This document shows positions 1 to 64,000 of a stretch of DNA of 64,000 nucleotides, piece by piece (position 1 is the stretch's first letter; each line of letters opens with the position of its first letter). The notes under the pieces were generated by a model. It was not told where the DNA came from and searched no databases. It saw only the letters and a program-made list of their open reading frames with translations. The DNA lies in contig CP068473.1 of NCBI GenBank assembly GCA_016766635.1, positions 430,673 to 494,672 on the forward strand. Reading direction: 5' to 3'. This DNA comes from Candidatus Xiphinematobacter sp. GTDB lineage: Bacteria > Verrucomicrobiota > Verrucomicrobiia > Chthoniobacterales > Xiphinematobacteraceae. A program made the translations under genes and the position numbers.

Positions 1-2829
1 CCACGGTTTTACTTCGGGAACTGGCCGCTGTGGAGTGGAGAGGTAGCCTTCTTCAACTAGAGAAAACAGAGAGGCTTGCCCACTGGATCTGTCTCGATGG
101 AGAGATATCGCTCCCTTCATGGCCGTTTCAATGTGCGCGAACAGAGAGGCTCTAGACTTCCCAAAGCAGTCGAAAGCACCACACTTGACTAAACTTTCTA
201 GGACTTTCCGGTTGACTGTCCGAGGGTCCATTCGACCGCAAAAATCCTCCAAACATCGGAAAGTTCCTCCGCGACTACGTTCCTGGATAGCAGAAGACAT
301 AGCCTGCTCTCCTACGTTTTTGATGGCAGCGAGGCCGAAGCGAATGGCTTGTTGTTCACTCTCAGGAGTGAATTTTAAGGAGCTTCGGTTAATGTCCGGC
401 GGCAATATTTTTAAGTGCATTCTCTGGCATTCTGCTACGAGGATAGAGATCTTGTCTGTGTTGTTGACTTCGTTACTTAGCAATCCAGACATAAATTCTA
501 TAGGATAGTTTGCCTTTAGGTAGGCAGTCTGGTAGCAGATGAGCCCGTATGCGGCGCTGTGGCTTTTGTTAAACCCATAGCCAGCAAATTTTTCCAAAAG
601 ATCAAAAATACTGTTCGCTTTCTTCTCTGGAATGTTGTTGGCGCACCTGCATCCCTCTATAAAACGTGTCCGCTCCTTAGCCATTTTTTTTTTGTCCTTT
701 TTTCCCATAGCGCGACGTAAAAGATCTGCCTGTCCCAGAGAATACCCGGCGAGGGTGCTTGCCGCCTGTTGTACTTGTTCTTGGTAAATCAAGACCCCAA
801 AAGTATCAGAACAAACCTGTTTTAGGAGAGGATGGGCGTACTCGATTCTCTTGAGCCCCTTTTTTCTCTCAATATAATCGTCGATCAGATCCATGGGACC
901 AGGGCGGTATAGGGCAATGAGGGCAATAATATCGTCAAGGTTCCGGATTTGGAAACGCTTACAGGTGTTCATCATGCCATTAGATTCCAATTGAAAAATG
1001 CCGGTGGTTTTACCCTGATTCAAGAGATCAAGGGTGGGAGCGTCATCAGACGGAATCTGCGTAATATCGAAACGCGGCTGGTGATGACGAATAAAGGAAA
1101 TAACATCGTGGACAACGGTTAGGGTTTTGAGGCCAAGGAAGTCCATCTTTAACATCCCAAGGTCCGTGAGAGGCCCCATAGGGTACTGTGTGACAATTTC
1201 CTTATCCTTTCCCCTGCAAAGGGGGACATGGCCATCGGAAAGGTTATAATCTCCAATTACCACCCCGGCGGCGTGGATGCCTGTATTGCGGCTGATACCC
1301 TCAAGTACCAAAGCATAGTCCCAAAGTCGTTGAACACGAGGTTCCTGCTCTAGCATATTATGCAATACAGGGTTCTTTTCCGATGCGAGCTGGAGGGTGA
1401 TGTTTAATTCGTTGGGAATCATCTTGGCGATACGGTCGGCATCCGCATATTTCCAGCCCAGTACTCGTCCTACATCCCGCACTACGCTTTTTGCCCCCAG
1501 GGTGCCGAAGGTGATGATCTGTGCAACAGAACGTTCTCCATATTTTTTCCGCACATACTCGATTACCTCTCCGCGCCGATTTTGACAGAAATCGATATCG
1601 ATATCTGGGGGACTGACACGCTCTGGATTGAGAAAACGCTCAAAAATCAGTCCGTAGTGGAGGGGATCTAGGTCAGTAATGCCCAAGACATAGGCGACAA
1701 GCGACCCCGCAGCAGACCCACGCCCAGGTCCCACTGGAATGTCATGCTGCTTTGCAAAGTGGATGAAATCCCAGACGATTAGGAAATAACTTACAAATCC
1801 TGCCGTTTCTATAACGGAAAGCTCATACTCCAGACGACGGTTCAGGTTAACATCTCCTCGAACCCGATCTTTACCAAACCTTCTTTCTAGCCCTTCCTTG
1901 CATAATCCCCTAAGGTAGGTTTCCCGAGTGATTCCATCAGGTACTTGATAGGCTGGATATTTCGGTTCTCCAAACTCCAGATCGAGACTACAGCGCTCTG
2001 CGACATGCAAAGTATTATCTGCCGCCTGAGGTAGATGTGGAAAGAGCCCCCGCATTTCTTGGGGAGACTTGAGGTAGAGCTCCGGAGCATAACGTATACG
2101 TCTTTCATCGTGTACCATTGCACCCGTTCCAATGCAGACCATGATATCATGGGCTTCGTGGTGGGAGCGATGAAGAAAGTGAACATCGTTGGTAAGCACG
2201 AGTCCTACACCCATCTCCCTAGAAAATTCTATGAGATGCGGATTGCAGCGTGCCTGTGCTTCCATACCATGATCCTGCAATTCCAGAAAAAAATTTTCCG
2301 ATCCAAAAATGTCTCGATAAGTCGCAGCAGCAGCTCTAGCCGAGGCAATCTGGCCTGCTGCAAGAAGGGAGTTTATTTCTCCCTTTAGGCAACCACTGAG
2401 CGCAATCAATCCCCCAGAGTACGTAGCAAGCAACACCTTATCCACTAGTGGTTTGTAATAAAAGCCTTCTAAGTGAGCGTTAGAAACCAACCTTACCAAG
2501 TTCCGGTACCCTTCTTCATTCTGTGCAAGAACAGTAAGGTGATAAGCAGCCCTCTTTCTTAGAGAAATACTATGTTCTCTCTGTCGATCGAGAGCTACGT
2601 AGAGCTCGCATCCGATAATGGGCTTTATTCCCGCTTTGATGGCCTGTTGATAAAACTCAATAGCACCATAGAGGCTGCCGTGATCGGTAATCGCCACCGC
2701 TGGCATCTCGTACCTTGCAGCTGTTCCGACCAAATCTGAAATGCGTATTGCCCCGTCCAAAAGGGAATACTCGGTGTGCACATGAAGGTGAACAAAAGAC
2801 TTCACGGAAGAAGTTACATCACCACCCAC
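1..2829 (-). CDS. dnaE: DNA polymerase III alpha subunit, 3' end missing
   Basis: This is the catalytic alpha subunit of the replicative DNA polymerase. The reverse strand reads open from 2829 to the left window edge (943 codons), so about the last 200 residues (OB fold, tau-binding tail) lie outside. An N-terminal PHP domain opens with HLHVHTEYSLLDG (about residues 14-26). The polymerase active-site motif PDIDIDF sits near residues 406-412, and the fingers region contains LYRPGPMDLI and later GYGFNKSHSAAY. The start is uncertain: a GTG at 2829 has GGAG close upstream, and a second in-frame GTG lies at 2805, just before the conserved block. It is transcribed toward the left edge and is separated from the squalene synthase-like gene by about 80 bases. 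Confidence 0.96.
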   Translation of the reverse strand, partial: MGGDVTSSVKSFVHLHVHTEYSLLDGAIRISDLVGTAARYEMPAVAITDHGSLYGAIEFYQQAIKAGIKPIIGCELYVALDRQREHSISLRKRAAYHLTVLAQNEEGYRNLVRLVSNAHLEGFYYKPLVDKVLLATYSGGLIALSGCLKGEINSLLAAGQIASARAAAATYRDIFGSENFFLELQDHGMEAQARCNPHLIEFSREMGVGLVLTNDVHFLHRSHHEAHDIMVCIGTGAMVHDERRIRYAPELYLKSPQEMRGLFPHLPQAADNTLHVAERCSLDLEFGEPKYPAYQVPDGITRETYLRGLCKEGLERRFGKDRVRGDVNLNRRLEYELSVIETAGFVSYFLIVWDFIHFAKQHDIPVGPGRGSAAGSLVAYVLGITDLDPLHYGLIFERFLNPERVSPPDIDIDFCQNRRGEVIEYVRKKYGERSVAQIITFGTLGAKSVVRDVGRVLGWKYADADRIAKMIPNELNITLQLASEKNPVLHNMLEQEPRVQRLWDYALVLEGISRNTGIHAAGVVIGDYNLSDGHVPLCRGKDKEIVTQYPMGPLTDLGMLKMDFLGLKTLTVVHDVISFIRHHQPRFDITQIPSDDAPTLDLLNQGKTTGIFQLESNGMMNTCKRFQIRNLDDIIALIALYRPGPMDLIDDYIERKKGLKRIEYAHPLLKQVCSDTFGVLIYQEQVQQAASTLAGYSLGQADLLRRAMGKKDKKKMAKERTRFIEGCRCANNIPEKKANSIFDLLEKFAGYGFNKSHSAAYGLICYQTAYLKANYPIEFMSGLLSNEVNNTDKISILVAECQRMHLKILPPDINRSSLKFTPESEQQAIRFGLAAIKNVGEQAMSSAIQERSRGGTFRCLEDFCGRMDPRTVNRKVLESLVKCGAFDCFGKSRASLFAHIETAMKGAISLHRDRSSGQASLFSLVEEGYLSTPQRPVPEVKPW

Positions 2830-2908
2830 CTACTCCAAGGATGAGTTCCAATAAGTTGCAAGAAGTTCACATCCACAACGCCACCCTGACTAACTCTCTT
2901 CTTTCTGC

Positions 2909-3805
2909 TCACTTTATCGTCAACCATGTTTGTAACGCTTTGTAGCAGGCCGGCATCTTGGGCTCTGCTCTCCAAAGAAAGGGTAGCGTCTTAATTAAAA
3001 TACAGCGAACTTCCCTACGAGAAATTTTGGTTTTTCCAGCACGCGAGCGGATCAATTTAAGGGTGCGCACACCAATTAGAGCAGGAAGTAGTGTAGCGTA
3101 GCGCAGAAATGGATGGCTAAGAGCCTTCCCGTACTTGACACCAGATTGCATCGCCATCCATGCTTCCCAGAAGCGTTCTTTTACATCTTCTGCAGAAATA
3201 TAAAGTCGCCCGACTGAAGCGTCCTCATCCCGATCTCTGAGGATATTAACGAGCTGTAGCCCCTTACCATAGAGGACACCAAGTTCCTCCATATCCTCAG
3301 CTGAAAGAGAGGCAAACTGTGGAATTCTTCTATAGCAGATGCGTGTCCAAAACCTGCCGACACAACCTGCGACTAGAAATGTGTAACGATCCAGCTGCTC
3401 ACGGGTAAACGGCTCAAGATATGGACGCTCGAGATCGAGCATCTGCCCCTCCATGATGGAATCCAATACCTCCCGGATTACATCAGCATCCGCTTGGTTG
3501 TGCAAGCTTTCTATCAATGTAGGTAGGTGTTCCAAAAGTTGCCTTTCAGCGGGATGATCCTGTGAACGAGCCAGAACTAGGTACATCTTAGAATCGCATT
3601 GCCCCGTTGGATCATTGGCTGACCTCCGGAGGCATTGCAATGCCTCCAAGCGATCTGCCCCTTTGCCAAAGGGGGTATCAGCGATCGTATCTGATGCCCG
3701 TGCTAAGAGGTAAGCAAGAGTAATTTGCGTCTGCACACTACGGGGTAGCAAACGTAAACTGAGATATAGCGAGCGGGAAACGCTTCGTACCAGAAACCAG
3801 TTCAT
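2909..3805 (-). CDS. Squalene/phytoene synthase family protein
   Basis: The 298-residue protein belongs to the trans-isoprenoid head-to-head condensing enzymes (squalene/phytoene synthase). Both aspartate-rich substrate motifs are visible: DTIAD at residues 39-43 and NILRDRDED at 187-195. Between them lies the family pattern YTFLVAGCVG at 141-150. The length is typical of bacterial squalene synthases. The likely reaction joins two farnesyl diphosphates to squalene, but phytoene or dehydrosqualene synthesis cannot be excluded from motifs alone. No hopene cyclase, desaturase or second HpnC/HpnD-type gene is in the window, so the end product is unknown. A small ORF lies 17 bases upstream on the same strand. 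Confidence 0.85.
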   Translation of the reverse strand: MNWFLVRSVSRSLYLSLRLLPRSVQTQITLAYLLARASDTIADTPFGKGADRLEALQCLRRSANDPTGQCDSKMYLVLARSQDHPAERQLLEHLPTLIESLHNQADADVIREVLDSIMEGQMLDLERPYLEPFTREQLDRYTFLVAGCVGRFWTRICYRRIPQFASLSAEDMEELGVLYGKGLQLVNILRDRDEDASVGRLYISAEDVKERFWEAWMAMQSGVKYGKALSHPFLRYATLLPALIGVRTLKLIRSRAGKTKISRREVRCILIKTLPFLWRAEPKMPACYKALQTWLTIK

Positions 3806-3822
3806 TGGACTAGATGTATTGA

Positions 3823-4026
3823 TCAGAGCCCCACTCCTCCCATTTTCGTCACCATCAGCTTCGTATGTATGAAGCGCCCAGATTCAATTGCGAGGCAAAT
3901 CGTGGGACAACGTACCGGGCCAATTGTAGCACCTTTCTCCCTAGTTTCACCTGAAATGTAGCGCAGCCCTGCGATACCCAAGATCCCTCCAGAGGAGACA
4001 ACAGAAGTTATCCCCAGAAATAGCAA
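3823..4026 (-). CDS. Small hydrophobic ORF, doubtful
   Basis: A 67-codon open frame starts with TTG, with an in-frame stop shortly upstream. Its first 25 residues are hydrophobic with Gly and Ser (ITSVVSSGGILGIAGL), like a membrane segment, and the tail is basic. It lies directly before the squalene synthase-like gene on the same strand. I do not recognise it and see no ribosome-binding site. It may be a small membrane protein, the relic of a larger gene, or chance. Confidence 0.25.
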   Translation of the reverse strand: MLFLGITSVVSSGGILGIAGLRYISGETREKGATIGPVRCPTICLAIESGRFIHTKLMVTKMGGVGL

Positions 4027-4304
4027 GCCACTAGCCTATACTGGAGGGAAGGAATTCCTTAGGTCGTGGTTCGCTATGAGTGAACGTCAACTTCCTGGAC
4101 GGGGAGTCTCGCCGATGGTACCTACCAAGGGGCGTCGTTATTTGGCAACAGAAGTGTTAGATACCCCTCCTACTAGTCCTTAAGTGATGCGTAGCCCGTT
4201 ACGGACGCCGCCTAGAGAGACCTTTACCAATGGGATTGCGATGGAAAAGCTTGCTCTTTCCGCTACTTAGCAGACGTTAGAGGACTTCTCCGGAGGAAAC
4301 TACC
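4027..4304. other. Gap before hemW
   Basis: Together with the doubtful ORF at 3823-4026, the gap between the squalene synthase-like gene and hemW is 499 bases. A plus-strand frame at 4077-4184 could encode about 35 residues (starts MSERQLPGRG), but it matches nothing I know. No tRNA, repeat or strong terminator is visible. The last bases carry the hemW ribosome-binding site, GGAGG at 4292-4296. Confidence 0.4.
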
Positions 4305-5390
4305 TTGGTTCAAAACTTATACATTCATATTCCGTTTTGCTCGAAGCTTTGTCCCTATTGCAGCTTCTACAAGGAGCAAACCGATCCTGGTAAGATGCAC
4401 GCATTTTTGAATGCACTCCTCATGGAGGCGGAAAAAGTCTGCTTTCAGCCCAAAGCCATATTTTTTGGGGGTGGTACGCCGACTATCCTCTCCTGTCAGC
4501 AATTAGACTACCTTTTTCGTGGACTGAGCAAGCACTTAGATTTACGTCAAGTAAAGGAGTGGACCGTTGAAATGAACCCTGCTACGGTCTCTGCAGAAAA
4601 GGGGCGTTTGTTACTAGATTGGGGAGTCAATCGTATTAGTATGGGGATACAATCTTGGGACCCAGGGCTCTTGTCCACCTTGGGGCGAGAACACACAGTT
4701 GGTCAGAGCGAACGTTCTTACGATATTCTTCGGAAAGTCGGCTTTTCCAATATAAATCTTGATCTCATTTTTGGAATCCCTGGCCAGGGAATAGAGCAGT
4801 GGAAAGACTCTCTTGGCAAAACTGTCCTGCTCCGCCCAGATCATATCTCCGCCTACTGTCTAACTTACAAGGAGGATACGGAATATTTTTCCCGTCTCAT
4901 GCGGGGCGTGTACTTTCAAGACGTCAATAAAGAAGCAGAGTTTTTTGAAGTAACAATGGATTACCTAGAAGGAGCGGGTTATTGCCAATACGAGATCTCT
5001 AACTATACATCTCCTGGAAAGGAATGTCTCCATAATCTGGGTTATTGGAGGGGGGAGAACTATATTGGGCTTGGGCCAAGCGCCTTCTCTACCATCGGAA
5101 CCTCACGGTGGAGCAATGTGGCAAATACTGCAGAGTACATCAAGAGAATGAACACAGATGGCGAGGCTATCTGTTTTAGAGAAACGCTTAGTCTAGATAC
5201 TCTGAGAGCAGAACGCGTATTACTCAGCCTGCGTACCAGGGAGGGGATCCCCGCCTCCTGGCTAAGGGAACACGAGGAAAAGTTGCGGATTTTTTTTGAA
5301 CTAGGACTGATCGAAGCCTCGGGAGAGGCTATTCGGCTTACTCGACAGGGGCGCCTAGTCGCAGATTCAGTAGCGGAGGCCTTCTTATAA
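4305..5390 (+). CDS. hemW: Radical SAM heme chaperone HemW
   Basis: The 361-residue protein is a radical SAM enzyme of the HemN/HemW group. The iron-sulfur motif CxxxCxxC is at C12, C16 and C19, within the first 20 residues as in HemW rather than the longer HemN. GGGTPT at 55-60 and the SMGIQS and LIFGIPGQ blocks follow in family order. HemW is now regarded as a heme-binding chaperone, not a coproporphyrinogen oxidase. The start is TTG, supported by GGAGG eight bases upstream, one of the clearest Shine-Dalgarno sites in the window. It converges with mqnA, 12 bases away. Confidence 0.9.
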   Translation: MVQNLYIHIPFCSKLCPYCSFYKEQTDPGKMHAFLNALLMEAEKVCFQPKAIFFGGGTPTILSCQQLDYLFRGLSKHLDLRQVKEWTVEMNPATVSAEKGRLLLDWGVNRISMGIQSWDPGLLSTLGREHTVGQSERSYDILRKVGFSNINLDLIFGIPGQGIEQWKDSLGKTVLLRPDHISAYCLTYKEDTEYFSRLMRGVYFQDVNKEAEFFEVTMDYLEGAGYCQYEISNYTSPGKECLHNLGYWRGENYIGLGPSAFSTIGTSRWSNVANTAEYIKRMNTDGEAICFRETLSLDTLRAERVLLSLRTREGIPASWLREHEEKLRIFFELGLIEASGEAIRLTRQGRLVADSVAEAFL

Positions 5391-5402
5391 AGAAGAGCTT
5401 CC

Positions 5403-6143
5403 CTAGACGAAGGAGGGGTTACAAGAACCGGCTGAACTAAGGCCATGCTTGTAAAGAAGCTCGGCAAACCTAACAAGGCTCCGCTTCTCTAGCTCCCCCA
5501 AATCGTAGCGAATATAGGTATTTAAGTAGGTTGAAGTAAAGATAGGGTTACTCCTCCTAGCGATGAGCTCTGCTAGGGCTTGTATCCCTGCTCGTTTCGC
5601 TGAGCGGAGGAATTCCGCGATCTGCAGGGCCGACTTTTCCCTTATGGACCACGCTGCATACACAAATGGCAGCCCTGTATAAGAGGTCCAAATTGCTCCA
5701 AGATCGAGAAACCGCCAACCTGCTGGCGCTGACAGTCGAAAATCAATAGCCGGATCCCCAATTAGAATGTGACTTTCGTCCTTATGATTAAGCGGCCGCA
5801 CGGAAAATTCTGGGCTCAGTCCGAGAAATTCAGCACATAGGCAGCGAAAGAGTGCATTAGAGGTACAAGAGGAGGGATCTAAAGAGACATACCGAATCTC
5901 CTCCAATGGCTTACGATGTGCAAGAAACACACTAAAAACTTCGCCATACGAACTTATACAGACACCGTCCACAATTAACGGACGAGGCTGCTGTAAGATT
6001 TTGTATGTGGGCAAAAGGGCTGCGTCAAATAATCCCGACTCGTAGCGCCTTACAAGGCGTGAGGGCACTTCCAACTCTAGAGACCCCAAAATGGCAGCCC
6101 TCAACGGAAGCGCATTAAGGTATGGAACCGCCCCAAGCCGCAT
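5403..6143 (-). CDS. mqnA: Chorismate dehydratase MqnA (futalosine pathway)
   Basis: The 246-residue protein matches MqnA, which dehydrates chorismate to 3-enolpyruvyl-benzoate, the first committed step of menaquinone synthesis by the futalosine route. The family start RLGAVPYLNALPL, the central LDPSSCTSNALFRCL block and the SHILIGDPAID segment are all present. The fold is that of a periplasmic binding protein, but no signal peptide is present. It is somewhat shorter than usual (about 270-290), mostly at the C-terminus. mqnE lies 31 bases upstream on the same strand, so the two are probably co-transcribed. Confidence 0.92.
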   Translation of the reverse strand: MRLGAVPYLNALPLRAAILGSLELEVPSRLVRRYESGLFDAALLPTYKILQQPRPLIVDGVCISSYGEVFSVFLAHRKPLEEIRYVSLDPSSCTSNALFRCLCAEFLGLSPEFSVRPLNHKDESHILIGDPAIDFRLSAPAGWRFLDLGAIWTSYTGLPFVYAAWSIREKSALQIAEFLRSAKRAGIQALAELIARRSNPIFTSTYLNTYIRYDLGELEKRSLVRFAELLYKHGLSSAGSCNPSFV

Positions 6144-6174
6144 AAAACTAGTAGAGACTACTCTACCTGAGTAG

Positions 6175-7344
6175 CTAATGTTGACTTATGTGACGATAGA
6201 AGCTATCTCGCTCGACTGGGATACGACCAGTTTCGCAAATGGCATTCTTCAGGGAAGCCACTGTCTGTTTTTGGGGGGTGACAGCGCCAGCCATATGAAA
6301 AATTCTTTCCTCCATAATGGTGCCATGCAGATCATCCACTCCATAACTGAGAGCAAGCTGCGCCACCGGGAGGCCCAGACTGACCCAATAAGCCGTGATG
6401 TGCTCGAAGTTATCCAGGTAGATCCTGGAAATAGCAAGATTCTTTAGCTCTTCGGTAGCGGAAATACGCTGGATGTGTGCCATGGCAGTGGCATTCGGCA
6501 CAAATGCGAGGGGGATAAATCCGGTAAATCCACCAGTTTCATCTTGAAGTGCTCGAAGTCGCTCCAAATGAGCAATGCGCTGAGCACATGTCTCGATATG
6601 ACCATAGAGCATGGTGCTGGTGCTTTTTCCACCCATTTGGTGCCAAGTGCGATGGACCTCTAGCCACTCCTCCGCGGTTTCCTTGGCATGGCAAATTTTC
6701 CTGCGTACTCCACTATCAAAAATCTCTGCCCCTCCCCCAGTAATGGAATCCAGACCATGCTTGCGCAAAAGTTGTAGGGTATCTCTAATGGAAAGATGAA
6801 AAACACGTCTGGCAAAATGCCGGATTTCAATCGCTGTAAATGCCTTGATATGTAAGATCTTACTCAGTGCTCTAAGACTAGAAAGCAACTCCAGGTACCA
6901 TTCTCCTTTCAATGTGGGATGTAACCCTCCTACTATGTGAACTTCGGTAATGCCTCTGGATAGCGCCTGCCGGACACCTTGTACAATTGTCTGGATGCCT
7001 GTCTCAAAGGCATGAGCGTCCCGCTTTTTGGCACCGAAAGCGCAAAACTGACAGGAGAGGATGCAAATGTTGGAGTAGTTAATGTAGCGGTTATGAAGAT
7101 ATGTCGCAAAATTTCCGTTCTTACGTTCCCGTATGAGATTAGCGATGGCTCCTAGTCCATTGAGGTCCTGCGTCCCGTATAAAATCTCTCCTTCTTGCCG
7201 AGAGATACGCCTCCCGTGTTCCACCTTCTTGAGGATTGGGCGAAGCTCGTGGGACACGACAGAAGAAATTATCTCCCCGAGCTGCCTGTCTGGACGAGGC
7301 GTGGCATTGGGCGAGTTAACTATAATTGCCTGAAGTATCGACAT
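6175..7344 (-). CDS. mqnE: Aminofutalosine synthase MqnE
   Basis: The 389-residue radical SAM enzyme joins the MqnA product to SAM to form 6-amino-6-deoxyfutalosine. The cluster motif is C94, C98, C101 (CILSCQFC), followed by AFGAKK and the HIVGGLHP and SITGGGAEIF blocks typical of MqnE/MqnC. The long segment before the cluster and the HIETCAQRIAHLERLRALQDETGGF stretch favour MqnE over the related dehypoxanthinyl cyclase MqnC. Pairing with mqnA supports this. It follows glgC on the same strand after 119 bases. Confidence 0.92.
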   Translation of the reverse strand: MSILQAIIVNSPNATPRPDRQLGEIISSVVSHELRPILKKVEHGRRISRQEGEILYGTQDLNGLGAIANLIRERKNGNFATYLHNRYINYSNICILSCQFCAFGAKKRDAHAFETGIQTIVQGVRQALSRGITEVHIVGGLHPTLKGEWYLELLSSLRALSKILHIKAFTAIEIRHFARRVFHLSIRDTLQLLRKHGLDSITGGGAEIFDSGVRRKICHAKETAEEWLEVHRTWHQMGGKSTSTMLYGHIETCAQRIAHLERLRALQDETGGFTGFIPLAFVPNATAMAHIQRISATEELKNLAISRIYLDNFEHITAYWVSLGLPVAQLALSYGVDDLHGTIMEERIFHMAGAVTPQKQTVASLKNAICETGRIPVERDSFYRHISQH

Positions 7345-7463
7345 AACTCTAAAAAGTCAGGGGAAATTGAATCCCCCCGCGTATGGAGCTAATTATTTTT
7401 CCTGGACAATCGCCTTGGTGCACCTTTGTATCTGCTCTGCTGGTTAGCAAGACTGGCGGAGAG

Positions 7464-8759
7464 TTATATCAGAGTCCCCCCCGGAATCACGCTATTTTTC
7501 GGCACTACCACAATGCCGTCTCGGATGTAAAAGCCCTCTCCATCTAGATTCTGTGATTTACCACGAGGGCTGATCAGTACTCTATCTCCAATCCGTGCAT
7601 TTTTATCGATGATTGCCCCCTCAATGCTGCAATCACTTCCAATCCCAATGCTTGGAGGGCCTGTGGTGGGAAGGGGAAAATCACTCTCATAGTAATCTGC
7701 ACCCATTAAGATGCTGTTCTTTATTTTCGTTCCCGGCTTAACTATGGCGCGAACACCAATTACACAGCGTTCTATGGTAGAACGCTCGATCATACAACCA
7801 TCGGAAATAATAGCTCGATCAATAAAGGTAGTACGTATAACGCTGGGGGGGAGGAATTGCGGATGTGTGTAAGTTTGCGCTCCGGCCTCATGGAAGCTGT
7901 AAGGAGGGAATTCTTCGGCAAGGTGCAGGTTGGCCTTAAAAAAGCTGCGAATGGTACCGATATCTTCCCAATATCCTTGAAAAACGTAGGCGTTGACGGC
8001 ATGGTTCCGGATGGCGCTTGGAATGACGTTCCTTCCGAAGTCCTCCAGATCGTTGTCCAAGCACTTACTGAGAATGGAGCGATTAAAAACGTAAATTCCC
8101 ATAGATGCCTGGTAGAGCTCAGCACTTCCCGAATGGCCGATCGCCTTGAGTAGATCGGGTGGGATTTTTAGTGTATCCAGAATTGTAGGGTCCTTAGGTT
8201 TTTCGACAAAATGCGCAATGTGGCACTTTTCATCTGTCTGCATAATACCGAACCCGGAGGCGGATGCCCGGCTAACTGGAGTGGTTGCAATGGTGATCTC
8301 TGCGTCCGTCTCCACGTGCTGGCGCAAGATGGCACGGTAGTCCATGCGATAGAGCTGATCCCCACTTAAGACAATGAAGTATTCGTAGGGCTGTTCCAGG
8401 AAATAACGGAGGTTTTGCCGTACAGCATCTGCAGTTCCCTGGTACCATCTGGAGCTTTTTGGGGTTTGCTGGGCCGCCAGAATTTCCACGAAGCTGGGGG
8501 TAAAACTATCAAATTTATAGCTTGCGTTAATGTGTCGATGAAGTGAAGTACTGTTAAATTGAGTTAGAACGTAGATGCTTCGTATTGAAGAGTTCAGACA
8601 ATTACTGATGGGAATGTCTACCAGACGATACTTTCCACCGAGGGGGACAGCCGGTTTTGCTCTTTCCTTGGTGAGAGGGAAGAGTCGCGTGCCGGCACCC
8701 CCGCCCATAATGATGGCTAGGGTTTTATGGACCGGCAAGGGACTGAGGTTGACTTTCAT
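7464..8759 (-). CDS. glgC: Glucose-1-phosphate adenylyltransferase
   Basis: The 431-residue protein makes ADP-glucose from glucose-1-phosphate and ATP for glycogen or related glucans. The nucleotidyl-transferase signature GGGAGTRLFPLT is at about residues 19-30, followed by AKPAVPLGGKYRLVDIPISNC. The C-terminal half has the left-handed beta-helix repeats of GlgC (SDGCMIERSTI, IDKNARIGD). Length and domain order are normal. It is divergent from glmS with 95 bases between starts. No glgA or glgB is in the window; the phosphohexomutase at 58.6 kb could supply its substrate. Confidence 0.95.
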   Translation of the reverse strand: MKVNLSPLPVHKTLAIIMGGGAGTRLFPLTKERAKPAVPLGGKYRLVDIPISNCLNSSIRSIYVLTQFNSTSLHRHINASYKFDSFTPSFVEILAAQQTPKSSRWYQGTADAVRQNLRYFLEQPYEYFIVLSGDQLYRMDYRAILRQHVETDAEITIATTPVSRASASGFGIMQTDEKCHIAHFVEKPKDPTILDTLKIPPDLLKAIGHSGSAELYQASMGIYVFNRSILSKCLDNDLEDFGRNVIPSAIRNHAVNAYVFQGYWEDIGTIRSFFKANLHLAEEFPPYSFHEAGAQTYTHPQFLPPSVIRTTFIDRAIISDGCMIERSTIERCVIGVRAIVKPGTKIKNSILMGADYYESDFPLPTTGPPSIGIGSDCSIEGAIIDKNARIGDRVLISPRGKSQNLDGEGFYIRDGIVVVPKNSVIPGGTLI

Positions 8760-8854
8760 GACCAGAGGGCAGAGGAGCGAGGAAAAAATATGGAGGGAAA
8801 GGCCACCGGCACTTCATCCTGCGCCACTACTTTCATTTTGTCACAACTAAAAAG

Positions 8855-10705
8855 ATGTGTGGAATAGTAGGCTACGTAGGCAAAGCGGCTGCTACACCAG
8901 TATTGGTAGACGGGCTCCGTAGGCTTGAGTATCGCGGCTACGATTCTGCTGGGATTGCCACCCTTACCGGTGAGACCCTGCATATTCGAAAAACAGTAGG
9001 GCATATCTCCCATCTTAAAAGTCTGCTGATGCGGCATCCTATCGAGGGAACGATAGGCATTAGCCATACGCGTTGGGCCACCCATGGGGCGGTAACCGCA
9101 CAGAACGCGCATCCTCACTCCGATCATAGCGGCCGCCTTGCCATTGTCCACAATGGCGTCATTGAAAATTTTCAAGAACTCCGTGAGGATCTTATTGCCA
9201 ATGGGGGAACCCTTCATTCTAGTACCGATACTGAAGTGATGGCCCATTTGATCGGCTATTTCTTTGGAAAGAGTGGCACACAGGGGAAAGTTGGACTCAT
9301 AGAGGCAATTCGCCAAGCCCTTAGGAAAGTGGTCGGTACCTATGGAATGGCGGTTATCCATGCCGATGTCCCAGGTGTACTTATAGGTGCTCGACATGGA
9401 AGTTCCCTTGTACTGGGTATTGGCAAGGGGGAGTATTTGCTTGCGAGTGATATTAGCGCCATTGTGCCTTACACGCATAAAGTTGTTTATCTTAATGACC
9501 GTGACATTGTATGCCTTAGTGAGGATGGTTTTGAGATCAATACCATTACTGGATTAGAATCTACTTATCACATTACCAAGGTCGATCTCACTATGGAGGA
9601 CATTAGCAAAGCTGGGTATCCTCATTACATGCTCAAGGAAATCTTTGAGCAGCCTACTAGTGTGTGTAACGCTATACGCGGGCGCCTCTCTTTGGAAGAG
9701 GCCACGGCAAAGCTAGGGGGGCTAGAGACAAGCAACGTAGAACTAAGAGCTGTGGAACATCTTGTGTTTAGTGGATGTGGCACTGCTTTTCACGCCGGGA
9801 TGGTAGGAAAATATCTCATTGAGAGTCTTGCGCACATTTCTGCTGAGTGTGAATTTGCCAGTGAGCTCCGTTACCGTAACTTGCCGGCACCTCCTAGTAC
9901 AACTTTCGTCTTCGTTGTTAGTCAAAGCGGGGAAACCGCGGATACTTTAGCAGCCCTGAGAGAGAGTCGCCGTAAGGGATACCGTACCCTTGGGATTTGC
10001 AACCACGTTGCGAGCGCTATCGCAAGGGATAGCGATGGAGGGGTGTACATGCATGCTGGACTGGAAATTGGCGTTGCGGCCACAAAGTCTTTTACCTCGC
10101 AACTTACCATCCTTGCCCTAATTGCCCTCCTCTTTGGCCGTATCCATCGTCTTTCGCACACCGATGGGTTGCGCATCATCGATGAATTGGAAAGATTACC
10201 GGAGAAGATATCCCGGACACTGGAGCTTCATGAACAGGTAAGACGCATTGCCCGCAAATATGCCCACGCTAAGTCATTCCTCTTTCTGGGTCGCCAATGT
10301 AACTATCCAGTCGCCCTAGAAGGGGCGCTAAAACTTACCGAGATTTCCTATATAGCAGCTTCTGGATTCCCAAGCGCTGAACTAAAACACGGCATTATTG
10401 CTCTCGTCGCTCCGGAAATTCCCTCTGTTTTTATTGCACCGGAGGACTCCGTCCTGGGAAAAAATCTTAATAACATGCAGGAGGTTAAAGCACGCAATGG
10501 CCCTGTTATAGCCATTGGCACTGAAGGAAATAAATCACTAGCACGGATAGCGGACGACGTCTTGCTTGTTCCGGAAGCACCAGAGTACATTTCCCCCATC
10601 CTTACAGTGATTCCTTTACAGCTTCTTGCCTATTATATTGCAGTTGAATTGGGACGTGATGTCGATAAACCAAGAAATCTTGCTAAGAGTGTTACCGTGG
10701 AATGA
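8855..10705 (+). CDS. glmS: Glutamine-fructose-6-phosphate aminotransferase
   Basis: The 616-residue enzyme makes glucosamine-6-phosphate, the first step toward UDP-GlcNAc for peptidoglycan and lipopolysaccharide. The start is fixed by the catalytic N-terminal cysteine (MCGIVGYVGK, C2). The glutaminase domain holds SHTRWATHG and the two C-terminal SIS domains hold SGCGTAFHAG, SQSGETADT and ALKLTEISY. The C-terminus KPRNLAKSVTVE is the family end. The 95-base spacer to glgC is too short for a glmS ribozyme, so control is unlikely to be of the Firmicutes type. Confidence 0.97.
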   Translation: MCGIVGYVGKAAATPVLVDGLRRLEYRGYDSAGIATLTGETLHIRKTVGHISHLKSLLMRHPIEGTIGISHTRWATHGAVTAQNAHPHSDHSGRLAIVHNGVIENFQELREDLIANGGTLHSSTDTEVMAHLIGYFFGKSGTQGKVGLIEAIRQALRKVVGTYGMAVIHADVPGVLIGARHGSSLVLGIGKGEYLLASDISAIVPYTHKVVYLNDRDIVCLSEDGFEINTITGLESTYHITKVDLTMEDISKAGYPHYMLKEIFEQPTSVCNAIRGRLSLEEATAKLGGLETSNVELRAVEHLVFSGCGTAFHAGMVGKYLIESLAHISAECEFASELRYRNLPAPPSTTFVFVVSQSGETADTLAALRESRRKGYRTLGICNHVASAIARDSDGGVYMHAGLEIGVAATKSFTSQLTILALIALLFGRIHRLSHTDGLRIIDELERLPEKISRTLELHEQVRRIARKYAHAKSFLFLGRQCNYPVALEGALKLTEISYIAASGFPSAELKHGIIALVAPEIPSVFIAPEDSVLGKNLNNMQEVKARNGPVIAIGTEGNKSLARIADDVLLVPEAPEYISPILTVIPLQLLAYYIAVELGRDVDKPRNLAKSVTVE

Positions 10706-11109
10706 CTATCGGTTGTATATGAGAGATGTTCAAGCATAGGCAAAAGCCATACCATCTGCACAAAGTGTTACGCAACGGCGACGGAATTGAATGCGTAAGA
10801 GGGCTTTTTAAACGAGACGCCGGAGGACCAAACCCCCTTGATTACCCTACCTCGCCGGCAAAACTTCCATCCTAGAGAGCGATTGGGGGAGCGCTCTAGC
10901 TTCTTTCTTCACCGGATCTACCTTTGACGCATAGCCAACTACACACCTGTCTTCCAGTAGATCCCTCTTCTAATCCCTAATCCCTTCTAATCTTCACCAA
11001 AGGGGCTCGCAAAGGTTCGAAAAGATAAAAAATAAAGGTGGAAGTTGGTGGGAGATCCCTCCCTAGATAGCGGGAGGGAGAAAGGCAGAAGGTTGGATGG
11101 CCCAACTGT
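10706..11109. other. Gap after glmS, weak terminator
   Basis: No gene is supported in these 404 bases. A 7-base inverted repeat, TTACGCA (10768-10774) and TGCGTAA (10792-10798), is followed by five T at 10805-10809. It could end the glmS transcript, although the stem is not GC-rich and the loop is long. The rest shows nothing recognisable. Confidence 0.3.
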
Positions 11110-11505
11110 TTAGCTACCATAATTCTTCGAGAATTTTTTCTTCCTTTCCACAATTTCCTGGGCATCATTATTCCCCCCTTGCGAGAAGGGGAGAGGGGAC
11201 GATGTCGCGTTTGACTCATCAACTGTAGATTGATTGGAAGTTGACCGCACGTAAGCAAGACGCACGTCAGCAAGGGTCACATTGAGGATCTCAGATTCCT
11301 CCGGACTGAGATTTCCACTGGTTTTTTCTTGTAGCATTTCCAATTGATCAATGAATAGGCGTGCCGCTTCGAAATTCTGCACTACTTTCCCCGTGGAGGG
11401 GTGCGGAATCTTTCCCAGGAAAAGGAGGGCCTGCTGGGCTTGCATTCTTATAAACTCAAGGAAACGCTGACTAGAGGTGGGAAGGCTGAGTGAGGTTGCT
11501 TTCAT
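11110..11505 (-). CDS. DUF1844 family protein
   Basis: The 131-residue soluble protein carries the DUF1844 pattern: FLGKIPHPSTGKVVQNFEAARLFIDQL near residues 29-55, then LEMLQEKTSGNLSPEESEIL. The family is small, widespread in PVC bacteria and some other phyla, and of unknown function. The C-terminal 40 residues are Ser/Asn-rich with a basic end and look disordered. It lies 91 bases downstream of the M16 peptidase on the same strand. Confidence 0.75.
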   Translation of the reverse strand: MKATSLSLPTSSQRFLEFIRMQAQQALLFLGKIPHPSTGKVVQNFEAARLFIDQLEMLQEKTSGNLSPEESEILNVTLADVRLAYVRSTSNQSTVDESNATSSPLPFSQGGNNDAQEIVERKKKFSKNYGS

Positions 11506-11596
11506 CTTTATCTTTTCTTTATATTAACTGAGAAGCATAAAGGGTTTCGGAACCCACTAGAATTCCGGGAAAAACTCCAGAATTTTGGAGGCATAT

Positions 11597-14314
11597 TCAC
11601 AGATCACTAGAATTTGAATTTCGGCGAACGACAGCTTCCGCGCAGCCAGGTACTCCCAGATACCTTTGCGCAACTTTCTGGACTTCCTCTGCTGTCACTG
11701 CTTGAATTTCAGCGCTACGCTTTTGATAATGGTCGAAACCCAGACCCAAGAGCTCGTTTGTTGCACATAGAGAGGCAAAAGAAAAGACATTCTGTGAACG
11801 AACAGATTCAAAGCCGAGGAGCTTTTTCTTAGCACGGTCTAGCTCATCTGTCGTTAAGCCTTCAGTAGCCACTTTATTGATTTCTTCGACTAATTCGTTC
11901 CGGGCTTGTTTAGCCCTGCGGGGATCCGTTCCAAGGTAATATGCGAAGAGTCCTGGCACGAGCCCAATCATTTGACTGGCGCCTACATAGTAGGCCAGTG
12001 CATTTTTTTCACGAATACGCGCGAAAAAGCGAGAACTTAGATCGTTACTCGCCTCCTGCAGAAGTTCCATCGCTGGGCGATCCACGCTAGTAACGTCCAC
12101 CCCTTGATACGCGAGTGTGATTACTGTTTGTTGTTTTTGGGAGATTTTTTCAACAAAAACTCTTGAAGCAAGCGGTTTCACTAATGGTGGGTGCGCCGCT
12201 GCCAATTGCCCAGATGGCAGGTTTCCAAAAACTTTTTCCACTATCGGAAGTACTGACTCGGCCTTAATATCTCCGAATATTGCCAGCACCCCGTTGTGCG
12301 CCACGAGAACTTCCTCCTTAAATCTCCGCAGATCAACGGCGGTGAGATTGGAGACCGTTTTTTCGGTGCCCAACGGAGGCATCCCGTAGGGATGGCTTCC
12401 AAACAGTGCGCGACGTGCGAGATTGCGTGCTGCAAAGGTAATTTGATCATCGCTGGATTGAATAGCCGCAATTTGGGTAGACTTCTCCAACTCTACTTCC
12501 TGCTCCGGAAATTTTGCGTGCTCTATTACATCGGAAAGAACGATTAATCCATGCTTTAGGTAAGGGGACATCATTTCGACACTAACAGTAATAAAATTGT
12601 CTCCAGAGTTGCTGTCGATAGTTCCCCCAAGAGATTCCACCTCATTAGAAATTTCCCAAGCGCTCCGTGTCTTTGTCCCCTTTAGCAGGGTAGATGCAAG
12701 CAGTGGGGAAATCCCGTTGTACTGAGCATTTTCCAAGAGCACTCCACCACGGAAGGCTGCAATAGCTATAGCGAGCGGCAAGCGTTTGTCCTCGCTAATT
12801 AGTACCCGGAGACCATTTACCAGGGTAAATTTCCTTACCGAACGTTGTAGGGGCTTTGGAACAATCTCTGCATTTGCTTCCGCTCGGGCTGTCCCTATAG
12901 GGTTTAACTCAGTGACACTAAGGGTGTCTGATCGTAGGTACTTACGTGCCACTGTGCGTACACTAGACGCAGTTACCCTTTGTGCCGCATTAAGGTAGTC
13001 ATAATTGAAGCTAGGATTGTGTGCAGTCAACCAGCTAGAACCCAGTTGAGCAGCTCGTCCATGTGTATCCATCAAATTTTGAAGTTCTGAAGAAAGAAAT
13101 GCCATTTTTGCCTTGCGAAGCTCCTGTTCCCCTACCTCTTTGGAACGTACCCCCTCCACAATGGATAGAATAGAGGACTCAACCTGTTTACGCTTGTCTG
13201 AGTTGCAGACCGCCACGATCCCAAATATTCCACTATCACGCCAAGTATAAACGTGTGAGGCTATCGAGTGCACAAGACGTTGTCTTTCCCGCAGTTCACG
13301 GTTTAGAACTGAGCTACTCCCTACACCTAGGATGGTTGCCAGTACATCAAGGATAGGTGTGTCTGAATCTGTTAAACCTGCAGTTCTCCACGAGAATCCA
13401 ACCCGACTCAGTTCGGTGGGAAACTCCTCGGCTATAAACCGTCTCCCGGCTTGTGGTGGTTCCACTGGATACGTAACAGGTTCCAATGCTCTACGGGGGA
13501 AAATTTGGAAGAATGAGGTAAGCTGCTCCCGAACCTGTGTAGCATCAATGTCGCCCACTACAACGAAGGTTAGATTGTTGGGGACATAGCGTTTCTTATA
13601 GTACTCCAAGACATCTTTCCGTTCTAGCTGGTTATAGATATCTAGATGTCCGATAATCGGGTGGCAGTAAGGACTTTGAGAAAAAACAGTGCGTGCAATC
13701 AGCTGCCAATTGGCGCGGTCTGGATCATCGGACCCCATTGCAAACTCCCTCCGGATGACCTCCTGCTCTTTAGCATATTCTTCCTCCGGGATAGTCGAAT
13801 TCATCATTGCATCGGCGAGGATGGAGATTGCCTTATGAGTACCCGTAGAAGGAATATCAACCCAAAAGGCCGTGCGATCATACCAAGTATAGGCGTTGAT
13901 GTATCCTCCTAGGTCCTGTATCTGCCGAGCAATGTCTCCCACTTTCCTTGTGGTGGTGCCTTTGAAAAGCATGTGCTCCAGGATGTGTGAAAGACCAGCT
14001 CCCATCCACTTCCCTTCAGTGACACTGCCGGTAGCACAGAATACCTGTATGCTTGCCACGGGGGTACTGTGGTCCTCATCAGTAATGAGAGTCATCCCAT
14101 TTGGGAAAGTATAAACGCAGGCTTGGTGAGATGGGAGAGTTGGAGGGATCATAGCAATGGTGCTCGCAGTAGTCATAAGGAGAAAAATACTTTTTCTGCA
14201 GAGGGAAGGGAAAAGTTGTCTGCGCAGGAAACTAAAGTAGGTGCGATACAAGGCGTATACACACTGGATTCCGCAAGTGGAAGACTGGAAGTGGATCGAA
14301 AGAGACTTGTTCAC
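11597..14314 (-). CDS. Tandem M16 family zinc peptidase
   Basis: The protein contains two insulinase-like halves, as in one-chain M16 peptidases. The N-terminal half has the inverted zinc motif HILEH (residues 110-114 from the longest start) and the downstream glutamate region EQEVIRREF. The C-terminal half (from about residue 470, KFTLVNGLRVLISEDKRLPLA) lacks HxxEH, as is usual for the structural half. The N-terminus is uncertain. The GTG at 14314 has AAGGAG only one base before it, while an ATG at 14176 (residue 47) would start just before a short hydrophobic stretch. It probably degrades peptides in the periplasm or at the membrane. Confidence 0.88.
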   Translation of the reverse strand: MNKSLSIHFQSSTCGIQCVYALYRTYFSFLRRQLFPSLCRKSIFLLMTTASTIAMIPPTLPSHQACVYTFPNGMTLITDEDHSTPVASIQVFCATGSVTEGKWMGAGLSHILEHMLFKGTTTRKVGDIARQIQDLGGYINAYTWYDRTAFWVDIPSTGTHKAISILADAMMNSTIPEEEYAKEQEVIRREFAMGSDDPDRANWQLIARTVFSQSPYCHPIIGHLDIYNQLERKDVLEYYKKRYVPNNLTFVVVGDIDATQVREQLTSFFQIFPRRALEPVTYPVEPPQAGRRFIAEEFPTELSRVGFSWRTAGLTDSDTPILDVLATILGVGSSSVLNRELRERQRLVHSIASHVYTWRDSGIFGIVAVCNSDKRKQVESSILSIVEGVRSKEVGEQELRKAKMAFLSSELQNLMDTHGRAAQLGSSWLTAHNPSFNYDYLNAAQRVTASSVRTVARKYLRSDTLSVTELNPIGTARAEANAEIVPKPLQRSVRKFTLVNGLRVLISEDKRLPLAIAIAAFRGGVLLENAQYNGISPLLASTLLKGTKTRSAWEISNEVESLGGTIDSNSGDNFITVSVEMMSPYLKHGLIVLSDVIEHAKFPEQEVELEKSTQIAAIQSSDDQITFAARNLARRALFGSHPYGMPPLGTEKTVSNLTAVDLRRFKEEVLVAHNGVLAIFGDIKAESVLPIVEKVFGNLPSGQLAAAHPPLVKPLASRVFVEKISQKQQTVITLAYQGVDVTSVDRPAMELLQEASNDLSSRFFARIREKNALAYYVGASQMIGLVPGLFAYYLGTDPRRAKQARNELVEEINKVATEGLTTDELDRAKKKLLGFESVRSQNVFSFASLCATNELLGLGFDHYQKRSAEIQAVTAEEVQKVAQRYLGVPGCAEAVVRRNSNSSDL

Positions 14315-15197
14315 GCTCCTTGTCTAGAAAAACCCACGGGGACACTAAGGGCCCTCCCGAAGAAGAAAAAACCCACCTCTTGCCTCTTGAAAGTCTCCGA
14401 GATGCCTGTGTCCTCCACTCCAGTCCATCAGGAATCTAGCAATTCGTCTAGGAAAGAGGTTTTTTCTAATATCATCGGAAAAGTTCTCTGCTGCATACTG
14501 CTGCCGCCCTGGCCCGCTAGGCCTAGTAAGTTTCTGGCTGCATCCTTCCTCCTTGGATGAACAGCTGCTATAGCTGCTTTCCGTTCGCTGCAGGGGCAAG
14601 GGAAATCCCGGTGGCATGGTGGAATTTCTTCTTCCTTTTTGGAAACTCAAGCTTGTTGGGACGGAGACAGCGCAAGTGGGAAGTCATACATGGTTTTGGA
14701 CCTCACCCAACAAATAATCTTCTACAAGAGGGACCAGTTGGTTAGGGTTGCACCAGTTTGTACAGGAAGGGGAAACTACGGTGTGCCCACGTTTTTCTCG
14801 TGACACAGAAGGATACGTGCCACACATCTAGTCTGTACGGGGACTTTGTTGATGCTAGGGGAGGAGTTTGGTAGTTGCTAACTTTAGACGACACACCCCC
14901 CTTCCTCCCTTTTTTTTGCTGAAGCGCTTTTTTTGTGGAGCCTCTATGCCCTTTTTATGCGCCTTTATAGTAGTGTAAGAATCCACGGCAGACCCCTCCC
15001 AGGAAGTAATAGACTCGCCTTGGCTGCATCCGGATTCCTAACAAAAATGGCCAAAGTCTTCTTCCAGAACATCCCCTTTAGGGACGCCAGTTAGTGTCGT
15101 GCATGAGTATATCCGCACGCTACACGAGCAGGGTGCTCCATTGTGTGAGAGGAGAAAAACATATGAAACAGCAAAAAACCTATAGGGATGGCTTTTT
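14315..15197. other. 880-base gap without a recognisable gene
   Basis: Short open frames exist on both strands (for example 14345-14650 minus and 14557-14745 plus), but their composition is not protein-like and no family motif, signal peptide or ribosome-binding site supports them. No tRNA T-arm, rRNA or large repeat was seen. It may be eroded former coding sequence. Confidence 0.4.
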
Positions 15198-16490
15198 TCA
15201 GAGACAGGAGTCTTTGCCGTAAACCATGGAGGCAATCCGTAGCCGTAATGCATGTAAATGGATGAATCCATCCGCATCAGATTGATTATAAACCTCATCA
15301 GTGGAGCCGCTACTTTCCATAGTGGCAATGTGGGGGATATAGAGGCATGAGGTGCTCTTCCGCCCCGCCGCAATGACATTACCCTTGTAGAGTTTAAGCC
15401 TTACCGTACCGGACACGTATGTTTGAGATTCAGTTATTAAGGCTTGGATAGCTTTCCGTTCAGGAGAAAACCAAAAGCCATTGTATATAAGAGTACTGTA
15501 CTGAGGCACGAGGGAATCACGCAGATGCATGACTTCTCTATCCATGGTTAGGGATTCCATCTGGCGGTGCGCGAAGTGCAAAATGGCACCGCCTGGAGTT
15601 TCATACACACCACGACTTTTCATACCGACAAAACGGTTTTCCACCATATCCACCCGGCCAATCCCGTGCTTGCCTCCGAGCCTATTGAGCACACGCATCA
15701 CCAGGAGTGGACTGAGTGTCACGTCATCCCCCTTCTCTTCATGCCCCATGCAATGCAGGACATCCTGTAGCCCAGAACAGGCCAAGCCAACACAATTGCC
15801 TTTTTCGAAAAAGAGTTCCAAAGTTTCCGTGTAATCAGGAGCATCCTGCGGAGAGGTACTCAAGCGGAACATATTTCTATCGCTATCTGTTGAAGCATCA
15901 ATCCAAGGGTCCTCTAGTGCACCTCCTTCGTAGCTGATATGCAGCAAGTTGCGATCGGTAGAATACGGTCGTTCCAAAGAGACGGAAACCGGAATGCTCT
16001 CCCGCTTTGCATAAGCGATTAGCTCTGCTCGCCCAGGGAACTGGCTGCGAAAGCGCTCATCCCTCCACGGAGCGATAACCTTTAGGCTGGGGGCTAGTGC
16101 TGCAACTGCCAGCTCAAAACGAACCTGGTCATTCCCCTTTCCCGTAGCTCCATGGGCGACAGCCTGCGCTTTTTCTTTAAGCGCAATTTCCACCATGCGC
16201 TTGGCAATAAGTGGCCGCGCAATGCTGGTCCCCAAGAAGTACTGCCACTCATACAGAGCACCTGCCTGTATGAGTGGAAAGATATAGTCCCTCGCGAATT
16301 CTAGCCGTAAGTCCTCTACGTAGCACCTGCTTGCCCCAGTCCGCATAGCTTTCTCTACTACTCCCTCCAGCTCTTCTTCTTGTCCTATGTCCGCACAAAA
16401 AGCGACCACCTCGGCGCAATAAGCCTGCTTCACCCACTTGAGAACGACGGACGTATCTAGGCCCCCCGAGTAAGCTACTACAATCTTCAT
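15198..16490 (-). CDS. argG: Argininosuccinate synthase
   Basis: The 430-residue enzyme joins citrulline and aspartate with ATP to argininosuccinate. The start is placed at the ATG of [14 protein letters not shown] because the PP-loop SGGLDTS (residues 8-14) belongs at the extreme N-terminus; the open frame upstream to 16631 has no family match. [13 protein letters not shown] and [15 protein letters not shown] confirm the family. No other arginine gene is in the window, so argG may serve a partial pathway or sit away from argH. Confidence 0.95.
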
Positions 16491-16884
16491 CTCTTCATCG
16501 TTCGTTTTTCCGGCACACAACCACTTCCACGTTCCTTTCCTGTTGCGTGCGTAATCAAATTCAACCGCGTTCCAAGCCCCCCTTTTCCTAAATTCAGCAC
16601 GTCTGGTTGGAGCCTCTCTGAAGTAGAGCAAGGTGGCAAGGTTTTTTCTCTACGTCCCACCTTAATCTGATCAATATGTTTCTGATCATCTGATCAATAT
16701 GTTGTCTGTTGGCTTAACGGGTCGCACTCCCTTTTTAATCCCATTGCGTCGTTTAAGGAAGATAATATCGAATATCTTCCTTTTCACACTTGCTTGATTC
16801 CGTTAGTTTGCTCCCCGTGGGTGGGGGTTGCTTCAGAGTGATATCTGTGCTGTGTCCAGCTATAACAATTGATCAGGGCTGTTT
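16491..16884. other. Divergent argG/dnaG control region
   Basis: These 394 bases separate the divergent starts of argG and dnaG. The part nearest argG is only an open extension of its frame. The centre carries the TGATCA repeats listed separately. The dnaG start is preceded by another TTGATCAG at about 16868. No further gene is visible. Confidence 0.45.
16667..16703. promoter_or_regulatory. Direct repeat with TGATCA palindromes
   Basis: CTGATCAATATGTT occurs twice, at 16667-16680 and 16690-16703, with a third partial copy CTGATCAT at 16682-16689 between them. Start-to-start spacing is 23 bases, about two helical turns. TGATCA is palindromic, so each copy is a plausible dimeric regulator site. 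The location between divergent genes suggests an operator, but no regulator is identified. Confidence 0.4.
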
Positions 16885-18708
16885 ATGGGGTTAATCTCTG
16901 AAGAGACTGTTCGCCAGGTGGCAGCCGCCAGTGACATTGTGGAGGTAATAGGTTCCTACTTTCCTCTAAAGCGTTCTGGGAGTGCCTGGCGTGCTCTTTG
17001 TCCGTTTCATAAGGAGAAGAATCCTTCCTTCTACGTTAATCCTACTCACGGAACATTTCACTGCTTCGGCTGCGGAGTAGGGGGTACCGTTATTCGGTTT
17101 GTCATGAACTATGAACGAATTAACTTTCCTGCTGCCGTGCAGCAACTTGCAAAAAGAGCAGGAATCCCTGTTCTAGAATTCAGGCAGGATGAATGCTTCC
17201 AAAACAAACGTGCACGCCTTCTATTGCTGCATGCTGAGGCCACCCATTGGTTTCATGGCAACTTGCTCAGTAGTAAGCATCCAGAGTCTGCCCAAGCCCG
17301 CCGATACTTAAAATCTCGCGGTTTTTCTGAGGAAGCCGTAGTTAGGTGGAAAGTCGGTTATGCTCCTGCCTCCTGGAACATTTTTTCAGAATGGGCAACT
17401 TCTCGTGGATTTGCGTACCATGAGCTGCTCCATTCCGGGCTTGCTGCTCAAGGAAAGGGGTCATCTTCTGGTCTCTATGATCGTTTTAGGGGAAGAGTGA
17501 TGTTCCCTATCCACAATGCTTCAGGAGAGGTGATCGCCTTTAGCGGACGCATTGTAGGGAAGGCTTTTTCTGAAAGAAAATATTTGAATTCTCCGGAAAC
17601 GCCTCTCTTCTCCAAAAAAAGAACTCTTTTTGGACTAGACAAAGCCAAGCATGCCCTGATTGAATCAGGGGAAGCTGTAGTATGCGAAGGACAGATCGAC
17701 CTCATTTCTTGCTTTGAAGCGGGCATCCGTAATGTTGTTTCCCTACAGGGAGTTGCATTCACTGAGGAACAGGCGCGTCTCCTTAAGCGTTACGTAGAGC
17801 GGGTGTTGCTTTGCTTCGATGCCGATCGCGCTGGGGGGCAGGCTGTTGAGCATTCCCTTCCCGCTCTTTTCTCTTGTGAATTGGGTGTCAAAATTGTCTG
17901 TCTTCCCTCAGGAGAGGATCTTGACTCTACTGTTCGACGGATAGGCCCAGCAGCCTTTCGAAGTTTACTTACCCAGGCTCCTGATTACTTTGATTTTGCT
18001 ATCGATCAAGCTGCCAGGAATGGGTCTTTATCCGATCCCACAAGCCAGGTTACTCTGGTGCGTAAATTCGCTTCCCTGCTTACCTGGGTTGAAACTCTGG
18101 CCTTACGCGAAGTGTTCTCTATGAAGATCGCGTCTCGTCTTGGTGTTTCTTTGCAAGCTCTTGCGCAACTCCTTGCCGAAAATATTCGCCGTAGGCACCT
18201 TCCAGGTATGGAAGTTGCCTCTCTTCCTACTTTGCTTTCCCTAGAAGAGGGTCCGAAATTACTCTGCCGCCTCGCGCTTTTTTCACTGGAGGTGCGAGGG
18301 TGGCTCTCAGGAAGAACCTGCCCCTCCGTCCAGCAGCTCTTTCCCAACATCCCTCTTCTAGAGAAAATTCTAACCAGTAAAGTTGCATTAGATGATCCAT
18401 CGTCATTCAGAGCCTTCTTAGAATCCCTTAATCCCACCGAGGCAAACACGGTGTTAGCATGGGATCTACATAAGAAGATGCCAGACACTCCTCTCTCAAC
18501 TGCTATGGACTGCTGGTTGGGAATAGTACGTCGCTATCTAAAGGCGAGACAGGCATCCGTACGGATCAAGTTGCAAGGCCTCCATCCTAGCGACGAGGAA
18601 CACCACGTCCTACAGAAAGAATTTCTTGATCTCCAGCAGAGGCTGCAAGATATCTCGCCGCCTTCCTTACCCCGCAACCTGTTCTTGAAAGAAGCCCACT
18701 TGGATTGA
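16885..18708 (+). CDS. dnaG: DNA primase
   Basis: The 607-residue primase makes RNA primers for replication. The CHC2 zinc finger uses C39, H42, C60 and C63 (CPFHKEKNPSF, FHCFGCG). The Toprim core follows with GEAVVCEGQIDLIS (about residue 263) and LLCFDADRAGGQA. The C-terminal region, which in the family binds the replicative helicase, is present. rpoD follows on the same strand after 356 bases, a pairing seen in many bacteria (the macromolecular synthesis operon). Confidence 0.96.
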   Translation: MGLISEETVRQVAAASDIVEVIGSYFPLKRSGSAWRALCPFHKEKNPSFYVNPTHGTFHCFGCGVGGTVIRFVMNYERINFPAAVQQLAKRAGIPVLEFRQDECFQNKRARLLLLHAEATHWFHGNLLSSKHPESAQARRYLKSRGFSEEAVVRWKVGYAPASWNIFSEWATSRGFAYHELLHSGLAAQGKGSSSGLYDRFRGRVMFPIHNASGEVIAFSGRIVGKAFSERKYLNSPETPLFSKKRTLFGLDKAKHALIESGEAVVCEGQIDLISCFEAGIRNVVSLQGVAFTEEQARLLKRYVERVLLCFDADRAGGQAVEHSLPALFSCELGVKIVCLPSGEDLDSTVRRIGPAAFRSLLTQAPDYFDFAIDQAARNGSLSDPTSQVTLVRKFASLLTWVETLALREVFSMKIASRLGVSLQALAQLLAENIRRRHLPGMEVASLPTLLSLEEGPKLLCRLALFSLEVRGWLSGRTCPSVQQLFPNIPLLEKILTSKVALDDPSSFRAFLESLNPTEANTVLAWDLHKKMPDTPLSTAMDCWLGIVRRYLKARQASVRIKLQGLHPSDEEHHVLQKEFLDLQQRLQDISPPSLPRNLFLKEAHLD

Positions 18709-18752
18709 AGACCACTTCCGGGCTCTCTAGATCCAAAACGACAAGGAACAAA

Positions 18753-18896
18753 ATGCCCGAGTTCCGTGCTTTGGACCAACCTTCCTGCAGACCGCCAGAT
18801 CCCAAAAATATAAAGACCCGTCAGCAAACCAAAATTAAAGCGTATGCCAAAATGCTTAGGGAGAACAAGGGTGCACAGTTTCTCCGTAAGAAGTAA
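18753..18896 (+). CDS. Small basic protein between dnaG and rpoD
   Basis: A 47-residue frame has an AAGGA site six bases before its ATG, better than most genes here. It ends in a strongly basic helix-like tail (KTRQQTKIKAYAKMLRENKG, then AQFLRKK). The tail pattern faintly recalls ribosomal protein S21, whose gene sits beside dnaG and rpoD in enterobacteria, but the core of S21 is not present and I do not assign it. Position and ribosome-binding site make a real gene plausible. Confidence 0.45.
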   Translation: MPEFRALDQPSCRPPDPKNIKTRQQTKIKAYAKMLRENKGAQFLRKK

Positions 18897-19064
18897 GTAC
18901 AGCGCCTCTGAACCTTCAGTTCTGTCCAATGGAGGCCCCGTAAGTTTCCTCACGTATCCCAAGGAGCAGCACATACCGAAGGGATTTATAGGACCTTCAC
19001 CGGGTCTCCCTTATCCTGTTTAGAAAAAACCTCCCCCAAGGCAAGTACCTCCCCGAACAAGCAA

Positions 19065-20822
19065 ATGCAAAAAACCGCTACACCACCAAGAAATTCTGCC
19101 AAAAAGCGTTTACCCTCCGAAAAGAGCCTACCACCCAGTAACAACCCACTCTCCGCTCCCTACCGTACTGAGATGAGTGCTGGTGTCCAAGAACAGCAAA
19201 AACTCCTCCAAGAAAAAGTACGTGAGTTGATTAAGCTTTCCAGGGAACAAGGATATGTCACCTACGAGGATCTTGATGAAGCCCTCCCAAAGGCAGCGGT
19301 TCATAACCCAGAGAATTTTGAAGCCGTTGTTGGGCAATTGCGTGCTGTAGAGATTGATATTATCGAATCTTCTGAGGTAGATCGCGTTAAGGACAAAAAA
19401 GATCCGGACGAAGAGGAGGAAAAACAAGACAACAAGCTTGATATTCTCGACGATCCGGTACGCATGTATCTCAAACAAATGGGGCAAGTACCCCTGCTCA
19501 CACGTGAACAAGAGGTAGAGATCTCCAAACGTATTGAGGAAGCCGAGATGAAGGTACAAGGTATTTTGTATCGCTTCGGTTTTACTGCAAAAGCTCATCT
19601 GGATCTTGCTCAAAAATTAATGGATTCTAGAGAACGTTTTGACCGCGTCATTCTGGATAAGAAGATCGAGAGCCGAGAACGCTACATGAAGGTACTGCCA
19701 AGGCTTTGCCAACAAGTCTACAAACAAGCCGAGTTAGTTTCAAAAATCTATCGGTCTAAGATTTCTAGGCACAGCCATCCGAGTCCACAGGATCGGAAAA
19801 ATTTCGAGAGGAACCTGGTCCTCCTCAGAAGGCTATACCCAAGATTTTATTTTAAGCAGAAAGTTGTGGAAGATTTCGTTGGCCTTGCCGACGAGACTCA
19901 TCGCATGCTTTCCTGTCTTAATCGTGACGGGAGGTCAGGTAGTACAAAGTCCCGTAGTGATAATAACGCCTCTGAGCACCGAGGGTGTATCCGAGAAAAG
20001 CTTGAGGCAATGGAGGGCTGCTTCTGGCTCAGCCTAGAAGAGTTTGCTGTGCAGTATGCCGAGCTGAAACAATGGCACCGGAAAGCGTTGGTAGCAAAAA
20101 CGGAAATGGTAGAGGCCAATCTCCGCCTGGTAATTTCTATTGCCAAGAAATACACAAACCGTGGCCTTTCTTTTCTCGACCTCATCCAGGAGGGAAACAT
20201 GGGCCTAATGAAGGCAGTGGAAAAATTCGAGTACCGCCGAGGCTACAAATTTTCTACCTACGCCACCTGGTGGATTCGTCAGGCAATCACGCGTTCAATT
20301 GCTGATCAAGCCCGCACGATTCGTATCCCAGTACATATGATCGAGACGATTAACAAGCTCATTCGTGTGCAAAAACAACTTGTCCAGGAATATGGACGCG
20401 AACCTACTCCCGAAGAAGTTGCCGAGGAAATTCAGCTCCCGGTCGAACGTGTGCGGGCCGTTCTTAAAATGTCCCAGCAGCCCATCTCTTTACAGTCTCC
20501 AGTAGGGGACAGCGAGGATACCAGCTTCGGTGATTTTATTGAAGACAAGAGAGCTGAAAACCCCGCTGATATGGCTGCGATTGTCCTACTCAAAGAAAAA
20601 ATTAAGGACGTGTTATCGACATTGACCGAGCGTGAGCGACAAGTCCTTGAGCAAAGGTTCGGGCTGACGGATGGGTATAGCCGCACTCTGGAGGAAGTAG
20701 GACGCCAGTTCAACGTAACGCGTGAACGGATCCGCCAAATTGAAGCAAAATCCCTGCGCAAGATGCGTCATCCTACCAGAAAGCGTCAGCTAGAGGGCTT
20801 TTTCGAAGCGCAGGATCTCTAA
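19065..20822 (+). CDS. rpoD: RNA polymerase primary sigma factor
   Basis: The 585-residue sigma-70 has region 1.1 (about 44-95, [22 protein letters not shown]), region 1.2 ([17 protein letters not shown]), region 2 with [13 protein letters not shown] and [13 protein letters not shown], region 3, and region 4 with the helix-turn-helix [19 protein letters not shown]. The non-conserved spacer between 1.2 and 2 is moderate. The N-terminal 40 residues are Pro/Ser/Lys-rich. It is complete and should be the housekeeping sigma factor. Confidence 0.97.
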
Positions 20823-20896
20823 ATTCACAAACCAGGGTGGGGGCATGTCCCAAAGCCTTTCCAGGGTAAGGGCATATCTCTGGTAACGTGGGGAGA

Positions 20897-20916
20897 GCTG
20901 GTTCGTCGTAACCAGC
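20897..20916. terminator. Hairpin between convergent rpoD and LivJ-like gene
   Basis: A perfect inverted repeat, GCTGGTT and AACCAGC, encloses a 6-base loop in the 105-base spacer where rpoD and the binding-protein gene converge. No T-run follows on either strand, so intrinsic termination is uncertain; position is the main argument. Confidence 0.35.
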
Positions 20917-20927
20917 CCGTCGTCCTC

Positions 20928-22094
20928 CTATTCGGGTGTAACTTTCTGGAGAAACCGAAACTTTCCATTTCTAATGCGCAAAAGTACCAGGGGTTTTCTG
21001 GGGTCTCGACTTTTCTCAAAAGTGATTTGGCCACTGATTCCTTTGTAGTCATGAGTTTCTGAAAGCGCATTGCGGACAGCCTGTCGGAACTTTTGCAATT
21101 CTGAAATGTCGCGGAGGTTAAGATTTTGTGGATTATTAACCCTTGCCCGCTCCATGGCATTAGCTAGAAGCATTAATGTATCGAAAGCGGTCACAGTGAA
21201 CGTCATAGGTCTCTCTCCTTTGCCATATTTCCTCTGATACCTTTGAACGAAAGACTGTACCCTGAGATCTGGATCTTCGGCAGAAAAGGCGCTCACAAAA
21301 ACGGCCCCCTCGGCAGCCTCCCTAGCTACCCGTATAAGATCAGTGGCGTCCCAGCCGTCCGCTCCAAACACGTCGAGCCCCATCTCCAAGAGCTGTGCCT
21401 GCTTCATACTAGTCGCACAGTCTGTGTAGTTACCCGGAAGAAAGAGACAATCGGCTCCGGACTCCTTGACAGTAGTGAGCTGTGCCTGGAAGTTCTTGTC
21501 GCCGCTATTGTAGGCTAGCTCTGCTACGATACGTCCCCCTAGAAGCACAAACTGTTTTTGAAAGCTATCTGCTATGGTCGTGCTGCTATCTCTGCTGATG
21601 TCCACTAGGATTGCTGCACGACTTTTTCCTAAGGAACGCACGTATCTTGCTACTACTTGCCCCTGCTGGCTGTCACTGTAACTTGCACGGAAGACAAAAT
21701 CTTTGCCTTGCGTGATCTTGTCGTTGGAGGCGGCATTGGCAATTAGGGGGACCCGATGGCGTTGGGCAATAGGCGCAGCTTCTAGCGTACGCCCCGAGGC
21801 TACCTCCCCAATAAGGGCCACTACACGGTCTCTACTAATAAGTTCTCGAACAATAGCTGAAGTTTCCCCGGCCTTAGATTGGTTGTCTCGCACAATAAGT
21901 TTAATTGGATACCGTAGTGGAACATCTGCACTTTTTCCGCCTATCAAAACTCCACCTTGAGCATTTATCCCATCATTTGCCATCTGAATCCCAATCATGG
22001 CGTCTTGACCAAAACAGGCTTCTGTCCCACTAAGGGATTGGAAGACTCCAATGCAGATAGGTTCTTGGAATCCCTTACCGTACTCTTGCGTCAC
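20928..22094 (-). CDS. LivJ-type periplasmic amino-acid binding protein
   Basis: The 388-residue frame is a type I periplasmic binding protein of the branched-chain amino acid receptor group (Peripla_BP_6). It has ICIGVFQSLSGTEACFGQDAMIGIQMA near the N-terminus, then GEVASGRTLEAAPIAQ, and a hinge region with DCLFLPGNYTDC. The open frame begins at a GTG inside what should be the signal peptide or linker. The hydrophobic leader lies just upstream in another frame, separated by 11 consecutive T. As written it would be a cytoplasmic protein without an export signal. No permease or ATPase genes are nearby, so the ligand and partners are unknown. It may be a pseudogene or rely on slippage. Confidence 0.82.
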   Translation of the reverse strand: MTQEYGKGFQEPICIGVFQSLSGTEACFGQDAMIGIQMANDGINAQGGVLIGGKSADVPLRYPIKLIVRDNQSKAGETSAIVRELISRDRVVALIGEVASGRTLEAAPIAQRHRVPLIANAASNDKITQGKDFVFRASYSDSQQGQVVARYVRSLGKSRAAILVDISRDSSTTIADSFQKQFVLLGGRIVAELAYNSGDKNFQAQLTTVKESGADCLFLPGNYTDCATSMKQAQLLEMGLDVFGADGWDATDLIRVAREAAEGAVFVSAFSAEDPDLRVQSFVQRYQRKYGKGERPMTFTVTAFDTLMLLANAMERARVNNPQNLNLRDISELQKFRQAVRNALSETHDYKGISGQITFEKSRDPRKPLVLLRIRNGKFRFLQKVTPE

Positions 22095-22183
22095 TTTCTT
22101 CTGGCAGGACTGCTGAAAAAAAAAAATACGCAGATAGTAATCCAGAAGGATGATGACAAGGAGGGCAATATCGCGTGCCTCAT
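22095..22183 (-). other. Out-of-frame signal peptide of the LivJ-like gene
   Basis: An ATG at 22183 opens a frame reading MRHAILP and then a hydrophobic stretch. It reaches 11 T (22116-22126 on the plus strand as A) and stops shortly after. Adding one T would join it to the mature frame through QQSC, a lipoprotein-like cysteine, and KKVTQEYG. The frame break thus coincides exactly with the homopolymer. Confidence 0.7.
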
Positions 22184-22405
22184 AATGATGTAACTACAGA
22201 GAGAAAATAGGAGAAACAAAGAACCCCCCTTCCTACCATATGTTCTTTGTTATCTAAAAAAAGGGCTTCCTTTTCCTGCCCTAAGGGAAAAAGAATCCAC
22301 GTCATGTATTTCCTTGCTCTTTAAATGTCATTGATCATTCGGCAGCCACCGTGCGGGGACGCATCCATGTGCATAAATATATGCAAACTGCTATTGTCAA
22401 AGCGA
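22184..22405. other. Gap, AT-rich
   Basis: This short spacer follows the MBL-fold gene and precedes the LivJ-like leader. Apart from A- and T-rich stretches near 22251-22264 I see nothing distinctive. Confidence 0.3.
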
Positions 22406-23263
22406 TTAAGATTTAACAATGACGGGCTGCTTAATGAAATTGGAGAGAAGTGTCTTGGGGAAAAATGGGTTGGAGGCCTTTTCTTCCCCAACAGAGGTCA
22501 GGGGACCATGTCCAGGACATAGAAGCGTATCCTCGGGAAGGGAAAAGATGTTTGATGCGCAGCTTTGTAAAGCCTCCTGGTAGGAGCAATTAGGCATGCC
22601 TATGGAGCCAGCGAAAACTGCATCTCCCACGAAAGCAGCTGAATATTTGCGGTTATGGACAACATAGGTAATCCCTAATGGCGAGTGTCCACAGGTTTTT
22701 CGCGCCTCTATTACAAAGTCATCCATCAAGAATGTTTGTCCCGGCTGCAAGGGCTGGGCCCCTGGTAATTCCTCAGCAATCCACGCGGTGGCACTAGTCT
22801 TTTCTAGAACCCGATCCAAATCAAAAATATGGTCACCGTGGGAGTGGGTTAGGAAGAGAAATTTTAACTGCAGCCGATATCTAGCCAGACAATCAAGTAG
22901 TCCAGAAGCATCTGATCCGGTATCGAATGCAGCTGCGGATCGGGCTGCAGTGTCCCATATTAGGTATGAATTGACCAACATGCCCATAAAGTCCGTCTGA
23001 AACCGACGCCACTCTTCTGGAGGGTGGGAAATTCGGGGATGGTACTCGTTACGATGAATGGAAAGCAACCGTTTTGGATGAAGATGTAAGGCCGTGGCAG
23101 CGAGCTGCAAACTTAATTCGTTTCCTCTACCCTCTAGTAAAGCGTTGACATGCTCCAGGGGCAGCTGGGCCTTATTTGCTACTTCCGCCGGAGAAATTTT
23201 TAGGCCGCGCATAGCCTTACATAAGATATCATAGGAAGAGTCTTCAAGAGGCTCTATGGGCAT
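22406..23263 (-). CDS. HTH domain fused to metallo-beta-lactamase fold hydrolase
   Basis: The 285-residue protein has two parts. Residues about 10-68 resemble a lambda-repressor-like helix-turn-helix (ISPAEVANKAQLPLEHVNALLEGRG, then LQLAATALHLHPKRLLSI). Residues about 90-285 are a metallo-beta-lactamase fold with THSHGDH (139-145), the later His region GHSPLG, the bridging Asp in FVGDAVFAGSIG, and CPGHGPLT. The hydrolase part resembles small glyoxalase II-like enzymes, so a thioester or similar substrate is possible but unproven. The HTH may bind DNA or only mediate dimerisation. All metal ligands appear intact. Confidence 0.8.
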   Translation of the reverse strand: MPIEPLEDSSYDILCKAMRGLKISPAEVANKAQLPLEHVNALLEGRGNELSLQLAATALHLHPKRLLSIHRNEYHPRISHPPEEWRRFQTDFMGMLVNSYLIWDTAARSAAAFDTGSDASGLLDCLARYRLQLKFLFLTHSHGDHIFDLDRVLEKTSATAWIAEELPGAQPLQPGQTFLMDDFVIEARKTCGHSPLGITYVVHNRKYSAAFVGDAVFAGSIGMPNCSYQEALQSCASNIFSLPEDTLLCPGHGPLTSVGEEKASNPFFPKTLLSNFIKQPVIVKS

Positions 23264-23867
23264 AGAGCACTAATCACATTCGATAAATTTTGAATGTCAA
23301 GCTTGAGCACGCTCCAAGAATAAAAGGGTTGAAGAGTTCTAGTGCTCATAGAAGCAGCCTACCGTGATAGAGTGCCCCGGTGCACCACTGTCCCTACGGT
23401 TAGAGATTCAGCCCATGGTCGTTTCGTCCAATAGCCGTTGTTATTCAAGCGAGTGCCCCCCTGCTTCCTTAGTTTCCTCAGTTGGTGGGGAACTTATCGG
23501 AAATTGTCTCTCTAGAGCTTACGTCCTCCTCAGCGCCAACAGACAATACCCAAGCACAATGAATGGTGAGTACAAACACCCCCCAACCCCCATCAACTCT
23601 CCTTTACAATTATAAAGGAAGCATGGAGCCTATATCGTAATAGGTTGAAAAAAGCCTCAACTTGGCCAAGGATCTTGGCGGATAGCAGCAAACGCTGCGA
23701 TCTGGCGGTGCTAAAGGGGAGAGGTAGTTGGTACGGTGAGCCTTTGTTTTTCTCGTTCTTCGACTCGGATTGCCCTTTTTTCCTGATTGCGTTCTCCTTC
23801 ACTATACATCATAGTCCACCGCTGTTAAATTCGGCAGGCTAGAGAAATAGAGTAGCATATTCCTCGA
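23264..23867. other. 600-base gap before DAHP synthase
   Basis: No convincing gene is present. A promoter-like TTTACAATTATAAA lies at about 23603-23616, and a small hairpin GCAGC AAAC GCTGC at about 23686-23699, both upstream of the DAHP synthase gene. Short frames on both strands lack protein-like character. Confidence 0.3.
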
Positions 23868-24938
23868 TTGAAATCTGACACCTTATCCCAATCCCCCCCA
23901 CCACCAGAATCTTCCCCGGTAGAGAACTTGCGAGTAAGGGGTTTGGCGCGCCTTGTTGCCCCTGCTCAAATCAAGGAGGAACTCCCTAGCACCTTGGCCG
24001 CTCAGCGTCTTGTCCTAGAGAGCAGAGAGGTGGAACGCCGTATCTTGCGGGGTAAAGATCAGCGCATAATGGTCGTTGTTGGGCCTTGCTCCATTCACGA
24101 CACGCAGGCAGCTTTGGAATATGCTTCCAGGCTGGCCAAGCTGCGACGTAGAGTGGAGAAGCGTTTTCATATCATCATGCGAGTCTACTTCGAAAAACCA
24201 CGCACGACCGTTGGTTGGAAGGGGTTTATTAATGATCCATTTCTGGATGATTCGTGTGACCTAGCACATGGCATCGCTTTAGCACGCAGGCTTCTTATCG
24301 ATATCTTAGAACTTGGATTGCCGACGGGAACCGAATTTCTCGACCCTATTATTCCTCAGTATATTAGCGACTTGATTTCCTGGTCTGCTATTGGAGCACG
24401 GACAACAGAGTCACAGACTCACCGTGAACTGGCTAGTGGTCTTTCTATGCCTGTTGGTTTTAAAAATAGCACAGACGGGAGCGTTCAAACGGCTATTAAT
24501 GCCATGCGTTCTGCCAGAATCCCACATAGCTTCTTAGGGATGGATCAGAATGGCCACACCAGTATCGTTAAAACGACTGGTAATCCGGACAGCCATATCG
24601 TCCTTCGTGGAGGGCGCGAAGGATCCAATTACGGGCCACACCAGACTGCTGTTGCAGTCGAACTTCTGCGTAGAGCCAACCTGCCTCCTGCAATTATGGT
24701 GGATTGCAGCCATAGTAACTCAGGAAAAGATCCCCATCGTCAACCTTTAGTCTGGGAGAATGTTCTAGAGCAGCGAGCTGCTGGAAGAAAGGATATCATA
24801 GGCATGATGCTAGAAAGCAATTTACATTCTGGAAATCAGGAACTTCCGCAAGATCTCTCTCGACTTCGGTACGGGGTTTCCATTACCGATTCCTGCATGG
24901 ATTGGGAAGCTACCGAACGCTTGCTTCTTGCTAAATAA
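23868..24938 (+). CDS. DAHP synthase, class I
   Basis: The 356-residue enzyme condenses phosphoenolpyruvate and erythrose-4-phosphate, opening the shikimate pathway. The AroF/G/H-type signatures are clear: VVGPCSIHD (71-79), RVYFEKPRTTVGWKGFINDP, SWSAIGARTTESQTHRELASGL, GFKNSTDGS and CSHSNSGKD. The start is a TTG with no strong ribosome-binding site; the N-terminal 20 residues are Ser/Pro-rich. Together with tyrA and aroA elsewhere in the window it shows that aromatic biosynthesis is retained. The feedback class (Phe, Tyr or Trp) cannot be read from the sequence. Confidence 0.95.
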   Translation: MKSDTLSQSPPPPESSPVENLRVRGLARLVAPAQIKEELPSTLAAQRLVLESREVERRILRGKDQRIMVVVGPCSIHDTQAALEYASRLAKLRRRVEKRFHIIMRVYFEKPRTTVGWKGFINDPFLDDSCDLAHGIALARRLLIDILELGLPTGTEFLDPIIPQYISDLISWSAIGARTTESQTHRELASGLSMPVGFKNSTDGSVQTAINAMRSARIPHSFLGMDQNGHTSIVKTTGNPDSHIVLRGGREGSNYGPHQTAVAVELLRRANLPPAIMVDCSHSNSGKDPHRQPLVWENVLEQRAAGRKDIIGMMLESNLHSGNQELPQDLSRLRYGVSITDSCMDWEATERLLLAK

Positions 24939-25010
24939 CTTTTCTTTTTCTCCAGAAAAAAGAAGTTTCTATGAGCGGATCCGTTCCTATGTCCCTTGCT
25001 TACGAGGTCA

Positions 25011-25628
25011 CTAAGTCACCAAGGGAGAGCAATCTCGAAGCCCTTTTTCTGTTAACAACGCGCTGACTGGACAGTCATGTTCTCCCATGGGGATACGCCT
25101 CACCACCTGCTCAGCGTAGCATACGCCGATGACTTTTCCGACACAATCCGGACGTGACAGGATTCTGTCATAATGTCCACCGCCTCGTCCAAGCCTCCCC
25201 CCCGTTAGATCGAACGCTATTCCGGGAACCAGAATAAGGTCAATCTTCCCTAGAGGGAAGGGTCTCTCCGAGTTAGGCTCTAGGATTCCCAATGGGCCTA
25301 ATTTTAGGTCCTTACGGGAGCGAACCGCTACCGGTTCATAGTGCAAATTCACTCTTTTCAGGCAAAAAATGTCCCTCTCCTGAAAGCTTACTGGTAGGAG
25401 ATCCGGCTCGGTAGCGGTGGAGGCAAATGCTAATATGAAGCGGGAAGTGTTCCATGCCGAAGAGGCACAAAGAATGTTTTGAATATTCTTAGATCGCACC
25501 AGGAGGGTAGAGCGACCTATTTGGGACAAGACAACCCTTGTAATGGCTCTTAGTTCCGCTTTTTTACGGACTAGTGCCTCTTCAGTGGGGCACTCCAGTG
25601 CACAAGGCCCTCCTAGCATTCTCGTCAA
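25011..25628 (-). CDS. 5-formyltetrahydrofolate cyclo-ligase
   Basis: The 205-residue protein converts 5-formyl-THF to 5,10-methenyl-THF with ATP. The family signature is LILVPGIAFD followed by GRLGRGGGHYDR (about residues 131-155), with the N-terminal RKKAELRAITRVVLSQI helix. The start is uncertain; TTG at 25628 is the first codon after an in-frame stop, and an ATG follows three codons later. In many bacteria the gene upstream of this one is 6S RNA (ssrS), which makes the structured region at 25647-25847 relevant. Confidence 0.9.
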   Translation of the reverse strand: MTRMLGGPCALECPTEEALVRKKAELRAITRVVLSQIGRSTLLVRSKNIQNILCASSAWNTSRFILAFASTATEPDLLPVSFQERDIFCLKRVNLHYEPVAVRSRKDLKLGPLGILEPNSERPFPLGKIDLILVPGIAFDLTGGRLGRGGGHYDRILSRPDCVGKVIGVCYAEQVVRRIPMGEHDCPVSALLTEKGLRDCSPLVT

Positions 25629-25646
25629 CTAAGATGAATACTTTTT

Positions 25647-25847
25647 TGTCCCCCTTGCGGGGAAGAAGCTTTCCATGGTCGCCGGCAAGCGGAGCAGCAT
25701 TTCCCACGTGTAGCGTTCCGGGAAGCCTACCGCAAGATTTAAGATTAAGAGGGAGAGCAGACCAGAAAGGTGTGACCTATTTTCTGTTTCAATCACACGG
25801 TATGCGGCTAGGAGAGGCATGGCATAAGAGGGGATTTTAGGGGGACA
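25647..25847 (-). ncRNA. Candidate 6S-like structured RNA
   Basis: About 200 bases directly upstream of the cyclo-ligase gene can fold as a rod on the minus strand. A 9-base closing stem pairs 25839-25847 with 25647-25655 (TGTCCCCCT with AGGGGGACA). Nested inside are 25818-25822 with 25673-25677 (CCATG/CATGG) and 25805-25808 with 25681-25684 (GCCG/CGGC), separated by a nearly symmetric 16/17-base internal loop. An apical GTGTGA/TCACAC hairpin follows. Size, rod shape and neighbour gene fit 6S RNA, but no conserved 6S primary sequence was recognised, and a competing CCCC-GCAA-GGGG hairpin exists at the 3' side. Confidence 0.3.
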
Positions 25848-26754
25848 TTCGCGTCCCTTTCCCTACTTGAGCGCTGCCGGGCGGCTGCGGCGAAGCGTTA
25901 TTCCGTTTCCCAGCTTTGACTGAGACTGGATCGGCCTTACCTGGATCGGCTGTGTTTCTCTTTTGGTTCAAACGCTCGAGCATGGTCAGTCTTAATTAAT
26001 CCTAATTGGGCCAAAATGGCCAAAAATTATTAAACGTGTACAGTAGGTTTGAGCTCCGTAGCCTGCCTATTGTTTAGTATGAGTAACTCGCGCCCTCGAC
26101 CATTTGGATCGCAAGACTGTACGAGCATTGCTGCTGATCAACCGATTATTATGCCCATTAATGTTGGAAATTTGGTCCATGGATTTGGTTTTCCAAAAAA
26201 AATCTAAGGATTAAGAATTTAGCAGTCCTACAGGTAGAGTTTACTACAGATCACCTTGATGCCTTTCTTCCCACTGGAGGCATGCGTGCTACGTGGTACT
26301 CACCGAGATTTGGGAGGATTTGCAACCGAGTACAAAAAAGGACGTACCAGTTTTCACCATGATAATAGCGCCTATTTGATGGGTTTAAAGCAATCGGACA
26401 GCGTGCCATCCTGCTAAGCTGTAGCACTCCCGCCTATCGAAGCATATGATCCTCCAAATGCAGAGAGATGTACACGTGATTCAGACGCGGGCGTTACAGG
26501 TTTTCGGGAGTTAGAAAATCTCTATCCTTGCTATGCTATATGGCACCAACCCTCCAGCTTGGCTATGAACCTCCAGATAAAGGTGCACTTCCGTGCGCCT
26601 GAATGAAGCAGGGAGTCAGGACCAGATTAGCTAACCAAATTCGCGTCCCACCAGAGGGGCCAACCTGCTATTTTTTGGATAGCATCTTACGCATAGCTCT
26701 CAACAGGTTTGCAGTAACTAATCCTGGTCTCGGGGAAGATCTCTCAGAGGTGCT
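25848..26754. other. Gap with eroded coding-like pieces
   Basis: Most of the 1.1 kb between the cyclo-ligase and yidC lacks a full gene. Several short stretches look protein-like. These are a minus frame 25837-25983 (48 codons, Pro/Lys-rich), a plus frame 26079-26207 (42 codons) ending just after eight A, and a plus frame from about 26240 to 26420 reading RDLGGFATEYKKGRTSFHHD. Stops and frame changes interrupt them. I read the region as one or more decayed genes that I cannot name. Confidence 0.35.
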
Positions 26755-28455
26755 CTATTGGTCACTCACCAAACTGTCCCTCTTCCGAGCTGTCAGCACC
26801 TTCCTCTCAAGCTGAGGCAATGGATTGTTCCTGGTCAGATAGAGCTGGATTATAGAAAAGATGTTCTGAGTAGTCCAATAGAGTGCTAGGCCGCTGGCGT
26901 AATTGTAACAAAATGCAAGGAAAACGAGCGGCATAAAGTAAAAAATCCTTTGCTGTAGCACATCACCACTCTTTGGAGAAATGGCCATTTGCCACACCAT
27001 CGTGACTGCCATCAAAATAGGTAACAGATTGATCGGAAACCCTTGCAAGTGTAGCACAGTATCGGGCTGAGAAAGATCACGGATCCAAAGGAATGAGCTA
27101 TTTCTCAGTTCGATAGAGGTACCCAACATAGTGTAAAACCCAAAGAAAATTGGAATTTGAATCAACATAGGAAGGCAACCGCCAAAGGGGTTTACGCCGT
27201 ATTCACGATATAATTTCATCATTTCCTCATTCGTTCTCTTAGGATCATCCTTGTATTTTTCTCGTAGTTTGGTAACCCTCGGCGCAAGTAGGGACATCTG
27301 CCGCATGGTGCGCGTGGCCTTGTTCTGTAAAGGCCAGAGGCCCAGTTTTATCAGCAATGTTAGTACCACGATGGCCCATGCGTAGTTTCCAAACACGCCA
27401 TAGAGCCAGTTCATTGTCCAGAGTAACCACTCGCTGACAAACCTGAAGGGGCCATATTGCAGGAGGCCGTCTTGCCCATCGCCCATAGCTTGCAGGCGGT
27501 TCAGCTCTTTGGGGCCCGAGTAGATAGTAAAAGATTGCACTTTGCTCTCTCCAGGTGCTAGGCGGAATCCTGATAGCCCTATTCCTCCCTTGATTCCGTA
27601 TGACTGCGTATTGTTGCCTTGCGGGGGTGTCCGACTTGCCCATACACTATTCCCTGAAGAATCAGACACTACAAGAAAGGTACAAAAGTACTGGTTGCTC
27701 ACGGCAGCCCACCTAACAGAAGTGGCTCCATACTGGTAAAATTTGGTAGGTGCACGTCTTTCAATCCCAAGAAGTGGTACTCTGGAGCCGTCGAACCAGT
27801 CTATATCAATGGAAGTTAATTTACTGCCGTTTGACCAATTAAATTGAGTGTAGCTTGGGAGATCATTGGGGTGAATAGGAACTGCGTTCCCAACGCTAAT
27901 CCAGTAGGAAGGCCAGCTGACACCGGAAGAAGTTGGATTATAAAAGGCAACCTCAAGCCGGATTTTATATTGATTGGACCAGTCTCTGTCAGGAAGGAGA
28001 AAAAAGCGCTTAGTAATCTGTATGCCATTTTTGGAGGTTTTGGTAAAACATATAGACTGTGCAGCTCTGTCGACCACCATCGCAAAACCCCCTAAGAGGT
28101 CGGTAGGAGACACCCATAGAGCCCCGATGGGGAGTTTGGAATCGCTGTTGAGCGCAATTGGCCTATGATTATCTCCTAGATGTTTTTGAACGGCAATTTT
28201 TGAGAGCCCACCCAAAAAGCTGGTAAACCAATAGTCTGCTATGGTGTTACGTAGTATAGCAGTCTTAAAGGTGATTGGTGCTGCGGAAGAAGGGAGGTGT
28301 GGAGGGGATAAGACCGAAGAGGGAGGGGCAAAAGTTGTCTGAGAGGGCTTCTCTGGGTAGTTTTGTCCTGGAGCAAAGTTCTTGAGATAATACCACTCCC
28401 AGGCGGTTAGACTGATGATGGACAGGGCAAGCCCTGCCCAAGACTTACGGTCCAT
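26755..28455 (-). CDS. yidC: Membrane protein insertase YidC
   Basis: The 566-residue Gram-negative-type insertase inserts and folds inner-membrane proteins. The ATG at 28455 begins MDRKSWAGLALSIISLTAW, the first membrane segment. A periplasmic domain spans about residues 60-330. The conserved five-helix core begins near WLLWTMNWLYGVFGNYAWAIVVLT and includes YREYGVNPFGGCLPMLIQIPIFFGFY and SGLALYWTTQNIFSI. The gene overlaps yidD by 11 bases, so the two are translationally coupled. Confidence 0.96.
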   Translation of the reverse strand: MDRKSWAGLALSIISLTAWEWYYLKNFAPGQNYPEKPSQTTFAPPSSVLSPPHLPSSAAPITFKTAILRNTIADYWFTSFLGGLSKIAVQKHLGDNHRPIALNSDSKLPIGALWVSPTDLLGGFAMVVDRAAQSICFTKTSKNGIQITKRFFLLPDRDWSNQYKIRLEVAFYNPTSSGVSWPSYWISVGNAVPIHPNDLPSYTQFNWSNGSKLTSIDIDWFDGSRVPLLGIERRAPTKFYQYGATSVRWAAVSNQYFCTFLVVSDSSGNSVWASRTPPQGNNTQSYGIKGGIGLSGFRLAPGESKVQSFTIYSGPKELNRLQAMGDGQDGLLQYGPFRFVSEWLLWTMNWLYGVFGNYAWAIVVLTLLIKLGLWPLQNKATRTMRQMSLLAPRVTKLREKYKDDPKRTNEEMMKLYREYGVNPFGGCLPMLIQIPIFFGFYTMLGTSIELRNSSFLWIRDLSQPDTVLHLQGFPINLLPILMAVTMVWQMAISPKSGDVLQQRIFYFMPLVFLAFCYNYASGLALYWTTQNIFSIIQLYLTRNNPLPQLERKVLTARKRDSLVSDQ

Positions 28456-28717
28456 GTAATTTGGAAACAGGGGCCTCAGGATGAAGCTCCGGGATTGGAT
28501 CGTGGCCCCATCCACCCCAGGGATGGCATTTACAAATACGGGAGAGCGCTAGCATTGACCCCCGTAAAAACCCGTGTAGCCAGATAGCCTCCATTGCATA
28601 TCGGGAGCAAGTAGGCTCAAATCGACATCCATAGCCTGGCCCAACTAGGATATGGAGACAAGGGGAAATAAGGAAACGGTATCCATTCAATGGGAGCAAA
28701 AAAAGGAATTTTCTCAT
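28445..28717 (-). CDS. yidD: Membrane protein insertion efficiency factor YidD
   Basis: The 90-residue protein has the YidD pattern NGYRFLISPCL, then GCRFEPTCSRYAMEAI and LSRICKCHPWGGWGHDPIP, with the conserved cysteines. It helps YidC-dependent insertion at the cytoplasmic face. I chose the ATG at 28717 (MRKFLFLLP); an upstream start at 28753 would overlap rnpA. The C-terminal part crosses the yidC start. Confidence 0.93.
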   Translation of the reverse strand: MRKFLFLLPLNGYRFLISPCLHILVGPGYGCRFEPTCSRYAMEAIWLHGFLRGSMLALSRICKCHPWGGWGHDPIPELHPEAPVSKLHGP

Positions 28718-28733
28718 GAGGGAGAAGGTGCAA

Positions 28734-29186
28734 TCAAAAAAGCTTGCGTACAAGAAACAGGCACTCCCTCTCTAGTTCTGGAAATGCAGTTGAATCCGCT
28801 CCAGATTGTGCTATAACCACCATCCAATGGTGAGAGATACCTTGTGGGTGGAGCTTGCGAAAAATCTCCCTCAACCTACGCCGGAGGCGGTTTCTTACCA
28901 CCGCCCCCCCGACTTTCTTAGATACCACTAATCCAATCCGTAAACTGCCGCGATGCACATCCCCCCCCTCAGCGCCCTCAGTCATTAGGCAGGAGATGCG
29001 CAGGGAGGAAGAGCGGACTGTTTTACCAAGCCGCGTCACTCTACGAAAGTCCCTGGAAGAAGTCAGCTGTGCAACCTTTGGTCGACCATAGCCAGCAGTA
29101 ACTAGTTCTGAAATCTGGCCTTCCACTTTAGGCTCTAGTATGCCGTTGGTAGGTAACTTCGGCCCCTTTTGGGAGTAGGCGCTCAC
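28734..29186 (-). CDS. rnpA: Ribonuclease P protein component
   Basis: The protein subunit of RNase P is identified by [26 protein letters not shown] (about 85-110) and the family start-like block [10 protein letters not shown] at 41-50. The open frame is 150 codons from a GTG at 29186, longer than the usual 110-120. The extra N-terminus overlaps rpmH in another frame. A GTG at 29126, directly after the rpmH stop, would remove the overlap. Its RNA partner rnpB is at 39.1-39.5 kb. Confidence 0.9.
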
Positions 29187-29301
29187 GTCCGCGTTGACGC
29201 CGGCTACTTAAAATGGCCCGTCCTGTCTTTGTTTTCATGCGTGCCCGGAAGCCAAACTGCCGCTTCCGCGCGCGTTTGGATGGTTGATAAGTGCGTTTCA
29301 T
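29128..29301 (-). CDS. rpmH: 50S ribosomal protein L34
   Basis: A 57-residue frame on the minus strand reads [20 protein letters not shown], then [22 protein letters not shown], an unmistakable L34. The family usually ends near residue 45; here 10-12 further residues ([15 protein letters not shown]) extend it into the rnpA reading region. It is the first gene of the rpmH-rnpA-yidD-yidC block found near the origin in many bacteria. Confidence 0.95.
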
Positions 29302-29787
29302 GAAAAACAGAAATCGATGGGTTCCACCGTGAAGACATTCCCACCTAGTGTCAACTTGGAAATCCCTTCAGGTAGAGAAGAGACCTCCCCGAGGGGCTCT
29401 ACAACCTTCCCTTAGTGTACGGTGGAGAGGTCTCAGATGAGGGAAACAGCTGCCCGTGGCAGAGTGCGTGGCAACAAGCCGCCGGCTCTCTGTCCAAAAA
29501 GAAAAGCTAGAAAATGGTAGGTCCTTCACATACCGAGTAGCGCAGTCCAGCAGACAGGTAGCCCGCCTCTGACTCTATGTTTGGTTAATGCACAATACTA
29601 CTCCCTCCATTTCCCATCAGATTCCTAGAGCGATAACAATAAGGGGGGTGGCAGGATCTTCTATGCCTCCCTGAGGCCTTTTCCTAGATCTCCTGGAGTC
29701 CCTTTCTTCCTAGCCCCACCCCAAGGCATGAGAATGGAAGAGGGCGAATGACGGAACAGGGTATGTGGTACACGTTATTAAAAGCCT
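29302..29787. other. Gap upstream of rpmH with inverted repeat
   Basis: These 486 bases contain the promoter region of rpmH. A perfect 8-base inverted repeat GAGACCTC (29380-29387) and GAGGTCTC (29427-29434) encloses a smaller CCCCGAGGGG hairpin, about 80 bases upstream of the rpmH start. It could be a leader structure or operator. No DnaA box of the form TTATCCACA and no dnaA gene was seen. Confidence 0.4.
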
Positions 29788-30801
29788 TCACCCACCTGGA
29801 AATCTCCCGTGTAGCCAGTGCAGAGAAAACCGCCGACCAGGACAGTCTGTAGGCCTAGAATTTACCTCCATGTGACCACGCACCATGACCCGGCGCCTTT
29901 TGGAACGCCCAACACGGGCCTGCAAGCAAGAAGTAAGCTCTTCGAAAGCAGCCAGCTGTTGCGGGGTCGGTGTATGTCGATTGAAATCCCCCACTAGACA
30001 GATCCCTATAGCAATGTTATTCAGTCGGTCGCTTGCTACGTGCCCGCCATTGATCTGCCTTCTCCAGCGATTACCAACCTCAATCTCTCCATCCCTAGAA
30101 AGTCTGCCGTTGCCTACAACAAAGTGGTAGGCAAGTCCGTTTTTCATCCGGCGTACTCGCCGATGATAAGCATCAAAAGCACGAGCGTTGCCCCTTCTGG
30201 TTCCACTATTGTGTACGATGATATACTTCCACCGTCCTCTCCTCACAGGAGCCTGATCAATAGCCTGGCGTACAGCGGGTGTTAGAAACCGATATGCCCT
30301 TCTGGGATGTTTGACGCTTCGGCAAGCGATTACAGGCTTCCGCCGAGGGACGGATTTAACAGCATGGACTGTCCTAACGACCGTGTTACTAGGACTGCCT
30401 TTATCTGAAGCTAATCGACTCCTTACCTGAGGGGATGGTGGCTTCCTTGGGAAAATCGGTTGAGCTATTAGTGCTCTATCGGGGGGATCTGAAGACCAGC
30501 TGGCAGCGAAAATATTCTCTTTACGGGAATTCGAGCAAGGCTGTGTCGCCGCTGCCGATGGAGCGATTGGTAGTGAGGGAATACCAGCCTGGCCTCCCTT
30601 CCGGATCGCAAGAAAGAGTTCCTTCCTTTTTTGTTCACTCAAGACCACTAAGGAAGGTGCTGAAGGGATGCTCTGTTTAAAACTAGAGGATGCATTGCCA
30701 GTTAGCAGAGCCGCCACACCGAGAACGAGTATGATAGGCTTCCCTAGCTTCCAAGAGCGGAGAGGCTGTTTTCCAAACTGGTGTAAGTGGTTCTCTTTCA
30801 T
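29788..30801 (-). CDS. N-acetylmuramoyl-L-alanine amidase, membrane-anchored
   Basis: The 337-residue protein has an N-terminal membrane anchor or signal (about residues 22-36, IILVLGVAALLTG), a long Pro/Ser/Arg-rich linker, and a C-terminal Amidase_2/PGRP domain from about 185. Likely zinc ligands are H197 (YIIVHNSGT), H310 (VRGH) and C320 (PTDCPG), with H254 (NGGH) also conserved. It should cut the amide between MurNAc and the stem peptide in the periplasm, in wall turnover or division. The basic linker may bind wall or DNA-like polyanions, which is speculation. Confidence 0.88.
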   Translation of the reverse strand: MKENHLHQFGKQPLRSWKLGKPIILVLGVAALLTGNASSSFKQSIPSAPSLVVLSEQKRKELFLAIRKGGQAGIPSLPIAPSAAATQPCSNSRKENIFAASWSSDPPDRALIAQPIFPRKPPSPQVRSRLASDKGSPSNTVVRTVHAVKSVPRRKPVIACRSVKHPRRAYRFLTPAVRQAIDQAPVRRGRWKYIIVHNSGTRRGNARAFDAYHRRVRRMKNGLAYHFVVGNGRLSRDGEIEVGNRWRRQINGGHVASDRLNNIAIGICLVGDFNRHTPTPQQLAAFEELTSCLQARVGRSKRRRVMVRGHMEVNSRPTDCPGRRFSLHWLHGRFPGG

Positions 30802-31140
30802 ACTGTTAAATCTCTTGTTAGAAATAGAGGAGAGTCTCTACTGAACTTGATAAAAGTGGGCCACTCCTACATGGATATCTATGCATAGACCAAATTCTAT
30901 GAGGGAGAGTGCTGCATACCAATCGCAGAAAAACGCTCTTCAGCCATCGGTAGCACTCCAACTCGGCAGTTTCTTTTTTTGAAAGACAACTTTTCCGAAA
31001 GGGGGCCCCGGCTAGGCAAACTTGGGTCCAGAAGACTCACGGCTGAGGGAGATCCATTTTTACTATTTTTACAGGGACGAAAAGCACCACAACGCTCCGG
31101 AAGAGCGTAGGAAGGCAAGGCGTGGGTACGGGCACAATCT
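30802..31140. other. Gap between truA and the amidase
   Basis: These 339 bases hold no supported gene. A 93-codon minus frame (30897-31178) overlaps the end of truA in another frame and has no family features. No RNA structure stood out. Confidence 0.35.
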
Positions 31141-31902
31141 TCAAGATTTCGGTTTCCTACCATAAAGGACTCGGACAAGATATAGCCCTTGTGCAGGAGC
31201 TATGTATAGACTTTTCCGCCGCTCCACCGAAGAACCTAGCAATAATCTGGCAACCTGACCGATATCCTCTCTTCTCTGCCCAAGCCGTATAAGAGTGCCG
31301 GCAAGTACGCGAACCATTTTGTAGAGAAATCCATCTCCCTCAAAAGTCAGCCGAACTTCCCCGCCAGAATGGCGACTAATTCGCACAGCGTGCAGTGTAC
31401 GCAGAGTGCTATCTGGCCTTCTTCCATTAACTGAAAAGGATATAAAATTGTGTCGACCCTCGAAGAGGGTCGCGTTGGAACACAGTACCCTGAAGTCAAG
31501 AAAGTTAGGTACGTGCCAAACACGGCCACGCTCCAACGGGGGAAGCACTTCCGAGTTCCAGACCCGATACCGATAGATCTTGCCAACGGAAGTAAAGCGT
31601 GCATGAAAGCTGGATGTAGTCTGCAACACTTTTGATACGCGCACTGCCCCGGGAAGATTAGCATTCAGCGCCCGACGCCAATCGGAAAGATCCATTCTCC
31701 TCTCCGGTATATCCGCGTGAGCACATTGTGCCAAGGCGTGTACACCAGCATCTGTCCTACTGGCTCCATGAACGGTAATACGCTTACCAATAATCCTGAA
31801 AAACGCCCTTTCAATGACACCCTGGACTGTCTCCCCTTTCAGCTGGTTTTGCCATCCGAGAAACGGCGCTCCGTCGTAACTTATGATTAATTTCAATCGC
31901 AT
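31141..31902 (-). CDS. truA: tRNA pseudouridine(38-40) synthase
   Basis: The 253-residue enzyme modifies uridines 38-40 in the tRNA anticodon arm. The catalytic aspartate is in SRTDAGVHA, residue 51 from the chosen ATG. YDGAPFLGWQNQ at the start, KIYRYRVWN and GDGFLYKMVRVLAGTLI are family blocks. The ATG at 31902 (MRLKLIISYDG) fits homologues better than the upstream codon at 31920. Confidence 0.95.
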   Translation of the reverse strand: MRLKLIISYDGAPFLGWQNQLKGETVQGVIERAFFRIIGKRITVHGASRTDAGVHALAQCAHADIPERRMDLSDWRRALNANLPGAVRVSKVLQTTSSFHARFTSVGKIYRYRVWNSEVLPPLERGRVWHVPNFLDFRVLCSNATLFEGRHNFISFSVNGRRPDSTLRTLHAVRISRHSGGEVRLTFEGDGFLYKMVRVLAGTLIRLGQRREDIGQVARLLLGSSVERRKSLYIAPAQGLYLVRVLYGRKPKS

Positions 31903-32394
31903 ACACAGGAACGCATCCAAGGTCCAGCTTCACAAAAGGTATTCTTCCAGCTCCTCTACTTTACGCAGCCCTACTCGTCCGACGCAGCGGCTTTCTTATC
32001 GCTTTCTTATCTAATCTATCTTGTCTGTGAGATGGAGTAGGAACACACTTTTGTCTCCACTGCCCGACAGTCTCGCAGGCAGCAGATTTTTTTCGAGTGC
32101 TTTTACAAGCCGGCACCTCTCAAAATATTGCTGGGAAGCAAGAAATTACTAACCACTCATCCACTTGCCATTCTGCGTCGATTTTAGACATCTTGTGCGT
32201 GGCCTTACTTACGCCCAAATTGGTGGAGACCCAACCTCCCCCCTATAAAGTTGGTGGTTGGTCCGCGACTGACCAGATACGCACAGCCCCCTAACTCTGA
32301 TTAGTCTATCGGCACGCCCTACATTGAGATCCTACCCACGAAAATTTCCTTGCAAGGAAGGGAAGGCTTCTTTAAATACGGTGTTGCGATCGTT
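31903..32394. other. Gap between truA and rpsN
   Basis: The 492 bases between divergent truA and rpsN hold no recognisable gene. They contain the terminator-like hairpin at 32060-32093 and a duplicated TTTCTTATC near 31993-32010. Confidence 0.4.
32060..32093 (+). terminator. Orphan intrinsic-terminator-like hairpin
   Basis: CTGCC-CGA (32060-32067) pairs with TCG-CA-GGCAG (32073-32082) with a 2-base bulge, and CAGA then seven T (32087-32093) follow. It is oriented plus, yet the only plus gene nearby, rpsN, starts 300 bases downstream. It may end a short upstream transcript or attenuate rpsN. Confidence 0.4.
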
Positions 32395-32664
32395 ATGGCA
32401 AAGAAATCGTGGCTTGAGCGAGACAAGCGCAAACTCAGAACGGTTCAAAAGTATGCTGCCCTGCGGGCCGAGCTTAGGGCCAAGAGGGATTATGTGTCCC
32501 TGGCTCAGCTTCCTCGCGATGCCAGTCCGACCCGGTTGGTAAATCGATGTCAGATCACAGGGCGCCGCCGCGCCTTCATTCGCAGATTTCGACTGTCTCG
32601 CATCACCTTTCGTGAACTTGCCTCTGCTGGCCTCATTCCAGGAGTCACGAGGTCTAGCTGGTAG
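32395..32664 (+). CDS. rpsN: 30S ribosomal protein S14
   Basis: The 89-residue S14 reads MAKKSWLERDKRK at the start and has the signature RCQITGRRRAFIRRFRLSRI and RELASAGLIPGV. It is the longer zinc-free form, with one cysteine instead of the two CxxC pairs. It stands outside the usual spc ribosomal operon, as is common for zinc-free S14. No clear Shine-Dalgarno site precedes the ATG. Confidence 0.96.
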   Translation: MAKKSWLERDKRKLRTVQKYAALRAELRAKRDYVSLAQLPRDASPTRLVNRCQITGRRRAFIRRFRLSRITFRELASAGLIPGVTRSSW

Positions 32665-32882
32665 CAACAGGAGAGCAGGGGGCCGCAGAGAACCCTCCTT
32701 TGTCGTCACCGCGAAATGCCCCCCGGTGCTGCACTCTCTACTCTACTATAGATGTTCTCAGATGTTCTTCCGGAGTACCTCCCGAGGGGAGCCTTCTCGA
32801 AGGAGAAGTTTCCGGGAGGCGGCTATGGCTGCAGCTGCATTCCCTTTCCCATTGGTTTTTCCCTCGTCGCCTCGATGACTTC

Positions 32883-34247
32883 ATGAATCTAGCCGTCACC
32901 CGCCCATTTTTGGTGGATTCCCCAGGAAGGGCCATCACAGAATGGGACTTTCCAGACCTTATCCTTTTCAAATTCTGCGCAATTTTCCTCCTTGTGCTCG
33001 TGAACAGTTTTTTTGTTGCCTCAGAATTTGCCATCGTTAAGGTACGCTCCACTCAGTTAGAAACCCTCCTGGAAGGGGGTAATCGCGCGGCTCAAGAGGC
33101 AAAGAAAGTCACCTCCAGCCTAGATGCCTACCTCTCTGCTACCCAATTAGGAATCACCATTGCAAGCTTAGCATTGGGTTGGATTGGTGAACCGTTCCTA
33201 GCCAGTATGATCGCTCCACTTATCTACAAGGTAGGCATTCAAACACCAGCAATTATTCACGGTACTTCAACCTTTTTTGGGCTTCTCACGGTTACTATAG
33301 TACATATCGTCTTTGGAGAAATGACTCCGAAGTCCCTGGCCATTTGTAAAGCCCTGCCCATTACACTCTTTGTTAGCCGTCCGCTCCAGTGGTTTCACTG
33401 GCTTTTCCGCCCTTTTATTCAATTACTAAACTGGCTGTCCAGCGCGCTCCTACGACATGTTCTGCACATCCAACCTGCTAAAAGCTCTGAACTTGTTCAT
33501 AGTGAAGAAGAGCTACGTATGATCCTCTCTGAGAGTGAGAAATCCGAGAAAGTCACCTCTATGGGGAAAGAGTTCCTCATTAACATATTGGATCTGCGTA
33601 GACGCGTAGTCAGAGATATCATGACACCCCGTGGAGAGGTAGTCTACCTTGATGTCGAGGAACCTTTCAATCAAGAGATACGTCGAGCCATTACCTCACG
33701 CCACACTCGCCTGCCCCTTTGCCGTGGACACCTAGATAACTCCTTTGGCCTTGTTCATATTAAGGATCTGCTTGCCTTGGTATATGAGAGTAAAACGGAT
33801 TGGATGGCAATTCGTAGGGACCTTCTCCACGTTTCGGAAATAATGGGATTAGAAAAACTCCTCCGCCTCTTTCTTAACAAACATGCACATCTGGCTGTTG
33901 CTGTGGACGAATATGGAGGTGCTGTAGGTATCGTCACCCTAGATAATATCCTGGAAGAAATTGTTGGTTCCATCCAGGATGAGTTTGACACTAGAAAGCA
34001 AGAGTTTCAGAAAATAAGCGAACAGGAGTTTACAGTAGACGGAGTCCTCGCCCTTTACGAGCTTGCGGAGATGGCTAGTCTTAACTTTGGAACCTCAGAG
34101 GTAAGTACTATCGGTGGCTATATTACGTCCGTACTTGGTCATATTCCTTTCAAAGGGGAACATGTCTGCATTGGTGACTACTTAGCGACCGTTATTGATA
34201 CGGATGGACGGCGCGTCCTGCGCGTCCATTTCAAGAAACTCCAGTAG
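32883..34247 (+). CDS. CNNM/CBS/CorC transporter-associated protein
   Basis: The 454-residue membrane protein has the HlyC/CorC layout. A DUF21 (CNNM) domain with about four membrane segments covers residues 15-190 (VNSFFVASEFAIVKVR, GITIASLALGWIGEP, FGEMTPKSLAI). Two CBS motifs follow (RRVVRDIMTPRGEVVYLD and VAVDEYGGAVGIVTLDNILEEIVG), then a C-terminal CorC_HlyC domain. Such proteins are linked to magnesium or cobalt efflux; the old name hemolysin is not a proven role. The start is set at the ATG before the first membrane segment; the open frame continues upstream to 32700. Confidence 0.9.
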   Translation: MNLAVTRPFLVDSPGRAITEWDFPDLILFKFCAIFLLVLVNSFFVASEFAIVKVRSTQLETLLEGGNRAAQEAKKVTSSLDAYLSATQLGITIASLALGWIGEPFLASMIAPLIYKVGIQTPAIIHGTSTFFGLLTVTIVHIVFGEMTPKSLAICKALPITLFVSRPLQWFHWLFRPFIQLLNWLSSALLRHVLHIQPAKSSELVHSEEELRMILSESEKSEKVTSMGKEFLINILDLRRRVVRDIMTPRGEVVYLDVEEPFNQEIRRAITSRHTRLPLCRGHLDNSFGLVHIKDLLALVYESKTDWMAIRRDLLHVSEIMGLEKLLRLFLNKHAHLAVAVDEYGGAVGIVTLDNILEEIVGSIQDEFDTRKQEFQKISEQEFTVDGVLALYELAEMASLNFGTSEVSTIGGYITSVLGHIPFKGEHVCIGDYLATVIDTDGRRVLRVHFKKLQ

Positions 34248-34500
34248 TCAATCATGCTGGAGTATATGACTCTCACTTACTTTTTGCGGGAGCCCCTTGG
34301 AGGAAAGGGCTGTGCTGCTTTGATTGTCTCACAATCAAGCCTCCATCCATGGGACTTTCTCTTGCCGGATGAAAGAGAGTGTTGGCCTGCTGCTTACCAC
34401 CGATGCAGCGGGGAAACGTGTAGGAAATCGAAGAGTATATGCCGCCTACTGAATGTGTCGAATCTCTGGCCTTGAGCGGTATGGATAGTATAAATGCATT

Positions 34501-35754
34501 ATGTCTATGAAGCCAAACGGGAAGCCCTACTTTAAAAATCTCAAATGCCGCGAGTGTGGCCGCCTCTATCCCAAGGAGGCGATACATGTCTGCGAGTTCG
34601 ATTTTGGGCCATTGGAGGTCGTCTATGATTATCGCGCAATCAAAGAAACTCTCAGTCGCTCTCTCATCGAGGCCCGGCCACGTTCTATGTGGCGTTACGA
34701 GGAGCTCCTCCCCGTTGAAGGAGAGCCAACAGTTGGTCTTCAGGTAGGATTTACACCATTAATCCGCGCTGTTCGATTGGCCGCATTCCTTGGCGTCAAG
34801 GAACTGTGGGTTAAGAATGATAGCGTTAATCATCCAACTCTTTCCTTTAAGGATCGCGTGGTGTCCGTAGCGCTCTCCCGCGCTAAAGAACTGGGATTTC
34901 AGGTGGTCGCTTGTGCTTCAACGGGCAATCTCGCAAATTCTGTGGCTGCTCATGCTGCTGCGGCTGGCATGAAAAGCTATGTCTTTATTCCTCATAATCT
35001 AGAGCAAGGCAAAGTGCTGGCCTCCCTCGTATACGGAACCCGAGTCGTCGGCGTCCGGGGTTCATATGACCTCGTGAATCGGCTCTGCTTGGAAATTGTT
35101 GGGAAATATGGATGGGGGTTTGTTAACGTTAATCTTCGCCCGTATTATGCTGAAGGCTCTAAGACGATAGGCTTTGAAATTCTGGAGCAACTCGGGTGGC
35201 GCATCCCTGATCATACGGTAGCTTGTATGGCCAGCGGTTCCTTGCTTACCAAGGTTTATAAAGCATACCAAGAAGCTGCTCTCGTCGGACTAGTTAAGGA
35301 GATCCCCTTTTCTATCCACGGGGCACAAGCCACGGGCTGCTCTCCGATCAGTACAGCCTTCAGACAGAACACCGACGTTGTGAAACCCGTTTCCTGCCCT
35401 CAGACCATTGCAAAGTCCCTAGCTATTGGCACTCCGGCTGACGGTTACTACGCTATTCATACTATGTGGAAGACCGGAGGAAGTTGTGAGGACGTTACTG
35501 ATGAAGAAATTATCCATGGTATGCAATTCCTTGCAGAATATGAGGGCATCTTTGCCGAGCCTGCAGGGGGGGTCACTGTCGCTTGTGCCAAGAAGCTCAT
35601 CGAGAATGGAAGCATCTTGCGCGATAGCACGATTGTCCTTTGCATTACTGGCAATGGACTAAAAACCCAGGAAGCCGTTAGTGGACAATCCGAGGCGGTT
35701 CGCGTCATTGAACCCTCCATTTCTGCGTTTGACAAGTGCTTTATGTTGGGTTAG
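34501..35754 (+). CDS. thrC: Threonine synthase
   Basis: The 417-residue PLP enzyme converts O-phosphohomoserine to threonine. The PLP lysine is K117 in TLSFKDR, and ACASTGNLANSVAAHAAAAG and the glycine loop SGSLL fit fold type II. An N-terminal zinc-ribbon-like element is present with C16, C19 and C31, but the position expected to be the fourth cysteine is D34 (CEFDFGPLEVVYD), so metal binding may be lost. A sulfur-carrier gene follows 49 bases later, a pairing seen in several phyla. Confidence 0.93.
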   Translation: MSMKPNGKPYFKNLKCRECGRLYPKEAIHVCEFDFGPLEVVYDYRAIKETLSRSLIEARPRSMWRYEELLPVEGEPTVGLQVGFTPLIRAVRLAAFLGVKELWVKNDSVNHPTLSFKDRVVSVALSRAKELGFQVVACASTGNLANSVAAHAAAAGMKSYVFIPHNLEQGKVLASLVYGTRVVGVRGSYDLVNRLCLEIVGKYGWGFVNVNLRPYYAEGSKTIGFEILEQLGWRIPDHTVACMASGSLLTKVYKAYQEAALVGLVKEIPFSIHGAQATGCSPISTAFRQNTDVVKPVSCPQTIAKSLAIGTPADGYYAIHTMWKTGGSCEDVTDEEIIHGMQFLAEYEGIFAEPAGGVTVACAKKLIENGSILRDSTIVLCITGNGLKTQEAVSGQSEAVRVIEPSISAFDKCFMLG

Positions 35755-35803
35755 CCACTAGATGGTTCTTCCCTATGCACCTTGTTTTTTGCAATCTGCT
35801 CCC

Positions 35804-36079
35804 ATGTCAATTCATATCCGTATTCCCGCTCCGCTGCGTAAACTGACCTCCGAGGCAGATGTTGTCACTGTGGAGGGTACTACCGTTGCTGAGGTTCTCG
35901 TTCGGCTTGATCAGACTTACCCAGGCATTGGAGAACGTATTTGTGACGCAAACGGAGACGTTCGCCGCTTTATTAATATTTTTGTCAATGGTGAAGATAT
36001 TCGGTTTCTCCAGGAGAAGGCTACGCCTGTTGCAGACGGAGATGAGGTTAGTATTCTTCCAGCGATTGCTGGTGGCTAA
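35804..36079 (+). CDS. MoaD/ThiS-family sulfur carrier protein
   Basis: The 91-residue ubiquitin-like protein has the core VTVEGTTVAEVLVRLDQTYPG, then INIFVNGEDIRFL and DGDEVSILPAIAGG. The C-terminal Gly-Gly, needed for adenylation and thiocarboxylate formation, is intact. The start MSIHIRIPAPLRKLT matches the family. Beside threonine synthase, such proteins resemble CysO-type carriers that feed sulfur to amino-acid synthesis, but no CysM, ThiF/MoeB or molybdopterin gene is in the window to decide. Confidence 0.88.
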   Translation: MSIHIRIPAPLRKLTSEADVVTVEGTTVAEVLVRLDQTYPGIGERICDANGDVRRFINIFVNGEDIRFLQEKATPVADGDEVSILPAIAGG

Positions 36080-36633
36080 GTTACTAGGGGATCCGTAGGA
36101 AAAAATCTTTTTTTCTTGCTAAGCTAAGGGCTTGGAAAGGGGAAGTCTAATGGAAGTCCTTCATGGAAGGAGGAGAGGAGATAGAAGTTGTGCGGCCTTA
36201 CATGACCGGTGGTACACTGAAATTGATTAGCCCAGTACGGGGTTCCGAAGCTAGTAGGTTTTGCTCCTTCAGTTGAAGTTTGCGCCATAGCCTCTCTTTA
36301 TCTGTACGCGTGCGGTAGGGGCAGGGGGGTCGTCGTGCTTGTGGTTTGAAAAAAAAGAAGAGGCGCCCCCCAGGAGGGGGTTTTCCTTAAGGGAAGTAGA
36401 TTCCCCAACACAGAAACAACCCCCCCTTTGATGCTTCTCCAGAAGAGTTTTCTGAAAAAAGCAAAACCGCCAAATGGGCAGTCCCTCGTCTCCTCTCCCC
36501 ATAGAGGAAGGTAGTTCAAGTTCAAGTCCAGTGACGAGATAGGGTGGCTTATAGTCGCACAGCCTGGTATCTTTTTTTTGCCTTTCTATCTGCCTTCTTC
36601 TGCCATAACTCAAAAAAGGATTATTTTTCTATC
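36080..36633. other. Gap with GC-rich terminator-like hairpin
   Basis: The 554 bases between the sulfur carrier and the aminotransferase have no supported gene. CCCCC (36366-36370) pairs with GGGGG (36376-36380) and TTTT follows at 36381-36384, a likely plus-strand terminator. A 114-codon minus frame across it has only low-complexity, shadow-like sequence. Confidence 0.4.
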
Positions 36634-37800
36634 ATGGATATCTCGTCCCGCCTTAAAGAACTAGCTCCATCTCTCACCCTTACTATTGACAGTAAGTCCA
36701 AAGCTATGAAAGCCTCAGGCATCGACATTTATAGTTTCGGTACTGGCGAACCTGACTTCGACACACCTAGGCATATTAAAGCTGCCGCTATTTCTGCTTT
36801 GGAGGAAGGATGTACCAAGTATACTGCCAGCTCAGGGATTTTTGAGTTGCGCAAGGCCATTTCCGAGAAATTTTGGCTAGACAATCGCCTAGAGTACAAC
36901 CCAGACAGTCAAATCGTTGTCAGCAACGGTGCCAAGCAATCCTGTTACAATGCTATCATGGCTTGCATTGAAGAGGGAGACGAAGTGATCATCCCGGCCC
37001 CGTACTGGTTGAGCTATCTGGAAATGGTGCGGCTAGCGGGTGGTACACCTGTTGTGGTTCCTACTCGAGAAGAAAGCGCCTGGAAGCTGACCGCTTCGGA
37101 ATTTGAGAACGCTATGACGCCTAAAACAAAGATGATTATAGTAAACTCACCAGGCAATCCATCAGGTTCTGTCTACACTGTCGAAGAACTGCGTGCAATT
37201 TCTAAGGTAGCTGTTGAAGAAGGAATTTATATTCTCTCAGATGAGATCTATGAGAAGCTCATCTATGACGATGCCGAGCACGTAAGTGTTGCTTCACTGA
37301 CATCTGAAGCGTATGGGCTAACCATTACCGTCAACGGGCTCAGTAAGGCCTATGCCATGACCGGTTGGCGTCTCGGTTACTTGGGGGCTCCCGAACCAAT
37401 AGCCTGCGCAGTTGACTCTATACAAAGTCACAGCACCTCTAACCCTTGCTCCTTTTCCCAGAGAGGAGCTATCGCTGCATTAAAGGGCAGTCAACAGTGT
37501 GTAGCCGATATGCGAGAAGAACTCAATCTCCGTAGAAAATATGTACTAAGCCGTATTTCTAAAATTCCCAGAGTTACAACCGTTGTACCTCAGGGTGCTT
37601 TTTATGTGCTTATCAACATTGGTCAGCTAGGGCTAGGCTCCCAGAATTTCGTAGATCGCCTATTAAGTAAGACAAATGTTGTTGCAATCCCAGGAATTGC
37701 CTTCGGAAATGATCAAACCATTAGGATTAGCTACGCTGCCAGCATGGATATAATTAAAAAGGGATTGGATCGTTTTGAGGAGTTTTGTCAGATGATCTAG
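36634..37800 (+). CDS. Aspartate/aromatic aminotransferase, class I
   Basis: The 388-residue fold-type I PLP enzyme matches the aspartate aminotransferase Ib group. It has FGTGEPDFDTPRHIKAAA, NGAKQSCYNA, NSPGNPSGSVY, SDEIYEKLIYD and the PLP lysine K238 in LSKAYAMTGWRLGY. Likely it transfers amino groups between aspartate or aromatic amino acids and 2-oxoglutarate; members of this group also use prephenate or tyrosine, which would suit the aromatic genes here. The ATG at 36634 (MDISSRLKEL) is chosen over an upstream frame extension. Confidence 0.92.
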   Translation: MDISSRLKELAPSLTLTIDSKSKAMKASGIDIYSFGTGEPDFDTPRHIKAAAISALEEGCTKYTASSGIFELRKAISEKFWLDNRLEYNPDSQIVVSNGAKQSCYNAIMACIEEGDEVIIPAPYWLSYLEMVRLAGGTPVVVPTREESAWKLTASEFENAMTPKTKMIIVNSPGNPSGSVYTVEELRAISKVAVEEGIYILSDEIYEKLIYDDAEHVSVASLTSEAYGLTITVNGLSKAYAMTGWRLGYLGAPEPIACAVDSIQSHSTSNPCSFSQRGAIAALKGSQQCVADMREELNLRRKYVLSRISKIPRVTTVVPQGAFYVLINIGQLGLGSQNFVDRLLSKTNVVAIPGIAFGNDQTIRISYAASMDIIKKGLDRFEEFCQMI

Positions 37801-37935
37801 AACACTCCTATGGTCGATTGTGGAGAAACTGAGGGAGAGTCTGGGTGTTTTCACCTTGGAGAAGAAAAAGGGGGGCAATAAAAAAGGAGGGGCAACACGG
37901 AGTAGTAAGGTTGACTTAAAAGGTCGGAATTGTCC

Positions 37936-38691
37936 TCAGCTTTTGAAGCTTCTAGTGGCAATCAGTCGAAGGCCCTCCAAGGTTAACTTCGGATTGATCG
38001 TGTCGAAGAATGGTAAGCGGTTGCCAATTAGCTTAGCATCGCCTCCGGTTGCAATGACAGATGGAGTGGATCTGTCGCTAAAAAGCTCGTGGTGGATTTG
38101 GGAGAGAATTTCTCGAATCAGGCCTCGATAGCCAATCACAGCTCCGGAACGTATGGCTTCCTCGCTAGATTTCCCAAGGACAGAACGTGGCTCGCGTAAC
38201 CGTACTCGTGGTAACAAGGCGGTTCGTTGGTAGAGGTACTCGCTGAACACAGCTAGCCCGGGCGCAATGACTCCACCCACATAACTTCCGGCCGTAGAAA
38301 GCACGTCAAAAGTTACGGCCGTTCCAAAGTCCACCACAATGGCTGGAATCCTGTAGAGCGAGACACAGGCAACGGCATTTGCGAGCCGATCGGCTCCAAT
38401 GTGTCCTGGATTGGGATAGTCGATAGAAATACCCAAGTTAGCTTCCGGATTTACCCAGAGAATGGGAACAGATAGAGCACTAGCAACTGCTGGATTTCGA
38501 GAGGGTACAACTGATGCTATGACCGCATAGGCAAAGGGCCAATTAGCAATAACAGCCCTAAGGCGACCTGTTGTTAGTCTAGCTGTAGCAATGCGGCGGA
38601 TTGTTTTCAGTCGCTTTATGGAACTTAAGGCAACTTTTGTAAAAGTATTACTAATATCTATCAACAAGTAGCATGGTGAGGAATCATACAT
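37936..38691 (-). CDS. coaX: Type III pantothenate kinase
   Basis: The 251-residue CoaX phosphorylates pantothenate, the first step of CoA synthesis. The actin-like fold motifs are PGHIGADRLANAVA, VVDFGTAVTFDVL and GGVIAPGLAVF. The N-terminal phosphate-binding motif normally reads DxGNT; here it is DISNT, with Gly replaced by Ser. The start at 38691 (MYDSSPCYLLIDIS) leaves a normal length; codons upstream to 38739 are possible. It converges with the aminotransferase gene. Confidence 0.9.
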   Translation of the reverse strand: MYDSSPCYLLIDISNTFTKVALSSIKRLKTIRRIATARLTTGRLRAVIANWPFAYAVIASVVPSRNPAVASALSVPILWVNPEANLGISIDYPNPGHIGADRLANAVACVSLYRIPAIVVDFGTAVTFDVLSTAGSYVGGVIAPGLAVFSEYLYQRTALLPRVRLREPRSVLGKSSEEAIRSGAVIGYRGLIREILSQIHHELFSDRSTPSVIATGGDAKLIGNRLPFFDTINPKLTLEGLRLIATRSFKS

Positions 38692-39054
38692 GGGTAATGC
38701 AAGAGACTGCAGTCGCGGCGACCCTACCATATAGATCACCCCTGTCGCCAGATGGGGAATGGGATAGACTGCAAAAGCCCCCGGAGGGGGGGGGGAAGGT
38801 CGGTTGTAAGTCCTTTGGAAATAAATAAAGATGACCTTACTTATTATCTAAGTTCAGGAACAACTCTCACTAACTACAGGGCTAGCGAGACCAGTAACGC
38901 GTTAACCGCCACAGAGTCCTCTTCGCTTTCCCTCACCTCTACCCCTTCCTCTTTATTTCCCGGCGGCGCAAAGAAAATTCCTCTCAGAGGGAGGAATTAG
39001 AGGAAGGGGACATGAAGTGTTAGGCATTGTGTTGCCCCCACTGTAACGCTGGAA
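38692..39054. other. Gap between coaX and rnpB
   Basis: Nothing coding is supported. A C5 run (38778-38782) faces a nine-G run (38786-38794), which can form a tight hairpin just upstream of coaX. A Ser/Thr-rich plus frame at 38752-39000 lacks family features. Confidence 0.35.
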
Positions 39055-39519
39055 GGAAGAACGAGTTGTAAGCCGGATTCTGTACAACAGCCCTCAGCTA
39101 TAGCCAAGATACCGATGCGATGACCATTTCTCTGTCTTATCTAGTAGGACAAGACCCCGACCAAGGTCGGGTGCGACTTAATACCCGGAGTTTCCAGGGG
39201 GAAACGACCCCCCATCGGGCAGGCGACCCATCCTCCTATTTAGTCTTGCACCACATGGGGTTTTTCATACCCCCTCGCTTACGCTTGGGGTGGTGGGCTC
39301 TTACCCCGCCTTTTCACCATTTCCAGACAAGCCGAGCAAGCCCGGCAAGCTGGCTGTCTATTCTCTGTGACACTTTCCGTCGTGCAGAACTTACGTACCA
39401 CACTCCCACGCGTTTTTCTTCTTCCCTTCTCCCCTTCTCTTTACGTGGCATGCTGCCTTCTGGTGTCCGGACTTTCCTCTTTATCACCTGGAGATAAAGC
39501 AGCCATCCCTCGCCCATCC
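39055..39519 (-). ncRNA. rnpB: RNase P RNA
   Basis: The minus strand carries the canonical bacterial RNase P RNA. Near the 5' end is GAGGAAAGTCCGGAC, and near the 3' end ACAGAATCCGGCTTACAAC, the two universally conserved segments. Helix P1 is formed by GGATGGGCGAG (39509-39519) with CTCGTTCTTCC (39055-39065), using G-U pairs and one mismatch. The length of about 465 bases is at the long end for type A. Exact ends are estimated from P1. It processes tRNA 5' ends together with the rnpA product. Confidence 0.95.
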
Positions 39520-39673
39520 TTCCTGGGAAGAGGATAGGGAAAAGAGAGGTAAATGACAACCTAAAAAATGCTTTAAACATTGACGCCGCTTAAATTGGTG
39601 GGAATTTCTTCTATCACTTGCTTCAGAGTATTCTCAAAGGGTACGTATTGTCTTACCACTGGTGGTACCTGTC

Positions 39674-41479
39674 ATGGAGACTATTGAATTTCGTAGGCCA
39701 AGGAACCTAGATTGGCCCCGTGCAGCGGCACTTCTCTACGGAGATTGGGGAACAAGTAAGGCCTATGTTCTAGGATTGGCATTCGTAACATCCGGGTTTT
39801 CCTCTCTGCCAATTATCCTGGCTGTTTGTGGCCTAACAGCCCTCGTGGGTGCCAACTACGTGGTAATCTGTCGGTGTTTTCCGGAGGGAGGTGGGGTCTA
39901 TTCATCGGCCCGGAGTCAATCCCGTCTGCTCGCGATAATTGGAGCGCTTCTTTTGGTTGCTGACTTAACGGTAACTGCCGCCTTAAGTGGTTGGGCAGCA
40001 CTGAGTTACTTAGAAGTGCCAAGTCAGTACGTTCTTGCCGGGACCATTGCTGTAATTTCAACTGTTGGAATTCTCAATTATTTTGGCCCTCGCCCTAGTG
40101 GGAGCTTGGCTGTGGTTCTTGCTGTTCCAACTATTCTAGTGGTAGTGGTGACTTTTCTTCTAAGCGTGCCCCACCTTTCTATGAAACTACCCGTCCATGG
40201 AATGGGGATAGAGCGTACTTGGAGCTCCTTTGTAAGTGTCATTCTGGCCCTGAGCGGTGTGGAGGCCATCGCGAATCTGACAGGGATTCTCAAGCTAGAT
40301 AAGGGCTCGTCTGTAGTTAGGCCGCAAGTTGGCAGAACAGCCTTCAGGGCAATTTTACCAGTAGCCATTGAGGTGAGTGTAGGAACCGCCCTGTTAGGCT
40401 GGGCAATGCTTTCCATACCAGAGGAACTCTCTCAAGAAATGTTCAGACGCGGAGAGGACATGATTCGCTTTATAGCTGAATTTTACGGGGGGGTGGCATT
40501 TGGGGTTACATTTTCCAAGATTTATGGATTTTCGGTAGGTATCATTTTTTCCCTCCTCCTATTTAGTGCTGTGAACACAGCAGTAACTGCTCTCGTTGGC
40601 TTACTGTTTATAACTGCGAGAGATGGGGAAATGCCACGGGCCTTTCTACGTTTAAATTCTCACGGAGTGCCCGTTGCTCCATTGGCAATCGCAGTTGCTC
40701 TCCCCTGTCTAGTCTTGGTTTCCACTAATAGTTTTGAGGCCTTAGCTGGGCTCTACGCGATTGGAGTGGTAGGTGCTATCTGCGTGAATCTGGGATCGTG
40801 CTCCTTAAATTGGAACCTAACAATGCACCCCTTCGAGCGATGGATCATGTTTATTACCTTTTTGATATTGGTGGCCGTCGAACTGACGTTGGCTCGAACC
40901 AAACCCGATGCGCTCTTCTTCGTTCTTTGCGTTTTGGTTATAGGACTCTCCCTAAGAGCCTACGTACAGAGGTTGTCTGGGTTGCGTACGGTAACAATTT
41001 CTAGGGAAATAGCAGATATTGCTGAGTCGGAGGAAATTGAAAAAGTGTTGCGGTTTCGGGCCGCTTCTCAGAGGATTTTAGTGTGCCTACGGGGAGTAAC
41101 GTCGGCGCTGGAGTTTGCCTTTGACGAGGCGTTATTACGTCGTGCTGAACTCTATATACTCTACGTGCGGGAGGTAGTGGTACTGTATCCGGGGATGCAC
41201 ATGGCTCCTTCACGCTGGGAAGAGGACCCTCAAGCAAGTGTTATCCTCAACACCGCCCTTAAGATGGGTAAAGAGCGTGGCATCCCGGTGGTACCTGTAT
41301 TTGCTAGCGCCGCTGCTCCAGCGGGAATTATCGTGGATCTGGCAGCAACTCTGGGGGCGGACTTCCTCATCTTAGGTTCTTCTAATCGCTCCACTATGGA
41401 CAAGGTCCTCAAGGGAAATGTAGCCTCACAAGTCGCTGCCAATCTCCCTGATAGTATTCCAATCCTTATTTACGGCTAG
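39674..41479 (+). CDS. APC-family permease with C-terminal UspA domain
   Basis: The 601-residue protein has about 12 membrane segments of the amino acid-polyamine-organocation family. PEGGGVYSSARSQS after the second segment, and the helix 6 region SGVEAIANLTGILK, are typical. From about residue 455 a universal-stress-protein domain follows, with RILVCLRGVTSALEFAFDEAL and the nucleotide-loop-like ADFLILGSSNRSTMDKVLKGNVASQVA. Such fusions are known; the cytoplasmic domain may regulate transport. Substrate is unknown, though an amino acid is likely. ATG at 39674 chosen. Confidence 0.87.
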   Translation: METIEFRRPRNLDWPRAAALLYGDWGTSKAYVLGLAFVTSGFSSLPIILAVCGLTALVGANYVVICRCFPEGGGVYSSARSQSRLLAIIGALLLVADLTVTAALSGWAALSYLEVPSQYVLAGTIAVISTVGILNYFGPRPSGSLAVVLAVPTILVVVVTFLLSVPHLSMKLPVHGMGIERTWSSFVSVILALSGVEAIANLTGILKLDKGSSVVRPQVGRTAFRAILPVAIEVSVGTALLGWAMLSIPEELSQEMFRRGEDMIRFIAEFYGGVAFGVTFSKIYGFSVGIIFSLLLFSAVNTAVTALVGLLFITARDGEMPRAFLRLNSHGVPVAPLAIAVALPCLVLVSTNSFEALAGLYAIGVVGAICVNLGSCSLNWNLTMHPFERWIMFITFLILVAVELTLARTKPDALFFVLCVLVIGLSLRAYVQRLSGLRTVTISREIADIAESEEIEKVLRFRAASQRILVCLRGVTSALEFAFDEALLRRAELYILYVREVVVLYPGMHMAPSRWEEDPQASVILNTALKMGKERGIPVVPVFASAAAPAGIIVDLAATLGADFLILGSSNRSTMDKVLKGNVASQVAANLPDSIPILIYG

Positions 41480-41483
41480 TTTC

Positions 41484-42065
41484 CTATTGCTCCGCCCACT
41501 TGATACTGCATCCAATGCTGGGCATTTGCTTCTCAGGTATGGGCCGGTCTTCCAGAGTAGCATCCAGAGCCGCACGCAAGTTTGCCCCAGTAACAGGCAG
41601 GCCATTGCTTGGAGTACTTTCGTCCAAGCAGCCGTGATAGACTAGTCGACTTTTGGAATCGAAGAGAAAAAAATCCGGTGTACACACAGCGCCAAATGCC
41701 TTAGCGATTTCTTGAGATTGGTCGAAGAGCAGGGGAAAGGGGAAGGCATGCTCAACGGCCATCTGTCGGAGCATATCTGGAGCATCCTCAGGATACCTTT
41801 TGCTATCGTTAGAACTAATTGACACGAAAGCAACACCACGAGGCTGATAATCCTCAGCCAGCCGTTTGAGCTCCTTCAACACGTGAGCAACAAAGGGACA
41901 ATGCCGACAGACAAACATGATTAAGATGGCTCCTTTATTGCCACAAGCTTCTCGATGAGAAACAAGTGTACCTTTTGCAACGTCTCGAAGGGCAAAGGCA
42001 GGCAGAAAGTGTCCGATAGGCATAGAGCTGTTGGCGGTGGTAGGCATGAAGGGAGAGGGTGCCAA
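41484..42065 (-). CDS. Thioredoxin-family protein (redoxin type)
   Basis: The 193-residue soluble protein has a thioredoxin fold with the active-site-like motif C53-R-H-C56 (FVCRHCPFVAH). It follows the AhpC/TSA-like family whose members read CNHCPFV and end with PSIGCSIKW, as here. AVCTPDFFLFD provides the cis-proline region. It is probably a thiol oxidoreductase or peroxide-related protein; the substrate is unknown. It ends four bases from the permease stop and converges with it. Confidence 0.82.
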   Translation of the reverse strand: MAPSPFMPTTANSSMPIGHFLPAFALRDVAKGTLVSHREACGNKGAILIMFVCRHCPFVAHVLKELKRLAEDYQPRGVAFVSISSNDSKRYPEDAPDMLRQMAVEHAFPFPLLFDQSQEIAKAFGAVCTPDFFLFDSKSRLVYHGCLDESTPSNGLPVTGANLRAALDATLEDRPIPEKQMPSIGCSIKWAEQ

Positions 42066-42147
42066 AAAAAGGAGGAGGACTCAACTCTTTCATTGGGAGG
42101 TTTTGTTGAGTGTTGACCCAAAAGGCGTGTTTGGCTAGGCAAGCGAT

Positions 42148-43005
42148 GTGACATACCTTACCCATCCAATCCATATCAATAGAAACCGACGTTCTCTTGG
42201 CCAGTTCTCTCAGGAAGAAGTATCCACTGGCCTGGCGTCCGGGCGTTTTCTTCCGACTGACCTAGGCTGGACTCTGGGAATGGAGGCTTGGAAGCCGCTT
42301 TCCGAATTCCAGGATTTGCTCCAGCCGCTTCCGCCACAGAAATTAGGAGTGTCCATTCCCCCTACACTTTTGCTTGAACCTCTATGGGAAAAAAGACACG
42401 AAGTCGGCTTTTTACAAGCACTGCTGCAAACTGTTAGAGGACTCTTGGTAAATCCCGCTGAGATTTTCTCAAAAATGCCTACCGAGGGAGATTATCTTTC
42501 CCCCATTCTCTACGTCATTATCCTAACAGTAGGTGTAGGGATTTGTACACTACCTTACAGTAGGTTTTACGCGGCAGCGTTCAGGAGGTTGGTACACGGC
42601 TTGCCTGGTGTAAATACGCTGAATATGAGCTTCTTTGAAGTAGATTCCCTCAACCTAGCAAGCGCTGCAATGGCGATTGCACTTATGCCAGTCCTAGCGA
42701 CCCTAGGGAGCTTACTTCGTGCTAGCTTCTTGCACCTAATTTTGTACCTTGTGGGCGGCGCAAACAAAGGATTCGAGTCTACGTTCCGAATTATTTGTTA
42801 TTCAGACGCCACAGCCGCCATTTTTCGTTTGCTTCCTTTTTTAGGGATCCTAGTTACCTTTGTATTTGATGTCCTGTTGTTGATCGTGGGCCTTAAGAAG
42901 GTTAACCAGATAGAGGGATGGCGTGCCGCCTTGACAGTGCTCTTTCTTCCTTTCTGTTTCTTTGTCAGTGTTGGAGCGGGTATTCTGTTTCTGGCCTTTC
43001 CATGA
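42148..43005 (+). CDS. GYF_2 domain plus Yip1-like membrane protein
   Basis: The 285-residue protein starts with a GYF_2-like domain (residues about 8-55: RRSLGQFSQEEVSTGLASGRF, then GWTLGMEAWKPLSEF). A Yip1-type membrane region follows with about five hydrophobic segments from residue 120 onward. The combination is frequent in Verrucomicrobia and Planctomycetes and its function is unknown. The start is not certain, because the usual GYF_2 beginning MWYI is replaced by MTYLTHPIHI. Confidence 0.75.
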   Translation: MTYLTHPIHINRNRRSLGQFSQEEVSTGLASGRFLPTDLGWTLGMEAWKPLSEFQDLLQPLPPQKLGVSIPPTLLLEPLWEKRHEVGFLQALLQTVRGLLVNPAEIFSKMPTEGDYLSPILYVIILTVGVGICTLPYSRFYAAAFRRLVHGLPGVNTLNMSFFEVDSLNLASAAMAIALMPVLATLGSLLRASFLHLILYLVGGANKGFESTFRIICYSDATAAIFRLLPFLGILVTFVFDVLLLIVGLKKVNQIEGWRAALTVLFLPFCFFVSVGAGILFLAFP

Positions 43006-43201
43006 AAAAGAAATTGCAGTAGATTGCGCTGTTGAAGTTTCTGCGACAGAAAAAAAAGACGGGGTCCGTCCATACCTGCCCCCGAGTGTTGGTTTTCCGC
43101 GGGCTGGCTCTACAATACTCTTAAGTGAGTTGAGTTAAGTGGAATTTTTGTTTTTTACTTCCAGCTGCGCAAGCCTTGACTTATTCGATCTCTGACAGAG
43201 A

Positions 43202-43338
43202 GCCTTGCCTGGTGGCGCTTTTGTTGAGAAATAGATAGAGGGAATTGTTTTTTCCTTGGATGGTACCGCGGTCTTCCCCAGGGGAAGTATCGGGATCATC
43301 CTGCTGGGGTCAGGGCTATTCGGCTCTTACCCCGTTTT
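43202..43338 (+). promoter_or_regulatory. Structured thyA leader with terminator-like hairpin
   Basis: A terminator-like hairpin lies 28 bases before the thyA ATG: GGGGT-C-AGGGC (43306-43316), a 6-base loop, GCTCT-T-ACCCC (43323-43333), then G and TTTT (43335-43338). Upstream is GATGGTACCGCGG (43259-43271), which matches the T-box core TGGNACCGCG, within a nested stem (GGATG 43257-43261 with CATCC 43297-43301). The same span also resembles the ends of a 5S rRNA: GCCTTGCCTGGTGGC at 43202, GATGGTAC, and a closing CAGGGC at 43311-43316. The conserved CCGAAC centre of 5S is absent. So an attenuating leader is supported; its class is not. Confidence 0.4.
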
Positions 43339-43366
43339 CTAAGGCTAGCCTCGGAAGAAAAGTGGA

Positions 43367-44161
43367 ATGGAACAGTATCAACGACTCCTCCGTTTAGTTC
43401 TTGAAAAGGGAAAGTGGAAATTGGACCGCACGAAAACTGGTACCCTTTCCGTCTTTGGCGCGCAGGAGAGATTTGATCTGCGCGAGTGCTTTCCTCTTCT
43501 TACTACAAAGAGGATGCATGTGCGCTCGATTATTCATGAACTTCTCTGGTTTCTTCGAGGAGATACTAGTGTCCACTATTTAAACGAAAATCGAGTGACC
43601 ATCTGGAATAAATGGGCCGATGCTGAAGGGAGTTTGGGACGCACTTACGGAGCCCAATGGCGGAATTGGCGCACCCTGGAAGGGAAACCTGTCGATCAGA
43701 TTCAATCAGTGATTGACCACATCCGCACTAACCCTAACAGTCGGCGGCTGGTAGTGTCCGCCTGGAACGTTGGTGAACTTGATCAAATGGTTCTGGCTCC
43801 CTGCCATGCTATTTTTCAATTTTATGTTCAAGACGGTGAGATATCCTGTCACCTCTATCAGAGGAGTGCAGATCTCTTTCTCGGAGTTCCGTTTAACATT
43901 GCTTCCTATTCCTTGCTAACACTTATGGTAGCGCAGGTGTGCAATCTCCGCCCCTTCGAGCTAGTCCATACCTTTGGGGATCTACACCTTTATCAAAATC
44001 ATCTAGAACAGGCACATCTTCAGCTCCAACGGAAGTGCAGGATTTTGCCCCAGATGTATCTTAATCCCAAGGTACATGAGATTGACGAATTTCGCTTTGG
44101 AGATTTTTATCTCGTCGGATACCATCCGCATCCTACCATTAAAGCCCCTGTCTCAGTATGA
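43367..44161 (+). CDS. thyA: Thymidylate synthase
   Basis: The 264-residue enzyme methylates dUMP to dTMP using methylene-THF. The catalytic cysteine is C146 in [12 protein letters not shown], the same number as in E. coli. The phosphate-binding [13 protein letters not shown], the [16 protein letters not shown] block and the family C-terminus IKAPVSV are present. Its stop overlaps the folA start (ATGA), so translation of the two should be coupled. Confidence 0.97.
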
Positions 44162-44685
44162 AAGCCATCGTTGCAATAACAGAAAACCGCGTCATCGGGT
44201 ATAGAGGAGGGATTCCTTGGAGGCTTCCAGAGGACCTAAGATTTTTTAGGGAGGTTACTTGGGGTGCCACCGTAATCATGGGACGCAGGACATATGACTC
44301 TATTGGACATCCTTTGCCAGGAAGAGAAAATGTTGTTCTCACGCGCAAAGGAGGATTGCAAGTGGCGAGGAATGGAGTGCTTTGTACCTCTGACCTGAAA
44401 GTGATTGCTCGATTGTGCAAGCAAGTGGAAAAAAGCGGAGGGGAAGTGTTTGTGGTTGGTGGGGCGTGCGTCTATAAAGCCTTGTTGCCGCTATGCAACG
44501 AGATCTTTGTCACCCACGTGAAGGGTTACGGTTCCTTGAAGGAAGATACCTTCTTTCCACCCTTTGAGAAGGAGTTTGATTCGAAGGCATTTATTCGGGA
44601 GAATAAGAGGATGCGGATTGTGCACTACCTAAGGAGGGGACCCAAAAATGAAGGCAGACCAGGTCTAACCCACCGTAGATTGTAG
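44158..44685 (+). CDS. folA: Dihydrofolate reductase
   Basis: The 175-residue enzyme regenerates tetrahydrofolate consumed by ThyA. The N-terminal [28 protein letters not shown] carries the substrate-binding acidic residue, with [17 protein letters not shown] and [13 protein letters not shown] for NADPH binding. The C-terminal 15 residues are poorly conserved. It overlaps thyA by four bases. Confidence 0.95.
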
Positions 44686-44924
44686 GTAGTAGAGCTTGAC
44701 CTGCCCCATGCCGTTTCCTAGTTGCTTGCTTTCGCCTCCTCGTTCAGTTTCCTCACCATCCCCGGGGTAGTCTCCTCACTTGCGTTAAAACCCACTCGCT
44801 TCGCATGAATATAGGAGAGAAAAGCGAATCAAGCAACCATCCTAACAAGATGCCCACCACACCTTTTGCGCGGCCCCAGTGCAGTCCCCTAGCAACTTGT
44901 AAGGGGGAGGAAAGCGTGACTTCC

Positions 44925-44996
44925 TGCACCGAGAAGGACTTGAACCTTCAACCAATTGATTAAGAGTCAACTGCTCTGCCATTGAGCTATCGGTGC
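44925..44996 (-). tRNA. tRNA-Lys(CTT)
   Basis: A complete 72-base cloverleaf on the minus strand. The acceptor is GCACCGA/TCGGTGC with discriminator A, the D arm GCTC/GAGC, the anticodon stem GTTGA/TCAAT with loop CTCTTAA, and the T arm GAAGG/CCTTC with TTCAAGT. The anticodon CTT reads AAG lysine. CCA is not encoded. It sits alone between folA and gyrB. Confidence 0.95.
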
Positions 44997-47717
<2,721 letters not shown>

Positions 47718-47722
47718 AGTTA

Positions 47723-50317
47723 ATGCATACGCAAAACGAGAAGGCTGAATTAGTAGATGTAGCCGAGGAAATGTCACGATCTTTCCTCGACTACTCTATG
47801 TCTGTCATTATTTCCAGGGCTCTCCCGGACGCTCGTGATGGTTTGAAACCTGCTCAGCGGCGTATCCTTAATGCTATGTATGACCTACGGCTCTTCCCAG
47901 GTCACCAACACGTTAAGTGTGCAAAGATCTGTGGTGACACAAGTGGAAACTACCATCCACATGGAGAAATGGTAATTTACCCGACACTTGTTCATATGGC
48001 CCAGCACTGGGCCATGCGGGAGAGATTAGTAGAGGGGCAAGGTAACTTTGGGTCAGTGGAGGGTGACCCCCCGGCCGCAATGCGCTATACAGAAGCGCGT
48101 CTAACACCCCTCGGAGCAGCTCTCATGGAGGATATCTTCCGAGAAACAGTGGACTTTGTTCCTAACTACGACGGGCGCCTGACTGAACCAACAGTTTTCC
48201 CAGCCGCATTTCCAAACCTGCTGGTTAATGGCAGCATGGGAATAGCCGTTGGTATGGCGACAAGTATTCCACCGCATAACCTGGGGGAAGCAATCGAGGC
48301 CACCTGCGCCACGATCGCCAATCCTGATATTACGATCGACGAATTGTCAACTTATATCAAGGGTCCTGATTTTCCTACTGGCTGTCAGATTTATGGCACT
48401 TCTGGAATTCGGCAATATTTTGAAACTGGGCGTGGTTCGGTTAAAGTGCGGGGGAAGGCTGGTATTGAAGAAATTAAAGGTGGTCGCGAGCAAATTGTAA
48501 TTACGGAAATTCCCTACAATGTTAACCGTGCTGCCTTTGTCGAGCGCATTGCTCAGCTTGTTAGCCAGAAAATAGTTACGGAGATTAGTGCAGTACGAGA
48601 CGAGTCGGACGAAAATACTCGTGTGGTTGTCGAGCTAAAACGGGATGCAGCGCCAAAGATTGTTATCAATCATCTCTTTAAATACACTCAGTTAGAGACG
48701 TCCTTTCCCGTATACATGCTTGCTATCGATCACGGTAAGCCAAGGTTGCTTCCCCTGAAAGAAGCAATACGGTGTTATACTGAGCATCGGCGTGAGGTGG
48801 TTTTAAGGCGCACGCGTTTTCTGCTTCGACAGGCAGAAGAACGTGCAGAGAAACTTGAGGGCTATCTCATAGCGCTTGCTCACCTAGATGACTTTGTTCG
48901 CATTGCTAGGGAAGCCGATTATAGGGAGGAAGCCAAGACTCGTCTCATGGCCTATAAGCTGGCGCAGGACCGGGTGCAATCCATTGGTATTTGCGTTCGA
49001 AGCACAACTCGCCTGGTTGAGGAAAGTTATCCGTTTAGCGCAACGCAAGCAGACGCAGTTCTGGAGCTACGCCTTTACCAACTTACTAGTCTCGAGCAAG
49101 AAAAGATCAAGGGAGAGTATCAGGAACTTTTGGAGAATATTGAGGATCTGAAGAGCATTCAGGCTAATGAATCTCGTGTGTTGAGTATCATTCAGTCTGA
49201 ATTGCGTGCTGTCCAGGAGCGGTATGCTACTGCCCGTCTCACTGGAATTGCGTCCGAAGAAAGTGAAATCCACATTGAGGATCTCATTCCCAATGAGGGC
49301 TGTATTATCACAGTGACCTATGGTGGCTTCATCAAGCGTACGGCTGTGAGTGCCTATCGCGCCCAGCGCCGTGGCGGGAAGGGGGTTATCGGCATGGTCA
49401 CGCGGGATACTATGGCTAATGCTAATGGTCAGGAAGGAGATTTCGTTGAACATTTGTTTACAGCTAGCACACACGATTACCTGATGTTCTTTACTAAGAC
49501 TGGGCGGTGCTATGTCGAGAAGGTGTACGAGATACCAGAGATGGGACGCGCCTCCAAGGGACGCTCCATTGCCAATCTTCTCAATCTCCGGCCTGGAGAG
49601 AGTATCGCTGCCACGCTACGAATTCAGTCTAAAACCGCAAATTCTAGCACCGCTGCGGTAGAAGACCGCACTTGGAACACTTCCTTGCACATCCTCTTTG
49701 CCACAGAAAGTGGTATCGTCAAGAAGTCCAATCTTGGCGACTTCTCTAACGTTCGTAAGGGGGGAATCATTGCAATCAAGATTGAACCAGGAAATCAGTT
49801 AATCGACGCTGTACTTACCTCCGGTGATAGCGAGGTGGTCCTTGTCACTCGTAAGGGAATGAGCATCCGTTTTCATGAGGAAGAATTAAGGGACCAAGGA
49901 CGCGACACGGTCGGGGTGTTGGGCATTCGTCTGGAAAAGGAGGACGCTGTGGTGGGCATTACCATCGTCCGACCTAATGCCACACTGCTTGTTGCTGGTG
50001 AACATGGAATAGGAAAGCGCACCCCCTTCCACGTTTATCGACTGCAATCCCGCGGTGGTAAGGGAGTTATTACAATGAAAACTGGGGGTAAAACAGGCTA
50101 TGTGGTAGGTGCACTTGCCGTCGGCGATCAAGACGAGCTAATGTTGATCACCACAGGAGGCCAGTTAGTCCGCACTCACATCCTTGGGATTCGTGAGGCC
50201 GGACGCAATACCATTGGAGTGAAGCTGATTAATCTGCAGGCAGGCGAGAAGCTCCAGGCGATAGCTCCTGTCGTGAGCCAAACGACTGGCGAAGGGTCAG
50301 CCTCAGAGAGAGTGTAA
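47723..50317 (+). CDS. gyrA: DNA gyrase subunit A
   Basis: The 864-residue subunit cuts and rejoins DNA. The catalytic tyrosine is Y122 ([14 protein letters not shown]). The C-terminal wrapping domain has the GyrA-box QRRGGKG in the first blade, which marks gyrase rather than topoisomerase IV. In the quinolone region the usual Ser83 and Asp87 (E. coli numbering, which aligns here without gaps) are M83 and P87 ([13 protein letters not shown]). It is preceded by gyrB in one transcription unit. Confidence 0.97.
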
Positions 50318-50357
50318 GCCTCTTCTCTCCTTTCCGCGCTGGGAAGAAGGGGGGCTC

Positions 50358-51056
50358 TTGCCTGCAGTCGCACCGCGCTTGTCGGCCTTGCATCGCGCCC
50401 CTCCCATTTCGCTACGCTTGAAGTATCTCCCCTTCCATTGTAACTATGGTCGAGCCTCATGGAGGCTTGCCCTAGTCGTCTTCTTGGTTCTTGTACTAAA
50501 GGGGGAAGTTTTTTCCGACGGAGGTACCGTACAGATTTCCAAAAAAGCCGGCCCATTTCGGATTACTATTTTCACCGCCTCCGCTATTGTACACGCTGGA
50601 CTGGAGGATGCCAGTATACTAGTACAGGACCATTTAACTCATCGGCCCTTACTAAATGCCAAGGTCTCCCTTGCACTTCGGTGCCTCAACAAACAGCCAG
50701 CAGTTACTGCAGAGATCTGGAAGCCGCCCTGTTGTCGGATGAAACCTAATCTAACTACATATCAGGCCACTCACACGGCGGCGACGAACAAACTATTATA
50801 TGCCGCCACGGTAGCCTTTCCGATAGCTGGTAAATGGGAAGTACAAGTGGAGGTGTTGTCTCCCGATACACGGAGTTCGGTAAGTGGCATACTGTACGTG
50901 GCACCACCCATCTCCCCTCTACTTGGTTACTGGCCTCTCTTTCTCTTCCCGATAGTTACCGTCATCGGTTATGTTGCTCACTGCCGCTTATGCTCTACTC
51001 GTACTCAAAAACCCACTCATACCCACATAGAAACAGTCTATGAGGTCCTCGACTGA
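50358..51056 (+). CDS. Exported or membrane-anchored Ig-like hypothetical protein
   Basis: The protein has up to 232 residues. An N-terminal signal-like segment (RLALVVFLVLVLKGEVFSDGG, about 37-57) and a C-terminal membrane segment (GYWPLFLFPIVTVIGYVAH) flank a beta-rich domain with GPFRITIFTA and DASILVQDHLTHRPLLNAKVSLAL. This resembles the YtkA/FixH-like domains often linked to copper or cytochrome oxidase biogenesis, but no metal-binding motif is certain and no oxidase gene is near. The start is uncertain (several TTG codons). It follows gyrA by 40 bases. Confidence 0.6.
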   Translation: MPAVAPRLSALHRAPPISLRLKYLPFHCNYGRASWRLALVVFLVLVLKGEVFSDGGTVQISKKAGPFRITIFTASAIVHAGLEDASILVQDHLTHRPLLNAKVSLALRCLNKQPAVTAEIWKPPCCRMKPNLTTYQATHTAATNKLLYAATVAFPIAGKWEVQVEVLSPDTRSSVSGILYVAPPISPLLGYWPLFLFPIVTVIGYVAHCRLCSTRTQKPTHTHIETVYEVLD

Positions 51057-51245
51057 GGGTTATCAAAGGATGCGTGACCATACCCGGATTTATCTACGAA
51101 GCCGCCTCACGTTGTCCTTTCCTAGGAAAAGCACCAGCAACATAATCCTATACCAGGAAAATGGTAAAGAGTGTGCACAGTCGATGTGTTTTGATTGATG
51201 TCTGTATGAAAAACGAATTTAATCGGTGTGGTCTTTAGGTTAATC

Positions 51246-51704
51246 ATGAAAGACTTCTGGTGGATCATGTTTATCGTGACAGCAGCATTGCTCTCCGCAT
51301 GCGAGAGGACGTCAAGCCGAACAAATGATACCACAGGTCAAAACCGATATGGGGGCGGTGCTATAGGTTTTTCAGGTGCTGCCAAGCAGGACGGCCGACT
51401 CATAGAAGGTAATAGATCCTCCTATATTACTCATGGCATTGAAGGCTCAGTAGAGTCTTCTCCCAGGATTCCCCAACCCTCAGAAACTGCTGACAAAAAT
51501 CCAGATACCCCGCATTTCTCCTCCAACCCTCCTGGTGCTGCAAAGGCGCTGCAGGAGACTCCCTATGCTGCTCCAGTACCTGGTAAAAAAGGTCTGGTAA
51601 CTAGCCCGTATGCGCCTTATACGGGATATGTTGATGTTCGTGACTACCCACCTGGACAGGAAGTGAGATGCCCTTATACAGGCAAACTTTTCCGTGTTCC
51701 CTAA
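51246..51704 (+). CDS. Hypothetical lipoprotein
   Basis: The 152-residue protein has a lipoprotein signal: MKDFWWIMFIVTAALLSAC with the lipobox LSAC. The mature part is low in hydrophobic residues and rich in Ser, Pro, Thr and Gly, and probably flexible. It ends in an ordered block GYVDVRDYPPGQEVRCPYTG, then KLFRVP, which looks conserved. I do not recognise a family. The 3' end overlaps the tyrA start by 11 bases. Confidence 0.65.
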   Translation: MKDFWWIMFIVTAALLSACERTSSRTNDTTGQNRYGGGAIGFSGAAKQDGRLIEGNRSSYITHGIEGSVESSPRIPQPSETADKNPDTPHFSSNPPGAAKALQETPYAAPVPGKKGLVTSPYAPYTGYVDVRDYPPGQEVRCPYTGKLFRVP

Positions 51705-52548
51705 GACAGTGGCTATCCTGGCTCCTGGACTCATTGGAGGGTCACTAGCTTTGGCATTAGCGCGAAGGGGAGGGTGGAAGATTCACGTTTGGGCCCGGGG
51801 GGAGACATCCCTTCAAAAGGCAAAGACGTTGCTTCGGCCACTGAAGGCATCTTTACAATTTGAGGAGGTCATCCCTGGAGCCAAGGTGATAGTTTTATGC
51901 TCCCCAGTTTCTGCTATGGGGAGGCTGGCTAGAAAAATTCGGCCCTTTCTCGACGTAGATGCAGTTGTTACTGATGTTGGGAGCATCAAGGTGTTTGTCA
52001 CGCGGGAATTGGTTCCCATCTTGGGGGATTGTTTTTTGGGAGGACATCCAATGGCCGGTTCCGAGCGAAGTGGTCTGGAAGCAGCACGATGGGACCTCTT
52101 CCTACAGGCCCCGTGCATTCTCACGCCATTGGGCCCGGCCCATCACCCCGCGGTTATCTCTCGCTTGGAAAAGGTGCGTGACCTATGGGATTCTGCCGGG
52201 GCACGAATTTTTGAAATGACACCGGAACAGCACGATACAGCAGTGGCGTTTGTTAGTCATCTGCCGCACGTTACTGCTGCTGCTCTCGTAAGCACCATCT
52301 GTTCTCAGCCTCCATCTCTGCAAGAAATCGCTGGTGGAGGATATCGAGATGCAACACGTATCGCACAGGGAGCTGCGGATCTATGGTTAGATGTGCTTCT
52401 AGAGAATCGGGAAGCTATTCTGGCAGCCCTCTCTCACTACGATGACCAGCTTCGAACCCTGTCTCATCTCCTCAAGATGTCAGATACAGAAGGCTTGTAC
52501 AATTTTCTAGAAAAGGCAAGCGTGGCTAGGTCTCTACTCAAGAATTAG
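51694..52548 (+). CDS. tyrA: Prephenate/arogenate dehydrogenase
   Basis: The 284-residue enzyme makes 4-hydroxyphenylpyruvate (or tyrosine from arogenate). The NAD-binding loop reads APGLIGGSLALALAR with Ala in place of the first usual Gly. The catalytic region GGHPMAGSERSG and VSHLPHVTAAAL are intact. There is no fused chorismate mutase or ACT domain. The GTG start lies inside the lipoprotein gene. aroA follows 4 bases later, making a tyrA-aroA-cmk-plsC unit. Confidence 0.93.
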   Translation: MFPKTVAILAPGLIGGSLALALARRGGWKIHVWARGETSLQKAKTLLRPLKASLQFEEVIPGAKVIVLCSPVSAMGRLARKIRPFLDVDAVVTDVGSIKVFVTRELVPILGDCFLGGHPMAGSERSGLEAARWDLFLQAPCILTPLGPAHHPAVISRLEKVRDLWDSAGARIFEMTPEQHDTAVAFVSHLPHVTAAALVSTICSQPPSLQEIAGGGYRDATRIAQGAADLWLDVLLENREAILAALSHYDDQLRTLSHLLKMSDTEGLYNFLEKASVARSLLKN

Positions 52549-52552
52549 AGGT

Positions 52553-53869
52553 ATGCTAAAAATTGAAGGTGGTGTACCTCCTATCCATTGTGCAATCACG
52601 GTACCTGGAGACAAGAGTATCTCTCACCGAGCCTTAATGATTGCCGCCCTCTCTAACGGGGTTTGTAAAATTACAAATTTGCTCTATGGGGAGGATTGTC
52701 TGCACACAGTGAAGGCTCTACGCGAGCTAGGGATCTCCATTGAACTACTGCCAGAGCGTTGTTCTGCCATGGTCCATGGATGTAGTGGAAAATTTCGTAC
52801 TCCAAAAAGAGACGTCTATTGTGGCAACTCTGGCACTACTATGCGGTTACTTGCTGGCATCCTAGCCGCCCAATCGTTCTGTTCTCGACTCGTTGGGGAT
52901 CCTTCCCTTTCGAGACGCCCAATGAAGCGTATCATGGAACCTCTATCCCTTATGGGAGCAAAATTGTCAGCAGGGGAAGGGGATGATTTTCCGCCGCTCT
53001 TGGTCGAAGGGAGGAAACCACTGCGGCCTATCATTTATCGAATGCCGGTGGCCAGCGCGCAAGTCAAGAGTGCCATCCTTCTGGCTGGATTGTCTGCTCA
53101 AGGAGAGAGCACCGTAATCGAATACACGAGAAGCCGTGATCATACAGAGCGCATGTTGCAGGACTTTGGAGTTACCATCCGAAGACATGGGGAAGAGATT
53201 TTATTGAAAGGTCCCTCCATACCACAGGCCCGTAATTTTCGTGTCCCAGGGGATATTTCGAGCGCGTCGTTTTGGATATTAGCAGCAGCCGCTCAACCAG
53301 GTGCAAAACTTCTCATCAGGAATGTAGGATTAAATCCATCTCGCAGAGCTGTCCTGGATATTTTATCCCGAATGGGGGCACACATTCGGGCAATGTCGAC
53401 AGAACAAGTAGAGATTGGGGAACCGTCTGGTTCTATTGAGATCACTGGAGTACAACTGCGCGCGACCACTGTCCAAGGTGAGGAAATCTCCAACGCGATT
53501 GATGAAATCCCCATCATTGCGGTAGCCGGGGCACTCGCTCAAGGGGAGACTATCATTCGTAATGCACAGGAGCTCAGGGTAAAAGAGACCGATCGCATAG
53601 CTGCCCTAACAGCCAATTTACGGGCTATGGGCGTGAGGGTTGTAGAGCGTGGGGATGGCATGGAAATACAAGGTAAAGATTCTCTTATTGGGGCGCGTCT
53701 GAAGAGCTTTGGCGACCACCGGATTGCGATGGCGTTCTCCATAGCTGGCTTATTTGCTGTAGGGGAGACCATTATTGAAGACACAAGTTGCATTAGAACC
53801 TCCTATCCAGGTTTTGAGAAGACCCTACGGCAGTTTTCAAAGGGCCTGATTTATCAAGATTTAAATTAA
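52553..53869 (+). CDS. aroA: 3-phosphoshikimate 1-carboxyvinyltransferase (EPSP synthase)
   Basis: The 438-residue shikimate enzyme has GDKSISHRALMIAAL, GNSGTTMRLLAGIL, RRPMKRIMEPL, NAIDEIPIIAVAGALAQGET, LRVKETDRIAAL and FGDHRIAMAF, all family hallmarks. The motif NSGTTMRL has Thr-Thr where many class I enzymes have Gly-Thr-Ala, more like the glyphosate-tolerant class II. It is likely translated together with tyrA and lies 46 bases before cmk. Confidence 0.96.
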   Translation: MLKIEGGVPPIHCAITVPGDKSISHRALMIAALSNGVCKITNLLYGEDCLHTVKALRELGISIELLPERCSAMVHGCSGKFRTPKRDVYCGNSGTTMRLLAGILAAQSFCSRLVGDPSLSRRPMKRIMEPLSLMGAKLSAGEGDDFPPLLVEGRKPLRPIIYRMPVASAQVKSAILLAGLSAQGESTVIEYTRSRDHTERMLQDFGVTIRRHGEEILLKGPSIPQARNFRVPGDISSASFWILAAAAQPGAKLLIRNVGLNPSRRAVLDILSRMGAHIRAMSTEQVEIGEPSGSIEITGVQLRATTVQGEEISNAIDEIPIIAVAGALAQGETIIRNAQELRVKETDRIAALTANLRAMGVRVVERGDGMEIQGKDSLIGARLKSFGDHRIAMAFSIAGLFAVGETIIEDTSCIRTSYPGFEKTLRQFSKGLIYQDLN

Positions 53870-53915
53870 GACGGACAGGGCGAAAAACCTGCTATAAGAT
53901 CATCCCATTTGCTCT

Positions 53916-54563
53916 ATGGATGATCCTCCGATTGTTTCCATTGATGGCCCAGCAGCGGTAGGAAAGAGCACTATTTCGCAAGCAGTAGCACAGCGCCTGG
54001 GATTTCTATTTGTCAGCTCCGGCGAGCTTTACAGGTCAGTCGCTTGGATGGCGTTGGAGTCAGGCATATCCGCAAAATCGAGCGAAGTACTCAGCAAATT
54101 TCTTTTTCAACTCCGAGTTTCAAGTAAATTCCTCTTAGGAAAAGCTGTTTTCCTTGTTAATGGTGTAGACTGCGCTACGCATTTGAAGGACGTACCTGTG
54201 CAACAGCACGTCTCTCTCTTTTCTAGGGTTCCTGAATTTCGTCGGGCACTACTTAAACCGCTACGAGATTTGGGTAGACGCCTCCCTCTAGTGGTAGAGG
54301 GTCGCGATATTGGCTCAGTTGTCTTCCCAGAAACCCCGTATAAATTTTATCTGGATGCCTCTAAAAAAGAGCGCCAACATCGTCGAGAGATGCAAGGAAT
54401 CATGGATACAATTGAGGAACGCGATCGGTTGGACTCCACTCGGGAAATAGCACCGTTGATTCTTCCAGAAGGGGCGTGGCTCGTTGACACTACTCGCCTG
54501 ACACAAGAGGAGGTAGTACAGCGGGTTTTACGATTACTTACGACACAAGGACTTCTGCACTAA
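53916..54563 (+). CDS. cmk: Cytidylate kinase
   Basis: The 215-residue kinase phosphorylates CMP and dCMP. The P-loop is GPAAVGKST (residues 9-17). VVEGRDIGSVVFPETPYKFYLDAS and the RRRE-like lid KERQHRREMQ follow. The family location after aroA is common in bacteria (aroA-cmk-rpsA), but here plsC follows instead of rpsA. Length is normal. Confidence 0.95.
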   Translation: MDDPPIVSIDGPAAVGKSTISQAVAQRLGFLFVSSGELYRSVAWMALESGISAKSSEVLSKFLFQLRVSSKFLLGKAVFLVNGVDCATHLKDVPVQQHVSLFSRVPEFRRALLKPLRDLGRRLPLVVEGRDIGSVVFPETPYKFYLDASKKERQHRREMQGIMDTIEERDRLDSTREIAPLILPEGAWLVDTTRLTQEEVVQRVLRLLTTQGLLH

Positions 54564-54565
54564 TT

Positions 54566-55207
54566 ATGACACTTGTTTATGGAATCGGCTATTGGCTTTG
54601 TAAGCTGGCTGCAGCAGTCCTCTTTCGCTATAAGATAATCCATCCAGAACGAATGGTTGAGAGAGGCGGGGTGGTTTTGGCAGTTAACCACACAAGCTAC
54701 CTTGATCCTCCTCTTGTCGGTATCTGCTCTCGACGGGATGTGTACTTTCTGGCTCGAAAGACACTCTTAGAATGGCCCATCCTGGGCCCTCTATTCCCGA
54801 ATATGAATACTATCCCAGTGGATCGAGATGGGGTAGCAGGCGGAATGGCCCTAAGAGCTGTTATCCAAAAGATTCGCAGAGGAAATGCAGTGGTACTTTT
54901 TCCAGAGGGTGCACGCTCTAGGGACGGCACCCTGCATCTGGCGCGACCCGGCATAGGTCTTATCGTCGCAAAGACACTTTGTCCAGTTCTGCCCATGCGG
55001 ATTTTTGGTGCCAATAGGGCACTCCCATTTGGGAGGAAGACGCCATACCCTACGAGAATCACCACTGTAGTCGGAGAAGTAATGCACTTCTCACTTGAAG
55101 ATGTGCAACCTGCTAACGTAGAGACATATAGAAGAATTAGTCAGCGAGTCATGGACGCCATCAATGATATCCGCCTATCGCAAGAAGGACGAATCCGCAC
55201 TATGTAG
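54566..55207 (+). CDS. plsC: 1-acyl-sn-glycerol-3-phosphate acyltransferase
   Basis: The 213-residue membrane-associated enzyme makes phosphatidic acid. The catalytic HxxxxD motif is in AVNHTSYLDPPL, and the acceptor motif is FPEGARSRDGTLHLARPG. An N-terminal hydrophobic segment anchors it. It starts two bases after the cmk stop. Its last 8 bases overlap the 3' end of rpsT on the opposite strand. Confidence 0.94.
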   Translation: MTLVYGIGYWLCKLAAAVLFRYKIIHPERMVERGGVVLAVNHTSYLDPPLVGICSRRDVYFLARKTLLEWPILGPLFPNMNTIPVDRDGVAGGMALRAVIQKIRRGNAVVLFPEGARSRDGTLHLARPGIGLIVAKTLCPVLPMRIFGANRALPFGRKTPYPTRITTVVGEVMHFSLEDVQPANVETYRRISQRVMDAINDIRLSQEGRIRTM

Positions 55208-55493
55208 CGGCAGCAGTGCTACTGACAACACCCTCTCCGGGGGGTGTCCCCACTGAAGGTAGGCGAGACTTCTTGCGATTGGCTAGATTCCTGTGGATAA
55301 TGCCGCGCTTGGCAGCCTTATCAAGTAAAGAAGATAAAGCCATAGAAGCCTTACGAATGGTCGCTTTATCTCCTTCCGGAATAGCCAGAAGCTTTTTTTG
55401 TCGAGTCCTAAGGGTGCTCAGGACGCTTGCATTGCGGGAGGCGTTACGGGCGTTCTGGCGTACCCTCTTGGCAGCAGATTTAGTGTTGGCCAT
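55200..55493 (-). CDS. rpsT: 30S ribosomal protein S20
   Basis: The 97-residue S20 begins MANTKSAAKRVRQNARNA and continues with the helical, lysine-rich pattern (LRTRQKKLL, KASMALSSLLDKAAKRGIIHRN, LANRKKSRL). The C-terminal 20 residues are an unconserved tail. The start is fixed by the family; the open frame upstream to 55703 crosses the tRNA gene and is not coding. It converges on plsC. Confidence 0.96.
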   Translation of the reverse strand: MANTKSAAKRVRQNARNASRNASVLSTLRTRQKKLLAIPEGDKATIRKASMALSSLLDKAAKRGIIHRNLANRKKSRLPSVGTPPGEGVVSSTAAAT

Positions 55494-55525
55494 GAAAAAC
55501 TGGATTTGGATGTGTATCTTTTTTT

Positions 55526-55597
55526 TGCCAGGAGGGAGAATCGAACTCCCGGCCAAGGGCTTATGAGTCCCCTGCTCTACCGCTGAGCTATCCTGGC
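55526..55597 (-). tRNA. tRNA with CAT anticodon, probably elongator Met
   Basis: A 72-base cloverleaf. The acceptor is GCCAGGA/TCCTGGC with A discriminator, the D arm GCTC/GAGC, the anticodon loop CTCATAA, and the T arm GGGAG/CTCCC with TTCGATT. The paired first base and the lack of the three-GC initiator stem exclude initiator tRNA. Isoleucine tRNA with modified CAT cannot be fully excluded. It lies 32 bases upstream of rpsT on the same strand; CCA is not encoded. Confidence 0.93.
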
Positions 55598-56463
55598 GTG
55601 GATTGAACTTCATCCTAGGTAGGGAAGGTGCGCGGTCAAGCGTGTTTTCTTCTCTATCCACGCATCTGCCGGATGCACACAACTGGGTACGATGCTTCTT
55701 CAAAAGAAGACTTACAACTCAGCAAAGGGGCAAAGCCGTTTGCGTCTTCCCAGGTTGCCTAGAGAGGGACTTCCAAGATAAATTTTGCCTCACAGGACTT
55801 GGAATGTTTTTTAAGTGCACAGGTGTAGTGTATCCAATTCCTGCGTATTCACTTTAACTTTAATTTTCATGGCAAAGATAGTTTTCCCACAAGTATTATG
55901 TCAGTCGGGCGTACTGCGTGGGGAGTCGTCACTTAGGGTTGGGCAAAAAACCTTTAGCCAAGAGAAGAAGTTGTCATGGTTCCCAGAAATGGGCGTCCTA
56001 GGACGTGTTCTAATACTCTGTGCAGCAACCTCCACACCAACTTGCAGCTTTCCAAGTGCTCGTCACATACTCTAGTACCTCTTCAAAAAAATCTTCCTCT
56101 GGCATTTTCCATCCAGAAACAACATGCTTGCCGTAAGTGGAGTCGCTTGACGAGCTAGCAAGATAGCACGAGGGGAATTCTTGATTGTGCCGAGCAAAAA
56201 AGAAAGGCTAGAGAGGTTTTGACCTACGGAGCACGCGATGCTACACGTTCAGTAATATTTGGTGAGGAGGCCCCCACGTCGGGGTTAGGCTTGGGGTGCG
56301 CTGGAGTTAGTTAATAAACACGAGAGCACGAGATAAGCAGATGCAGGGCGTGCGACGCAGATCGCCTCGGAGAAGGAGAGGGCTTACTCTGTTAGAGTGA
56401 AAAGGTACTTTCTGCCCGGCAGTCCGAGCTGCTATACAGAACAAGAAAAGAAGCAAAACAACC
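55598..56463. other. 870-base gap before rpsP
   Basis: No intact gene is supported. A plus frame from 55870 (about 69 codons, MAKIVFPQVLCQSG) has no family match. A short plus segment ending at about 56210 reads ARGEFLIVPSKKERLERF before a stop and looks like a decayed gene end. Small perfect hairpins occur at about 55663 (GCATC/GATGC) and 55690 (CTTCTT/AAGAAG). Confidence 0.35.
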
Positions 56464-56739
56464 ATGGCTGTAAGAATTCGACTGAAACGCGAAGGGGCCC
56501 GCAATTGCCCCTACTATAAGATCGTGGTAACTGACCAGCGTCATCCAAGAGACGGCCGGTTTATTGAGATTGTCGGCAGATACAATCCTAGAGGTCTAGA
56601 AGGTGATTTCTCTGTTGAGCTTGATAGGGTAGCCTACTGGTTGGGGGTGGGCGCTCAGCCTTCTCAGACGGTGCATAACTTGATTAAGAAGGAGAAAGCG
56701 CGGGGTAGACTGCAGGGTCAAGCTTCCGTTGTCGTGTAA
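56464..56739 (+). CDS. rpsP: 30S ribosomal protein S16
   Basis: The 91-residue S16 reads MAVRIRLKREGARNCPYYKIVVTDQR, then FIEIVGRYNPRG and RVAYWLGVGAQPSQTVHNLIKK. It is complete. The usual partners rimM, trmD and rplS do not follow; ndk is the next gene after 204 bases, so the common operon is broken here. Confidence 0.96.
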   Translation: MAVRIRLKREGARNCPYYKIVVTDQRHPRDGRFIEIVGRYNPRGLEGDFSVELDRVAYWLGVGAQPSQTVHNLIKKEKARGRLQGQASVVV

Positions 56740-56943
56740 AAAGCGAGCTAAGGCCGCTTTCTGGGGTTTTTGCGCGTCTTACCTGTGTACTACTGGCTGC
56801 TCATTCTCCTATTAGTTAGATCCGGGACTTCACGTAACGTGGGTCGTGCAGTATATCTGTTAGGCTGCTGAAAAGGCTTAGGGGGTAGTTCACCAGATTT
56901 TCTCTGCAAGGGGGGAGGAAATCTGAGACGTTGTCAATAAGAC

Positions 56944-57387
56944 ATGGAAATAACACTAGTTTTGCTTAAGCCAGACTGTCTTTTGAAGCGGCACGTTGGG
57001 GATATTCTTTCTCGCTTTGAGGAAAGTGGCTTTCGCATCTGTGGGATCAAAATGCTGCAGCTCAATGCTAGAATTCTTCGCAAACATTACGCGCACATCG
57101 CCGACAAACCGTTTTTCCGAGAGGTGCAGTCCTTTATGGAATCCACGCCTGTTATTGCTCTAGCATTGGCAGGTAAGGATGTAGTCGCACGCGCTCGGGA
57201 GCTAGCCGGCCCTACCGACTCGCTGAAGGCAATGAAAGGAACTATTCGTGGGGATTTCGGCCAAGATGTTATGATCAACGCTGTCCACACATCGGACTCA
57301 TCAGAACAAGCCGAGAGCGAACTTAAGTATTTCTTTCAAAGGGAAGAGATTTTTGAGTACGCGCTGCCAGCGGCACCTTGGAACTAG
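56944..57387 (+). CDS. ndk: Nucleoside diphosphate kinase
   Basis: The 147-residue kinase moves phosphate between nucleotides through H115 in NAVHTSDSSEQAESEL. The N-terminal TLVLLKPDCLLKRHVGDIL and GPTDSLKAMKGTIRGDFG are family motifs. No Shine-Dalgarno site precedes the ATG. It converges with ubiX, with 14 bases between stops. Confidence 0.97.
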   Translation: MEITLVLLKPDCLLKRHVGDILSRFEESGFRICGIKMLQLNARILRKHYAHIADKPFFREVQSFMESTPVIALALAGKDVVARARELAGPTDSLKAMKGTIRGDFGQDVMINAVHTSDSSEQAESELKYFFQREEIFEYALPAAPWN

Positions 57388-57401
57388 GCTCCCTTTTTTT
57401 G

Positions 57402-58019
57402 TTAACTGGGGTTTATTTCTTCACTTCCCACAACGCCCCCCCCAGTACCAACATTATCCTCTTTCCACCGGTAGGCATCCGTAGCAGGTAATCCTAGTTG
57501 ATCCAAGACACGCCATACTACGGTATCTGCCACCTCTCCAATAGTGCTTGGCTTGCTATAGAAGGAGGGCATTGCCGGTAAAAATGTGACGCCGGATTCT
57601 ATCGCCGCTATCGCGTTTCTCGCATGGACTAGATTCCAGGGAGTTTCCCTTACTACGAGAATTAATTTACGTCTTTCTTTAAGAAAGACATCCGCAGAGC
57701 GCAAGATGAGGGATTCACTCGTACCTGCTACAATACGTCCGAGAGTTCCCATAGAGCATGGTATGATGACCATTGCATCAAACCACGTGGAACCGCTAGC
57801 GAATGGTGCATTCATGTTCCTGTTGGAGTGTCGCCGAATTACCGCGCTCTTCGGAAGCCGTAGCTCATTGATTTCTTCGTGGATAACCTGATGAGCAAAA
57901 GAGCTGAAGATAAGGTGGATTTCGTGCGGTGGGTTGCCAGGGAAAGTATCCAGATAATCTAGCAACCGCTGGAGATAAATAGCTCCACTAGTGGCTGTTG
58001 CTGCAATAACAAGTTTCAT
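57402..58019 (-). CDS. ubiX: UbiX-family flavin prenyltransferase
   Basis: The 205-residue protein makes prenylated FMN, the cofactor of UbiD-type decarboxylases. The family block IPCSMGTLGRIVAGTSESLILRSADVFLKERRKLILVVRETPWN is clear, and SGAIYLQRLLDYL marks the N-terminal flavin loop. UbiD/UbiX-like proteins are associated with the late futalosine menaquinone steps, so a role with mqnA/mqnE is plausible. No ubiD is in the window. Confidence 0.88.
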   Translation of the reverse strand: MKLVIAATATSGAIYLQRLLDYLDTFPGNPPHEIHLIFSSFAHQVIHEEINELRLPKSAVIRRHSNRNMNAPFASGSTWFDAMVIIPCSMGTLGRIVAGTSESLILRSADVFLKERRKLILVVRETPWNLVHARNAIAAIESGVTFLPAMPSFYSKPSTIGEVADTVVWRVLDQLGLPATDAYRWKEDNVGTGGGVVGSEEINPS

Positions 58020-58135
58020 AGAGAAGAAAAAGAGGTAGGAAAGATTGCAAATAAGGCCAGCTCCTGGTGGAGCTGCATGATGCTCATTATACCTAAACCA
58101 GGTAAATCGGATAAATAGAATCGCCCATATAGAAA

Positions 58136-58420
58136 ATGGGAAAGACGGAAAAGACTGAGCCTACCCACCGAGTTGGAAATAAAAAAGCTCGTTTGTCTTA
58201 CCGAGCGTGTGGGGGGAAGATGTCTTCTCTTCTTCAAGAAAACAGTCACTCTGCAATGGAGCCTTCCGAGTTAGCTGTCGTTATTGTTGGTAAGGAATGT
58301 TCTGGTCTTCGGTACAAGATGGGACCCTTGGGTAGCCTAGTAGAAAAGGACGTTCTTCTAGAATCTCATGGAGCCCCTAGTGGTGACCGATTTAAACAAG
58401 TACCCCCGGGGCTCCCCTGA
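58136..58420 (+). pseudogene. Possible smpB relic
   Basis: A 94-codon frame contains two pieces that resemble SmpB, the tmRNA-binding protein. One is HRVGNKKARLSY (SmpB: NRKARHDY), the other ELAVVIVGKECSGLR (SmpB: EAGIVLxGTEVKSLR). In intact SmpB these blocks are about six residues apart; here 22 unrelated residues separate them, and the C-terminal half (the NHDP region) is missing. It could be a decayed copy or a chance likeness. The remaining 227 bases to the phosphohexomutase gene hold nothing recognisable. Confidence 0.25.
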
Positions 58421-58647
58421 TTGCAGTGAAAAGAGACCTTCAATGGTCAGTGCATTCAGGGTAACCATAATCCCTGCGGGAGCGTAGCTGTTCTTGCAGG
58501 GATAGTCTACATAGGGAAGGGGGATTCTTCTCCTGTTTTACCCCCAGAGATCATTGTATTCTTCGCGGGTCCAAGTACATTGTGGCCCTCCTAGGGGAGG
58601 GCTATTGGTTGGCGCTTTGTGGCTTTCTTTTCCCTATGCCATGTGCG

Positions 58648-60621
58648 TTACAGAGGTTTCTGGAGTAAACGCCTTTGGGCATCGGTACTAAGGAATTCCC
58701 AAATGGCGTCTAGGTGTGCCTTTAACTCTGCCTTTCTAGCGGAGAGCTCATCACCGGCTTCTGTGGGAGATGGCAAACTGGAGGGGCAAGTTGCGGATAG
58801 GTAGAACTTAATTTTTGGTTCTGTCCCGGAAGGGCGCACTATCACCCGAGAATGGTCTTCCGTCTCAAATGCAATCATCGCCGTCTTTGGTATTATATCC
58901 CCCTCGGCATCAGTGACCGTCTCCTTGGCAAAATTGCAAATATTGGTTACCAAAGATCCGGCGATAGATTTGGGAGGACAAGCCGCATAGGACGAAACCA
59001 AGTCCTGGATTTTAGAAGCACCTTCTGCGCCCTCAAATGGCATTGAAACAGTTTGCTCTAGGTAAAGGCCATAGGTTCGAAAAATTTCGTCTAGTATCTC
59101 GTGAACCGTGACAGATCTTTCTCGAGCGTACGACACTAGCTCCGCGAAGAGGAGAGCAGAACCATTAGCATCCTTGTCACGTACAAAATCGGATGCACTG
59201 TAACCGTGACTTTCTTCCCCACCAAAAATGTAATACGTAGACTCGGATAGCCGAAGCACACGCGTTTCCTGCTCACTGAGCTCTGTGTAGCCAGCCCGCT
59301 TATCTGCAGGGATCTGCTCCTCATATTTATGAAGCTTCGCCCCAATGTATTTGAACCCAGTTAGGGTTTCAACGCATCGGACTCCAAAGCGCCTACAGAT
59401 GGCCTTCTGTAAGTCAGAAGTAACAAAACTCTTAAGACACGCAGCACGTGTAAGGTTATTGACATTTAACACTCCCAACTCAAAAAGCTTGGTAATCCGA
59501 TACCAGAGCAGAAGGACTCCGATCTGGTTACCTGTCAGTAAGCGCATTTCCCCTGCTTCATCCCTGGCTGCTACTCCCATTCGATCCCCGTCTGGATCAG
59601 TACCAATTGCTACCTCAGCCCCCAACCGGTTTGCATCCTCTATTGCTAAGTTAAGAGCCGCAGGCTCCTCGGGATTGGGTGACGCCACAGTTGGAAACTG
59701 TCCGTCCGGATCTCTTTGGGCCTCTACGATCGAAACGGAAAATCCAAACTTACGTAGTAAATGGGGGATGATTGCCATCCCAGTTCCGTATAGAGGAGTA
59801 TACACAATCTTTGTTGCGGCTGCCTGACGAGCTACCAGCTCTTGGTCCAAGATCAACGTCTGCAGGCGCTCGAGATAGGCCAAATCAATTTCTGCACCTA
59901 ACCTAACCACCTCTCCTTCATCGTAGAAGGAAGGAGTATCCCACGGAAGCACCTGACGAACTTTTTGAATGATTCGGCTAGCATGAGGCTCCATGACCTG
60001 GCCCCCATCTGTCCAATAAACCTTGAATCCATTGTATTCTGGAGGATTGTGACTAGCAGTAATGTTTACTCCGGCTGCCGCATGCAAATAGCGTACAGCA
60101 AAGGAAAGTTCCGGGGCGGATCTAGGCGAGGAAAATACCAAAGCATCACAGCCTTTTTCCGCGCAGGTACGTGCGCAAAGCTCTGCAAAACGGCGCGAGA
60201 AATATCTTGTGTCATATGCAATACAAATCTTAGGGCGCTCCTCTTGTCCTCCTACGCTAAAAACTTCCTTTACATATTCAGCCAGTCCCTTTGTAACTTT
60301 TGTGATATTAAAATCGTTCATCATGTTGGTTCCTACGCTAGGGAATTGGGGGCATTCCCCTCTCAAAGAGGCTCCTTGCTCGCTGTGAGTAACAATGGAG
60401 CGAATTGTGTTTCCACGTAGTCCTCCAGTGCCAAAATGAAGCATGCAGAAGAATCTGTCATTTAATTCCTTCCACTGACGCCTTTTTACAAGCTCCGCGA
60501 CAGATTCACTAGTAAGGGAGGAACTGTCCTCTTCTAGCAAAAGGCGAATGTTTTCTACCGTAGAGGGTAGAAGATAGCCCTCCGATGCCGCCCTGCTAAT
60601 GTAAGAAAGGAGCAACTTCAT
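58648..60621 (-). CDS. Phosphoglucomutase/phosphomannomutase
   Basis: The 657-residue alpha-D-phosphohexomutase interconverts hexose 1- and 6-phosphates. The phosphoserine loop is ITASHNPPEYNGFKVYWTDGG, the metal loop GTDPDGDRMGV, the sugar loop FGGEESHGY and the phosphate loop RPSGTEPKIKFYL. The first ATG that fits homologues is at 60621 (MKLLLSYISRA); the open frame upstream is low complexity. It resembles the longer PgcA-type enzymes and could provide glucose-1-phosphate for GlgC. An insertion near residue 80-105 (SEQGASLRGECPQFPSVGTN) contributes to the length. Confidence 0.93.
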   Translation of the reverse strand: MKLLLSYISRAASEGYLLPSTVENIRLLLEEDSSSLTSESVAELVKRRQWKELNDRFFCMLHFGTGGLRGNTIRSIVTHSEQGASLRGECPQFPSVGTNMMNDFNITKVTKGLAEYVKEVFSVGGQEERPKICIAYDTRYFSRRFAELCARTCAEKGCDALVFSSPRSAPELSFAVRYLHAAAGVNITASHNPPEYNGFKVYWTDGGQVMEPHASRIIQKVRQVLPWDTPSFYDEGEVVRLGAEIDLAYLERLQTLILDQELVARQAAATKIVYTPLYGTGMAIIPHLLRKFGFSVSIVEAQRDPDGQFPTVASPNPEEPAALNLAIEDANRLGAEVAIGTDPDGDRMGVAARDEAGEMRLLTGNQIGVLLLWYRITKLFELGVLNVNNLTRAACLKSFVTSDLQKAICRRFGVRCVETLTGFKYIGAKLHKYEEQIPADKRAGYTELSEQETRVLRLSESTYYIFGGEESHGYSASDFVRDKDANGSALLFAELVSYARERSVTVHEILDEIFRTYGLYLEQTVSMPFEGAEGASKIQDLVSSYAACPPKSIAGSLVTNICNFAKETVTDAEGDIIPKTAMIAFETEDHSRVIVRPSGTEPKIKFYLSATCPSSLPSPTEAGDELSARKAELKAHLDAIWEFLSTDAQRRLLQKPL

Positions 60622-60699
60622 AATCCAACATCTTTGTAGATAGAGTTCTATACTAGGATAAATTCTGGCTGGAAAGGTAGAAAGAGAAAGGAGATATAA

Positions 60700-60816
60700 C
60701 ACGAAAGCTGTAGCTCGTGATTGTGTGGGGATTAACATAATGCGCAGACGCGCAAACGTGTAGTGCTTGCTTTCCAGCAAGCTTCGGGCGAATCTCCCCG
60801 TCGGGAGGCTTTTTTT
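60700..60816 (+). ncRNA. Candidate small RNA: four hairpins and a T-run
   Basis: Four perfect stems lie in series on the plus strand: CACGA/TCGTG (60700-60719), TGCGC/GCGCA (60741-60754, loop AGAC), GCTTGCT/AGCAAGC (60765-60782, loop TTCC) and CTCCC/GGGAG (60794-60807, loop CGTC). The last is followed by GC and seven T (60810-60816), an intrinsic-terminator form. No plus-strand gene precedes it; both flanking genes are on the minus strand. A stand-alone non-coding RNA is the simplest reading. No known family was recognised. Confidence 0.4.
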
Positions 60817-61032
60817 AGCTTGGCAAGACCTGAAAGGACATCCCCCTCCCTTCCCTCTCACTTTGGATGTTATACTGGGAGGGAGGAAAACCTGGGGTGG
60901 GGGGGGGGGAAGAATCTCACCTTTTAACTGGAGCCGGAGGAGCAAAAAAAATGCCCCCCTCCCCATCACGATTATTCTTTCTCAGGACGCAGGGGCAGAC
61001 AAAGGATTTAAACCCTCCTGGAGAGGAGGGGC

Positions 61033-63195
61033 TCAAGACAACGGTATGGTTTTGCCACTGGTAGCAAGCCCCTCTAAAGCATTAAGAACCTCGGCTTCAG
61101 TAAGAAGCTCCGACAAGATAATGGGGTCCCTAGATGTCTTGGCCGGATAGAGGACATAGAGAGGGACACTAATGCGACCGAAAGAGTGTAGAGCGGCACA
61201 AATTACAGGGTCCCAGTTAGTCCAGTCTGCTTTAAGCGGTATAATTCCCTTAGACTGAAACGCAGCGATGACAACTGGACGATCCAAAACAGCTTTTTCA
61301 TTGAACTTGCAGGAAAGACACCAATCTGCGGTAAAGTTTACAAAAACGTGATAGCCAATAGCTTGAGCTCTATGTAGGATGGAGTCGGAGTAGGGTAGCC
61401 AGGGGATTTTTGAATATTTGCCACTTTGAGCTCTGGTGGTGTAGGCGCGTGCGCCATGTGGCCATGCCAGGTAATAAGTGGCAGAGGTCACTATAGTCAG
61501 ACAGGCTAAAAGCAGCCACCAGGGCGGTAGTAAACCCTGCTGTTGGTAGCGTCCTCTGGAGTTCTGAAAGATTCCCAATGACCAGCAGCAGATAGCAAGC
61601 AATAATAGCAATGTAAGTGTGGCAACTATTGACGATGTTCCTAGCTGGTTGCCCAGCACACCCAGCAGCCAGATTATTGTAGCAAGCAGAGGAAAACCCA
61701 TCAGCTGTTTTGTCCATTCCATCCATAAGCCAGGTTTAGGGATCAGCCGGATCCAGCTTGTTTGTATAGAGAGGATCAAATAAGGTAATGCCATTCCAGT
61801 TGCTGCGGCCATAAATACCGCAAATGCTGTCGCGTTACTTTGAGCTAAAGAAAGGCCGAGGGCTGTACCCAAGAATGGAGAGGTGCAAGGTGTTGCTAGC
61901 AGCGTAGTGAAAGTCCCGTGAAAAAAAGCTCCCCACAGCCCATCCCACTCCGAGAGACGTACAAGCCCGGTCGCCACTGTACTGGGGATGGAGACCTCAA
62001 AGATGCCAAACATGCTCAGGGCGAGGACGAATGTTACTACAATAACAACCAAATTAAAGACAGGACTCTGGAATTGGAACGCTGTCCAGTTAGAAATATT
62101 TCCCTGGGACTTTAAGACTAGGACAAGACTTGCTAATAAAAAAAACCAAAAAAAGATTCCAGCTGTGAAAGCCAGCCCGTGGTAGGGAATCCTTCCACGA
62201 TTTTTTTCCGCCTGTTGAATTAAGCCAAAGATTTTCAGAGAAATGACTGGAAGGACACAAGGCATTAAATTCAGGATCAATCCGCCTAGGAATCCATAAA
62301 AAATTGCTTGAAGCAGAGTAGAAGAAGCTATAGAACCCGGAGCCGGGATCCTTCTGGAAAAGGTAGAGCTTGGGGAAATATCTGTGAACTCATATCCCTC
62401 GCGGGTGTTGTTTGTGTTCTCTGCAACTAGAACCCCGTTCAGGGGTCCGTTGTTAACCGGAACCCGAATAACCCACTCCCTTCTATCTTGGGGAAGATGA
62501 TGAATCGTGCTTATTTTGCCAATTAACTGCTGAGGGGCTGGAAGGGGAAAAAATAGGAGTCTCTTGACATCTTCACTGGGCTGGGCATGGATTTCTATCC
62601 CTCCGGCGTATTTGGAGAAAACTACAGGGAACGGAGGATTACTGAGAAGGGGTAGGAGACGCTCGGATTTCCTAAAAAATTGGTCATTCTTTGACTCAAC
62701 GCGGGTGGATACAGGAAGAGTAAGGGACAGATCTGCTATCTCCGGAGCGCAGCTGCTATCGGCGCATGCCAGCCAAGTGACGTGCCCATTTATGGTGACC
62801 TCCTTCATATCCAGTCGATTTGGTGGTCGGATTTGGGCAATAAGGAGGACCTCCCCTCTGTATCCATAGTCCACGACACCATCTTCTAGGATGATGTATT
62901 CTGGAACAGGCCATCGAAGAGCTGAAGCCTTAAATCCATCCGGCAGTTTCCAGTCGATGGCTATGGGAATACCTATACTACCTGGATTTTTCCAGAAGGT
63001 ATGCCATCCCGGAGGCATTTGGAGAAGTAATCCAACCTGGAAAGTTTTGCTTGGGGCCACGGTCGAGGAATTTGCAATCAAAAAAGCTTGCACAACCCGT
63101 TTGGGGTTTTGGCTCTGGAAGGCTGATGGCACCGCTTCCATACCATGGAGTGTAAGCAAAAGGCAGCTAAAGAGTATTGTAATGGGCTTCCACAT
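61033..63195 (-). CDS. DsbD-type thiol:disulfide interchange protein
   Basis: The 720-residue membrane protein carries reducing power from the cytoplasm to the periplasm. A signal peptide (MWKPITILFSCLLLTLHGMEA) precedes an N-terminal DsbD-like domain with the cysteine pair in CADSSCAPE. A membrane core has the redox cysteines in NLMPCVLPVISLK and LLATPCTSPFLG and about eight segments. A C-terminal thioredoxin domain contains ADWCLSCKFNE. The layout resembles the ScsB-like branch. Likely partners are periplasmic thioredoxins or cytochrome c maturation; none are in the window. The ATG at 63195 is favoured over 63249 because it begins the signal peptide. Confidence 0.92.
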   Translation of the reverse strand: MWKPITILFSCLLLTLHGMEAVPSAFQSQNPKRVVQAFLIANSSTVAPSKTFQVGLLLQMPPGWHTFWKNPGSIGIPIAIDWKLPDGFKASALRWPVPEYIILEDGVVDYGYRGEVLLIAQIRPPNRLDMKEVTINGHVTWLACADSSCAPEIADLSLTLPVSTRVESKNDQFFRKSERLLPLLSNPPFPVVFSKYAGGIEIHAQPSEDVKRLLFFPLPAPQQLIGKISTIHHLPQDRREWVIRVPVNNGPLNGVLVAENTNNTREGYEFTDISPSSTFSRRIPAPGSIASSTLLQAIFYGFLGGLILNLMPCVLPVISLKIFGLIQQAEKNRGRIPYHGLAFTAGIFFWFFLLASLVLVLKSQGNISNWTAFQFQSPVFNLVVIVVTFVLALSMFGIFEVSIPSTVATGLVRLSEWDGLWGAFFHGTFTTLLATPCTSPFLGTALGLSLAQSNATAFAVFMAAATGMALPYLILSIQTSWIRLIPKPGLWMEWTKQLMGFPLLATIIWLLGVLGNQLGTSSIVATLTLLLLLAICCWSLGIFQNSRGRYQQQGLLPPWWLLLACLTIVTSATYYLAWPHGARAYTTRAQSGKYSKIPWLPYSDSILHRAQAIGYHVFVNFTADWCLSCKFNEKAVLDRPVVIAAFQSKGIIPLKADWTNWDPVICAALHSFGRISVPLYVLYPAKTSRDPIILSELLTEAEVLNALEGLATSGKTIPLS

Positions 63196-64000
63196 GGGGC
63201 GTGGGATCCTTGCATAGTCGAAAATCCTGTCGGCGTTCACGTCTTGCACGAGGATTATAAGATGTGTGCCCCATTACTCTGCATGGGGAAAGAGAGGGAA
63301 TCACTCGAATGGAGGAAGGCTGGAAGCACATAGCACTAAATTTCGGCAGTACATGACGACTTATAAGAAGCCCCCACGAAAGAAAGGAGGGGTATTCGCG
63401 CAAAGGTTCCACCTCAACTTCTCCAAAGGAGACTTTGAAGTTCCTTTCTCCTTTTTATGAGCTCCAGGGGCCCCGGAAAAAATTGGAGAGACACGGGATT
63501 ATTAAGCGCTTTAAGTCAGAAGGGGAACAAAAAGATTCAAGAAAGTGTCCCCTATCCTTCCGCTACCGTGCCATCTATTGTAATGAAACGTCAACCTCTG
63601 CCTTAATTTCTTGGTGGTAGGTTCCGGGTTTCGTAGGAGAGTCCGGTCCATCCACTCTTCTCTATGGCTTTTCTGCTCTCTTAGTGAATTAGATCTTGTC
63701 CGGTTGGCCGATTGTTACTCCTTGCTCTAAAAGCAGTTGATGCATGTCCCTGCAGGAAAGCGGTGGCTTCACCCCGTCATAATTGGAATTGGAGCAACAA
63801 AATGTGCCCTAAACTACGAAATAGCTAAACACTAGGAGACCTCTCCTTTAGAGAGGTCCTCCCAGCCTCTTGATTGGAGAATGCTCTCACGTCGCCCGTA
63901 GCAAAGCCAAACTGCACAAGTTCTACTCTGCTGTTTATTCAAAAAGTGCATCCGCCTCTCCGTGCTGCTGCAATAATTGCCATTTAGCACAGAATAGACC
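63196..64000. other. Right-edge region with little recognisable content
   Basis: About 0.8 kb upstream of the DsbD-type gene lacks a supported complete gene. A perfect 8-base hairpin GACCTCTC/GAGAGGTC with loop CTTTA is at 63838-63858. AAGGAGA and TCTCCTT (about 63425-63452) form a 7-base stem followed by TTTTTA. A plus frame at about 63353-63460 (MTTYKKPPRKKGG) is basic but unplaced. Confidence 0.35.
63935..64000 (-). CDS. Possible C-terminal end of a gene entering from the right
   Basis: The last 66 bases read open on the minus strand for 21 codons before TAA at 63935-63937, with protein-like composition (LFCAKWQLLQQHGEADALFE). It may be the end of a gene beyond the window. It is too short to identify. 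Confidence 0.25.
   Translation of the reverse strand, partial: GLFCAKWQLLQQHGEADALFE

Follow-up and report, generated by a model that had tools for sequence, protein, structure and literature searches.

A T11 frameshift between the export leader and the body of a LivJ-like substrate-binding protein gene in Candidatus Xiphinematobacter sp., with possible leaky expression by slippage

A LivJ-like gene divided at a T tract

The minus strand of the window (the whole 64-kb stretch of DNA that was analysed) carries a gene related to amino acid substrate-binding proteins in which an export leader and the protein body are found in different reading frames (Table 1). The leader ORF starts at ATG 22183 and encodes the 30-codon peptide MRHAILPSLSSSFWITICVFFFFSSPARRK, with one Arg followed by a hydrophobic stretch as in export signals. 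It runs through 11 T (A11 on the forward strand), after which it is out of the body frame and ends at TGA 22093-22091; translation confirmed the initial annotation on this point, as well as the lipoprotein-like junction pointed out behind the tract, where the body frame reads QQSC and continues as QSCQKK. From GTG 22094 the body comprises 388 codons plus a stop and is undamaged. Its frame is open over 421 codons, and no ATG, GTG or TTG was found in it from 22193 down to GTG 22094, which shares the sequence GTGA with the leader stop. A scan for promoters and terminators gave scores below the shuffled means.

Table 1. Features of the locus in window coordinates
Feature	Position	Strand	Basis
Leader ORF, 30 codons, leaves frame after T11	22091..22183	-	Translation; homologous in-frame leader in the sister genome
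T11 homopolymer	22116..22126	-	Longest A/T run in the 917,278-bp genome
QQSC with likely lipid-attachment Cys	22104..22115	-	QSCQK common to the sister and four outgroup copies
LivJ-like substrate-binding body	20928..22094	-	PF13458, 2.6e-52; dN/dS 0.067
GTGA overlap, possible stop-restart coupling that would give a leaderless protein	22091..22094	-	Sequence reading
Stop-free body frame, including upstream part without a usual start codon	20928..22193	-	Frame translation
Metallo-beta-lactamase-fold hydrolase, the upstream neighbour here and in the sister	22406..23263	-	Profile match and synteny

The body matches Peripla_BP_6 (PF13458, HAAT substrate-binding) over positions 1-342 of the 343 in the profile, with 179.1 bits against a cut-off of 31.7, and its best solved relatives are 4gnr and 3td9. 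With the NCBIfam model NF011933 (PRK15404, high-affinity branched-chain amino acid binding) it scored 97.4 bits against a cut-off of 477. Judged by these scores, the protein is related to the LivJ type and is not a member of the NF011933 subfamily. It apparently is a LivJ-like (HAAT, type I fold) substrate-binding lipoprotein. The full-length domain match is shared with the LivJ/LivK-type proteins, whereas these are free in the periplasm, and the gene studied here lies apart from permease genes. The canonical lipobox is [LVI][ASTVI][GAS]C; all copies of the protein carry QSC, which departs from this textbook motif in the Gln at -2, and the Cys is invariant. Together with the signal peptidase II (LspA) retained in the genome, the invariant Cys supports the assignment as a lipoprotein.

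Relatives, constraint and a second binding protein

Four genomes of the genus were compared, namely the present one (G000, a single contig of 917,278 bp), that of a sister species (G003, 915,884 bp) and those of two congeners with larger genomes (G001 and G002). At the same locus the tract of the sister counts 8 T, and its leader is in frame with the body (MRHPAFPFSPSLWITICAFFLQSCQKKV in the alignment). The two leaders align in the frame of the sister apart from a single 3-base indel ahead of the tract, and at the tract itself the lengths differ by 5 bases. In G001 and G002 a leader is followed by QSCQK in all copies examined (4/4), and this motif is kept in the six target-type copies looked at (the present one, that of the sister and four outgroup copies). 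The export signal and the likely lipid-attachment Cys are found in one frame in the sister and the four outgroup copies and in separate frames in the present genome. The in-frame leader of the sister and the QSCQK of the outgroups indicate that leader and body were once one gene, and a chance hydrophobic ORF unrelated to the body was rejected on account of the homologous leader in the sister. The frameshift occurs in one of the two small-genome species compared; since the sister is in frame, it is not shared by diverged lineages, which would have been a sign of continuing selection after the frameshift.

When the window was compared with the sister for frameshifts, 12 ORFs showed matches in at least two frames, which were taken by eye for antisense shadows or overlapping neighbours; besides the target, no clear frameshift was seen by eye over the 64 kb. 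A scan of the genome contigs returned no relative and led nowhere.

The body is well constrained. Its dN/dS against the orthologue of the sister (Nei-Gojobori count) is 0.067, the seventh lowest of 42 pairs of window ORFs of at least 150 aa, a list that may include antisense ORFs. Relative-rate counts (present genome/sister) against the four outgroup copies were 16/12, 16/10, 13/14 and 15/8, similar to those obtained for the paralogue described below (14/12, 15/10, 12/11 and 14/7), and no chi-square above 2.4 was obtained with the four outgroups, so that acceleration of the target in this lineage was not significant. Old decay was rejected on the basis of the lesion-free body, the low dN/dS and the lack of acceleration, which bears out the earlier argument that 388 undamaged codons speak against it; clear decay of the mature frame, looked for in the orthologue of the one sister species, was not found either. 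This constraint suggests that the frameshift is either young or compensated, and both dN/dS and the rate counts average over the whole divergence, so that a very recent null allele would look the same as a compensated frameshift.

A second LivJ-like protein, 60% identical to the target, is encoded at G000:C1:273452-274642 next to a PF02653 permease gene (272203-273039), and another PF02653 protein is found at 308278-309090 of the same contig. The two binding proteins have been retained in each of the small genomes (in the sister at G003:C1:464750-465940 and G003:C1:643408-644607). In the two small-genome species the paralogue (G000:C1:273452-274642 and G003:C1:643408-644607) has FQALQ and no QSC and, to judge from this sequence, probably carries no lipid or is anchored in the membrane. 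Passages of the 2015 genome paper state that livJ, livK and livM are missing in the Idaho strain (PMC4607532); in contrast, two LivJ-like proteins were observed here in each small genome and two PF02653 proteins in the present one (loci L001, 271985-276070, and L106, 308278-309090).

Slippage at the T tract and alternative explanations

The reading that we tentatively prefer, with a probability of about 0.45, is that a slippery tract recently changed in length and left the gene probably leaky and not fully off. If the assembly is right, the comparison shows that the T tract, whose codons make up the Phe-rich end of the signal peptide, changed in length by a non-multiple of three after the split from the sister. 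Most of the 11-T message would then yield a 30-residue dead-end peptide and perhaps some leaderless body started at the overlapping GTG. By analogy with published tracts, slippage of the RNA polymerase on T11, mostly by insertion of a single base, could produce a minority of full lipoprotein with the junction FQQSC, and a -1 ribosomal slip on U_UUU_UUU may lead to the same junction.

Rescue at a low level is mechanistically likely if published tract behaviour applies. For the Escherichia coli RNA polymerase, the frequency of single-base insertions on A/T runs climbs exponentially as the run lengthens (PMC5574713), and the enzyme slips more on poly(T) than on poly(A), with insertions about threefold over deletions in one gene (PMC6260861). 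For frameshifted symbiont genes, corrected transcripts have been reported at 12-50% (PMC5009743), and eight B. vafer genes carrying frameshifts of this type were regarded as potentially functional because of slippage (PMC3017870). The leaky-gene reading is further favoured by the sister in frame, the conserved QSCQK, the dN/dS of 0.067 without acceleration, the retention of signal peptidase II and two PF02653 permeases, and the frame kept at the C/G runs of 11 bases described below. Evidence against it is that the sister has no frameshift and thus gives no sign of long maintenance, and that a genome-wide survey of Buchnera detected no frame-restoring transcription indel (PMC5574713). RNA folding behind the tract showed nothing notable in two tests (z -0.71 and -0.98), and a stimulatory structure was accordingly rejected as support for slippage.

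Frameshifts of this sort have been described in other symbionts before, and the present one adds to their number. Tamas 2008 and Wernegreen 2010, as cited in PMC5009743, PMC3017870 and PMC6260861, dealt with genes in Buchnera and Blochmannia in which transcriptional slippage makes up for a frameshift at poly(A)/poly(T). These cases share with the present one a reduced symbiont genome and one indel in a run of about nine or more A or T (here T11) within an otherwise intact and constrained frame (here 388 codons). The comparison with reduced symbionts made in the initial annotation is in this respect a fair one; it is weakened by a GC content of 49% (PMC7857533, Table 1) and by the 17 A/T runs of at least 9 bases genome-wide, against 153 poly(A) runs of at least 9 bases in genes of B. 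vafer (PMC3017870). In addition, the tract lies here in a signal peptide and the sister has no frameshift. In a single literature search on frameshifts in Xiphinematobacter, the present one did not turn up in print; the one paper returned deals with something else, judging by its title and abstract.

The first alternative is that a real and very recent indel with negligible rescue marks the first step of gene loss, tolerated because of the LivJ-like paralogue beside the Liv-type permease gene. This is possible, with a chance well below even: the second binding protein may buffer the loss of the target and the frameshift is confined to one lineage, while the body shows neither acceleration nor a second lesion and both small genomes have kept both proteins.

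The genome has 17 distinct A/T runs of at least 9 bases, with the T11 tract as the longest; by base composition a T11 is unremarkable (about 0.4 expected on both strands by a hand estimate). Sixteen of these runs were inspected, the set comprising all but that at 818884: twelve are inside or in contact with a stop-free frame of 198 codons or more, one is the target, and three (L040, L046 and L052) have no frame of at least 198 codons and are placed in stretches not aligned to the sister. A genome-wide habit of genes broken at A/T runs was rejected, as 12 of 16 runs are in or touch long frames. Five G/C runs of exactly 11 bases are present (G000:C1:645, 97060, 207364 and 679895, and window 60899-60909), and translation took in the four outside the window. 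Three of these are located inside ORFs of 325, 432 and 448 codons whose frame continues on both sides, one of them presumably a glutamyl-tRNA-synthetase-like gene, and the remaining one falls in a repetitive region rich in Lys/Pro or Gly. Distinct runs of at least 9 bases number 17 A/T and 21 G/C in the present genome vs 10 and 17 in the sister.

These runs bear on a second alternative, somewhat unlikely, in which the frameshift is a consensus artefact: either the tract was miscounted or strains with tracts of unequal length were merged, and most cells would carry the gene in frame. As described in the source paper, the genome of isolate P23 (CP068473) was obtained from 150-bp paired Illumina reads of pooled nematodes (~500-2,000) assembled with metaSPAdes into contigs that were then laced, with a coverage of 23-84x across samples (PMC7857533). 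Being the longest A/T run, T11 is also the likeliest to be miscounted. The three C/G runs in frame within long ORFs make a miscount at T11 less likely, yet possible at poly(T), and the lack of any other clear frameshift by eye in the 64-kb comparison with the sister argues in the same direction. Moreover, the Illumina platform is not strongly homopolymer-prone and 150-bp reads easily span 11 bases.

A contingency locus, in which tract length switches between cells and turns a surface lipoprotein on and off (phase variation), is improbable. Its precedent is P78, an ABC-transporter lipoprotein of Mycoplasma fermentans that undergoes poly(A) phase variation with one A lost in a 7-base tract, according to passages of PMC2831843 and PMC3711429. 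In both cases an ABC-transporter lipoprotein gene has a homopolymer close to its 5' end and is inactivated by a frameshift, and the tract differs between the two small-genome species (8 vs 11 T); however, T11 is read here from one static assembly, the tract of the sister is short, there is no known length polymorphism, none of the other A/T runs inspected was seen to interrupt a long conserved ORF and a host-restricted symbiont has little evident need of such a switch. It is very improbable that T11 and GTGA form a localisation splitter kept by selection, in which unslipped messages would give a leaderless cytosolic protein by stop-restart and slipped ones a membrane-anchored lipoprotein. Least credible is a gene that needs no rescue, with the body translated either as a cytosolic protein starting at GTG 22094 or from an uncommon initiation codon (such as ATT) in the open upstream frame: that frame reaches 22193 with a hydrophobic stretch (ALLVIILL) and the GTG overlaps the leader stop, but a substrate-binding protein needs export, the upstream body frame has acidic and tyrosine residues unlike the leaders of relatives, and the sister encodes its leader in the other frame.

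Implications for symbiont genes

Whichever reading holds, an annotation that begins at the GTG and gives 388 aa would hide the export signal of this gene. If there is no rescue, the locus would capture gene loss cleanly at its first step, with the intact sister as a control. If rescue does take place, frameshifts tolerated through slippage would extend from the AT-rich symbionts of insects to a verrucomicrobial nematode symbiont with 49% GC, and this tolerance would concern an export signal.
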